NCBI GenBank assembly: GCA_907165065.1
Contig: OU015527.1
Location: 21,775,686 to 21,839,685 of the forward strand
From: Caprimulgus europaeus
Taxonomy: Eukaryota > Chordata > Aves > Caprimulgiformes > Caprimulgidae
Length of the DNA stretch: 64,000 nucleotides
Direction of reading: 5' to 3'
Shown: positions 1 to 64,000 of the stretch, piece after piece
Layout: every line of letters starts with the position of its first letter
How positions within the stretch are numbered: position 1 is the stretch's first letter
Translations under genes and position numbers: made by a program
Notes under the pieces: model-generated
What the model was told of the DNA's origin: nothing
Seen by the model: only the letters and a program-made list of their open reading frames with translations
Databases searched by the model: none

Positions 1-2683
1 CTTAGCAGATTTATTCAACACTTTTAAGTATGAATTCCTTGATTCAGTTTCAATGTGTTCTATAAACAAAAAGTTAATTGCAGGTGTTACCTGTAATGGT
101 AAAAAAAAACCAAACAAACAAAAAAAAAAACTTAAAAGTAGAAATTACTATATTTGAGATTGTTCTTACAGTTGTTTTTTTTCACAGTCCTAAGAAAACA
201 GAGGAATTGTGGTTGCTCTGACCTCACAAAACTAATTTACTTTTCACTGGTAATACGGATCTTCTCCATCCCATTAACGGATTAATCTGATTATATTCAT
301 CAAAACTAAATTCTAAAATCCAAGAAGAAGGAAAGAAAAGCATATGCATTAAACTTTGATAATGCATACTTCATGATGTTGAAAGTATAGGAAATATGTC
401 ATCCTGCCCACTCTATCATACTAGATTATATGAGCAGGTATAACCACTATCTTGAGGGAAAACCAAGAGAATTGAAGCAACTTTTAATTAAGTCACAGTA
501 AAAACAAATTATAATTCTCTTCATCATTTTGAACAAAAAGGCTTCTTACTGTTTTTGCTGTACGGTAAAAAGCACTTACTCTTAGTCTCTTTTCAAAATA
601 TGCCAGACTATTTTAATGAGTTATTACAATTTAAAGCTACAGTTAGGAAAGGAGTTATTCACAGGAGCCAGACTGCAAGAATTTGTACCACACACTTTAT
701 CCAGAATATGATAATAGATTATTCTTGTGTGTCTTCTTTAACAGAATTTGCTGTTAGTACCACTCCCATGTACATGCAGGCACAGCTGTTAGAATATGCC
801 AATGCATGGCTTGCTAGCTCACTAGAAAGGAGATACTCACTGAGAATCCTGAAATTAGAACAGATCAGACAGAGCTACACTTCCCTTATATTTATAATTT
901 GGGTGTATAGCATTTTTTTTTTTTCCATTGAAAGAAGGTTTGTTTTTCCAGGCTTCTCTCTATCCCTGTTGGGACCTGTCAGCCAGGTCAGTGAGTGACA
1001 CAGTTACTGGGGTGTAAAATTTCTTTAATCAAACTTTTGTTTTCAGTCCAAAAAAGAAACAGTGTGATTTTGCCAAAGTAACAGGTGTCTTTCCTTCTCC
1101 AAACCCTTTCTCCTTTTGTACCTCAGCTTTGTTCTTGTACCCTGTTTAGGGTAACAGTCTCCTCTACTTGGGGAGCTGCACCATGATAAGGTAGATGTAT
1201 AGTACAATATTCTTTGAGTTGGATGTCTTTTTTCTTCTCTTTCTGCTAGTTGGAGAACAGGCTTCTAAGCTGAATCTGCACCCTTGTGCCTTATCTTGTT
1301 TCAGGTGTCCTTTATTACAGTTCCATTTTGTGCACTCTAGGATAGATGCATGTATTTGTTGTAAAATAAAAAGCATACATTGTTAGTCTCAAATTTTTTA
1401 TCTGATTTGATGAATATTACTTTCACAGCAAATGGCAAAATAAAGCAAAGATAGAAAACACTCAGAAGTACCTGCTGCTACCTTGAGCTTATGAGTATGT
1501 ATTTATGGCCAGCAGTCCTCTTAACAGTGAGGTTAGCACTTTTACTATTGAGAGAAAAGTGCAAAATACATCATTTCTTGTCTAATTTTTTTTTTCAGTA
1601 ATCTTCTAATAATAGGAAATTTGCAGCTGGAAACTTCAGTTAGAAAGGAATGGCTATGCTTTCTCTTGATAGAATCAGTCTTTGCTCCCTATTCATGACC
1701 CTTTCTTGGATTTTTAAAGTTTCCACAGACAAAGAGTCAAACATTAGCGAACATGACTGCAAAACAAGTCTCTCTATGGAAAAATGGGAAGGAAGAGAAG
1801 CATCACTGTCTTAACCAAAGACACTGTGCCTAAGTTTTGCGGAGCCTGATTAAAACGCCTGCTTATTTAAGCGAGACTGCATTGCAATGAGCAGTGTGAT
1901 ATCTTATTTAAATATCTTGCTCAGGAGGTAGTAAACATACAATATTTGTGGTTTTGTGGACTACTAGGGGTTTTGACATGGGCTTTGTTTGGAGTAGGAT
2001 GGAGCTGTCATTGAGAACTGGTGCTGCAATTTAATTTTTGGATTATATCAAAGAGACTATTGCAACTGTTTGTCATTTTGGGGACATGGGAATTTGATAA
2101 TTGCTCATTCATCATTTAATTGCCTTCAGGGATGGATTAAGGAGGGTATTATCTTATAGTTGTTTAGAAATGGACTTCAGAAAAAAATAAAAACAACAAA
2201 TACTGGAAATACTTGAAATTTACTCTCTTTTATTAATGATGAAAGAATAAACACTTGTGTCATCCTCATCTGGCAGCTGAACTAACCTGAAAAATGTAAA
2301 TAATGGTGTAACATAGTCCTTAAAATACTAACATTCTTAGTAGAAGAAGATGGGTCATTGACAAAAGATCATTGGAATATTAAAAACAAAGAGAGTCTCT
2401 TTTCTCTAAGGTGATGACTTCATAGCAAAAATAAGTATGAAGATCTCATTTAAAATATGCAGACCTGATAATGTTCTTCATTTATCCAAAATTTGTACTT
2501 TGTTCTAGAAGGCAAATTCCACAGAGTACCTTGCATTTGATGGTGAAGGTGAATTAACTCCATGATTTAAGGCAGAATTTAACTCTTTAGTATAACTATT
2601 TCCAGTTTTGTGTGTTTGAAAATCTACCACTGAATATGTTAGTTTCCTTTATTATTGTTTGATTTATCTATTTTTCCCCCTAG
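1..2683 (+). other. MCCC2: Last intron of MCCC2 (partial, enters from left edge)
   Basis: This AT-rich stretch ends in a good acceptor: a pyrimidine tract followed by TAG at 2681-2683, directly before the MCCC2 terminal exon. I looked for the preceding MCCC2 exon (the family sequence just before the LWDDG block) and did not find it, so the intron is at least 2.68 kb and the rest of the gene lies left of the window. It contains short A-runs (about 100-130) but no repeat family I recognise. The open frame at 555-998 has no family resemblance and is treated as chance. Confidence 0.85.
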
Positions 2684-2801
2684 ATTATGGGATGATGGAA
2701 TTATTGATCCAGCTGACACAAGACTGGTTTTGGGTCTCAGTCTCAGCGCAGCATTAAATGCACCTATGAAGAAGACAGAATTTGGGGTTTTCAGGATGTA
2801 A
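2684..2801 (+). CDS. MCCC2: Methylcrotonoyl-CoA carboxylase beta subunit, C-terminal exon (partial)
   Basis: This is the last coding exon of the beta (carboxyltransferase) subunit of mitochondrial 3-methylcrotonyl-CoA carboxylase, which carboxylates 3-methylcrotonyl-CoA in leucine breakdown together with the biotin-carrying alpha subunit MCCC1. The exon starts right after an AG acceptor. Its first base completes an Arg codon split by the intron, then it encodes 38 residues starting [17 protein letters not shown] and ending FGVFRM before TAA at 2799-2801. The [13 protein letters not shown] block and the FRM terminus are hallmarks of the vertebrate protein, and I recall only a few conservative differences from the human C-terminus. 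Only the tail of a roughly 560-residue protein is here. It lies upstream of CARTPT on the same strand, the same order as on human 5q13. Confidence 0.97.
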
Positions 2802-2915
2802 ACTTGAACATACACTCATCAGAATCACCTCTGTATATTTTAATTGGGACTGGAGAGCAAACTAACTACAATGTTGAAGTGATTTAAAAAATAAAGATTT
2901 GTACAATGCTATTTT
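2802..2915 (+). promoter_or_regulatory. MCCC2: MCCC2 3' UTR and poly(A) signal
   Basis: A canonical AATAAA lies at 2890-2895, about 90 bases after the stop codon, followed by GT-rich DNA that fits a cleavage site near 2910. A further AATAAA-type site near 3100 (in tandem ATAAATAAAT) could serve a longer 3' UTR. The end coordinate is estimated. Confidence 0.75.
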
Positions 2916-5900
2916 TAATGGAAATGTTGTAATTATTTATTTTCATTGAGTACTCATCACAGTGCTTCAGTGTTTTGATAGTGATTTGACATTAGTCACT
3001 TACAGTGCTTGTATAACACTGCATTGCATAAATGAACTGCAACTTCCAGCATTATGTTTAATGTTTGACAAGAAGCCATTGATACTATCTCTTACATAAA
3101 TAAATCTGCAAAATAAGCTACCTATTTGGTGCTTGTCAGCTCCTTTATTTAATTTAATTCTTCTTTATATGTTTCCTATAATTGAAAAATACTTCTGCAA
3201 TCCAACAACAACAAAAAAAATCCACATTTGTTAGTAAGTAATTTCTGCAAAAGAGAAGAGATGTAAGTGCAGCCAGGGAGTTCAACACAGCATGAAATTT
3301 CAGATTTCACACAGTAGTTGGCATTTTGGCCTTTCCTCTGTCTTCCATCCAGAAAACATTCACCTATACAGTTCCCTGAAATCAAAACAACAAGAGAACC
3401 TGATGGATGCAGTGTGTTTTCTGGAAGAGCTAGGGAGTGTGTGCTGGTATCTGTGGGAGCTGCAGGTTGCTGAGAGCACTTCTGAGGATGGGGGTTGACT
3501 ACAACGGTGTTTTAACACCTTCTAGGAATTTTAGTTTCACAAAGACAGAGTGTTCTCTCCATGTGGATCAATGCCTCAATCCCACTGAGTTTTGCACTAT
3601 TGAGATGCTGGAGTGCTTTGGTTAATCTTATTTATTTATCATAGTTTGTTGAAGTGTAATGTTTTTCAATATTTCAGTGTCAGTAATTTCATTTCTTCTC
3701 TTTAGAAAAACTGCACCTTGTAGAAACTAAATGCTTGGCATGCAGTGTGCCTATAATACGGAGGCAAATACTGGGCTAGCTGAAACTAGGAAGGTGATTT
3801 TATCTAGCTTTGCCCTACGGGTGCCTAGATAACCACTGGCAGAAATATTCTTGACTGGGAATCAAATCCAATAAAAGTTAATGTACACGGATAGAGGTTC
3901 TGTCCTGTGCTGGCCTGTGGGGAGAAGAAAGATTGCCAATAGGAGTAATCATCCTGGATAACGTGCTAGCTGCAGTCTTCCTAGACTTGTGCAGCAGAGA
4001 AGTTCTTCTTGGACCCCGGAGCGGGAAGGGAGATCTGCTGGCTGCTAGCCCTTTTAGTTGTGTCTTGGGCAGATGCAAAAGTGAAAATGAAATCATTCTT
4101 TGGAATAGGAATTTTCAACGTAGAAGACAGACAGCCCAGCATATGTTGAGCTGTGGGGTCTTGTACACCTCTACACTGCCCTAAAAGACCAATTTTCTCT
4201 GTCACTTTGCTGAGAAGAAATCTATTCCAAACCTGATGTGTTCTGCACCACTAGAAAGATTACTTCTGTAGGTCTGTGAGCAAGTATTCTACTGCTATGC
4301 TCACATGCATGTTCTTAATATATTAAATACACATTTAGCAGAGAGTGAAAGTGTAAAACACTTCAGTAAATGGTAGCTAGGCACAGATCTATGCTTTTGT
4401 GCTGCTGATTCTTGTTCTTTGCTTGCTAAATGAATTTGTAAACATGGTGGAGGTGGCCCTGGGATTTCTTTGTCCTGAAAGTACAGTGACATTATTTATG
4501 GTTGATGGACTTCTGAAATTTATTTTAAAAGAGCCTACTTTTAGGAATGTGTAAAATATAGCCAGGGACAAGAAAGGTTTCAGACTCTGAAATGGTTGCT
4601 ATTAATGGCTTCCAATAAAAAGAAACGGTCTGTATTTTCTCCTACTATTGTTGAGTAGTCCATTCAGGCACCCGTTGTCTTTCTACTCTAAATTATAGGG
4701 GTCACTTTGCACCATCTGCTACTCCCAAAGCTGTAAGAAGTACTGATCACTTTGGAATAATATTTTTGCTTTTAATATGTTCTTTCAATGAGACTCATAA
4801 TTAAATCATTCTGAGTTGGAGACAGTAGCATATAATCCTGGGATACAGATAATGGAAGTATATACGTTTGTGAGGATTCGTGCTACTGAGAATGTTAAAT
4901 CCCTACTGCTTGCTACGTCTGAAAGGACAGTTATTTATGGTTATCAAAATTTCTTCCTCTAAATATGTGTGCAAGCCAACTCAAAACATGTCTCTGAATA
5001 AATAAGAATGTTCTGCCTCATTAGTACTTACTTTGGAAACTTGTTAAACAAATGAAATGCATCAGCATGGGCTTAGCATTCAATCAGCATGTTGTGGTTA
5101 GAGGAGGTTGCAGAGCAGGACCTTCACTGCAGACAAACAATTCAAGGAATTGGTAGCAATTATTACTCCCCCACTGCACAGTGCATGTTGTGTGTGATGC
5201 ATTCTGATGGCATAGATGGTGATGCTGGTGGATGTATTTATGCTGTCTCAAAATAGACACCCACAATTGTACTTAACGTGGATTGCATTACATAGTCATT
5301 CTCACTTCCTGTTGCCATTGCTCTACCAGTAGGATCTCTCTTGGATATGTAATGAAAGGAAGCATTAGATAAATGTAAATAAAAGGTAGCTACCATTGCC
5401 AGGGCATTAGATTCCTGACAGCAGAGGCAACATAAGAGCTGTGGGTGACTGTTTCGAGATTTGTCCTACTCATCACTGGTGTATGTCACCTATTCACTGT
5501 AGTTTTGGAGCAGTTCACAACCAGTAATCTCTTTACTTACTGGAAAAGATAATACTTAGGATGACACTGATTTTTCAGATGGAAGTTGAAGAAGAAGGGA
5601 AAAGGCTTTGCCATATCAAGCACACAAGCTGTGATGGACCAGGACCTCAAATTCAGTGTTCTAGGCTTCCAGGGGACCTTTCTGCTCCCATCTGGTGTCA
5701 CCTTGGGGATTGCTTTTCTCAGCTTTATGCCTCCTTCCTGCTTCAGATCAGTGGCAAAGCCAAGAGGTTACCTAGTTCCAGCTCTCTGTGCTAGCTGAAC
5801 ATGGCCTGTTTAAGAGAGGTCAGCATTTGAGTATCAGTTTAAAAGGGCCAACACTGTGACCTTGACGGTATTTTCAAATGCCTCCATAGAAGGAAGTGGA

Positions 5901-8900
5901 AAGATGTAAATGAGGTGCGCTGAGCAGCTCATCCCTTCCCTAGGGACTGGTGCAGTAACCAAGGCTGCTTCTCAAATTATCTAGGCTGATATGGTGAATT
6001 CAGGATGGGTCATAAAGACCTACCCATTGCCATTTTCCTTGTTCTTATGGCAACTGGGAAGGTGCTGGGAGCTACAGTGTGGTCACCAACCAAAATCGGT
6101 GGCAGTTTGAGGAACAAACATCAAGGGCCGAGCCTCTGATACACAATCGTCGTGAGGCTCGCGTGCCTGCTTCCGAGGCTGAAATGAGATGTGTGCAGTG
6201 CACAGCCTCTGCGATGGCTCTGTCTGCAGGAAGGGAGAGGCTCTAAATGTAATTTCTGAGAAGCCACTGTGTGCCTGTTCCCATCCCTCTTCCACCCATT
6301 TTGGGGTTATTTTAATGGGGAGTTTGTAGCCTCAGTGTTTGTGTTGGCATTTATGTATGTGTTGTTCTTGTGAGGACCTGTCTTTTATTTAGATGGCATT
6401 TTCCCAATCGGTTACTCATCAAGATGAATTGCGATCTCCTCCTGAAACAGATGTTATCTATCAAGTATGCCTCTAGACTCTTTATTATTACCTCAAATGT
6501 AGCAGAACCCTAATTTATCTTAGATTTTCCTCACTGTTCCAGATATCAGCCAAAGAAACATCTTGATTCAGAAAACTGACAATGGCATATATATATTTTT
6601 TTTAACTGAGGTTTATAAATTAAGGCAATTCAACAAAGCACTTATGAAAGCCTGCTGCTTTTCAGCAAAGCCTTCAAGCATCCACTTAAAGCCAGATGTC
6701 TATGGCTCTGATTCAGTAGAGCACTTGAACAAATGCTTTCACACTAATCTCTATGGTCTAGTAGTCATAAAAGCCATCCAACTCTGTGTCTACGTCAAGC
6801 CAAAACTAGAACACATAAATGCATCAGAACTGTTCAATGGATACTCCATTATTTTGACACCAGCATAAACAGAAACCTCCATTATTTTCCTGCTTTTAGA
6901 AGTGCATTCTATTAATTGATCATGATGGAAGAGTGTGATTATGAAAAGCATATGCTGTGTACAACTTCAAAAATCACCCATTTGATATACAGATGTTAAT
7001 GCACATAGGCTGTGTCCTGTTTGTACCTTATCTGCAATAATAGTATGGACAAAGTAAGCTAATACAGAGAAGCTTGAATTAATGCATTGTGGCATCAAGA
7101 GCTGTTGATCTCTGAGGTCTGACAGCATTTCATGTAGATTAACTGAAGCTGAGCTCTGTAGTACCACAGACTCCCCCAATTTCATAGTTGTTGGTCTGAT
7201 AACTTGCTACTGAAGTTGTCAAAAAGTTCCTGCCTTTTGGTAGCTGTAAACAGTGATTTTGCATTTTTATACATTGACACTGTTCTGCTCCTTGACATGG
7301 TAGCTTCTGACACTCTTACTTAACATTCAGCTATCCTGCATCCCATGACTTTTTTTACCTCCTAGTGTAGCTGACTAGGAAGCAGTGCCGTTTGCAGAGG
7401 CTGATACAGATAGTAACAGGCACAGAAACGTACAGTTCAGTGGGTGTCTGTAGCCAGACAAGTACAATGAGTTTGGGAAACAGAAATTTGTAATTGCCTC
7501 TGCATTCAACAATAATTTTACTGGGGGAACTAGCCAATTCAGCTTTTTACTGGAAGTTCAAGTTGAAAATAAAACAATTATGTTTTCTGAGCATCTCTGT
7601 GGTGTTTTCAACACTGCATGAGTAATCCTCATACTCTAAAATATGGCTTGAATTTTTGGTCAGGCTTCACACACACTGCTTTCGAAGTTGAATAGGCCAT
7701 ATATCTGCCTCTCTGTATGAAGTGTTGTGTTTTTCTTAGCCTATGTCATTTCTCTGCTCTAAGAAACTTTGCTTTGGCAAGCCCATAATTTCCTTTACTT
7801 CACACAGCTGCATTTTTGCTCCAGCCCGGAACATGGGATTTGCTACGAGTGGTTCACCACTAGCTTGATGTCTGACATCTTAGCCTTCCCTGTCGCAAAA
7901 GAAGACTGAAGGATTTGTGCAAACACACAGCGAATCTCTACTCTGAACGAAAATGACAAATGCGACCTTTGCTGGATGTGATGATCAATTAATAGGAGTG
8001 TGTGGGAGGAGGTAACAGCAAGAGGTGAACACGCAGCTCTGGAGGCAAGCAACCTGATAGTCTGAGAGATAGGAGTGTTTCTATTGCCTCAAACAAAATG
8101 ATGCTGCTGAAAATTGTTAAGCCATATTGCTCTTGGTCCCTTTAAATACTGCCTTCCTGTTTGGAAAAATATGTCCCTGGGCCTTTTTAACTTTCTTTAA
8201 ATAACTTTTTAATTATTATTTTACTCACGTTGCTTTGCCTTTTCAAGCTATTCCTTGCTCCTCTACAAATGATCAGCTAGGAGAGTTTTATTAGTGAGGC
8301 TTTCCAAGTTCCTCCTTCTCCAGATGCTCCTTCCTCCACCTAGAGACACCCAGCCCAGGTCCTGCTGCCACTGGCTGGAGGGCAGGAACATCCCCATGTC
8401 ACTGCAGAGCTGGGAGATGAGAGTGGAGCCTCTTTGCAGTCAGACCCAGCTCCCTGCCTCCTTGTCCCTACAACCATCATGCCAAAGTCTGAATGTCTCA
8501 TGGCAGCAAAGCTGCTGCTGAGCTCCCCACTGTCCAGCCTTGGCCTGGAGGTGTGAGGCTGGTGGGGCTGAGAAACTGCCCTTCATCTGGCATGCTCTCC
8601 TTGGTACACTGCTGCTTTTCATAGGAGGGGAAGCTGCTCCTGCCTTCCTCCTGCTCCCAACATGACCATGAGGCTTGGGCAGGTTTTAGGCCTGCCAGGG
8701 AGTATTTTGGGCATGGTGTTGATGAACATGAGGCCACTGAGTTGGAGAGCCAAGCATTAGTAGGAAGGTCTGAATGGAGATGGGTGTGCAGCTGCTAAGT
8801 CTCCTTTTGGTGACTGTGCTTTTTCTCTCCCCAAAAAGAGGTGGCCTCATGTCATACACAGGATAGATGATGCTCACTGAGCACCTGCTCAGTAATATAT

Positions 8901-9229
8901 TTGGCCTCAAGCATCTTTTCAGAGTTCTCAAAGTACCACCAATCACTGGGCCTTTTGATGCTGCTTCTTACCTTGCTTTCCATGGCCCTGAGCCTTCCCA
9001 GCCTGTTGGCAGTCCCACCTGTCCTCATTCCAGCATCCCATTCTCATCAGCTGGTTGCTCACCATCTTTGCCTTCCTCTGCTCCTCAACTCTTTCAAGTT
9101 AATCCTCCCATGCAGGCTCTTCCTCCCATCACACCATGCTTTTCCTTAGCCTACGTGCTACCAACTCTCTCTGCTCTCAGATCCCTGTGTTGATTTCCAT
9201 GCCTGGTCCAACCTCTGTTCATTTCTGTG
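2916..9229. other. Intergenic spacer MCCC2-CARTPT, no gene recognised
   Basis: There are about 6.3 kb between the MCCC2 poly(A) site and the CARTPT CpG island. I found no exon of a known family, no clear transposon and no RNA gene. The many short frames are unremarkable. GC content rises from about 8.3 kb onward (8294-9200), approaching the CARTPT promoter, without a recognisable protein. As the proximal upstream region of CARTPT it is a plausible place for neural or endocrine enhancers, but none can be identified by eye. Confidence 0.6.
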
Positions 9230-9563
9230 TGTGTCCACTGGCCTCTCTCTCCCTCCTCCTTCCTGACCCCCGCGGGTGAGGGAAGAGCTTCCCACTCTTC
9301 TTGCACAGCATGGGGGCGACCCGGCCCTCTGCCGTGGACAAGACACAGGGTATGTGGACCGGCCACTTACTCCTCAGAGCTCCCCGAGACGGCACAGCTG
9401 GTTGTGCCGAGCCTGGTTGGACAGAGACCGAGCCCCGGCGGGGGACAACTTCTGCCGGAGCAGCTGCCTCTGGGGCAAACTTGGGCAGTCTGGAAGCGCG
9501 AGCCGAGCCGATCTGATCTGAGCCGTGCCGTGCAGTGAGGACCCGAGGCACGGCGCCGGGCGC

Positions 9564-9597
9564 TGACGCACGGCGGGGCGGGCGCGGCGCTATAAAG
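9564..9597 (+). promoter_or_regulatory. CARTPT: CARTPT core promoter: CRE-like half site, GC box and TATA box
   Basis: TGACGCA at 9564-9570 resembles a cAMP-response element half site, GGGGCGGG lies at 9575-9582, and TATAAAG starts at 9591. The TATA box is 43 bases from the start codon, so initiation 25-30 bases downstream would leave a 5' UTR of only about 10-20 nt. Mammalian CARTPT is known to be driven by a TATA promoter with a cAMP-response element. That this site works the same way is inference. Confidence 0.75.
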
Positions 9598-9633
9598 GCG
9601 GAGGAGCGGCGGCGGCGGCGGGGCGGCAGCACC

Positions 9634-10149
9634 ATGGAGAGCTGCCGGGCGCTGGCTCTCTGCGCTGTGACGGCCGCGCTATTGCTGGGCGCCCGCGGAC
9701 AGGGGCCGACCCTGCCGCGCCGCACCCGCGACCTGGGGGCCCCCGGCGGCGGCGGTGGCGGCGGCGGCGGTGGCGGCGGCGCCTCCCGGGAGAAGGAGCT
9801 GGTGGGGCGGGGGGCCCGGGCCGGGACGGGGAGGGCCGCCCGGCCGGGCGCAGCCTGACGGGGGCTATGGGGTCTCTCGGCAGATCGAGGCGCTGCAGGA
9901 AGTGCTGGAGAAGCTGAAAAGCAAGCGGGTCCCGCACTACGAGAAGAAGTTCGGGCAGGTGCCGATGGTGAGTGCCCCGGCGGGATGGGACGGGGCGGGG
10001 AGGGGCGGGACGCAGCCCTCACCGCCTCCCGCTGCCCACAGTGCGACGCCGGGGAGCAGTGCGCCGTGCGGAAAGGGGCCCGCATCGGGAAGCTCTGCGA
10101 CTGCCCTCGGGGGACTTCGTGCAATTCCTTCCTCCTCAAGTGCCTGTAA
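9634..10149 (+). CDS. CARTPT: Cocaine- and amphetamine-regulated transcript prepropeptide (complete, 3 exons)
   Basis: CART is a secreted neuropeptide precursor acting in feeding, stress and reward. The CDS is join(9634-9801, 9884-9967, 10042-10149), 119 residues, starting at an ATG in good context (CACCATGG). Residues 1-22 form a signal peptide with an Ala/Leu core. Residues 38-49 are twelve glycines, followed by ASREKEL. Exon 2 (residues 57-84) carries IEALQEVL and the dibasic sites K70-R71 and K77-K78, where prohormone convertases would release the two bioactive CART forms. Exon 3 (residues 85-119) encodes the disulfide-knotted domain with all six cysteines (85, 91, 103, 105, 111, 118) and the invariant ending SFLLKCL. 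Introns are 82 and 74 bp, both GT-AG and in phase 0. Oddities are the polyglycine tract and the tiny introns. The C-terminal domain appears identical to the mammalian one. Confidence 0.98.
9745..9780 (+). repeat. CARTPT: GGC/GGT trinucleotide repeat encoding Gly12 in CARTPT
   Basis: Twelve consecutive glycine codons (GGC with GGT interruptions) lie in exon 1 between DLGAP and ASREKEL. In mammals the corresponding stretch is an acidic, non-repetitive linker before the first processing site. A second GGC-type run lies in the 5' UTR (about 9607-9626). Such tracts often vary in length between individuals and are prone to assembly errors. Confidence 0.9.
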
Positions 10150-11000
10150 GCGGTGACGCCAGGAGCGCAGGCACCGACACCTCCCCGACGTGCCGGCCTG
10201 GGACGGCGGCGGCGACTTCCCGCGGCTCGTCCGCCCAAGAAACGCATAGAGAAGCCCCCCGCGACGCCCGTGTAACGCCGTCCGTGACATCCGACATCCG
10301 TGGAGCTGTTTTATTTCTCTCCCCTTCCGCCTCCCCTTCCGCCTTCCCCTCCCTCCCCTCCTTCCTCGTTTGATTTTGTCCTTCCAGGAGAAACCCAGCC
10401 CGTGCCTTGCTGAGCAGAGGTACCCGGTACCGGGAGTTGCAGTGTCGTAGCGGTGCAGAGACAAGCCGTGCCGAGCCGTGCCGGGAGCGGGGCTGACCCC
10501 TTGCCGTGCTTCAGGGTACCCGGCCCCTCCCCGAGGAGGGGAACGCCCACCCGCTGCCGGCCGGAGGAGCCGAGGCAAGGGGCTCCGCCGGGCGGCTGTG
10601 GGTGGCGGCGGCGGATGTGTTCAGAGCACCCCGACCCGCCTTGTTCTCGGGTTTCACCCGCAGCGCCGGTTTCGGGCCGAGTCCACCTGCCCCCACCGTG
10701 CGCTGGAGAAAGTCCCGCATGCCGGTGGCGTTCAGGGGTCCGGCACCGGCCGGGCTGAGGTGGGGCTAGGGGAAACCAGTTGCCTTCCTGGAGCCACCAC
10801 GGAGAGAAAGCTGTCTGGATCCGCTGCAAACTTACCAGGGGATATTCTACTCATCTGGACCAAATTCCTCACGTTTCTATAATGAACTGATTTGTATAAA
10901 TATGTTTGTCCTTCACAGGTACACTGTGTTTCAGCAAACTCATGACATGTTTTACTCCTTTGTTTGTCTCTGTTAATAAAGTCACTGTTCTGATGACAGT
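10150..11000 (+). promoter_or_regulatory. CARTPT: CARTPT 3' UTR and poly(A) signal
   Basis: After the TAA the sequence stays GC-rich to about 10780, then becomes AT-rich. AATAAA at 10975-10980, followed by a TG-rich stretch (TGTTCTGATGACAGTG), marks the likely end of the transcript near 11000. That gives a 3' UTR of about 850 nt with an AU-rich segment (TATAAATATG near 10890). No intron is evident in this region. Confidence 0.75.
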
Positions 11001-13384
11001 GTTTTAGAAGAAGTTTTGATTTCATGCACGGGAATCCCTTGCACTCAGGAGGAAAGGCTGAGGGTAGCTCTAAGATTACTGCAACCGTTTGCATTACTGT
11101 GTGCTTTGGCCAGGCTGTCAGCCAGGTCAAGACAGGGCTGGAAACAGCTCCTTGTCTTCTGACACTGGCTTGTCCGATGGCTGCTCCCTGCCCCCCGGGT
11201 GCTCAGAGGGACCATGACAAGTGCAGACACTTTGGACCTCAGGTTTTCCCTTGGCAGAGGGCAGGGTTCATCCCAGCTGCAGGGACCGGACTGAGGAGGC
11301 AATGGAGGGGGGCAACTGCTGTGGGATGAGTCGTCTTTGCTGCTTTGTGTTTTATTCCCATAAAAGAGGGACAGCTGAAAGAAAGAACTTGCGTCTCTTC
11401 TTGGGTCACAACTCATCTGTGGGTGTCTGTGCCAGAATCAGCTCATATTTCTACCAGGAAAGAGATGAGGGGCTGCAGGGGCCAAGGCAAACATGGGGCA
11501 AAAGTGCTCCTCCAAACAGGCTTCATATTTGGTGCTGCAGAGAGCACAAATTCAGGTGAGAAACCTAGAGACTTGGGAGAAAACAAGATTTCTGCAAGGC
11601 ACTTGCTTTACTTCTGAAGAGTAAGAGCCCATGAGCAAGGCTGTCTGAAACAGGTACAGAAAAACTGACTGCAAGAAGAGACATGCCACTGTTTGTTTTA
11701 TTGTCATTACTTCAATTATTGTTACTATTGTTGTTGTTGTTATTATTATTGTTACTGTTATTATTTGTTTGTTTGTTTGTTTGTTTGTTTATTTCCAGGA
11801 CAGGGATGAGCTCTTCTTAGCCCAGAGAAAGAGAAAATAAATGGAAACATACAGAGAGAGTGTGAAGTCTGGTGGAGCGGATGGGGCCACAGGGCTGGGG
11901 GATGCCGTGCACAGGCAAGGTAGTACCAATTTAGGGGGCTGTGTGTGTTGTGGCGGGGCAGGAGAGGAGTATTAAGGTAGGGCAGGAGCCATAGTGCAAA
12001 TGGTAGGAACACTGTTCAGGGAGGACTTTACAAAGAGAAAGACATATGAAGTGAGCAGTGGCGATGTGCAATTGTGTACCCATGAGTGGGTGCTGGCCTG
12101 CGGGGGAGAGGTGTGCTAGTGCATTCGCAGGGCTGGAGGAGTGTGTTAGGTTTTGCAAATTGGTAACTGTGCTTCTGGGTATCTTTTTCCCATTTCCTAG
12201 AGGCAATGAAGAAGCATTTACTCTTGATTTCTTGTGAAACAATGAAATAAATTTTGTAGCATCTGGGTTTTGTTCACCCCCGCCCCTACAATAAAAAGGA
12301 CTTTTATTTAGATGCTGGATGCTTTCAGGCATGACGTGCATAGGCTGGCTCTTCAGTGGTCCCCTCAGCATTAAGCCCAGCGCCAACTACTACAGCTATC
12401 TCAATGAAATGGCTCCAGTGTAGATCACCTCAACATGTAACATTGTTCCTCAAGGTTTATTTACACAAAATCGAACTGAAACATGAAATACTGTACTAAA
12501 CTATATCAAGAATAATTCAGCTTGTGCACTAATTTTGTAGTTTTTGTTTTGCCTGATTATAGTTCTCAAAATTACAAATGTGGTCTAAATAAAGATCAAA
12601 GTTACAGATCTAAAACCTAACTTAAGGAAACTGGGATCTATAGCTCACTTGCACAATGGTGTCATTATGAAAATATTCTCTGCAAGAGTGTGTGCGCCAG
12701 CCTGAGGGCTCTTACTACTTCGATTATGCTCATGACCACTTACATTACAGTTATTTCTATTGTATAGACTGAAAAAAGCAGTTGAGGAGGGAAACCTGTG
12801 CTGTAACAGTCAGGATAGAGCCAGCATTTACATATATTTCAGTCCTAAAATCAATGACGTGAGATGACACAATTTTTCTTTTAAAAGATCTTCTTACTTC
12901 ACTTTTCCTTTTGGGGGTTTTGGACACAATCTGTCATGGTGTTTTAGAAGCAGGGGAGTGCCTATGCCTCTCGGGGTCTCCAATGTCCTTCAAACAGGAT
13001 GTTGCAATGTCCTCAAGGGCAACCATGGGTCTTAAGGGCCATTCCTGCCCTGCAGGGCTTATCCCCACCCTGCCTATCACCCAAGACTCAATTTCAGCCT
13101 TGCCTGTGGCCCTCAGCTCATGCCCCGCTGATGCCATAGGGTGCCAGCCTCCAGCTCCCCATGGCCCTGTCTTGCTCAGCCATGGGCCCCATGGGCTGAT
13201 GTGCCAGCCTGGCCCACTCCCATCTCTGGGGAGGTGCCTGATGCCCCCTGGCCTTCCTCGCTCCCTCTCTGGGATGGGATGAGTCTGGCTGTGAGGCTCT
13301 GCCCCGCCACCCTGTGGGCAGCCCCTGATAGTCCCAGCCCCAGCATGCACCCCAGCGCCTGACAGGATGCACCACAGCTGCTGT
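11001..13384. other. Intergenic, no gene recognised; contains a microsatellite
   Basis: This is the region downstream of CARTPT. Apart from the GTT/TTTG microsatellite at about 11714-11794 I see no recognisable gene or transposon. A moderately GC-rich block at 12,920-13,380 has open frames on both strands (123 and 138 residues) but no family resemblance. It abuts a CR1 remnant and may be unrecognised old repeat. Confidence 0.5.
11714..11794. repeat. Microsatellite (TTG/TTA)n followed by (TTTG)n
   Basis: Simple repeat visible directly: trinucleotide TTG/TTA units to about 11763, then six or so TTTG units, ending in TTTATTTCC. Confidence 0.95.
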
Positions 13385-13560
13385 GGGAGACGACAGCTGG
13401 AGGCCAGTTGTCAGTGGTGTACCCTGGGGGCAATAGTGGTGTCAACATCATTTAGCATCTTCATTAATGACCTGGACGATGGTCCAAAGTGAACCACGAA
13501 GCTGAACACAAAGAAATGCCCTGGGGAGGAATAGCCCCATGCACCAGGACAGGCTCTCTT
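13385..13560 (+). mobile_element. CR1 LINE remnant (old, internally deleted)
   Basis: The stretch reads like two joined pieces of CR1 ORF2. One piece is around TGGTGTACCCTGGGGGCAAT ... ATCTTCATTAATGACCTGG, the reverse transcriptase GVPQG...FINDL region. It runs after a deletion into GCCCTGGGGAGGAATAGCCC and CATGCACCAGGACAGGCT, the downstream HLG...HQYRL region. It is much more diverged than the other CR1 copies here and has no open frame. It is non-functional. Confidence 0.8.
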
Positions 13561-16129
13561 GGCCCAAGTGGGAGAGTTAGGTCCTACCACACAGCTGAGG
13601 ACTATGCAGCTCAATGGGAACTAAGCGTGGCCTCATAGCAGTCTCAGCTTCACATCTTCTTTGAAAAGGGTCTAGGTTCTGCACGTATCACTTTTTTACC
13701 CACCAGAAAGAAAGAGAGGGGGCAAATCAGCTCCTACGCAGTTCTCTGTGGGCATTGATACAGACTGAAAGGCCAGTGATGATACCAACATCAAAGACAC
13801 ACTCCTCAGTGGATTGTTGGATGAAATAAAGATGGTTTTGCAGACAGCAGAAAGGGGGAAAGCCTCCTAGAGCAGCTTGTGGAGAGACAAAATGCCTATT
13901 GCCACGGTTGACCTCTCATGGAAAGACTATTAAAGAATAAACTCTTGGACTATCTTGTGCCTCTGCTGCATCTGCTGCATCTGGAGAAAAGCTAATGGAG
14001 CCCTGTGGCTGGATTGGGGAACCTATGAGAATAGAAAGTGAGGCTTGTTTAGCTGACATCAATGAGGGGGCCAGGGAACACACTAACACTTCCAAGGTGG
14101 GCCCTAGACATCACCTTTAGCTGAGTGCCCAAAACAAGCACCAGAGCTTTGGAGGGTTCATCTTGGGTTTAGACAGCAGAGAGCTGTAAGAAGGTTTGGA
14201 CTCAATCCTGTGGTTCAGAAATAGTGTGTTTGTTGAGTATGAAGTAAAAAAGAAAACAGCTGCCTAAAGTGTCAGTTAGAACTCAACCAGGGTAAATCTG
14301 CTTGCCTGCTGGCAACTCCATTTCAAGATCGTAATTTTATTTTTGATTGGATCTTCCAGCTGGAAAGAGATGTGAAAACTCTTCCTGACAGACTGGCTGG
14401 CAGGTCCCTTCTTTCTGCATGGCAGGTTGGCCAGCAGAAGCTCACTGCTGTGGGCCTGGATTCCTCATCAGCTTCTGGGCCTTCTGGCAGCACCTAGGCA
14501 CCTGGGTCTGGCTAAATGGAGTATATCCCTTCTTAGTCCTACACACACCAACACTGAAAGACAAAGAGACGCCATGAAAAAACATAGCAAAAAAGTGTTA
14601 ATTCAAGGTAGTATTATTTATTACTTATCTCTAAATCTGCCTGAAGGAAATAAAAATGAAATATAGAGCTAGAAATCAAGAAATCCATGCAGAAAACCCA
14701 TCTTTGACACTAGTCTAACACCAGCCAAATTAGATGGTTGAATGGCAAGCAGTGGGACAAAATGGACCAGCTGGATTGTGCTGTTTGTCTCTTCTCCTTG
14801 CTTTCTGTGGGCTTTCCCCACATTGTACCTGGTAGCACAGAGTGTGATCCATCTTCTTTCAGTCCACCTTCTTCTAGGGCATGCTGAACCTCTTCCCAGA
14901 AACCACCTAGTCAGAAGCTCAAAGACAAAGATGATCAACTTACACTGTTCATCTGCAGCCAAGACTTCTCCAGGAGATTTCCACACAATTCACAGACTTG
15001 GTGTCCCAGGTGGAGGCAGAGCAGATGCTGCTCTTAATTAACCAGCATTAGGAAAATATATATCTTTGGGTGCCAGCCTCTGGGGTAGAAGATGGGACAA
15101 GTACTGAGAGGACAACTGACATGCACATCAGGAGAAGTCTCTGAGTTTGGAGATAATGTTTCATGGACACATTACTTTTCACACTGCCTGGAAAAATCCC
15201 ATGACATTTTCTGCTGAGGTGGGTTTTGCTGTTGCTTGGGTTCTGGGTTCGTTTGGGGTATTTTTGTGTTTTGGTTTTAGGTTTTTTTGTTGTGTTGGGT
15301 TTTTGTTTGTTTGTTTTCCCCTTTCTTCCGGAACCTCATTGTTTGAGTAACCAGAGAAAACAGTTAAGGTACCAGTCAGCACCGATATAACGTGCTTGTG
15401 GATGTTTTCAGGCTTTCTACCTGTTTGTAACTTGTACATGATGTTGCATCCACTCAGTTGCTGTTCCTTGTAAAGTTTCGGTTTAACAGAATTAGTGGGG
15501 GCTTTATGCCTTTGTGCTGGCGGTGCATGGTGGAGCCGGCCAAAATAAAATCTGCAGATGAACGAGAGGTGGCGGTGTTGTAATGGAATAAAAATTGTCA
15601 GCAAGCAGCTGTCCCTCTAAATGCGTGCGTTAGCTTAACTGTGATGAATGGGAAACTGGATTATTCCGTTTGGGAATTCTTTATTTATTTTTTTAAAATA
15701 AAGTAAGTTGGAACACACAGCTGTACTTTGCCTGGCTAGAGGGTCTGTGACTCCTCACTGACTTTGAAACCTAGATCTGTGCAAGGTGTGAAAACACCTC
15801 TTGCTGAGAAGGGAGCCTGCAAAAAAAGGACTCAGAGACATAAGCAACCTTACCTTGGGCATCCCCCCACAACCCATCCCCCCTGTGTAAGCCCCATTTC
15901 AGCTCAGGTGTGGGCTTTCAGTCCACAGCCCTGTCTCCTGGAAGCAGCTCAGACCTATGCTGTAGGTATCTTGTCTTCTGCATGGAGACATCATCTGGAT
16001 GTTGTAGCTTGTCTTCAGTCCCATCTTCTCTGACTGTGTTTCCCTGATGGATTCTGGACCTGGTTCATCACTCGCCTTATCTGCAACTGGGGATGGACTG
16101 GCACCCAGTTGTGCCTCGTTGGTGAAGGC
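13561..16129. other. Intergenic, no gene recognised
   Basis: Mixed-composition DNA. A T/G-rich low-complexity patch lies at about 15225-15325 (runs of GTTT and GGTTTT). The frames at 14669-14986 (-), 14742-15041 (+) and 15179-15604 (-) show no protein family and overlap each other or low-complexity DNA. The part just before 16130 may contain the start of the LTR annotated next, whose left end I cannot fix. Confidence 0.5.
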
Positions 16130-16509
16130 ACTGCTGATGACCCCAACCAACCCAAGGGATATTCCAGACCATATAATGTCATGCTCAGCATATAAAGCTG
16201 AGAGAAGAAGAAGGGCAGGTGAGACATACGAAGTGATGATGTTTGTCTTCCCAAGTAACCACTACACATGTTGGAGCCCGGCTTTCGTGGAGATGGCTGA
16301 ACACCTGCTTGCCGATGGGAAGCAGTTAATTAATTCCTTGTTTTGCTTTCCTTGTCCATGGGGCTTTTGCTTTACTTACTGAACTGCCCTTATCTCAACC
16401 CATGGGTTTTCTCACTTTCACTCTTCTGATTCCCCTCCATATGTCACTGCAGGGGAGTGAGCAAGTGGCTGTGTGGTTTTGAGTTGCCAGCTGGGGTTAA
16501 ATCACAGCA
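16130..16509 (+). mobile_element. Avian ERV-type LTR, 3' portion
   Basis: I recognise this as a common avian endogenous-retrovirus LTR from the run of motifs GGGATATTCCAGACCATATAA, the TATA box at 16191-16196 (CAGCATATAAAGCTGAGAG), GTCTTCCCAAGTAACCA, GAGATGGCTGAACACCTGC, the TTATCTCAACCCATGGG tail and the terminal CTGGGGTTAAATCACAGCA. The order of the TATA box and the tail gives plus orientation. The left end is uncertain. No primer-binding site or internal coding region follows, so it is a solo or truncated LTR. The exact family name needs a library search. Confidence 0.75.
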
Positions 16510-16680
16510 GTGCGACATCCTTTGGTATGGAAGATCCCTTTGGCTGTTTTGGGTCAGCTGTCCTGACTATGCTCCCTCCCAGCTTCTTGTGCACCTTGTC
16601 ACTGGCAGAGCATGGGAAGCTGAAAAGCCCTTGACTTGAGATAAGCACTATTTAGCCAGGACAGCCCATCATGTGGGCCA
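16510..16680 (+). mobile_element. Second avian LTR fragment
   Basis: Directly after the previous LTR comes another segment recognisable from avian genomes: TTTGGTATGGAAGATCCC, GGGTCAGCTGTCCTGACTAT, CTCCCAGCTTCTTGTGCACC, then AGCATGGGAAGCTGAAAAG and TTGACTTGAGATAAGCACT. It belongs to an ERVL-like LTR group, in the orientation in which I usually see it listed. Only part of the element remains and its right end is approximate. The abutting arrangement suggests nested or recombined insertions. Confidence 0.65.
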
Positions 16681-17329
16681 GTCTGCAGTTGAGGGCCTTT
16701 TTATCCCTGTAACCCCTTGCCAACAAGATGCTTGAAGTGATTAAAATTCATTTAACTACCCTAGTTAGCATTTTGTTGTAGGAGTTTTTTCCTGTTTTGC
16801 TGGCTTTTAAGCCAAGACTTCAGAAGTAAAAGCTCCACCAGCTCCACTAACACCACCATCCTGCCTACTGCTCCTCTGTGCCCCAAAATAATCATGGTCC
16901 AAGCTGAAAAGCTCTGCAGTGCCCCAGTGCTCCTATTGATTCACAGGACCCTCCTGATCAGCTCCTTGGAGGGGTCCATGGTCCCTCTCTGGTGTCCCTG
17001 GACATGTTTATGCTTCTGCAGCCACACAGTGCACGGGGAGGTGCGAGGCAAACCTGCCTTTTATTTAATTACGTTCTATTCACCTTAAAACTTTTATTAT
17101 TCATACCATTAGCAGTTAGCAAAGGGTGTTTCATCTGCTTCATACCTATGCTTTTGCAGAGATATATGTATTTAATTCCTGTGTCTTTATAACTATGTAT
17201 ACATACATATACACACACAATACATAAGCACATACATGCAGACGCCTATTACACAAACCAGTGTGCCTATGTGTAAGCAAATACAATATATCCTGATGCA
17301 TATTTGTACGCTCCTTTATACATTCACGG
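16681..17329. other. Intergenic, AT-rich, no gene recognised
   Basis: No gene seen. A TA/CA-rich low-complexity tract lies at about 17165-17290 (TATACATACATATACACACAC), immediately before an abrupt switch to GC-rich DNA at 17330. Confidence 0.6.
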
Positions 17330-17640
17330 CCGTGCCGCGAGTGCCGCAGCTGTGCGGTCCCGCCCCCGCCCCCGAGCGCGTCCCAGCCCAGGGGCAGCAG
17401 GGAGCAGCCAGAGGCAGAGCACGGGCGCGTGGGGAGGGCAGCAGCCAGCCAATCGCACGGCAGGACAGTGGCCACGCTCTAAGATGGTGGCTGAGACAAA
17501 ATGGCGGCTTCCTGTGCAGGGAGGGAAGAGGAGTTCCTGCGCTGAAGTGCCACTGGCTGGGGTGGGTGGTCCTCGCAGCCAGCCACAACAGAGCACATCA
17601 CCGAGGGGGCAGGGCTTCTGGCTGGCTGAAGGAGTAGAGC
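17330..17640. promoter_or_regulatory. Small orphan CpG island with promoter-like motifs
   Basis: About 300 bp of CpG-rich DNA in an otherwise AT-rich setting. It contains clustered GC boxes (CCCGCCCCCGCCCCCG near 17360), a CCAAT box (AGCCAATCG at about 17448-17456), and two YY1-like elements, AAGATGGTGG and AAAATGGCGG (about 17480-17507). The combination is typical of TATA-less housekeeping or lncRNA promoters, and the ATGGCGG elements in plus orientation hint at plus-strand transcription. I see no coding exon attached. It could be a lncRNA promoter, a CARTPT-linked regulatory element, or the remnant of a GC-rich repeat. Confidence 0.45.
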
Positions 17641-20600
17641 TCTTCACTGGGGGCTGCCTTGTGATACAGAGAAGTGGCATTTGTGCTGCTGGCAAAAAGC
17701 ACGTCTCTGGGGATCAGTGGAGTGGGCAGTTTGGCCCTGGCTAAGCTCTCTGCGAGCTCCCCAGCTCATTTTGTCATAGCGACCCACTCATGTGCCCATA
17801 AGTGTGTTAAAACACATTCTCTTTATGTGGTCCTTTCCAGCAGTTTTGGGAAAAATGGGATATATAAGCTTTGCAGCTCTCAATACCTAAAGCACAAGGG
17901 AGACTGCTTAGTTTTGTGGGTAAAAAATTTAAAGACTCTGTGAAACATATATGCAGGCTGGGTACATGTATAGACATGAGTTTACCACCTTGGTGGATGG
18001 ATTGCACATCCATTTTTTGGTTCAGAAACTAGCAATAAAGTAGCCATCAAAGCCTTCAGCACTGTGCACTAGGAAAGCATAGCCCAAACTCTGTGTCATT
18101 AAACAACTGAATAAAGTGCATAAGATGTATCACCTTTAAATTCCCATTTTCTTTCTGTTTTCTGCCCCTTCTTTAGCTGAAGGGTCATCCAAAGCTATCT
18201 CCATGTAAAAACATATTTTGGGGGATGTGTCCCACTTTCCTGCATATGTTCCATGTCACTGACAATATAACCCTGTCCTGCTTCTGGATTTTTGGTCACA
18301 AGCATGATTTTTGGTCACTGGTACTTGTTTATGTTTTAGCTCTGTTCCTAACTCACTGCACACTTACAGCCTTTATATTAATGATGGTTTTTACAGACCA
18401 TCATTACATGTCTCACAGAAAATCATGGCCAACCACTTCGGTTTCTAGTAGCCTGGGCCTCGTGCCTCTGTAAAAACTCCCAGATCTGCACAGCAGCCAG
18501 AGCACCGTATCCTTGTCGCCAAGTTAACTGCACAGCCATGTGGTAACAGAACTGTAAATAATATTTACAGCTGCGGCCATAGTTATACAGTGAAGTTCCT
18601 TATCCCAAATACCTTTCTGACATCCTTAACACCATAATAATGTTCATTGTGTAAAAGGAATAAACTGTTCTTGGCATATCTAAGACTGGTTTTTAGCTTA
18701 AAGGTCCCCCAACACTTTTTCCCCTTGGACAGGAGTGCAATGCATATATTAACTCCTGAGGTCACCTTCTGCCCCAATGTGAGACATCCACTGGCCCACC
18801 ATGTGGGATCTGGCAGCAGAAGGGCATCCTTTGTCCTTTGGTGGCTGTGAAGAAAATGGCACATGGTCCCAGCTGACCCAGCAAGCAAGCCTGGCAAGGG
18901 TGTACCCATAGCTCCAGTTTTTCCTGAGGGGCAGCATTCCCAGAAAAGATACCACAGACCTCAGGAGAGGTGATTTGGGTGCTTTCCTCCCAGCACACAC
19001 TTCTGATGGCCATGGCCTGCAGGTTAGGTTGTAGCCTAAACATGGCAGGAGCTACATTTGTGGGTTGGTCTGTCCTAGATCACTTCTGTTGGAAGAAAGC
19101 CCCAGGGGAGGAACCCCAGAGCTGGGAATAAGATAAGCAGACTTTTGCATGAATCTTTGTGGTCTCACAGAAATCCGTCAAAGAACTCTTCTCAGCATCA
19201 GAAACCTCCAGGGATTTCTGTGTTTCCAGAAAAAATGGTCCTCGGCAATGGGCTAGCACTTGACCATATCTAAACACTGTCTTTGGGCTAACAGCATTCT
19301 TGCACAGTTTCCCCACAGGGAGCTTTTCCAAAAGACAGGCTTTTTTTCCCTTTTAAGCAGTCTCTCCAGCGGACACATCCTGTCTTGTTTGAGTGGGAAG
19401 GGACAGGGGGAGATTTGGGCATGAAGGCTTGGCCTGTGCCCTGTTTCTCTCTAGGAAGGAAGCAGGACTGTCTGCATGGCAATAAGGGGAGTTCACCAGC
19501 ACAAAATGACTTCTGGGCTGGCAGAAGATAAGGCTTCTCACAGTGTGATCTCCCTGGAACACCACCCAGATCCCATCCCACTGAAAGCAGAGTGCACCTC
19601 CCCATCCAAACTTGCTACTGTCTCTTAAAAGAAGTTTACAGGCCAGAGAACTTATCTTCATCAAAGTCCTCATTCTTTCACCCCGGACCATGTTTCCCAC
19701 AGGAACTCCTAGATGTGTCGTACATGAAAGGGTTGTCAGCTGAGGTGATACTCGAACCCGCTGCCAGCAGGAAAGCCCACTGAGAGCTGGAGAACCTAGG
19801 CACAGGAGAGGATGTTGATTGGGAAAGCCAAGCTGTGCACCTGCTGCCAGTGATTGAGAAGGTAAATTCTTTTGATTTTGGGCTGCAAGAGCTCCCGGCT
19901 ACACTGCAGGTCCCCCTTCAGTGCCTGGCTTTGACCAAGCTAGGAGCCCAAATGACCAAGCCACAGTGTAGCCAAACTCTGTTTCTCTGACTTACAATTG
20001 AAAGTTTGGTGTTTCTATTCTCTGTATCCTTTTCTATTCCTCTTGTTCTGCTCCTGGTTTCTAGCATACCCATGGGAAACTCGCTTCATGCACTTCCTGA
20101 GTGTTCTCCTCCAGGAGCCACACTGGGATTTAAGGGAGAGCAGAGGGCAGAGTGTGGAGTCCTGTTAGCAGGCTAGTGGGAGTTTGCTTGGCCCATACTC
20201 TGGCAGCTGCCTGCTCTGTGAGTGTTGGTGGCTAGCTCTGAGAGAAGGTTATTAAAACTGACTTGCCTCCTCCAGGCCAGGGTCACTGGGATGTTCCCTG
20301 TGATATCAGAAGGAGCATTCAGAGCCTCATCTGAAGCTCTTGGCATTGCCGGAGTTAACTCTGAAACATCCCCTTGAAATTTTTGCTGGCTGACCGCTAT
20401 CAAGGACCGGATGTGACCCTTGGAGATGCTGAGCAAGGACAAGAGATTGGAAGAACTGAAGGAGTAAGTTTCGCAAGTAGTGCCACTGGTATGGAGGGAC
20501 TGGTAGAGGCCTGGGACTTCCTTGCAAACTGAGGTTCCTGTAAAATTCTATTGATTCTGACAGCTATTTATTGTTGCTGTGGAGTGGGAAAGTGGCACAG

Positions 20601-21412
20601 AAAAGCATTTCTTTAGTCAGAAACTTCCTTAAGGCACTCAAAATTGCTATACAAAATGGTTCTCATAAGAAGTGGCCAGCAGTTGCAGTATCTTAGTGAA
20701 AGTAGTCCTTCTGCTGTCAATCAGGCATGGACAACAATACTTCCTTTAAGGAGGCTTGAGTGAAATCAAGAGCTAGCAAGCACTACCATGCTTCCTTCCT
20801 GAAAAGTAGATTTGAAAGGTGGCTTAGAGTACCCCGAAAGCTACATGACACGACTGCAGGCTTTCATCTGCTCTTGCAAAGCCTGCAGTGATTTCTCTTG
20901 ACAACTCTTACAATTTATTAATGTTGTTGATCTCCTCAAAGACACGGGCTTCAGTAATACTAGCATATCCTTATTAACAACTGCATGAAATTATTTGGAA
21001 AAGGAGATCTTTTGCCTTCTAAATCCCCCAGTTAAGGAGTCATCAGTGCCCATAGAGAGCTCCACAGGTATGGAGATGGACAGAGGATCACCAAAGGCTG
21101 GAGCTGCTGATCATTTTTCCTTAATGTGTTACTGCATCTGTGAAAAACTAAAGAGTTCCTGAGTGCTTAAGATACTATGACAGTGTTTTCCTACTGGAAG
21201 ACTTCCCAAAACTTCAGTGACAAAATTAACAAAATAAAATTCACAGCAGATATTAACAATCTGCCCTCATGAATCATGGGCTCTGAGAGCAATGCTCTTA
21301 GCTCAAGAGCATTTCTGGTGGGGCTGGAAACAGAACATTGCTTGGTCAACTCAGCTTGTCTAGCAATCTGTATTTTGCCATGGCTTCTCAGGACAAACAT
21401 ACAATGAAGAAA
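17641..21412. other. Intergenic, no gene recognised
   Basis: About 3.8 kb with no gene, tRNA or transposon that I recognise. Frames of 80-115 residues occur on both strands (for example 19353-19700 minus) but have no family features and overlap in several registers. Confidence 0.5.
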
Positions 21413-22576
21413 AATGCTGAGGTGGGTTGACCCTGGCTGGATGGCAGATGCCCACCAAAGCCCACTCTATCATTCTCCTCCTCAACTGGGTAGGGAGAGA
21501 AAAATATAACAAAAAGCTCATGGGTGGAGATAAGGACGGAGAGAGATCACTCACCAGTTACTGGCACGGGCAAAACAGACTCGACTTGGGGGAAAAAACA
21601 AATTTAATTTATTACCAATCAGACAAGAAGATAATGAGAAGTAAAATCAAATCTTAAAACACCTCCCCCACCCCTCCCTTCTTCCAGGGCTTAATTTCTT
21701 TCCCAATTTCCACCTCCTCCCCCCAGCAGCACAGGGGGACAGGGAATGGGGTTGGGGTCAGTTCCTCACACGTTGTTTCTGCTGCTCCTTCCTCCTCAGG
21801 AGGAGGAGGACTCCTTCCCCCGCACCAGCGTGGGGTCCCTCTCACAGGAGACAGTCCTCCACCAACTGCTCCAACGTGAGTCCTTCCCATGACTGACAGT
21901 TCTTCACAAACTGCTTTAGCATGGGTCCATTCCATGGGGTGCAGTCCTTCAGGAAGGGACTGCTCCAGCGCAGGTCCCCCACGGGGTCACAAGTCCTGCC
22001 AGCAAACCTGCTCCAGCGTGGGCTCCTCTCTCCACGGGCCACAGGTCCTGACAGGAACCTGCTCCAGCGCGGGCTTCCCGCGGGGTCACAGCCTCCTTCA
22101 GGCATCCACCTGCTCCGGCATGGGGTCCTCCACGGGCTACAGGTGGTCATCTGCTCCACCATGGACCTCCAGGGACTGCAGGGGGACAGCCTGCCTCACC
22201 ATGGTCTTCACCACAGGCTGCAGGGGAATCTCTGCTCCAGTGCCTGGAGCACCTCCTTCCCCTCCTTCTTCACTGACCTTGGTGTCTGTGGATTTGTTTT
22301 CTCTTGCATCTTCTCACTCCTCTCTCCAGCTGCAAAGTGTGATGCTTTTATTTCCCTCTCTTCCTTTTTTTTCCCTCAATTCTGTTATCACAGAGGCGTT
22401 ACTGGTGGGCTCGGCCTTGGCCAGCGGCGGCTCCGTTCTTGTAGCCACTGGCATTGGCTGTGTCGGGTCAGACATGGGGGGAAGCTTCTGGCAGCTTCTC
22501 TCACAGAAGCCACGCCATGTCCCCTCCCCCCCTCCACTGCTACCAAAACCTTGCCACGCAAACCCAATACAAATGC
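21413..22576. mobile_element. Solo LTR of an avian ERVL-like element with 5-bp target duplication
   Basis: The LTR proper runs from 21418 (TGAGGTGGGTTGACCCTGGC) to 22571 (CCCAATACA), i.e. TG...CA ends, 1154 bp. It is flanked by the identical pentamers AATGC at 21413-21417 and 22572-22576. A 5-bp duplication fits ERVL-class integration. I recognise the left part (GGATGGCAGATGCCCACC, GCAAAACAGACTCGACTT) as a widespread avian repeat. Only one LTR is present and there is no internal region, so two LTRs recombined to leave this solo copy. The middle holds an array of TGCTCCAGCG-type units. A possible AATAAA on the minus strand near 21607-21612 suggests minus orientation, but this is uncertain. Frames of 221-234 residues across it are array artefacts. 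Confidence 0.85.
21855..22245. repeat. Degenerate minisatellite inside the solo LTR
   Basis: Roughly 50-60-bp units each contain a TGCTCCAGCGYGGGTCC-like core followed by CCACGGGGTCACAGTCC-like sequence. At least seven cores are visible: near 21866 (CTGCTCCAACGTGAG), 21910, 21969, 22008, 22059, 22108 and 22151. Units differ at many positions, so the array is old or was already diverged in the master LTR. Confidence 0.8.
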
Positions 22577-22765
22577 CTTTCAATAACACCTGATAGTAAT
22601 GCTGCCAGTGTCCCATTTTGCACTTGTGTTATCGAAGTAGCTCTATCCTAAAGTGTTTACTCTTCAAGGTGAGCTGAAACCTGATGGTCTAAACTGACTT
22701 CTGAAATATGCTGAGATGTGATTTTCCAAAGTATTTTCAATCAGTGCAGCAGACATTATAGAGAT
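22577..22765. other. Short spacer between LTR and CR1
   Basis: No gene or repeat recognised in this stretch of under 200 bp. Confidence 0.6.
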
Positions 22766-22966
22766 CAATAAAAACTTCTTTACTGTGAGGGTTCCAGAGC
22801 ACTGGAACAGGCTGCCCAGAGAGGTTGTGGAGTCTCCATCTCTGGAGATGTTCAAAACAAACCTGGATGCAGTCCTGCTCTAGGTGAACCTGCTTTGGCA
22901 GGGGGGTTGGACTAGATGATCTCCAAAGGTCCCTTCCAACTCTGACCATTCTGTTATTCTGTGAGA
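22766..22966 (+). mobile_element. CR1 LINE, 3' end fragment
   Basis: Typical last 200 bp of CR1: AAACTTCTTTACTGTGAGGG, GAGCACTGGAACAGGCTGCC, CATCTCTGGAGATGTTCAAA, GGTTGGACTAGATGATCTCC, ending ACCATTCTGTTATTCTGTGA. This is a severely 5'-truncated, non-coding insertion in plus orientation. Confidence 0.95.
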
Positions 22967-23690
22967 ACGGGGCATCAGAACAAGGCCTAGAAGAAAACTG
23001 GTATAGGGTTTAAGGTGGGTTTTGCTTCTGGTTTTATTACCTGTAAAAAGTCAGTTCACTGCACATGCTTTTCCTTTCTAGAGCTGTGTTCAGAAGAATG
23101 TAACGACCACAAAATAGAAGCAGATACAGAGAGTCTGAAAAATGCATTTCTGGATAGACCACCCTCTCTGCTCTTACTGCTCCCAGGCTCAGGGGCAGAT
23201 ATTGTCATGGAAACAGAAAAAGCACAGGTTATCAGCTCTACAAACACTGCAGTGAAGTGTGTCATATATGAAGGAGTGTCCTCATGCAAAACTGAGGCCA
23301 AAATGTGTCAGGTCATCTTTTCACAAGAAGAAGAGAATGAATCTCCAGTTTCCACTGTGAAATTAAGGCAGGTGCTTGCTTCTTTATAAGCTGTGGTTCT
23401 CCTACTTTCAGCTACAAATTTCAGTCTTGAGAAGTAACTCCCCACTGCAGACACAGGATCCAGGCTGAGAGATGGGGAACATGGATGTGAGTTACCCAGA
23501 CTCAGAGTCTGGGTAACTGCTCTTTCTCTTCCTGGCAGGCCCCAACACGGCTGTGATGGGACTGTGCAATGGATGAGGCTGTAGGCCCTGGTAGGCAGTG
23601 AGCTGAGCAGGGAACAGCCTTGTGCTCAGGCACAGCAGCTCCCAGGGCGGTGTGAATGGTGCTTAGTCTAGAGAGCAAGAGTACAGATTA
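22967..23690. other. Unassigned DNA between CR1 pieces
   Basis: It contains an open frame of 124 codons (23015-23389, plus) that shows no known family, no convincing start context and no signal or membrane features beyond a short leucine run. I regard it as chance. Confidence 0.5.
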
Positions 23691-23830
23691 TCCTCCTCTG
23701 CTCAGTATGTGTCAGACCTTACTTGGTTACTTTGCCCACCCTGGGCCCTCCATACAACAAAGACATTGACAAACTGTGGGGATTTCACGGAAGGCCATGA
23801 AGACAGTGGGGGCTGGAGGTGGGCATCCCT
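23691..23830 (+). mobile_element. Ancient CR1 LINE fragment
   Basis: Diverged match to the part of CR1 ORF2 that reads 'RPHLEYCVQ..PQ..KDMD': CAGACCTTACTTGGTTACTT, GCCCACCCTGGGCCCTCCAT, ACAAAGACATTGACAAACTG, then AAGGCCATGAAGA. It is clearly older than the neighbouring CR1 copies, with no open frame. Confidence 0.65.
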
Positions 23831-24354
23831 GGTCACTAAGCAGGAATATGTGGGCTGAAACCAGACCAAGCCCATCAGACTCTTAAAAGTTCATTTTATT
23901 GGTTATCCAGTTTTCATATTTTATGTTGGGCTGACCAACATATGCACTGATATTGCTCTTATAGTTTGCTATGTTATTACATGGTTTCCCTCCTACCCCC
24001 TGCCTACCTAGTTAGAAGAAATCACAGCACAGTCTCCTCAGCACTTGCTTGTAACTGCCCAGTTGCCCTTGTCCCTCTTGGACAGGGACTTCATTCTCTG
24101 TGCACCTACCAAGGGTATGAGAGCATGAAAAAGGGAGGATTAGGCCAGGTGCATGTCAAACCTTGTGGTCTGCCAGGGTATGAACCAAGGCACAGCACAT
24201 CACCATTGTGCCAGGGAAGAGGGGCACCTGCAAATACCCACTGCAGGTGTGTGTTTCAAGGACTGTTTGAGCTAAGTACTAATGGTTGGAAAGCCAGCAC
24301 CATCTCCCACCATCTGAGCTGGGCAGGCTTCCTCTTAAGCAGCATCTCAGCTTC
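23831..24354. other. Intergenic, no gene recognised
   Basis: A 143-codon frame (23966-24397, plus) runs into the neighbouring CR1 and has no family features. Nothing else is recognised. Confidence 0.5.
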
Positions 24355-25445
24355 ACAGAATCGGAGGAGTTGGAAGGGACCTCAGGAGATCATCTAGTCC
24401 AACCATGCTGCCAAAGCAGGTTCCCTACAACAGGTTGCACAGAAAAGCATCCAGGTGGGTTTTGAACATCTCCAGAGATGGAGACTCCACAATCTCTCTG
24501 GGCAGCCTGTCCAGTGCTCTGGCACCCTCACAGTAAGGGAGTTTTTCCTTAGGCTTGTCTGGAACTTCCAGTGTTCCAGTTTGTGCCCATTGCCCCTTGT
24601 CCTGTCACAGGGTACTACTGAAAGGAGCCCGGCCCCATCCATTTGGCCCCCACACACTTCAGGTATTTATAGACATTGACAAGGTCCCCCCTCAGTCTTC
24701 TCCAGGCTGAAGAGTCCCAGCTCTCTCAGCCTCTCCTCACACGGGAGATGCTCCAGGCCCCTCATCATCTTTGTGGCCTCCGCTGGACTCTCTCCAGAAG
24801 ATCCCTGTCCCTCTTGAACTGAGGAGCCCAGAACTGGATGCAGTGTTCCAGATGTGGCCACACCAGGGCACAGTAGAGGGGGAGGAGAACCTCCCTCTAC
24901 CTGCTGGCCACGCTCTTTTTAATGCACCCCAGGATACTGTTGGCCTTCCTGGCCACAAGGACACACTGCTGGCTCATGGCCTCCTGCTGCCCACCAGCAC
25001 ACCCAGGTGCTTTTCCTCAGAGCTCCTCTCCAGCAGGTCAGCCCCTAACCCATACTGGTGCATGGGGTTATTCCTCCCCAGGTGAAGGACTCTGCACTTG
25101 CTCTTGTTGAACCTCATGAGGTTCCTTTACACCCAACTCTCCAGCGTATCCAGGTCTCGTTGAATGGCAGCACAGCCTTCTGGTGTGTCAGCCACTCCTC
25201 CCAACTTCGTACCATCAGCAAACTTGCTGAGGGCAGACTCATCCCTACACCCAGGTCGTTGATGAAGATGTTAAACAAGACTGGACCCAGTACCAACCCC
25301 TGGGGAACACCACTAGTTACAGGCCTCCAACTAGATTCTGTGCCACTGATCACAACCTTCTGAGCTCTGCCAGTCAGCCAGTTCTCAATCCACCAAAACT
25401 GTGCCCATGCAGCCATACCAGCAATATGGTCCAGCCTGCTCTCAG
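24355..25445 (-). mobile_element. CR1 LINE, 5'-truncated and internally deleted
   Basis: Minus-strand CR1 with its 3' tail at 24355 (plus-strand view CAGAATCGGAGGAGTTGGAA) and its truncated 5' side near 25445. Read on the minus strand it has part of the reverse transcriptase (frame 25416-25114 includes VTSGVPQG and [10 protein letters not shown]). It then jumps directly to the downstream NETW...WR segment, so the stretch carrying the rest of the RT palm is missing. The C-terminal ORF2 region follows in shifted frames ([22 protein letters not shown]). It has no endonuclease domain and is not mobile. Confidence 0.93.
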
Positions 25446-26350
25446 AAAAAAGTGCATATTTGGCCTGAACGCTCTAATAGCTTGGGGGCTCTAGATTTCC
25501 CCTGCTATACTTTGGAACACAACAGGTCCCCCTGTATGCGTATGCAGGGACTATTCCCTCAGGGTGAGGGGTTTGCCAAGGAAGAGGAGCAGTTTCTTTG
25601 CATGCTGATTCCTGTGAAACTTGGCCTCCTGACTCTGGGCAGAGCCAGCTGTTGACAGGCATCCCTCTGCAAGCTTCCTGGCAAAGACCTTCTTGTCCAA
25701 TTCCACCACTTGCCCTCAAAAATGGTTTTATTTCCTTTGGTTCTTTAGACTACCTTTCTAAAGATACAGCATTATGAATGTATCCTTTGACTACTCAGTT
25801 TAGATTAACATATAGTAGTTTGGGGTTGTTTTCTGTACCGCTTTTGACATACAAAAGCAAAATTTATGAGGACTGGGGCATAAAGTAGGTACTTTGGAAG
25901 TGATCTCCTAATTACAGATTAACTTGAAGGAGTGAAGAAGTAGTTTTTTTCAGATGTAGTTAGTATAGCCAAGCATATTTTTTTCCACATCAGCAAAACC
26001 CCCCCCCCCTCACTGCCTTTAAAGAAGAGACTATGGCACTTAGACATGACACACAAATTTGCTCTTAGCTATATAAATCAGAGCTAAGAGATTCTGTGGA
26101 AAAAATCATAGATGTTGCAAATTTGTTAGAGATCCACTTAGTTCCTATGTTGGCTTAGATTTTGTAAAGGTTCTTTGTTTTGGTTTTTTTGGCCATGGCT
26201 TGGTTTAATGGCAAAAAATGACATTTTAGTAGCTTTGAGGAATTTTTTTGAGGTTTTTTTCTTGACCTGTCATCAGTTCTCTTAATCTCCAAATTAAGAA
26301 AGTGAACCACCACACTTCAACAATGTCTGAAGTAGACTAAAGAACCTGTG
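25446..26350. other. Intergenic, no gene recognised
   Basis: AT-rich with short homopolymers, including a run of about 12 C at 25998-26010. No gene or repeat family recognised. Confidence 0.6.
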
Positions 26351-27843
26351 GTTAGCAAAATGAGACATGATGAGATGCATCCCAGAGTCCTGAGGGAATT
26401 GGCTGATGTAGTTGCCAAGCCGCTCTCCAAGACATTTGAAAAGTCATGGCAGTCAGGTGAAGGCCCTGCTGACTGGAAAAGGGAAACACTGGACTCACTC
26501 TTTAAAAGCGTAGAAAGAAGGATCCTGGGAACTACCGCCCTGTCAGCCTCACGTCTGTGCCTGCGAAGATCGTGGAACAGATCCTCCTAGAAGCTAAGCT
26601 AAGGCCCACACAGGACAGGGAGGTGATTCCAGACAGCCAGCATGGCTTCACCAAGGGCAAGTCCTGCCCAACCACCCTCGTGGCCTTCTATGATGGACTG
26701 ACCAAACCACCACACTATATCAGTAGACAAGGGAAGAACAACAGATGTCATCTGTGTGGACTACTTTAAGGCCTTTGATATGGTCCCCTACAACATCCTT
26801 CTCTCTAAATTGGAGAGACACAGATTTGATGGATGGACCATTTGGTAGATAGGAACAGGCTGGATAGTCACATCCAGAGAGCAGAGGTCAACAGCTCAAT
26901 GTCTGGGTGGCAATCAGTGATAAGTGGTGTCCCTCAGGGGTCCATATTAGGACCAGTACTGTTTTAATATCTTAATCAATGCCATAGACAGTGGAATCAA
27001 GTGCACGCTCAACAAATCTGCAGAAGTCACCAAGCTGAGTGGTGTGTTTGACATCCCTGAGGGACAGGATGCCATCCAGAGGGACTGGGACAAACTTGAG
27101 AAATAGGCTCATGTGAACCTCCTAAGGTTTAACAAGGTTGAGTGCAAGGTACTGAACCCAGGTGGGGATGATCCCCAGTATCAATACAAGCTGGGGGATG
27201 AAGGTATTGAAAGCAGCCCTGCAGAGAAGGACTTGGGGGTACTAGCTGGATGAAAAGCTGGACATGAACTGGTAACGTGTGCTTACAGCCCAGAAAACCA
27301 ACCACATTCAAAAGAAGCGCAGCCAGCAGGTCAAGGGAGGTGATTCTGCCCCTCTACTCTGCCCTGCTGAGACCCCACCCAGAGTACAGTGTCCGGTTCT
27401 GGAGTCCTCAGCACAGGAAAGACATGGACCTGTTGGAGCGGGTCCAGAGGGCACCTCTCCTATGAGGACAGGCTGAGAGTTGGGTTTGTTCAGACTGGAG
27501 AAATGAAGGTTCCAGGGAGACCTTATAGCAGCCTTTTAATACATAAAGGGGGCTTATAAGAAAGAAGGGGACAGACTTTTCAGCAGGACCTGCAGTGACA
27601 GGACAAGGGGTAATGGTTATAAAACTAAAAGAGGGTAGATTTGTACTAAATATAAGGAAGAAATGGTGCAACTGTAACAGGTTGCCCAGGTAGGTGGTCA
27701 AAGCTCCATCCTTGTAAATGTTCAAAGCCAGGTTGGATGGGGCTCTGATCTAGCTGAAGATGTCCCTGCTCACTGCAGGGGGGCTGGACTACATGACCTT
27801 TAAAGATTCTTTCCAACCCAAACAATTAATTCTAGGATTCTAT
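26351..27843 (+). mobile_element. CR1 LINE, ORF2 pseudogene with RT domain remnants
   Basis: The longest CR1 copy, about 1.5 kb, plus orientation. It begins inside ORF2 (HPRVLRELADVVAKPLS), continues through the reverse transcriptase region ([10 protein letters not shown], then [10 protein letters not shown] in another frame, and [17 protein letters not shown]) and the C-terminal domain ([28 protein letters not shown]). It ends in the CR1 3' UTR (GGCTGGACTACATGACCTTT ... CTAGGATTCTATG). Several frameshifts and stops break the frame, and the N-terminal endonuclease is absent. It is more diverged than the copy at 39.7 kb. Confidence 0.94.
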
Positions 27844-30800
27844 GCAAATACATTATACTCTACCATTCTTCACCAGTCTTACACTAGAGATCACACTAGA
27901 TGCACTGATTTTCCCTCTTCTGGAGCTAGAATCCTGGCATGACTATTTGCACTGATTTTGTCAAAGTACGTTTCCCCTTACTGAATTTCCAGAGTATTTA
28001 GAGTTAATTAATGGCATGATTTTTAGGTACACTCTTCTGTGCTGTATCAACTGGAAACTTATCTGTTTTTTCCAAAAAGATCTGTAGAGCGATTATGCAT
28101 TTGTTCAGCTTTTTTTTTTTTTTTTAACCTTCAGAATCGTCAATGAGTTTAGAACTCTCCTTTACAGGTTTGCCACTTTTATCACCTTTTCATAACATCT
28201 ATAAGGAATTAAAGAAACCACCCCACAAAGTCAATTGAGAAATGCAATAACTAAGCAATAAAAGGTTTGCTTCACTATCTTCCAGGCCAAGATAAAGTCT
28301 TATTTAATCCACAGAGCTGTTTAAAGTATAATTGAATTCTGGTTGTGAATTTTGGAGAGGACACTGGCAGTTGTTGTCTGCTTGCATGTATGCATGAAAC
28401 AGGTAACACTTCAGACCAGTGTGCACATCCTTGCCAAACACCACTGAAATGAGGGTAACAATCACAATGGGCTGAAGGAAGTATCAAACCAAATGCAACT
28501 AAAATTAAGAGTATAACAAAAAGCATGAAGGCAAATGAGAGATTATAACTTTTTGTGTGCCATATCCATGGAGGATGCCGTACAAGCTGTAATTTTAGTA
28601 TAACCTCACCTTCTCTCATTTGTATCCATGAAATGAAGTAATCTTTACAAAATCCAGCAGGGGGGGATATTTTTCTGCATTTGAGCACAGATTTATTTAA
28701 AAAACCACCCCAAACCTGTATTACTAAACTCACCTGAAGAACAGACCAATAAAGTCTGTATGTTACGTTATTCAAACTAGTTTTTGTAGGTGAAAGATGG
28801 CAATTCTGCTGCTCATCCCTTCATACCCATACATTGCTGTATTCCTGATACACATTAGATGACAGAAAATTGGAATATGTCGTGCCCTCATTTGATCTGA
28901 TCTAGCAGTTTTTACTATGTAGTATTTCACCCTCATATACATAAGGAACACTGTGGTTCAGGAAACAAAGCTGTTTTTTTGAGATGCTTTAATTACTTCT
29001 GAAGGTTATTATGAGACAGTGCCAGTCCCAGAAATTTCATTGAAGTATTTTCGCTGATGCTGAATTAATTATTGTGGCCAGAAGAATTTTTTTTCTTTAA
29101 ATATATCTTAATGAGTGCATTCAGCACTATTGTTGCTTCTCATATTCTTCAGAATCTATTTTATACGTATTCAACTCACCTACTACAAGCTCTTATAAAT
29201 CTTTCTGTATCTGGCACCTTGTGAATTTAAATTGGATTCAAATTTACCTAGTTTTACTAATATCCTTATGTGGAAAAATTATTGAAAACTCAGCTAGCAA
29301 AGATTACAAAAATGTACATAGGTAAGCATTCGTACAAACCTGATAAAATATGGTTACATTCATATGCAAATACTTGGACTGACGAATTCTTACATCCATT
29401 CTATAAACTCAGAAGACAGAAGCAGCAGAGTGTGTATAGTGTTTGTTGGGATATTGTTGAAGAAGTTTAGCAACTGGTAATGATCACATCAGTTTGCTGC
29501 ATTATCTATACTGTGCCTGAAAATAGGATACTTGCATAAGAAAGTAGCCAGGAGCCCAGGTCAGAAACCATCCAATAGTTACTTCAGTAAACCCAGTACA
29601 CTGCCTGAAGAGGTACTGCCTTAATTAAAATTAGTCCAGATGCACAATTAAAGAAAAATAGGTATTTAGAGATAGATATGAGCAATTTCTTGTGCTCTTA
29701 AGAACTCCTTATGAATCATACAAACTTCTTTATCAGCTCTGTAACTGTAAAACAGGGGTGGTAAGGAATACTGGCTTTATTCACAGAATTGTAGCTACTC
29801 ATTTTTGTGCTGTGTAAGGGAACAAAAAAGATAGTTATTTGTGTTTGTGCTTTTTTGTGTTTAGTGTGGTTCAAGAAGACTGATTCTGAGGTAGGAAAGT
29901 TAAACTAAGGAATGACTTGAAGCTGTCTTAATTTTAAAATACATTAAGTAGACCCTTACCAAGGTATTTCAGAATTGTTACTGTGCATACATTCTTACCT
30001 ACCTATGAATCAATCAATAAACCTTTCTGTATACACATATGCACACAGGTCAGCAGCAGATATGAGCAAGTTTCATCAGGTGACAGAAAAGGAGGGAAGA
30101 GCTTTAAAATATATTGCAAATTTTCCTCCAGCTCCTTCTTATTCTAAGCAAACAGAACTACTTTTTTTTATCACTATTATTAACCTTGTCATGTCTTTCC
30201 CATGTAAGTCTACTTTTTCCTCCCTGAATGGCAATAGGTAGACAGTTTAATTCCATTTCCTACTCAGTTATGTCCATTTTCCTTTTCTTTACTCTCCAAT
30301 TAGGCATGTATTTCAGCACAGGGAAATTTTGAGCTCTAAAAGAACACAAATGCAGTAGTAAGGAAATCATTAGAAACAATGCAATTTATGCCTGAATGAT
30401 TAAAGATCAGATGTGCTCTGAGCTGGCAGAAGCCACAGATGAAACTGCTTCTGAGTACATCCAAAATACTAGGGAACATTTGTCAATGGAGCTATCGAAA
30501 ACTGAGTATTCTTCAAGTATTAGCATGTGTATGCTCTTGGAAACAATCTAAGAAATTACTTGGTTATGAAATAGAATACTTTAAGAAACTTACCAACAGC
30601 CAACCTAGATTCAAATCAACTTATCTAATCGAAGTGTAACATCACTTTGTCTTTTATACTTCCAATTGTACTCACTGTGTCAGGCTAGAAAATCTTTCAT
30701 TTACTGAAAACATTTACAAGGCAAGGAGCAAACAGTGATTGAGAAACGGGCTTTCAGTACAGTGCTTTGTTTGAGAAGCATTTCTTGTTTTGAATTATGC

Positions 30801-33800
30801 AGTGGGTCTGTGTACGCTATGAGAGAACAGTTATAATCTCCTTCCAGAAAATCAGTTTTGCGGATAAGTTTTGCCAGATAAAGGCTGATGATAGGCCTGT
30901 CTTCCAGAACAATTTTGACAGCTACTCTTCATACAAGTCAATAGACTGAAACAAGCAGTTTGATTTTATTTGTGCCATGATCACAATTAAGGAACAGAAA
31001 CCTTTATGTCTTTTCTTGCCTCCCTACATGTCTCAATAGTGGTAGCAATTACTGAGTAGCAAGGGAGAGTAAAATCAATGCTGTATACATGTAGTCACAT
31101 GAAATCAGATAAAAGATTAGAGATCAGATAAGATCTGGACAAAAAAAAAAAACAAACAAAAAACAGAACAGGTAAGTATAAAATCCAGTCCACAGGATAA
31201 CGGGATCACCAGAGATACAAATTCTTTTTGCTTCCTCTTCCATTTATTTCTGAAGATACTTTGTGTTACTAGTTTTCAGTTACCTTTTCCTTTTTTTTTT
31301 CCCTCCAATGTTACTCCTGTTTTGGACAATCTTTGTGCTACACTTACAGTATTATTTCCATTATCACAGGAGCCAAGCTTGCCAACCGCTGTTGAGTCTT
31401 GCTGACTAATGGTCACACATTGGTCTGCCCGGTGGAGTGCTTATGTGTTGCATTCCTCAGCTCCCTCCTGGATGAATTCTCTCCTTCTCTTGCCACAGAA
31501 AGAGGCTTTCAAGTTCCCTCTACTGCTGTGTCAAAGGGCGAGTACGTAAGTGCTAGCAACAAGGAATATCTGTTAGGATGATGAGTGAAGCACAGTACCT
31601 GAGCATTTTTAAGAACTGTAGTTCATAAAAGAGAAGTTATAAAACAGACCTCATTAACAGCGAACTTAACTCCACAGCTGTACCTTCACCCTAAACAAGG
31701 ATGGAACAGCAGCTACGCTGACAGTAGCAAGGTCAGAATCACACCCCAGGCCCTTACATTCCCCTTCCTTATACTTCTGCCCAGTCTTGTACTTGGCAAG
31801 AAAGATAAAATTATTTTCTTTGTTCTTGTTCAGCTCTTTTCTGCACTGTTTGTTATTCTTCCGAATATATCAGACCACCTTTAACATAAATTTTAAATCT
31901 ATACACGCTAACAGAAAACAAGTAAACCAGTTATCCTTTACTTGAAGTGCATTTATTAATAATGTTTTTTATTATATAGTAGATATGATTTACAGTATCT
32001 ATAGCATAGCAGACATAGTTTCTACAGCACAGTTGTTTCCCAAAGAAATACTAAGATTTTGCCATAATTCATCTATCTTCACAGAATATGGTAATTTCTA
32101 TGGAGTTTGCTGAGGATAAGCCTCAGTATTGTTTAGACTCTACAGGTGTACTACTAAAACATTGCATTGTGTAAAGTTGGAGCTGAAATAAAAAGTTTCA
32201 GTACAGCTGAAATGCAATTTTTCAGAAATGCCAAGTCAAAACTTTTCAGAATGTTTAAAAAAAAATAACTTCTTGGCTTAGTCCAGCAAACTTATAAAAA
32301 CTATGAATGCTTCACAAGATGGAAGTTTTGGTTTCCCAGCCATTTTTACTTGAATGAAAGCCAGTTTAAATCAGGAGGCAAAAGGGAATGCCTAACACAC
32401 TAAAATAAATACCTAAATAGTTGCATCTTCTGATTAACTCTAGGTATTTATATTATATGTCTGATTATCATCAAAAGCGTCCTATAACATGCTGCCTTTT
32501 GTAATGAATGTTACTACATTCTGTCCAGTTAACTGGTTAAGGCTTTAGTTAGTTCAGTCAATACCCACACCAAAACTTCTTCATGATTTGCTATTGGAAT
32601 GCCTTATTTTTCAGACTGAAGGGCGTAAGAAAACTATAGCCTGCATGTCAGTACAGAGCCAAGTATGCCTTGCCTGGGTTGTTTTACATGGAATAATCTT
32701 TTTTAACATCTTGAAGTTATGAGGTAGGAATAACATGTTTGCATTATGACAGTGACATTTGAGAGAAGTGTCAAAGAGTATTTGATTCATGGAGTGTTTT
32801 TCTTAAAAAAAATGCAACTCCAAATTTGAAAAGAAAAAGCTCACCTGTCTTTCTTTGGTCTGTTACTAACACTTGAAGAGTCTCAAGTGGAAATGCATTA
32901 ATGTTTTCCTTTTAAGTTTGGAGTTGCAATTTTCTGGGTTTTCAGGTTTGGTTGGGGTTTTTTTTGAGACCTATTATAATTTAGTTGGTCAGGAGATTAC
33001 ACACAATAGACCTAAGGCTCTGAAGAAGTTTTGGGAAGAAAGAATTCTGCCTGCCCACAATGGCAAGACTATTCTGAGGGTCACCAATCAATCGTAATAC
33101 AGACTATACAATTCAGCAACACAATCAAAAACAGAGCTCAAAATGAAAGAGCTGCCATGAAACACCTATGAATATTAATATGCAAATGTAAAATAACTTC
33201 TTAATAAACACAAAGGAAGAGGAAAAAAGCAACTACTTTCTTAAATGGTGCTATGACTTTTAAAGACTTTTACCTGCACCTAAATTGAGACCAAAAATAC
33301 AGAAACCTTCCAGTGTCACAAGTTTAGTAAACATAAATTGTAAAAAATACAAATAGCTTTTGAAAATTATGTGAGTTTAGATGGGAGGAGGGAAAGGAAA
33401 AATATTGTGAGTATATGTCAAAGAATTAAGACCAAAACTGTCTTAGGACTTGCAAACAATCCTTTAGACAAAAACTTTTATTTTGCAAGACCCAGGGCCT
33501 GTTATTTAAATGGCTAGTCAAAAATCAGGCTTTTCTGGTACTTGTATTGCATTCTATACCCACTGCTTACGAGGAACAAAACCTAAAAGTTATTGCCCTG
33601 TCATCAAGGAAGTACATTCCCAGCAAACCACGTTCCATGTAAATCCGCAATTGCCTGACATACAGATGGTCACAGTCTGGCTTAACAATGACCCTGTGCT
33701 GAGTTAGTTACGGTGGGTGCAGATACTAACCCAAAATTAGGTTTGGCAATGACACAACCTAGACATAACAGATTTATCTTTTTTTTTTTAATTTATATAC

Positions 33801-34661
33801 AGGTCAAACTCAACACTTAAGTGACATGAAGAGTTGTGAGTTTAAAAGGACTACTGCAAATGTACACAACCTGGAATCAAGTTCTACTTCATTATGTTTT
33901 TTTAAAGGAACACTGCTACTCCTGATGAAGACTCTAATTTTGGATTCTCTAAGCAAAACTCTTATTTTGGTGAAGTAACCTATCCTAGCAAAAACCAGGA
34001 CACATCCTATGTAGAATAAATAAGTAAATGTAGCAATTTCATAATTCGTGTAATTTATATTTTTCCTGAGGTTCCCTGCACAGCACACATGGGACCTTCT
34101 TCAAGATCAAGTTTTACTGGTTTTTTTTTGAAACAGATCAGTGAAATGCAGCTACAACATTTCTTTAGTGGGTGCTCATTCATTTTTTGACTACCACTAT
34201 AGGCTCATTGCTCAAAACCCTTTACTAGATGGCTTCTTAACAAAAAGTAAAAATACTAAAAGTACACAGGGAAGGAGTATATCATTAGAATTAGGGAAAA
34301 AATATTTAAATGGAATTACTGCTATGTAAGCTGCTAACTGACAACTCATAATCTCTCTGCAAACACATGTACAGGTCAGGCAGTAAAACATTCAATCCTT
34401 GTCGTGTTCTCTGATGGCCTCCCCAAGCCTCCACAGCCCCTTTCTTACTGCACTAACTTTTCCAGAGCAAGTTAAGCTGTTTGTCATTTGAGTTAGAAAA
34501 AAATTTTCAAATACTGTCCCTCTTTCAGTAGTTATACAACTTATAAATGCTTGCCATATTGACTAAAAGCGGGGCCAGAGAAATGGCATTTCGAGTTGCC
34601 TATAAAGATGAAAGCTATTCCAATGCCCATGACAGTGTAGAACTTCCTTCTGCTGCAAACA
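27844..34661. other. AT-rich gene-free stretch between the repeat cluster and MIR31
   Basis: I see no coding exon or classifiable transposon in 6.8 kb. Homopolymers include T16 at 28110-28125 and an A-rich run at about 31141-31168. The frame at 28275-28775 (minus, 166 codons) has one hydrophobic stretch but no family match and no gene-like context. If the MIR31 host transcript continues past the hairpin, its 3' exons would lie here on the minus strand, but none can be recognised. Confidence 0.5.
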
Positions 34662-34745
34662 GACAGGAGAGATGGCAATATGTTGGCATAGCAGGTTTTT
34701 AGGTCAACAGCTATGCCAACATCTTGCCTCCCCTCCAGCTCTGCA
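34662..34745 (-). ncRNA. MIR31: microRNA precursor mir-31
   Basis: The minus strand folds into a long hairpin. The 5' arm carries miR-31-5p at 34729-34708 (begins AGGCAAGAUG, seed GGCAAGA) and the 3' arm carries miR-31-3p at 34693-34672 (begins UGCUAUGCCA). The inner 19-bp arm pair (34674-34692 with 34709-34727) has a single mismatch, and pairing extends outward to the CAGA/CUCUG base. The loop (about GUUGACCUAAAAACCU) matches the chicken precursor as I remember it. The 5p strand has U instead of the human C at position 11, a difference shared by the chicken form. miR-31 is a conserved vertebrate miRNA that represses many mRNAs and acts in epithelial, muscle and tumour biology. Both mature sequences are intact, so it should be functional. 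Confidence 0.97.
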
Positions 34746-37700
34746 TAAAGGAACTTCTTGGAAGGGCATCTGTGGGAATTGTATATTTTACTGTGATTTG
34801 TTTGATCTGAAATAGAAAACCAAAATTTAGGTAGAAGTTTCACATTATTATGTAAAACATCTGAAAATCAATCTCATCGTACCGTGTACAGTAATTCTAA
34901 TGTGAGTTCATTTTTACTCCTTAGGCTGTAAGATTAAAAAAAAAAACCCTGACAAAGGACTTAGTTTTTAATTCTGAGCCTGTTAACAGTTGCAGAGCAG
35001 AGACAACATTTGCTTAACTATTCTTCATACAGCAGTAGTGGAGTCAGTACTTTCCTTACCAACACATCAACAAAATCCAAGAAGGAGGATGGTCGATCTA
35101 GAGATGTATCCTACATACTGTAGTAGAAGTCCATTCTTAAGTGACTTATTTTAAATACTTGTTTTCTGGATTTGGTCACTCTCTTTGTCCTAGATTCACC
35201 TAAACAAAAAAGTGCTGCCAAAGGAAGAAATTTTAAACACAAACATTTGCTGTTACAAAAATATATCAGCAGCTTCATTCATACTTAGAACTCACACTGG
35301 GGGCTTTTTGGGAGGGCAACAGATTTGCCAAGGAGACAGATTTTCAAAAGGAAAGTGGTAGTCGTTAAAACACTGGAGACAGTCTCATGCAACTTACTTT
35401 GCCCACAGTGCAAAACTTCTGATGTTTGGTGGCTGCTTTTTTGGGTTTTTTTTAAACATAAGAGGGGTGGGGGAGGGAGGAAGATATTTGAATATATTTC
35501 TGTTACTGTATACCTGGTGCTGTACGGTAGCCAAAAGAACAAGACTGAAAGGTAAAAGTCTAATAAGCTTAAGGATATTTGATAACTGTATCTGGAACAC
35601 AGAGACTACATCAGTCATTCACAACACCAAATGTATGTGTTACTGAACAGATCATGTTGTCAACTGTGGGAATTATCAACAGTACCTTTAATTTTCATGT
35701 CCCTTCTCTGTATTCAAACCTGACACATTAATGTTATATCAGTATTGGAGCTTTTTTTTTTCCAGATTACTACAGGATTTTTGGGAGATGAGGAGAAAAG
35801 CAAAGGAAAAGTTATTTATTTACATTGGCTACAGCATCTTTAACAAAAGACAAGTGCATTCATGGTCACCAGACGCTCTGGTAACATATTTTGTAAGCAA
35901 TCTCTGAAGATGCTGTGTTCCCGTAAACCCTTTCAAAGCTGCGGTTGTTGCACAAGGTAGCATCCTTCAGGTGCTACTGTGCTATCAGTGATCAAATCAC
36001 TTAACAATATACAACCCAGAACCGTCCAAAAAGAGGAGTGAAGACAGGAAGGCATGCTTTTTCGTATTACACAAATAGAATAGAAACCATTATGAAACTA
36101 AGCACTTTATCACATTTCCAAATAACACAAGAGAGCATCTTTTGTTGTCCTTGTTAACACTTGTGTCTTTAATTAACATTACAATTGGCATGCAAGCTGT
36201 CATTGTTTTAACACAATTGAAAGTCTCTTTTTCCACCAATTATTCTCTTGTAAGAAAACTGTGCAGTTGAAGACTTGTGAATGACATTGCATTTTAAAGA
36301 GTCCCTTTGGAGTTATTTTTAAAAAAACAGTTTAAGGAAAAGCTTTCAAATCTACCATTTGAAAATATTGTCAGTTAATTCCATTAGAGTTTTCCATTCA
36401 GATTACTGTATCTCAGGGTGGGAAAAAGTTTTAATTCTTCAAAATGGGAAGCAAGTTCAAAATGCTTATTTCATAAAAATTGTGGATACACAGAAAAAAC
36501 ATGTTTACTTGTTTATTTTGCATTTGTTAAGCCTTTCTGCCTTTAAAATTTAGATTATAAATATATCTGAAGCAGGTATGATGATTACCTTACAGATTTC
36601 TTATAAATGAATATGGTTATGTTAAAACTTTTGCAGTACCTCTGCATTTGCTTAAGCTAACAACTTTTCCAAGACTTTACTGAACTGAAACTGCCTACAT
36701 TTGGGATCTGATTCTGGAAAACTTTTGTGTGTAAGTGTACTCACAACAGTAGGGGGCTTTTATACTCTGACATGACATATAATAAACAAGAATTAAACTG
36801 AACAGCAGTGTCAGCAGACAAGATCAGGGTGTGTCAACACTGATGTTCTCTGACCTGCCAATCTGATCTCCTACAATCGCTTTTGTCCTAACAAAGCCGG
36901 TTGTTTTGGAGGACAGTGTATGACCTGCAGCTTAGTCTGGGCTTAGGCCAAGGAAGGTACTATTTCAAAGCAGCATATTCTAGCTATGCCACCAACCCAA
37001 ACAGTCTGGATTTGGCATCTGTGATAAACCAAAACCTAACTGGTTCAAACCACCGGCTTGGAAGCAGTAACGGGCTGCCTCTGGAAGGTAACACCCCATT
37101 TGAAAAATCCATCACTGAAGCTGAAAGCAGAGCTGTGTAAAGCTTGCAGAACTACCGAGCAGCTTGCAGGACAGGGCAATCCTGACAATCAGCTGATAAA
37201 GTACCACTGCTGTCACAGCTCATTTGAGACAAAGTTTATTGTGAAAGAATAAAGGAAGCTTTAAATAATCTAATTAATGTATTTTGTAGATTTCTACACA
37301 GATCCTACAAGCTAACAAGACAAACAGGTTACCCTGGCAATACATCACATGCTACCAAATGTGCAAAGCAAACCAGCTGTTGAAAGAATAATTTTCTGAT
37401 TAAGTAGAAAATTTAATGGTAACTGATAAAACCAGAAGTGGGATGGGGGAATGCAGATAGTGCAGTTTTCTTAATGACTCACTAACTTCACCTGTTCTCT
37501 CTGTCAAAAAGTTCAGTAGTAGTACACAAGTTTCCTTCAGTATGGCCAGATAATGATATGAGAAGGGAAAGCAAACAGGCTACAGGCTGACTTCGTTTGG
37601 TTCATTACAGCCTCTCCCACCCTCAGACTGCTCTCCACAGTTTTCAAAACATACTGCAACAGAGGAGCAGGGGAGAGAGATAGCAAAAGCGGTTGAATCA

Positions 37701-39709
37701 GATCAAGAATGAGTACCTCACAAAAGCAAAGCTGTAGGTGTAAAAGAATCCTGAAACAAAGGAAAACCTCCACATGAACATTGCAGGAGAGGAGAAAGGA
37801 AGGAATAAATAACCATTGGTGATACTGATTCACTGGGAACCTTGCAGTAGAGAATGCAGTATGCCTTCCAATTCCCAGCATCACCTTCTCATTGTGTATA
37901 GACCTGCCCTGAACAGGTTTAGACAACCAGTATTTAAAGTGCTGGCAGCTGCCTGGAGCTTCTTCTATGATAGGGCTCCCACTATAAGTACCAGAAGCTG
38001 TAGTGGCATTAGCAGTTATGTGTGTGAGGGAACCCATGAGGAGAAAGCAGGCAGCCTTAAGGGCACAGTTTAATCCCTGTAATTATGTAGGCCTGGTAAT
38101 ATAAAGCTCTGCAAACAAATTCTGAAGCTCCATAAAACTGGGAGTTTGGGATGTTTCCTGAAGGATCTTTGTTTTAAAAACAAGTATTTTGGCAGCCTCT
38201 GACATGCATTATCCATTTCAGTATATTTTCTCACTAATTATAGACTATGCCTAATTTCCTCAGAATAATAGCCTGAAATTTCTAAAGATAAGACTCTGTC
38301 ATAAATTGACTTAATCGCATTTTAATTAATTTTCATTTATTGCATTGGCGAAAGTATTTTTTCCCATTAAATGCAGAATTAGCACATTTTTGAAAGAAAG
38401 AAATACTTTGAGGAGAGCAAACCAGCATATGGACACACAACACTGCTGAGGCATCACACTCTTAATCCAACAGGACTGATGAACAATCAGGAGGTGCTCC
38501 AAATCGTAGGGAGACTGAGGCCAAAGAGGTGGCAGCTCTCCTGTGGACTGGGTTCCCAAAGAATTTTTTGTTAGACTTCTAAAAATCTGAAAATATTCTG
38601 CACCAGGAAGAAGATTAAGGGAATGAGCAGCAACCACTTTCCATCAGATCCTGCAATCACAGTTTGCATGAAAGGTTTTCAGCTGAGAATGTATCAACAA
38701 TAAAAAAGCAGCAGCTGGAAACAGGAAAACACACACCTGATCAAAATAGTCATTGAGGAAAAACTTGAGTGTTGTCATGCTTCTTTAAAAAGGATTCATA
38801 TGTATTCCTCCCTCACAGCAAATCACTTGTCCATAGAGAATTTTATAAATTATTCCTCCAGAAATATTTATTCACTTATTGCAGTATAAACCATTATTAG
38901 TTCTAACTGGATTATTCTGTGGGAATAAAAGAGAAATGTAGTATAGGCTGTGTCTTTTGAGAAATGTTGTATTATCTGTCTTTGGACACTGAAAAATGTG
39001 TAGTTTCAAAAATAGATTATTTGGAAGATCCCAGATTGAAGCATCCCATGGAGGCTCAATTTCTGAGATTTTGATGAATTTCAAGTCTCTGAGAGAACTA
39101 GCAATCTTTAAAGGTTGCCCCAGAACCAAGGAACTGAGGTGTGTGAGTTGGATAGGTTTGTCTGAGCATTCAATTATGCAGCACTGAAATTTGACAGGCT
39201 AGTACACCTGACTTCACCTGATAATGAGTATGCTGACCCTTACTCAGGTGTCTGATTCTAACTATTCACTTTAAAAAAATATACTGATCTGTGAGTGTGT
39301 TTAAAAGACAGTGTAACTTCAGTTTAACTTCATTCACTTACATTCATATTTATGCAGATATGAATAAAATACACATTTTATCAATTTTTTAATTAAGCAA
39401 TACACTTGGCATGTTCCAGTGGTAAAGTCTGCAACATGGAAAACAACTTTTAACCACATTGCTTATGAGTTAATGGAATCAGCTAGAAATGTAGTGCCAC
39501 ATATGACTAGCCAAAATATCCAATGCTACAGACACACCAATATTCCTGTAGTCCTTATTTATAAAAGAAATCCATGTGATTTTAATGTCAGCCCTTGCAT
39601 TAAAGAATACTTGAACTCAAGCCCTGGGTTTCAAACTTCACTGCAGGTGACAGATGCAGCTCCCCTTAATAACTTTACAACCTATCTATCAAGTCCATTC
39701 ATTATCATG
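34746..39709. other. AT-rich, no coding gene recognised (within inferred MIR31 host interval)
   Basis: Low-repeat AT-rich DNA. The frame at 37537-38037 (minus, 166 codons) has no family resemblance. No other hairpin as good as mir-31 was noticed. Confidence 0.5.
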
Positions 39710-40400
39710 GCTGTGCTGCCATTCAACGAGACCTGGACACGCTGGAGAGCTGGGCGGAAAGGAACCTGATGAGGTTCAACAAGAGCAAGTGCAGAGTCCT
39801 TCACCTGGGGAGGGATAACCGCATGCACCAGTACAGGTTAGGGGCTGACCTGCTGGAGAGGAGCTCTGAGGAAAAAGACCTGGGTGTGCTGGTGGGCAGC
39901 AGGCTGGCCATGAGCTCCTCAGTTCAAGAGGGACAGGGATCTTCTGGAGAGAGTCCAGCGGAGGGGACACAAAGATGATGAGGGGCCTGGAGCATCTCTT
40001 GTGTGAGGAGAGGCTGAGAGAGCTGGGACTCTTCAGCCTGGAGAAGAGAAGACTGAGAGGGGATCTTACCATGTCTATAAATATCTGAAGTGTGTGGAGG
40101 CCAAATGGATGGGGCTGGGCTCTTTTCAGTAGTACCCAGTGACAGGACAAGGGGCAATGGGCACAAACTGGAACACCAGAAATTCCAGACAAGCCTAAGG
40201 AAAAACTCCCTTACTGTGAGGGTGACAGAGCACTGGGACAGGCTGCCCAGAGAGGCTGTGGAGTCTCCATCTCTGGAGATGTTCAAAACCCACCTGGATG
40301 CTTTTCTGTGCAACCTGTTGTAGGGAACCTGCTTTGGCAGCATGGTTGGACTAGATGATCTCATGAGGTCCCTTCCAACTCCGACCATTCTGTGATTCTG
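39710..40400 (+). mobile_element. CR1 LINE, 5'-truncated 3' segment
   Basis: Well-preserved plus-strand CR1 3' segment of about 690 bp. It starts at CTGTGCTGCCATTCAACGAG and encodes [37 protein letters not shown], then in shifted frames EKDLGVLV and [11 protein letters not shown]. It ends with GGTTGGACTAGATGATCTCA and ACCATTCTGTGATTCTGT. It is among the youngest-looking CR1 copies here. It lies antisense to the inferred MIR31 host transcript. It is non-autonomous and truncated. Confidence 0.95.
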
Positions 40401-43400
40401 TCAATTTTTAAAAATGATACTACACTTTCAGATATTCAATTTTGTTTAGCTAAAAAGTCATCATACATGTTATCCAAAATTGAACTACAAACGTATAGGA
40501 GATACCAGTAAAGTAAGTCACATGACTAAGCAGGAAAGTAGGCATAATTTTCTAAAAAACTAAATTAGTCATTTTTTAAGATCAAACACAGTGACAACTG
40601 CTATCAGTAAATCAGGTAAAGATGTTTAGCAAATTCTGTTAAACTGCTTACCTCTCTTTAAGATTAAAAAATTGATACAGTAAGAAAAATTTTGGAATAC
40701 AGCATCCTTAGATTTCTCAATTTGACATCTGAATTCCAAATCCATGTTATGTGATCCTCTCTCCTCCTTACTGAAAGTGAAAACTCCAAACATCCAAATT
40801 ATTCAGTAACTGACAACTCAGCCTTCTGGGTAAATAGGATATTACCACTGACTTGGTGGAAGCAGGGACAGACTAATGCTTATGTTTGGAAGTCAGAATG
40901 CCACTAAACCAGAACCAGGTAACTACTCCAGTGCCCTGTACAAAATCTGTCCTTCCAGCACACTCTGTGAGTCATTGGTACATCATGGGAAATAACAAGC
41001 TGCCACAAAACAAAAAGAAACATGAAATAGCTCAGATTCTCTCAATATTTCTCTTTCTCCAATGAGAACTGGTTAAGACAGTTAGCTAATGTGTAGCCAG
41101 ATAAAATAAAACATATCTTAAATAAATTGCTAGGACTGAGGTCAGTGATGATGGGACACTCTACCATCTTCAAACAGGAACAGGAATTCTATAAGCTCAT
41201 ATAAAATTTAGCTTTGTCACTGGAAGACTCATTTTAATAATGAAAACAATGGCTATTATTTTTTTCAGGAGTATCTTGTATGCTAATATATACTTCCACA
41301 GGGAAGGGGATCTCATGGATAGCTTCCTACCCGCTGCTTGACAAGATAATAATCTTTCAGCTCGGAACAAAGTTTGATATAAATGACAGATAACACTCTT
41401 AAGTGGCATGACAAGGGTAAATGCTGTTTTGTGAGAATGTCAGCCTGTTACATACTTGTATATTCTCTATTGGCAAATAAACAGCCTTGGCTACTTAATT
41501 TGTTTATTCAAAGAGACTAAGACTAAGCAGTTCACAAGGCACAAGGAAAAAATTCAAATATACGGTAGAAAAATTGAAGTGGTATTCACACTGTCCTGTT
41601 CATTCAAACAACTTTGTTACTACTGCTGTCCTAAAAAGGAAATCCTCACTTCACGTGCGATGGTGTGATGCATATGCTGAATGGCCACAGGATATGGCTT
41701 TGGTGTGTAAAATTAACTGCACCATGATGCATCACTGCTGAACTAAGGGCTCAGCTAGGTCTGAACAATAAATCAAGCCCGTAACAAAACCACTTTCTCA
41801 TCAATATATTATGATAACTAACAAAAGACCTATAGAGCCAAGAAGCAGAACACAGTGATTTGTTAAGTATGTCTAAGCTTTTTGTTATTTCTGCCTTGTG
41901 GGTTTCACTCAGACTATACTGTAAGGCATTTATAAAAGACTTGCATGCCTACAGTGGCATTAGCTTCTGCTCCCCCCACAAATTAACAAATGAACTACTA
42001 ATCTGGAAATATAAATCAGGTACATCAACACGAGATATAAATTGTTCTGCAGCTTACAGGCTGTCAGTTGTCCAAATTATTCAGCCTGTTTGTTCCACTC
42101 AGCACAGAAATTAGAAACTGATTCCTGAACATAGGAAAGCACTGAAGTTGTCAGGAAGGTTACTGCAGTATGGTCCTCAGGCAGGCATACCATATGCATC
42201 AAGTTACCTTTCTATTATGATTGGTTCATATTAACCATAACATTTGTGAAACATGTTTGTGTATAAAGGACTCTTGTCACCTTTTCTACTTTCACAGACT
42301 GGGACTTCCAAAACTGCACCCTGTTACAAATGAATGGAAAGATGATGCAGACATCTGTCTTATAAGGAGTCAGAGATTTGAAAATACATTATTATTCATT
42401 AGTGATTTTGCAACCAACATTTTTTAAAAATTAACCTAGTTATGAAATCGGTTATTTTGTGTTTTTTTCTGGTTTGTTTTACTGTTCCTGACCTGAACAT
42501 TCTCTGTTGCACTTTAAAGAAAGGTGCTAATTACTATTCCTGGGTAACTTCTTACAGGGACAGGTGTCAAATGTGTTTTTGTGATCTAAAATGTTCTTAA
42601 AATAGCTTCCTGTGCGCAGCATGTTCCTAAATAGGTCTAAGAAACATGGATTCAGTAAAGCTTCCTACTGCATCAAGAATATCTTTATTGGAAAGGAATT
42701 TGCAAATTAACTAGGGTTGATCCGGATTTCTGATTTTTAAGTATGGTTTAATCCTGATCCAGGCCAATACATGGAAGTTTTGTTTTTCAATTTTGGGCTC
42801 AAACCTTTTCAGTTCACTGCACAGAAAGCTGCCCAATGTCTACTGCAGCACTGCCTTTCTCCCCACTCATCTCACAACCTACATTTCAGACACTGCCAGT
42901 GGAGACAGAGCTGGCTGCTGGAAGTTTAGGTGAAACAGTGACGATATGCTGGGAATAGAGAACTTGTTGCAGGAATTCAACTGCTTGTATTTTCTGTTTC
43001 TCTAATGTGGACTTTTTTAAAGGAAATAGATACAGTTTAATAACTTGGCACTTCTGAAGCAGGATTGTAGGGAAAAGGAAAGGTTGACCATGATTAGCCA
43101 ATAAAAATTGTCTGGATAGAATATAGGAATTACTCTTCTTCATGCAGAATAGGTTAAAGAACCCAGCCCTATGTACACCTGGTTAAACAAGTAGTGTGGC
43201 TGGTGGATACATACACTGAATCCTACCTATCACGCAACAGGCATCATCACTACAGAAAAATTTCCAGAGGGAACAATAATTTCTGCTGAGAAGTCACTGC
43301 TGGAGAAGACCCGCTGAACTGAGAGGTGAGTGATGTCAAGACCAACAGAGTAACAGAAGAAAAATGATTATTTTTTACTCTTTTTTACTAATTTTAAGTG

Positions 43401-46400
43401 ACAAAGTATGTTTGCTGGCTTGTGCAAAGCAGCTTTAAAATACATTCAGAGAGTAATCACAGGTCATTCGCTCCATTTTAAAAGTCTGACCTCACATATT
43501 TTACCCTCTAATTTTCACCTCTTGGTTACCTTGAAAATTTGTGAATACTATTTGCAAGAACAACTGCTTCTTGTATTTAACTACATGCAGCATTGGCTCA
43601 ATTCCTCTGAATGTCAGGGCTGATTTTGATAATCACATCTGTAGAAATGGCTGGTGCCCAGTACTTTACCAGATCAGATCTCAACTGATAATTATTTACT
43701 GCCAAACATGATCTCTTAATTCACTGATTTTCAGAAAGACACTTGCATTTCTATTAGCAATAGTTCCTAGCTATATGTTTATATAATATATTTTCAAGTT
43801 TTCTACCTTGTACAGTCCATTCAAAAGCCTATGTTCTGGGAAATCAGTAAGCATGGTACATGAAAGGACAGACTTTGCTGTTTGTTGCAGAAGCTGCAGG
43901 GCATACGTGAATTAAGTGTAAAGCTGGGAGAAAGGAAAAGAGTGATCCTGCTGTACAGACATTGAAAGCCCCCTTAGCAAACTGAATTCCTTCTCAAGTC
44001 TACATTTCTTATGCAAAGCTGGGACTTGACTTCTTTCAGTTTTCGGAAATGCCTACTATTGTTAGCACTTTGTTTTCTGAATAGCCAGGATTTATTTTTA
44101 AACTTGTATCAACACATCACACATCTACTAACACTGAAAACAGGCAACAAAATCAAAAGCCAGAGAAGGAAGATTTACTGATTTACTAACTGTACAGTAG
44201 GACAGCAGTATGCTGTCTTTTAGCATCATGTCTCCCTTAAAAACAAATGACAAACTTTAAGAACTCATTCATCTGCCCAGTTCTCACTTTTCATAGCTCC
44301 CTCCCATAAAGACATTCCTCCTTCCACTGACCCTTCCTTTGATTGGAAGTTCTCACAGAATCTGTTTATCTGCCAACTGTGCAGCATCACTAACAAGTGA
44401 GGGGAGACCAAGATGCAGCAGAGACAGCCAGAGGTATTCTGAGCTCAGCCTGACATTAAATCACACATATTGTAAAGGCAAATTCCTTTGTATTCTTCCC
44501 TCAGCCCCCTCAAAGAACAACCAAACCCACAGTTCTTCACTGAACTGCACTTTTATTGTGGGTTTTGAGTTGCCAAGAATAAAACTGCTTAGATTCCTTA
44601 ATTCTGACCATCCTGTAACTCTTCCACCCTCCAGACATGTTACTTCTTACATCATGTGAGGGGATGCAGTGCCTTGTTCTGGACAGAACTTGACTGCCCT
44701 CCCCATGGATTTTTAAGAAGTAGTACTGCTTTGCTAGTGGTATCCAGAGGACACACAACAATAGCATTGTTGTGCTATTCTGAAGGCACCCTCTAAGAAA
44801 ACGATTAAGATTTACACAAGGATTTCTTGTTTACTCATTATTTCTTTCATTTATTCCAGACTTGTACTTTCTCCTTCCAATTACAGCTCCTTCAAGCAGT
44901 ACTCTTGCACTAAGAAATAAAAAAATAAAATTGTACATACTAGAACAAACATCTTTCCCTTACATGAGATTTTAGAGTTGCAAGAAGCCTCCAAAAAGAG
45001 GACAGCTTGCTTCATTTCTTGGAATAAGTTTGGTCAAACACAAAGAGAAACTTTAAGACAAGGAGCTGTTTAAAACTAAGCAAGGACCATACTGCTTCCT
45101 GTAGCTCAGGACAACACTGACTCGTTCTTTGCTGTACAGCCAAGCATCCCAACACACTGACACACAACACCTCAAAGCAAAAATCTTGATTCTGTTCTCG
45201 GGCTAGAAATTCCTCTGTAACTGAGTGTGCTGCAAATGTTTAAAGCAGCCTGTTTGCTTTTCAATATAAAGAAAAAAGGCACAAAAGCCCTGCCACAACT
45301 ACTTGCACAAAGTCCAAAATCTGAGGTCAATCATTGTGCTAATGCACTTCCTTTTCACTTTAAGGTTGTATCCAACCTTTACAGCTACAAAGACACTGAA
45401 AGATTTCTCTTTGTCTACATACTGTTATACTACTGCCTAGGAGCAGTGGACTACTGCCTTGTTTCAGTCGACAGCAAAAATCCACTCTTGACTTTAAAGG
45501 TGGAAAACTCATTCCTGATGAAGCTAAGTTTTATTTAAATTGAAGATACAATCCTAAACTGGGCTAGCTATAACTGCGTATCCACCTTTTCTTTACTACT
45601 TTCCAGAGCAGATGCAGGAAGCATGAAAAAGAAATCGATGGCTACACACAAACGTGATAACCAGTTTAGATTCAGGGTGTCAGATACCAAAGAATTAAAG
45701 ATTATGCCTGTTCAGAACAGACTTTGGTTAGTCAGGTGGTGTAGAAGTACGATTTTTTTTTCTCCTCTTTGTAGATAATCCTACTGTACATGGGCTCAGA
45801 TGCTCCTCAGCATTAAAAGTTATGGAAATCTTTTATTTTTAGAAGCGTATTGAGAAAGTGTTTTATTCATCACCAGTACAAGTCCTATCTTGAAATAATC
45901 TGTAATAAATCCCTTCTAAAAACTATACATGCAGGGCAAACACTTAATTCCGTCTCAGTGCTACCGTTTTATTTTAAGAAGTTTTCTGAAAAACTAAGCT
46001 AAGTGGACTTAAACTAATGTACTGCTGAAGGGAAGTTGGATGACAAGTTTACACCGCAATAGCCTTCAGGGGTTCCTTCTTAATACAAAAAATGAAAATC
46101 AGACAAACCACAGGTTGCAGGTCCATAGTCTTCACCACTGTTTCGCTTAATTAAGAGATCTCATCTGATCATGTCAGTGGTAGTCTGTAGCCAAAATGTC
46201 TCAAAAACACTAACACTAACACAGAATAACTACTGGCTTGCAAAAAAAACCCCAACAAACTCACACTGGAAAAAAATTACTAACACAGCTCACAGAAAAA
46301 AAAGAAGTGTATACACAGGGGAAAGAACAGCAAAGAAGTGCAGAACTTTGTAGTATTTGTAAGTTTTTGCTTAGTAAGAGCCTTCAGAAATTTATTGTAA

Positions 46401-46749
46401 TATGGCCTCAGCTCCAGTCATAAGGAAAGGATACGGTTAAATATGATGGGGGAGCCCCCGTGCAAGTAAAAAGCAGTATGATCATCTATACGAAGTTTCC
46501 TCAGCGATCTGCACAGGCTAAACGTAAGTCAGTACGAGATGGAACAGCAGCTAGCTGTAAGCTGCGGCAGTTTGTCCTACGAAAGCATTTACCTGAAGCC
46601 ACACCTGAGAAGCGTGGCAGGGTCTGGCTCTGGCTTTATGCCGTTCCCCATTATTTGCTTAAGATAAATTTATTCTTTAATTCTTCCCATTCCATCCTCC
46701 AGCACATCCCGGTTAATAACCCGACACCCGTTTCACGTTAGCGTAACTA
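40401..46749. other. AT-rich, no coding gene recognised (within inferred MIR31 host interval)
   Basis: 6.3 kb of repeat-poor, AT-rich DNA between the CR1 and the CpG island. Frames of up to 106 codons have no family features. This is the region where first-intron or early exons of a MIR31 host transcript would lie. Confidence 0.5.
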
Positions 46750-47950
46750 CTGTTTTATCCGGGAAGTGACTTTTAGTACTTGGACTCTCCCGCCGACGAG
46801 ACGAACCACCCCCGCGGCCGGGGACCCCGCCGGGAGGGGGCCGAGGGCCGCTGTGGCCGGCAGCGCCGGGGAGACCCGCGTCCTTCCGCACGCACCGCCA
46901 CCCCTCGGAGGAGTCGGTTACCGAGCCAGTGAGCCCCCCGCCGGCTCCCCGCGCCCACTGAACAGACTGCGGGACACGGAAACGGCGATTCGTGTCTCCT
47001 TCGGCCGCGAGTGCTGACAGAAGGCGCCAAGGTCTCGGTCGCCGCCAACCCAGCCGGGGCCGTTCCTCCTCCGGTGGACACCGCGCTCCTCGCCCTCCAA
47101 ACGAAAACGGTCCCCGGCAGTGCTGCCTAACGGGAGGGCTCCCCTCCGGCCGCGGAAAGCGAAGTTGGTCCCGCCCGCGACGGCTACGGGCTCTGCGCAG
47201 CCTCTGGCTCCCTTAGGGGACAGCCATGGTCGCCCCGCGCGGGCAGCGCCACCCGCCCCAGCCCCGCAGCGCGGCCCCGTCCGTACCTGCAGCGGCGGAG
47301 CCCGGCGAGCTGCGGCACGGCGGGCGCCTGGCCGCACCGCCACACACCTGCAGCCGCGCAGGAGCGGCCACCACCGGCGCCGCTCGCTGCCCACGCCCGC
47401 GGGGGGACACGCCTCGCTCAGCCAGGGCTACCGCCTCGTCGCCGTCAGGCGGGAAGGGGCGGGGGCGCGGCGGGCAGCCTGGCCGGCGCGGCGGTGCCCC
47501 AGCGGCGAGGGGCCGTTCTTGGCCGCCGCCACTTCGTCTGCCCCCGATCTGCTGCGTGCATTTTCCATGTCCCGCCGGGCCCGCCCGGCCCCTCCAGCCG
47601 GTTTGTTTCCTTTGCTTCTCCAGCTGCGCTGCAGTCGAGGTGCCATTTCTCGTGCGCGGGGTCCGCAGCGGCAACTCGCCTCGAAGGCACCTTCTCCGAG
47701 AGCCAGCGTCCGCCCGGCACCCGGCTCCCTACTAGGGAGGAGCCAGTTTCCGGCCGCAGACCTGTCGCCCGCTCCCAGACTTGCTGCAGGTCGCCGGCGC
47801 GGAGCGGCCCGGCCTGCGCGTCGCTGGGGGCCACGCGCGGGCCTCAAGAGTTGCGCTGGCGCAAGGTGTTGCACCCTGTCGCGACAGCAGCCGACAGCTG
47901 GGAGAGCGGATCGCCTGGCGTGGGCTTACGGGCTGTTCGGATAGGCGGTA
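46750..47950 (-). promoter_or_regulatory. CpG island, candidate MIR31 host-gene promoter with minus-strand splice donors
   Basis: A sharply bounded 1.2-kb GC- and CpG-rich block stands out from AT-rich flanks. On the minus strand two strong donors are visible: CTGCAG|GTACGG with the exon ending at 47287, and CTGCAG|GTGTGT with the exon ending at 47348. No comparably good plus-strand donor was found. Frames of 130-274 residues on both strands overlap heavily and are low-complexity Ala/Arg/Pro/Gly, as expected for non-coding GC-rich DNA. I checked it against the N-termini expected for MAP1B (the next gene after CARTPT in mammals) and MRPS27 and found neither. The association with MIR31 is inferred from strand, distance and the absence of any other promoter. 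Confidence 0.65.
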
Positions 47951-50900
47951 TACACAGGCACGCGCCCAGTGATAAGTATACTCAACTATGTGTAGGCTTC
48001 CGGATGCATACACCTCAAACGCAACCTTTCCAACGTCGAGTGCTCATCAGATTTTGCCACTTTCAGTTTATTTTAGGGCAACCAGCAAGATACTGTAGCC
48101 TATGCAGAACACGAGCGCCACTGCTCCTTTCTACAGTTCTTATGGTAGTAAGGGTGACCACATCTTAAGAAAAAAAAAAAAAAAAATAACTCACATGTCT
48201 TAGTTTTGGTATGTATAGAAAAAAAACATTCCTGATCAGACCTGTCAATACAGTTGGGAAACAGACAAATTTCTGGACCTCGTTCCTTGTCATGGCTGAA
48301 AAGAAGAAAAGAAGCTGCAAAATGCAAGATTAAAGGGTTGTTTTGTTTTGTTTGTTTGTTTTTTTAAAGTTAGGTACAATTGTTTAAGTAATCTGTTGGG
48401 CTGCTTCAGAATAAAGGTGGTGAACACCTGTGGAGTGGAGCAGGGAGATAGGTGGGTTTTGTATCCTGTTACTCATGGAAAGGGAACCCTTATGATTTCT
48501 CTCCATTGGTGTTTTTATTTTCAGTCCGAGTTGGAAACTTTGGTCTAGAAGCTGAAATACAGAAAAGCTAAAAAAAAAAAAAAAAAGTTAAAGTGTGACT
48601 TTCAAAATTACACTTCCATGTGAGGTAGTAAACTCTGAGCTTCTGTTCCAAGAAGTACACAGGCATACACCATAGAGAAACATGCTGCTAATTAAAAATC
48701 ATGCTAATTTCTAAAATTAACTACATTACTTCCAATACATGCTATTAGAGCAGTGTTTGGGCAAATATATTCTTTCTTTATTCCAGCTCTGTTTTGTACT
48801 CTCATCCAATCTTTGTATATAGTAATTTTCAATATTTCCATCTACGTTCAGTTAATTTCATAGTGCCATGCTGTTTTGTACAGTGTTCTCCCAGCAATTT
48901 GAAACATTCTTTCACACTTAAAAGAAGGCAATTTTAAACTCGCAAAACTGACAGAGCAGCTGAGATAAAATCTTCAGCTGCCTTGGTGAGAGGATTTTTG
49001 TTTATGCCACATGTGGTCTGCTTTTCCTTAAAGCTCTCTGTGAGAGATGGATGAATGGTCTTCCAGAAGAAAGTCTGCTGACTGTAGTGAGCCATTAGTT
49101 CCCTGCTTTTTGCCTTTCAGCTGGCTGTAGATTTTTTACCAACTGTAAAGTTACACCCGTTTTAATCACCTTCTGCTTGGTGAGGAAGGGAAGCAACATA
49201 GACTACACAAGCAGCCCTGCACCGATTTACCCTATGACCAAGCAAGGCTTGGGCAGGCCTCCCAGCACGTGCAAAATCCTTTTTCACCTGTGTCAGTGCA
49301 TTACATCTCAGTTCAGTCTGGTTTGAGACTATAGCTGACATTTCTGGTTGTGGGAGCTATTGCTCAGGTATTTTCCATGGCGTGGGTAATATTCACCTGT
49401 GTTGTGCAGGCTTCCTCTGCTTCCAGTCACAATTAATGCAGCGTAACTTTGTGAGAAACAGAGCAATTGCTTGCTTTAAAGTAACATTACAGGAATATTC
49501 TATAAATATCTTGGTCCTTGATGCAGGGCTGCAACTGTGCTGTCCTTTGGCAATTTTTAATTAGGAGTAGCAACAACTGAAGAGGACAACTAGAGAAAGG
49601 GACCACCAAACCAGGCCATCTTCTTGCCAGCTCTCTGCTGACTACCAAGCACTGTTCTGCAGTGCTTACTGATGACAAACAGTCTTATAACCTTAAGGGT
49701 AGTTGGTTTCTGCAAAGACAATGGAGTATACTCAGCCTATTGCAGAGTCAGGTCCCTAACAGGGGTGGCACTGTAATTATTTTAGTGATTAAATTGTAGT
49801 CATGCCTTTTATATATCAATTGGATTATTAAGAAGAGAAATGCAATGACAACCAAGCAAGGCTGAAAAATGAAGGGTATCAAGTTGATCTTACAGTTTCC
49901 CACATTTTTGCTAGTGCTTAGTGAGTTGGGATATATCAGGAATAATTTTTAAACTTTATATTGTGCATGCATAGTGATACTAATATCTGGTTCAGTCAAA
50001 GCTACTCCTTACCTTATAGGAAAATTAGAGCTATATGTGCTTGTTGACTCACAGGATATGATGATATGTTAGGGATTATAAAGTACTTCACAGACATCAG
50101 CTAAATACTTTTTTAAATAGTTCTCCTGACATTTTTTTTCAGCAGGAGCACTGTTTTCGTGTTCTAGATTTGTTTCAAAAGCTTGTGATAGCACAGCTTT
50201 CTCGCCTTGCAAATCTTTTTAAGGTATATCTTAAATGAAACCCCAAACTAAAACTATATGCAGTTCTGTATATCTTTCTCCTCGTCTGGTAAAACCTGAA
50301 AGCTTTCAGACTATTTACAAGTGCAGATGAAATGAGAAAGAATAAAAGGAATATACTAAAAGGATAACTGCATTTTTATGCTGAAAACCTGCATTTGAGT
50401 TCAACAGTTGTCAATAAACTGAATGCCATGTATGTCTACCTAATGTTTAAAATCATAATTGTCCAAACCACTTCATTTTTACAAGTACCTACAAATCCAC
50501 TGACAGAAGCTTTTATCTTGATATATATTGTGTGGCTTGAAATACTGCACATAATTCCTTCTGTCTGTTTCTGTTAGATGTTAAAGCTCTAAAACTTACA
50601 TTCCAGTCTCCAGGTTTGGTGAGTGTGTACTAATGCAACTTTTTTGCACTCATCTCACTGTTTTTACTCAAGGACATAACCACTGAAGCAAACAGTTCTT
50701 AGAAAACTCACCGGTTACCTGCGTTTTGCCAGTAGGAAACAGGGCTCAGTGATCTGGCTGAAATTGTGTAGTAAGTCAGGGGTGCGGCTGGGCAAGGAAC
50801 TCCAAAAAGAAGATTTTGTACCCACTTGTCAGAAACAAAAAGAGCAGCCTAGGAGAGGGGGACAGCTCAGCTCAGGTAGCTGCATTCCATGCACACTGAC

Positions 50901-53351
50901 CTTTAAAGACCGAAAAGTTTCCTGGTAGAATTTGTAAACTTCTGGGCAGTGAGGACAGCAGAGGGAATACTGTCTTAAATCACAGCTCTTTCCCTTGGTT
51001 TCCTGGATTCTCTGCAGCACACTTTCTGTGCATCAAGATCTGAGATGGTCCAGGGGAAGCTTCTCACATGGTCAGCTGTATCTATCTTGTATCCTCACAA
51101 AGCTGGGACTTCTACACGATTCTGGCCCTTCCCATCAACATTACAGTGCGAGACTAAAGGTAAGCGTCTCACTCAGAATTCATAAATTCTAGTGATTGTC
51201 CCATGTGCAAGGCAAACATAGAGGTGGTTGCTTTTCTGACAATTTCTAAATATTTTCTGAGAATTGTAAATATTTTGCCAGCTTATTACACAAAGCGAAC
51301 GTGTAGGGTGACTTTATTTTATGCAGTCCCTTGAAAGAAAGAAGGCAGTCAAGAATGGTACAGAAAGCTTATGAAAAGTTTAGCAAATCCATGGCAGTGT
51401 CCCAGTATTACCCCTCTGGCCAGGCCTGACTTCCCCTTAAAAATTGATAGAAAATTCAGTATGTGATTAAATTATGTTTTTATTAAAATTATCTATTTGT
51501 CTGGAACATTTGATTAATTTTATCAGAGATTCAAAAGTTCCTATCACTTTAGAGTTTTAATTCAGTTTTTTTAAAATATCATCTTTCATCTTTTTATCTG
51601 AAAATTCTACTGTTTTTCTAGCCAACTGTGCTCCTGTATTAAAGGATTTTGGAAACACTAATATCTAGGAACTAAAAACCACTGAGAACTTTTCTTCATA
51701 ATGAAAAGACAGTGTTTCTTTAATCTTGTATGAGCTCTTTTAACCTAACTCCATGATTTGGAGGGGGAAAGGAAAACCAATTTAACAGTTTTTAAAGGCT
51801 TGGGTTAGAAAAAAGTGTAGGAGATTGTATGTTTAGAATTCTTGGTTTATGGAAATTGACTTTTTCTTGGATCTCACTTTTTTTCTCTTTATTTGGGAAG
51901 AATAGTAAGGGATAAAATCATAGTAAAGACAGGACATTAATAAGAGGCAGAGGGTCTCGAGTCTCTACTAGAACCCTTGAGTTCTGTGGAAATCCTAGTC
52001 CAATTTGAGGCAATAGTAGGTTTTTTGAATTATAAGAAACAGCAGGAAACGTGTTGTCTTGGCAGCTTGCCTGCCCTATTCCTTTGTCCCAACCCACCTC
52101 CCTTCTCCACTACCTTCAGAGAAACCACTGAGGCTGCAGACATGCCAAAATGAGGAAGTGAGTTAAAGAGAAAGTGAGTAATTTTCAAACCCCAGACCTT
52201 CATCTGGAAATCTAGAAGATGCATGCAGAGACATAGGGACCATGAAAGAGCTGCTCAACCCCATATGGTCTATTTTGGTTGAATATTTGTTTGGCTGTGG
52301 CTCTTTAATACTCTTTTGTCCTTCCTTTCTGGGTAAAAGAGACATTCTTTGTTGATTTATTCACCTGTATGATAAAGGCATGAACAGCACGTACCAGCTA
52401 CCTCTCAATGACCAGTGTTCCAGTTGGTTAATTATGACAGTAACAGTATTAAAACAATGAAAACTTTAAATTAACCTACTGCTAGCTTTTCAATAAAACT
52501 GAAGAGCCTCTTACCTGAGAAACTGCTGTTTAAACCAATTTTCCACAGTGTCTCTTTAATATGGAAGTGATTAATTGCTCTGCACATACTTTTTCTCATA
52601 GGTTTAGGGCGGAACAGCACTTCCACTATTCTCTCCAAGCTCAAAGTAAATTTTGCTTATTTCTTTTAAATACAAAATGCAGCTGAACAGTTTCACATTG
52701 AAATTACTAAACACAGAGGAGTTTGTTGCTGCCTTTTCTCACCTCTTTAAATCTATGTAAGGCATTTCTGTTGTTAACAGCTAAGCACTGTGAACAGACT
52801 AGTAAATTTTGCATGGCAGAAGAAATGCAGTGAAGCTTCTCCTTTCTTTTTTAGTGGATACCTGAAATAAAGAGAATTTCTAGTGCTTTAAAATATCACA
52901 AGATCTAGAATGCAATGTGGATAAAAGAACAGAAGTTGCTAAAATGAAGGTATTTCCTTCACATAGGAAATAAATTCCTCAAAAAAGCTCTCCAAACTTA
53001 ATTAGCAACCAGTGGATTCTAGAATTTAGGGTCTTTGCAGAAGCACCAATGAATAATGTATTTGCTTTGAATAAGTTCTTGCTTGAAAGAGAGGATAGAT
53101 TCCAGCCTAGGCTATGGATCATATGGACCTGTCTTGTTCCTCAAGTGGGTAACTGAGCTGCCCTGAACAGGAATCAGTGCTTTCCCCAGTGTGAGCAGAC
53201 CACTGGATGGAACAGCTGACAGCCCTGCCTCTGTAGAGATGGCCAAAGAAGGACATGCACTTCCTTAGTGGGTAGCAATTCTCTCTGTAGCGTAGCTGGC
53301 AGGCACTGCTGGCTGACCCAAAGGAGGAGAGAAGTTCTTCTTTGGCGCTTT

Positions 53352-53368
53352 TGACCTCTGTGAGGTCA
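53352..53368. promoter_or_regulatory. Palindrome TGACCT-n5-AGGTCA (copy 1)
   Basis: TGACCTCTGTGAGGTCA is a 17-bp near-perfect inverted repeat of the nuclear-receptor half site AGGTCA in everted arrangement with a 5-bp spacer. It is a candidate receptor-binding site or part of a conserved element. Function is not shown by sequence alone. Confidence 0.45.
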
Positions 53369-53669
53369 TAAACTAACCGTTTTCCAGTTGAGCTTTGTGG
53401 CAGAAATGGCAGTATTAGTCATCTGAGGCAGCAGGATGCACGGCCAGCAGGCAAGCTAGCTGCTCGGCTGCTCTTTTCCCCACTGCTTCTGTGTTCAGAG
53501 GGGAGCTGGAGACCCTGTGTCATTTCAAGTCGAGATCAAATCCTATAGATACTGCTCAGGCAATATGCATCCTGATTAATGCTCTCTGTTAGGTGTTTTG
53601 CCCCTTCTAAGAGTTACAGTGTTTGGCATTTATTGGTTTTACTCTGCTTTACATTAAAAGGTGAAGGAC

Positions 53670-53690
53670 TTTGACCTCAGTGAGGTCAAA
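53670..53690. promoter_or_regulatory. Palindrome TGACCT-n5-AGGTCA (copy 2)
   Basis: CTTTGACCTCAGTGAGGTCAAA contains a palindrome in which the symmetrical arms extend to TTTGACCTCA/TGAGGTCAAA. It is the same half-site pair as copy 1, exactly 320 bp downstream, while the flanking DNA differs. It is therefore a repeated motif and not a simple local duplication. Confidence 0.45.
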
Positions 53691-56600
53691 ATAATCTGTG
53701 TTATGATTCATATTAATAGTGGCAGGTGTTTTTGCTTCACAACTACCAGCTAGTTCTTCATTAAGAGTTTAAAACCCTCATAAATACATATTCCATTGTA
53801 CCCCTGCAGAAGCATTATGAGAAACTGCAGATATGTCAAATTTAATAACTGTGTGTGGGGCTGACTGCTAAGAAAGGAAATTCTCCCACAAAGCAAGACT
53901 AGAATATATATTAGCTTCCTCACACACTTCAGTGAGGAACTTGAGGGTTACCATTTCCACAGGCTTACCTCATCAGAAGAGTGCCAGCTTACTCATTTTT
54001 TCAGACCATAGTGTGAAAAATTCTTGGCACATTGCATGCAGAATGGATATATAAGTTACAGCACAGTATATCTTGAAAGGAAGATAGATGTATGTGTATG
54101 TGTATATGTTTGTAAATCCGTTCATAGGGGCTTGACATGAGTAGTCATTGAAGTACTGGGCTGGTAATCAAAGAGCTCCAGCTATGTTCATTTTCATTAT
54201 CCAGGTCTTTGTAAAATTCCAAAATCAGTGTTCTGCAATTTTGAAAAATTAAGTTGCTGTAAGTTCCAGTGCCCAGAGTATGAAGGTAGGAATCAGAAAC
54301 AACTGCATTTCTCTTTTATCTGTATTACTGACTGGCCTTAGTACTTTGTACTCAGAGAGTCCTCCATAAGTGTAATTAAGTAGGTAGGTATTATGGCCTC
54401 ATTTTACCAATGAGGAAGCTTAGAGTCAGAAAACACAATTCAAGTGAGGACATACAGTGTCCTAAAAAGGTATTTTATATTTTCTGCATTAAAATAGAGA
54501 TCTCAGTCTTGCTTTCTTAAGGGACAGAAGTTCTGGGTTGGGGTGAGTCCTGTTTTGACCCTGCTATGAATAGTGTGTTTTTCGCAGCTGCTGTGAACTT
54601 GCGTCTGCACTTGATGCCCCCAAGACGAGCAGCAGGATAAGAATGATGACTGAATAAGACTTAATAGGTCAGTGATTTTTGATATTGTATAGAAGTGAAA
54701 CTGAGGTTTAGAAAAAGATGTCCCTTACTTGAACTACATTATTGTGTGTGTTGCACCCACAGAGGCAGTTTTAGGAGACCTCTACTGGTGTCGAGCAAAC
54801 TGTAATATGGGAGACATCTATGGAATTCCTCTGGTTTGAGCAAAAAAGACAATGCTAGATTTTGAGCCAACTCACTCAGTTTAACTTCATGGGCTTCATT
54901 AGCCTGTCAGCACCACTGATACAGGAGTTCTTGTTCATGTTTAATCAGGAAAAGACTTCTTAGAAGGATATCATGCAAGATTCTCCTGTTTCTTCAACCA
55001 AATTTCAACCAAATTTCTTCAACCAGTTACAGAGCAAAATTACCATCTCTGCTTATGTCAGGCTTCATCTGCTTTGAAGGGTTTGAGCATAATATCTATG
55101 CTTTATTGGTCTCCCTTTTCTCTTCACACCCGTGCAGTGAGTGTCTGACAGGCTAAAAGCTGTTCATCTTTCTTTGCATCTCATGGCTGACTCTCCTTGA
55201 GGGCTTTATGCAGATGATGTTACAGGAAGCAGCAAGGTCAGAAAGGAATGTAGAGAGCCAGGCTTTACACCACAGCTGCTACTAATCTGCTGGGATGATG
55301 GAGCTATGCAATGGCAGCTTGTCTTGCATGGGATCCATAGATTGTAGAAAGAAGGAGTAGAATGGTGGTATGGCTGTTGGATCTGGCAAATGCTTGCCTG
55401 TGGATGCAGGGACACCTCCTTCTAGGGATCCTTGGGGTTTGTACATCGAGTAGTGTTTATCCCTCCTTCTCAGTTCTGTCCTTGAAGCAGCAATGAGAAG
55501 GGACAATCATGAAGTAACACACAGGGTTGCATTTACCTCTGTGTTTTGTGCCTTGCACAGAAGCAGGTCAGGTACTTCACAGCATTGGAGGGTAAATTTT
55601 CTTGTCTTTCTGCCATGTTTGAATTCATGTTGTGTGCTTCTTGAGTTCTCCTTTTTCAGTCTGAGGTGAAAAGGATGTGTGATTTAAATTAAGAGCATGA
55701 AAGCTAAGTAAGTATAAGTTGATTTTCCTTCTCTAGCTATATCTCTGGTACATTAGACTGTTAGTTTTTTCCATCCCTATCCTTTCAACGTGAGTGTCTT
55801 GTGTATTTCTACCTAATTGTTTTTGTGCTTAGATCTGTTACCTTGGAAGCTTTGCTTTAAGACATTGAGTTGACTCTCATCTTTGATTATGACTTTTTTA
55901 TGTAGTCAGGTATTAGCCATTTCTAGTGAAACAGAAGGGTTTTACTGTGGCATGGAAAGGTTGTGCAAACCACAAGCAATTTAATGCAAATGCATTTAGA
56001 AATTGCTATTTACTTTCTATGACTGAACTAAATTATTACAGAGAGGGACATTTGAAGACCAGCTATTGTAATAAACAAAATGCTTATTTTGTATGTAGTT
56101 GGAATGTGCTAATTTTGTTATCTGTCTTACAAATTTATTATATATTTGCACATTCAGTTTATAAGACTGGTTTTGAAAACTCCGTCTAAATTGTACCTGT
56201 TTTCAATACAGATATTGCATCTGATAAAATGTGTTGAGATATATAAAGTTTCTAATCAGATGCCTCTGAGGAATAATTAAAGCACACTTTTTGGAAAACA
56301 CCCTGTAAAATGCAAATCAGTTAAAAACAGTTAGAAAGAGTGTTCAATACACAATGCCTCTAGGTACTGGGAGAGGTGTTGGAGAGGGATATTTTACTGT
56401 ACTCTGTTGTCATTATGTAGAGCTAGTACAAAAGCACCATTTGAGTTTGACTGAATAAGGATTAGGCTTCCTGGAAGCAATTAATGACCATTTACTAGTC
56501 AATTCATAATTTCAATTAATATTAAGCTCCCCAAGTTTTTTTTATTGCTGTTGGTAGGAATGATTAATTTCCAAAGAGCTGAGGTGTCTTCTCTTGGCCT

Positions 56601-59600
56601 TAGATGAAGACAACACAGTAGCTCTGTGAGGTCCCAGGCCTATTGTCAGTAATGAAATGTTTGGTCTCCAGACTTCAGTTCTTGGGCAGGAAAAGAATAA
56701 AGAACTTGTTTGGTTAGGAAAATGATATTCACTTCAAACTCTTGACAGGCGTGTCTGTAAGAATGAATAGAAGAAAAATAGTCTGGGAGCCCTGCTCTGT
56801 GATAGCTAAAGTTTTTGTCAGAACCAAAATTTGGTGTCCATGAATGAACAGGGTTATTCTCAATAGTGTCTCTATATATCTGTAAATTATATAAAGCCAT
56901 ATGTAAAGTATATAAAAATATGTATGATATATGTGTATTTATAATTTTTGTTGTTTGATTTAGCAGCATTGCAAAGGATCATGGAGGCAAAGCTGTTGCT
57001 ACAAGAAATAAAATACTCACACTTAAAATACGACAGAATCTTTTTCTTTGGGCAGGTAGTGTTATGTCAGATCACTTTACTGCATTTGCACTGCTTTAGA
57101 AGTATCCCTTTACTTTCTCTCCAGGGTGTTGGTGTTGTTTGAGACCTCAGATTTTCTCATCTCCTTTAGAGTACTCTTCGCTTGTTGTATTATTATTGTA
57201 ACCAGTCAGTATTAAAAGAAAAGACAAGACAGGGCAGTTAGAATCCCATGCTTAAGATAGAATTTCTGTTTCTTTTCTTTACTCCCTTTAAAGTTTTCTT
57301 CTTATAACTGTGAATTTGTAAGTAATTGATTCCTACCTTATCTTATATATTTTTAATAAGGGTTCTGAATTAAGTCAAAGCTGAGTAAAAACTTGGGAGC
57401 GTTGCTGACTGAAATGATATTTTAAGTCTCATAGAGTGGGTTGTGATTTGGGCAATTGGCATTGCGCAGTTTAAATTTTATTATTGGTGCTGGATTGCTC
57501 CTCAGATTTGTTCACGCTTCCTGGCTGTGAACAACCTGATCTCAGCTGGCCCTGCTTTGTGCGGGGTGTCATAACAGCTGTCTGTAAGCATCTCTGCCAA
57601 TTTAAAGTATTCTGTGTTTGTACAGAAAGGGGAGAAGGCTGTGGCTGGAAACAGTTTAAGGTCTGTGCAGGCAAACTTGAGACCTCTTGCAGAGGCCGAG
57701 GAAGCTCACTCAGCTGTTTGTTGTGCAGATGCGGCACTCTGAGCTACCAGAATCAGCACTACAACCATGTTTACCCCTGCAATAATTTCACAGACTTAAG
57801 CTGTGATGATATTGGATCAGCTTCATTAGTTGTTTGTGTTTACTCAATAGACTTCCTGATAGCATATTCATTAAAACTTGGTGTGTGTAACAGAACAAAC
57901 ATTGGATGAGACTCTTTGTTGCTCGGAGAGTCGGAGAACCGACATCCAAATGAGGAGGTACTTTCTCAAAGCCTACGAACGCACTGAGTCACGAGCATTA
58001 TTTAATCCTCTTGTTTTCACTTTCTCATCTTTTATAACTTCAATAGGAGTACAGCATTAAAAGTATGATGCTTCAAAAAGCAGTATGTTTGAAAGCAAGT
58101 TCAGCTTTTTTCATTCATTTTCATGAAACAGAAAACAGATATTTTCCCTCTTCTTTGTTTTCCCTCTATACATGCCTGTGGTTCTTGTCCTAAAATTTTT
58201 GTTTTGCCTCTGGAGGAGCAGCTACGTTTACTTCTATGCATTCACTCTGTCTCTTCAGAGAGTTAGGATTTTGACAAAGACTGTGGAGTTTATTACTCTA
58301 CAGTGGTTCAGATATACATTTAAATTCTAATCTGGGACTTTAAATGAGAGTTTTAATGCAAAAAGGCACAGAATATCTACTCAGAGTCTCTTAATCACTT
58401 TAAACTGTAAGGGACAGAGCTGTCTGGTACAGAAAGGTTTTTGAATTATGGGATGGCATGAGAGTAGACAGTGTGACTATTATAAATTGCTAATGATAAA
58501 GGTAGACAGGAAAGGATCTAGTTCATATAAACTGATTATTTTTTTTAATTTGATGCCTTAATACTATCCTGTATCTGAGTGGTCAAGAACAGAGCAAGTG
58601 CTTCAGTGCCTATTCATGCTATTCTAGTGTTCTTTTTATGGATCTTATATTTAAAAATTGTATTGTCTAAGCACACTTTTAATTTATTGGACTACACACA
58701 TACATGACACTAGCCATATGCTATGTGTTTTCTGGATTAGAGCCTTCAAGAAAACTTTAGAATAATGTAGTAAGAATGACTGGAATAAGATTTTTAAAAA
58801 TTATTATTATAATGAGAGACCTTTTGCTGTTATATGTAAGGAGGGGTTTTTATTTCAATTATATAGCTTTATTGGGAAAGAAGGGCTCCATTTATAAGGC
58901 AATATGGATGCCATATCTGTTTAGATTATTCTGTAAAGTCCTAAAGGAAACAGATGTTTGGAAAGCTGTCAATAACAGTTTTGAGGACGTTGCCTTAATA
59001 AATTGTATCTCTGTTTTTAAAAGTCTAGAAGAAAAAGGCAGGACCTGAACATTGTGTGCACATGCATGCAGAAAGCAGCTGTAACCAGCACCCTTAAGAG
59101 AACTACCTAGCTCATAATAAATACAATTGTCATATGCTCCAGTGTGTAAATTGGTTTGATTCATACTGAGCTTGTCAACTAGTTCAGTGAGAGCAAAATT
59201 TTTAGAAAGGCTGGTGGGTGTGTTTACACTGCGGTTGCTGCAGTTCCTACGGACACACCTGAGTTAAGCTTCCTAACTGGATGCTGCTGGCAAAGTCAGT
59301 GTTGCAGCACAGAGAGGAGTGCAAGCCACTGCATGAATATTTACACAGCTGTTGGAGAGCAGGATTTGCAGTCTGCTGGGTTTCATGCTACTACTGCCAC
59401 TGGTATGGAAATTTTTTAAGGGATGTGGATTCACAAACCCTGTCCAGTACAACTGTTCTTTGCCTCCTTTGGAGGCTGTGGAGATGCTGAAACAGTGCAT
59501 TAAAATGAGTCATGAAGATCCTCCACATGGCACTGAATGGCCAAGTTTCCAAACCCATCAGGCATAGAGCTACCTCCATGGGGCGCAACGCGTTTGACAA

Positions 59601-62600
59601 TTCCTCTGAAAGATGGGATCAGTTAGCTGGTTGTAACGATGTTAAATGGAATAACATGGCTTCTGAGACCTGAGGTAGTGCCTGATCTCGAGGACTAATT
59701 ATACTACCAAGCTGACTGGTTAGCTTGCTTCCCATGACAGGCTGCTGTATAATTTTATGTAGAATAGCTACAAACTACCTGAACACTCCTGAAAATGCTG
59801 TCTTTACAACTTTGGAAAGTGGCTACTTTTCTGTAGGTACTATCTGCCAAGCAGAATTTAAATCATAATGAAACCGACCAGATTTAAATTTTACAGTGAA
59901 ATCGATCAAAATTTCTACCACTTTCTCATAGTCTTCAACATGACTCTAAAAGACAGACAATAGTATTTTGCAGTCTCTTTTAACAGGCATCTACTAATCT
60001 CATGACCTCCACACCCATTGTGGGAACAAGTAATTAGATTTTACATTATCAACGTGGCTTCCACAGATGAATGACAAAGTAAACATTCATAGAACTTGTA
60101 TCACTGAATGGACAGATTACTTCTATAGGATTGTAACTACTCCCAAATCTGGTGATAGAAATGATTATTAGTGTGTCACATATGCATCTTTTATTTTTCG
60201 AATGGTTTTGGGTTTGGTTTTGAAGTGTTGTAGGGGTGTTAGGAGACCAGAATTGCTTTCCACAGTGGGATCGCCCCTGCATCACTGGTGCTTAGGTGAA
60301 GTGTATCCATTTTCTTTATCAATAGTCCTTATGAAATCTGAGATCTGTCTCATCTGATTGATGTATCACTTGATTCTGAAATACTCTTTTTGGACATCCT
60401 TTTATCTGTATTCTGTGTTGTCATTATACAGCTTTGATTCCCAAGTGCAATATGGAAAAATAAAAAAACCAAACATGTTTACTGTTGAGTCCATTTACAA
60501 AGGTACCTGCTGGGTGAAGGTCTGGTGCGTAAACATCAGCCAGCTTGCTTTCGAGACCTGTTTCAAATAGTGGCCCAGGTCTGACACAAAAGCGGGTGAC
60601 ATTCTAAGTATACAACAGAGAAACTAATTCAATATTAGTCAGGATGTGTCTCAAACACGAGTGTGTTGTGGACTCTTAAATAGGTACATTTTCTAAGCTA
60701 GAAAATATTTTGTTTTACCTTCATTTCACAGTAGCTATAAGAATTGAGTAGCTGGACTTCGCAGATAATTTGGAGAGATCATTGGAATAGGCTATACATA
60801 AATGCAAGTTAATTGCAGTGAACATATCAGTTTTCTTTATGAATTGTTTTTATTTGTGAATCTTGGAAGATGGGGGCGCCTGGTGGCTCGATCTTTCCAC
60901 AGCGTGCCATACTTTTAGGAACCAAAGGACCCTTGGATAAGGTGTTCATTTTTTATTTTAGCTGAAGTAAGCCTGTGTGAACCTTCTAGAAAACACTGGA
61001 ATCTGACTGCATCCTATGTATTTGTTGCCACTGACCTGCTTTAATTTAAATACAGATAAAAGGAGTCCATGCTGAGTCTAAAATTTCTCTTAGATAAGCA
61101 GAACTGAAGTAGTGAGGTTTTTATTAAGAGAAGTATTGTAACTTTATTTGCTATTCTTGCTTTAGAAGGTGTACAGGGACAATTAGAGGTACACTGATCC
61201 ATCATAATTATTGTTTAACTGTAACAAAGTTATGATGGCAAATCAAAATTGGGGTTCCTTTTTTATTAACAATAAAGAAAAGCTTGTGTGAAACAGCACA
61301 TTAAGTTGTTTAATAAGAAAGCCTGCACAATTTAGATTAAATTATTCAAAGGAAAGGAACCAGAAGTTTTATCTAAAAGCATGAAAGCCAATATTAATAT
61401 AAAAACATGCACTTAACATTATCTTAGTAATTTCTCATGGTTCATATGATGTTCTCCGTTTCCAAATAACCTGTTTTTTCTGTCTTACCTCCTTTTCTTG
61501 CCTTTTCACCAACCACTAGCTCAGATACTAATAGTAAATACACTTTTCTTCTTTATCCATGATCCCTATGATCTCATTTTGGTTGAAATGCCTAAATACG
61601 CAGGTATGCCTCCTTCTGTCTGGCTTCTTATTTTAAAGCACCACTGGAAATTTATAACCACATGTTGATTTGTTCACAGTTTTATCTTCAAAGTGTCCCA
61701 TAATCTCCCATTACTAGAGATCAAAATGAAAGTAAACACAGTTTTGTATTCTCAATAGCACTTAAGGTGTGATGAGTTGCAGATTAGAGAAAATAAATTA
61801 AAATAATTAACTAATTCACAATTTACTTTAATGTGTTAACAACTTGCTATGATAAGCAGTTGCTGGATGTGTTTGTGAGCTAGACCAGGGGTTGCAATAA
61901 ATTGCTGATGTCTGCTATTGAATTTTGATTATTTATTTCTTGATGTATTTCTAGGCTTGCAGCTTCCTATAAAAAGCAGATTGTAACAAGAAAATTTTTG
62001 TAGTTTTGGAGATTTACAGACCTGAGCAATGTAACTCTGGGTCATCTCCCTGTGTTTTCTAGGCATTCCTGCAATTTGAAGGCAGACAGTGGTGGAGATG
62101 GGGAAGAAGTGGTGCAACAGATTGATTGTAATTGCTCTCATTAAGAGTGATCCTGAAAGACCACAGTGAGTATTCCTGTGGTTCTTCTCACTCTGGCTTT
62201 TTTGCTCCATGCTTGTCTGCTTACAAACCTCTGTGAGCAGATGGACAAAGATCAAAACCACTGAGAAAAACCCTAAAGCTCTTCTCTTTATGCAATCATG
62301 AAGGCATATAAAGAAATTTGAACCAGTTTTGTAGTGCAAAGCCAAGAAAGCAAGAGAAAGGAGTGAAGTGGGGCAGCCTGGAGCCGAAGAAGATTCCTGT
62401 GTTTAACAGCAGATACCTTGTGTGTGATCAAGGCAGATGACTTCTTTGATCCTTTCCTTGGAGACTGCAAATTAGAGTAAATGGGGTGTTGGGGAGTCTA
62501 GTTTCGACTTTCTATGGCATAGCTTTTCCTTACTAGCTTCCCACAAGGACACCCATCCGTTTCCTATTGTAAGCCCACCATAAAGGTAGGCTGAGCTTGA

Positions 62601-64000
62601 CCTTGCTGGCATCCATTCTGGAGTAACTTGGTAGGGCAACAGTTTGATATATGCAGAGTGTACCCTACTTTATTTTGTAATAGGTTCCCCACATAGGCAA
62701 GCTGTTACTCGCACTTCCAAGCAGCACACAGCCAAGCCCTGTGGGCTGGCTTCAGTTGGTGACAACATGCTTCAAACAGTGTGGCTCTGCTCTCGCACTC
62801 CAATGTATGGAGGAATGGAGTTGTCTCATTTATGATTTTTTGCACTTTCTCATTAGCCTTTTCTGATGCTACCTAATTAAAAAATTCCCTCTTTTTCTTC
62901 TGCTGATGTTGAACTATAAGAAACAATTAGAAATAATAAACAAAGACTTCTGTGCTTCCAGGGAGATAGGTTTTTCCTGTGGAATATTTTAAATGCATAT
63001 TTACACACATTTATCTACCAGTTGTCCCCACTGTCAGTTTGATTCTCGTCTTCTCTAAAACATGGCAATTAGTAGAAAGATCAGATTCTCTCTTTCACTT
63101 TATTTAAGTCTTCACTTCCGTATTATATAAAGGGAGTGATACATATATTTATCTTCTCAATTTTGTATTATATATGCGTTACAGCACACGCTTTCTTATT
63201 ACAGAAAGTATGGTGTGGTTTTTAGCTTATCCCAACTTGCTGCCATTTTTTCTTTATAAGTCAGATTTTGTTGCTTTTTAGGGTAACAAACATGGTTCCA
63301 AGTTGTTTAAATACTGTTGAAGGACATAATCACTCTTTCATTTATGGTAGCTATGAGAAAGGCTTGTTTAGACATGATTGTTCTAACATATCAAGTTTAT
63401 GCTTAGAATCTTCTGGAAATTATTTATCTGCACATCTGTTGGTGTATTTGCCCTTAATAATAATAAATACCATATATTTGATAACTTGTTATCAGAGGTA
63501 CTTTAGATTTGGGGTTTTCTGTTTCCTTCCTGCTTTCTCTAGATCCAAGTTTATCTGAGATTTAGGGGTTTTAGTAATATCATATCCCATGGGAGATATT
63601 CTTAAGGATGTTATCAGCAGTGTCTGAAATATTTCTGCATTGGAGAAGCAGATCAAGTCTTGCATATCTTTCTTCTGTAACTATTTACTCAGAGTGTCTA
63701 GAGCTGTCAATGCATGATAAGGAATAGTCTCATAAAAACTACAGAAGTAGATCTATGTATTTTAAGTGTTGTAGATAACACTTTTAAGTGATTTAAATTA
63801 CTTGAAGAAAGTCAACTATTTTTTTCCCACCCATGCAACAGTAATGCATTTTCTTACTAATACAAACGATACAAGAAAGGTCTTATTATTTATGCTATTT
63901 TAATCACTAGATTAGTTTCTTTCTCTGAGAGACCTGGTTCAGCTTAGATAGCTTGTTATGCCACGCTTGATTCAGCTATGTGCATGTGTTATCCAACCAA

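Follow-up and report, generated by a model that had tools for sequence, protein, structure and literature searches.

In humans, mir-31 lies within the lncRNA MIR31HG, in intron 1 (PMC3675212) or intron 2 (PMC8395036) depending on the source. The start site of MIR31HG is CpG-rich (PMC3663613), and published lengths of this gene are 105 and about 150 kb (PMC3663613, PMC8395036). In chicken, mir-31 is already known and studied (PMC9818168, PMC9876980, PMC10420004); it is located on the Z chromosome (PMC9818168), at 83.2 Mb of chrZ (PMC10420004), and its expression has been shown by small-RNA sequencing (PMC9876980). Chicken miR-31 was clustered by sequencing with male-biased miRNAs in a paper that also cites a male bias at E5.5 and E6.5, but no clear difference between the sexes was seen for it by qRT-PCR in the same paper (PMC9818168). 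The position of the miR-31 transcription start site bears on this question of sex bias, miR-31 being Z-linked in chicken. From luciferase assays, the 2,180 bp before the chicken hairpin have been taken as the promoter, the activity of which goes up with retinoic acid and down with C-jun; the main text of this source contains none of the terms 'CpG', 'transcription start', and 'host gene' (PMC10420004). A narrow literature search found no description of MIR31HG in chicken, which is weak evidence of its absence.

The mir-31 hairpin on the minus strand

The window, that is, the whole stretch of DNA analysed (64 kb), carries a mir-31 hairpin (pri-miRNA stem-loop) that spans approximately 34,659-34,744 of the minus strand. 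The Rfam model of mir-31, RF00661, matches 34,661-34,740 of this strand over its full length (model positions 1-83 of 83) with 81 bits and an E-value of 4.7e-17, the gathering cut-off of the family being 51 bits; the loop here is three bases shorter than in the Rfam consensus. The sequence-only reading had described an intact miR-31 locus on the minus strand, with both mature strands on the arms of an inverted repeat, and this description is borne out down to the coordinates that it gave. Mature miR-31-5p (22 nt) matches exactly at 34,708-34,729 (minus strand), and 34,672-34,693 (minus strand) matches exactly the 22-nt sequence, including its ends, that we take to be miR-31-3p. The inverted repeat is 27 nt long and 85% complementary, with arms 17 nt apart. 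When either strand of the 64-kb window is searched, each of the two mature sequences occurs once, and these exact matches are on the minus strand only. The 5p strand has T/U at position 11 and the seed GGCAAGA, and the 3p strand occupies the opposite arm. Human miR-31-5p has C at position 11, where U stands here; this U is not specific to birds, because the Rfam consensus also has u and the 21-mer with U turns up in 18 papers, many of which deal with fish and invertebrates (flounder, sea cucumber, abalone, clam, snail, and nematode among them). Every letter of the 5p sequence agrees with the gga-miR-31 published for chicken (PMC9876980), and a duck study lists the same letters as a primer under the name miR-72-x (PMC12562460).

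The minus strand was also expected to form a stable hairpin, as it does in prediction: the RNA of 34,651-34,752 folds at -50.5 kcal/mol against a mean of -28.4 for 200 dinucleotide shuffles (z = -6.60), none of which folded as well, and 19 of the 22 bases of miR-31-5p are paired. Raw folding energy was dropped as evidence of singularity, since the hairpin is absent from the 25 lowest-energy windows among 4,262 windows of 90 bases taken every 30 bases, a spacing that can split the hairpin; 24 of these 25 lie within the two CpG islands, and the remaining window is at 17.3 kb. The identity of mir-31 is certain because of the sequence match, its raw energy not being exceptional in the window.

Several details of the predicted fold concern processing. 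In 5p, pairing begins only at the second base (34,728, opposite 34,674), which leaves the initial base (34,729) unpaired, and the loop end of the duplex is similar to the basal end, with 34,710 paired to 34,692. The usual 3′ overhang of a miRNA duplex is two bases; here, with the 3p ends as we take them to be, the overhangs at both ends measure one base if the unpaired first bases are taken as the reference and two if the first paired bases are. Placement rules exist for the CNNC and basal UG motifs of pri-miRNAs. By these rules, the sequence CAGC at 34,652-34,655 (minus strand), which begins 17 nt past the 3p end, is a CNNC motif and speaks for a functional precursor, whereas the customary basal site has no UG motif, which speaks against one.

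We put at about 0.97 the probability that this locus is a functional vertebrate mir-31 orthologue transcribed from the minus strand, identity and hairpin being observed, processing and repression being expected from the family. The primary transcript of this strand would fold into the mir-31 hairpin, from which, as in the family, Drosha and Dicer would excise the 5p/3p duplex, and the 5p strand loaded onto Argonaute would repress mRNAs via seed pairing. A functional precursor on the plus strand, or miRNAs from both strands, would agree with the plus-strand score of 59.6 bits, which exceeds the Rfam cut-off, and with its fold (-42.1 kcal/mol, z = -4.71). However, the plus strand is worse than the minus strand by 21 bits and 8 kcal/mol, the exact mature sequences are confined to the latter, and the plus strand passes the cut-off and folds because the hairpin is nearly palindromic, its near-perfect self-complementarity explaining the signal. 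An antisense miRNA was accordingly rejected as a by-product of this near-palindrome, and a plus-strand precursor is very improbable. Even less credit is given to the idea that mir-31 here, instead of being the active gene, is an additional copy that has decayed or arisen by retroposition, against which stand the complete Rfam model, the intactness of both mature strands, and the neighbouring CART gene, which in chicken is Z-linked like miR-31. As a functional orthologue, mir-31 here is a known, conserved, and ordinary microRNA gene, and the hairpin adds nothing new.

An open frame of 108 aa running across the hairpin on the minus strand (34,541-34,867) was taken as chance. A scan of viral contigs with the core of miR-31-5p gave 0 matches, and a tRNA scan of the window found none. 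Matches to mir-297 at 17,176-17,241 (33 bits, cut-off 90), mir-266 (26.2 bits, cut-off 80), and whalefall-1 (22.6 bits, cut-off 37) were rejected.

CART and other features of the window

CART (CARTPT), a neighbour of mir-31 and not part of its locus, is encoded on the plus strand at 9,634-10,149 by three coding exons (9,634-9,801, 9,884-9,967, and 10,042-10,149), which have GT/AG ends as read by eye and encode 119 aa. Pfam CART is matched in the frame of the last exon with an E-value of 4e-21, no Pfam match being found in that of the first exon, and the product aligns with PDB 1hy9 over 39 residues. A CpG island covers the gene at 9,311-10,900 (170 CpG, observed/expected 0.88). Within exon 1, a CGG-type repeat at 9,744-9,781 gives rise to a glycine run.

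Chicken CART1 is on chromosome Z and has 3 exons encoding 111 aa (PMC4436185), compared with the 119 aa of the precursor here, so that the window probably comes from a bird other than chicken. Because chicken miR-31 and CART1 are both on Z and the two genes are neighbours here, the neighbourhood of CART and mir-31 fits a bird Z chromosome, from which the window probably derives.

One repeat is present in three copies, at 24,353-25,177, 39,709-40,395, and 22,770-22,962; the copies at 24.4-25.2 kb and 39.7-40.4 kb are 93% alike and in opposite orientation, and the third is about 85% alike. Near them are a reverse-transcriptase remnant at 25,114-25,473 on the minus strand (Pfam RVT_1, E = 5.3e-7) and a second RVT_1 remnant, just under the cut-off, at 26,506-26,769 on the plus strand (E = 1.9e-6). 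These repeat copies and remnants presumably belong to a CR1-type LINE. Degenerate tandem units of about 45-51 bases each make up 21,818-22,144, with long open frames of 237 aa on the plus strand and 117 aa on the minus strand. The patch at 17,162-17,420 that gave the sub-threshold mir-297 match is TA/CA-rich, and a small CpG-rich patch adjoining it folds on the minus strand at -59.2 kcal/mol over 120 bases, a value without shuffle control.

The CpG island at 46.7-48.1 kb as a possible start of miR-31 transcription

A CpG island with no recognised gene occupies 46,661-48,070 (170 CpG, GC 0.69, observed/expected 1.02), 11.9 kb upstream of the hairpin on the mir-31 strand. From its CpG content and a change in the sign of strand asymmetry nearby, it is a candidate divergent promoter and a candidate start of the miR-31 primary transcript. 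The sequence-only reading had placed mir-31 in an apparently empty region, and had identified no other conserved functional element from CARTPT to the right edge; this 1.4-kb candidate was thereby overlooked. The island is as strong as that of CART, with 170 CpG each and observed/expected ratios of 1.02 vs 0.88, and the 11.7 kb between hairpin and island hold 56 CpG at a ratio of 0.13. Counted without a control, GGGCGG occurs four times in the island on the minus strand and once on the plus strand; the count of splice-donor-like sites at 45-50 kb, seven on the minus strand and four on the plus strand, also lacks a control and carries no weight.

Strand asymmetry is linked with transcription. 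It was taken as the excess of T over A plus that of G over C on the plus strand, in 500-base blocks and against 20,000 sign flips, leaving out CART, two repeat stretches, the island, and the patch at 17.2 kb. Under the caveat that neighbouring blocks may not be independent, the asymmetry is +0.112 at 48.05-64 kb (26 of 31 blocks of the same sign, 0 of 20,000 flips as large) and -0.044 at 26.7-46.4 kb (24/36 blocks, p = 0.023), reaching -0.082 close to the island at 40.4-46.4 kb (9/11 blocks, p = 0.045). It is +0.084 before CART at 1-9.4 kb (16/18 blocks, p = 0.009) and +0.057 at 11-24.3 kb (16/25 blocks, p = 0.11). The best switch point is at 51-51.5 kb with a difference of 0.191, compared with 0.170 at 48.0 kb, and is thus near the island, not at it. 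We know of no plus-strand gene at 1-9.4 kb, and because this segment nevertheless has a plus signal, the measure is not specific.

The odds are about even that the island acts as a divergent promoter, one of whose products may be the miR-31 primary transcript. In such a case, this transcript may start at 46.7-48.1 kb and the hairpin would sit within a host lncRNA, much as human mir-31 does in MIR31HG. The island as the start is favoured by its CpG ratio of 1.02 vs 0.13 in between, the minus-strand excess of GGGCGG, the change in the sign of asymmetry, and the CpG-rich start of human MIR31HG; against it are the chicken reporter activity near the hairpin, the weakness of the leftward asymmetry, the best switch point at 51-51.5 kb, and the plus signal at 1-9.4 kb, which makes the measure not specific. 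Slightly short of an even chance is the alternative that transcription begins close to the hairpin, at a promoter no more than about 2.2 kb away like the one described in chicken, in which case the island would serve another, rightward gene. The luciferase activity in chicken cells (PMC10420004) speaks for such a promoter, as do, as uncontrolled counts on the minus strand before the hairpin, one TATAAA at 36,764 and three CCAAT at 36,188, 35,828, and 35,748, and the strongest asymmetry lies right of the island, where the rightward gene would be. However, CpG is scarce in the 2,180 bases preceding the hairpin (12 CpG, observed/expected 0.17), which hold no exact AP-1, CRE, DR2, or DR5 site, and in humans miR-31 is transcribed from the CpG-rich start of its host gene, far from the hairpin (PMC3663613). 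As for a rightward gene, Pfam searches of a chosen part of the plus-strand frames right of the island returned 0 families for both strings, and MTAP was not found in the window, where the best match covers 13 residues, lies at 22.5 kb, and is due to chance (E = 6.6). In the human arrangement, MTAP presumably neighbours MIR31HG beyond the host promoter, and here it may lie beyond the right edge of the window.

Comparison with the human and chicken loci

With respect to chicken, the likeness of this locus extends from the identical letters of miR-31-5p to the neighbourhood, gga-mir-31 being Z-linked as chicken CART1 is. As a candidate promoter, the island offers an alternative to the one published for gga-miR-31 that can be tested directly; it is a modest and still hypothetical lead. 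In humans, CART is on chromosome 5 (PMC4436185) and mir-31 at 9p21.3 (PMC3663613), hence on different chromosomes, whereas here they are neighbours in one window. The chances appear balanced that, despite this changed gene order, the island has been kept as the counterpart of the MIR31HG start and that birds have a miR-31 host lncRNA whose true, divergent promoter it is, the 2.2-kb chicken promoter then being an intronic element. The start of human MIR31HG is CpG-rich, and here likewise a CpG island is found upstream on the same strand; human MIR31HG is 105 or about 150 kb long, whereas the distance from island to hairpin here is 11.9 kb.
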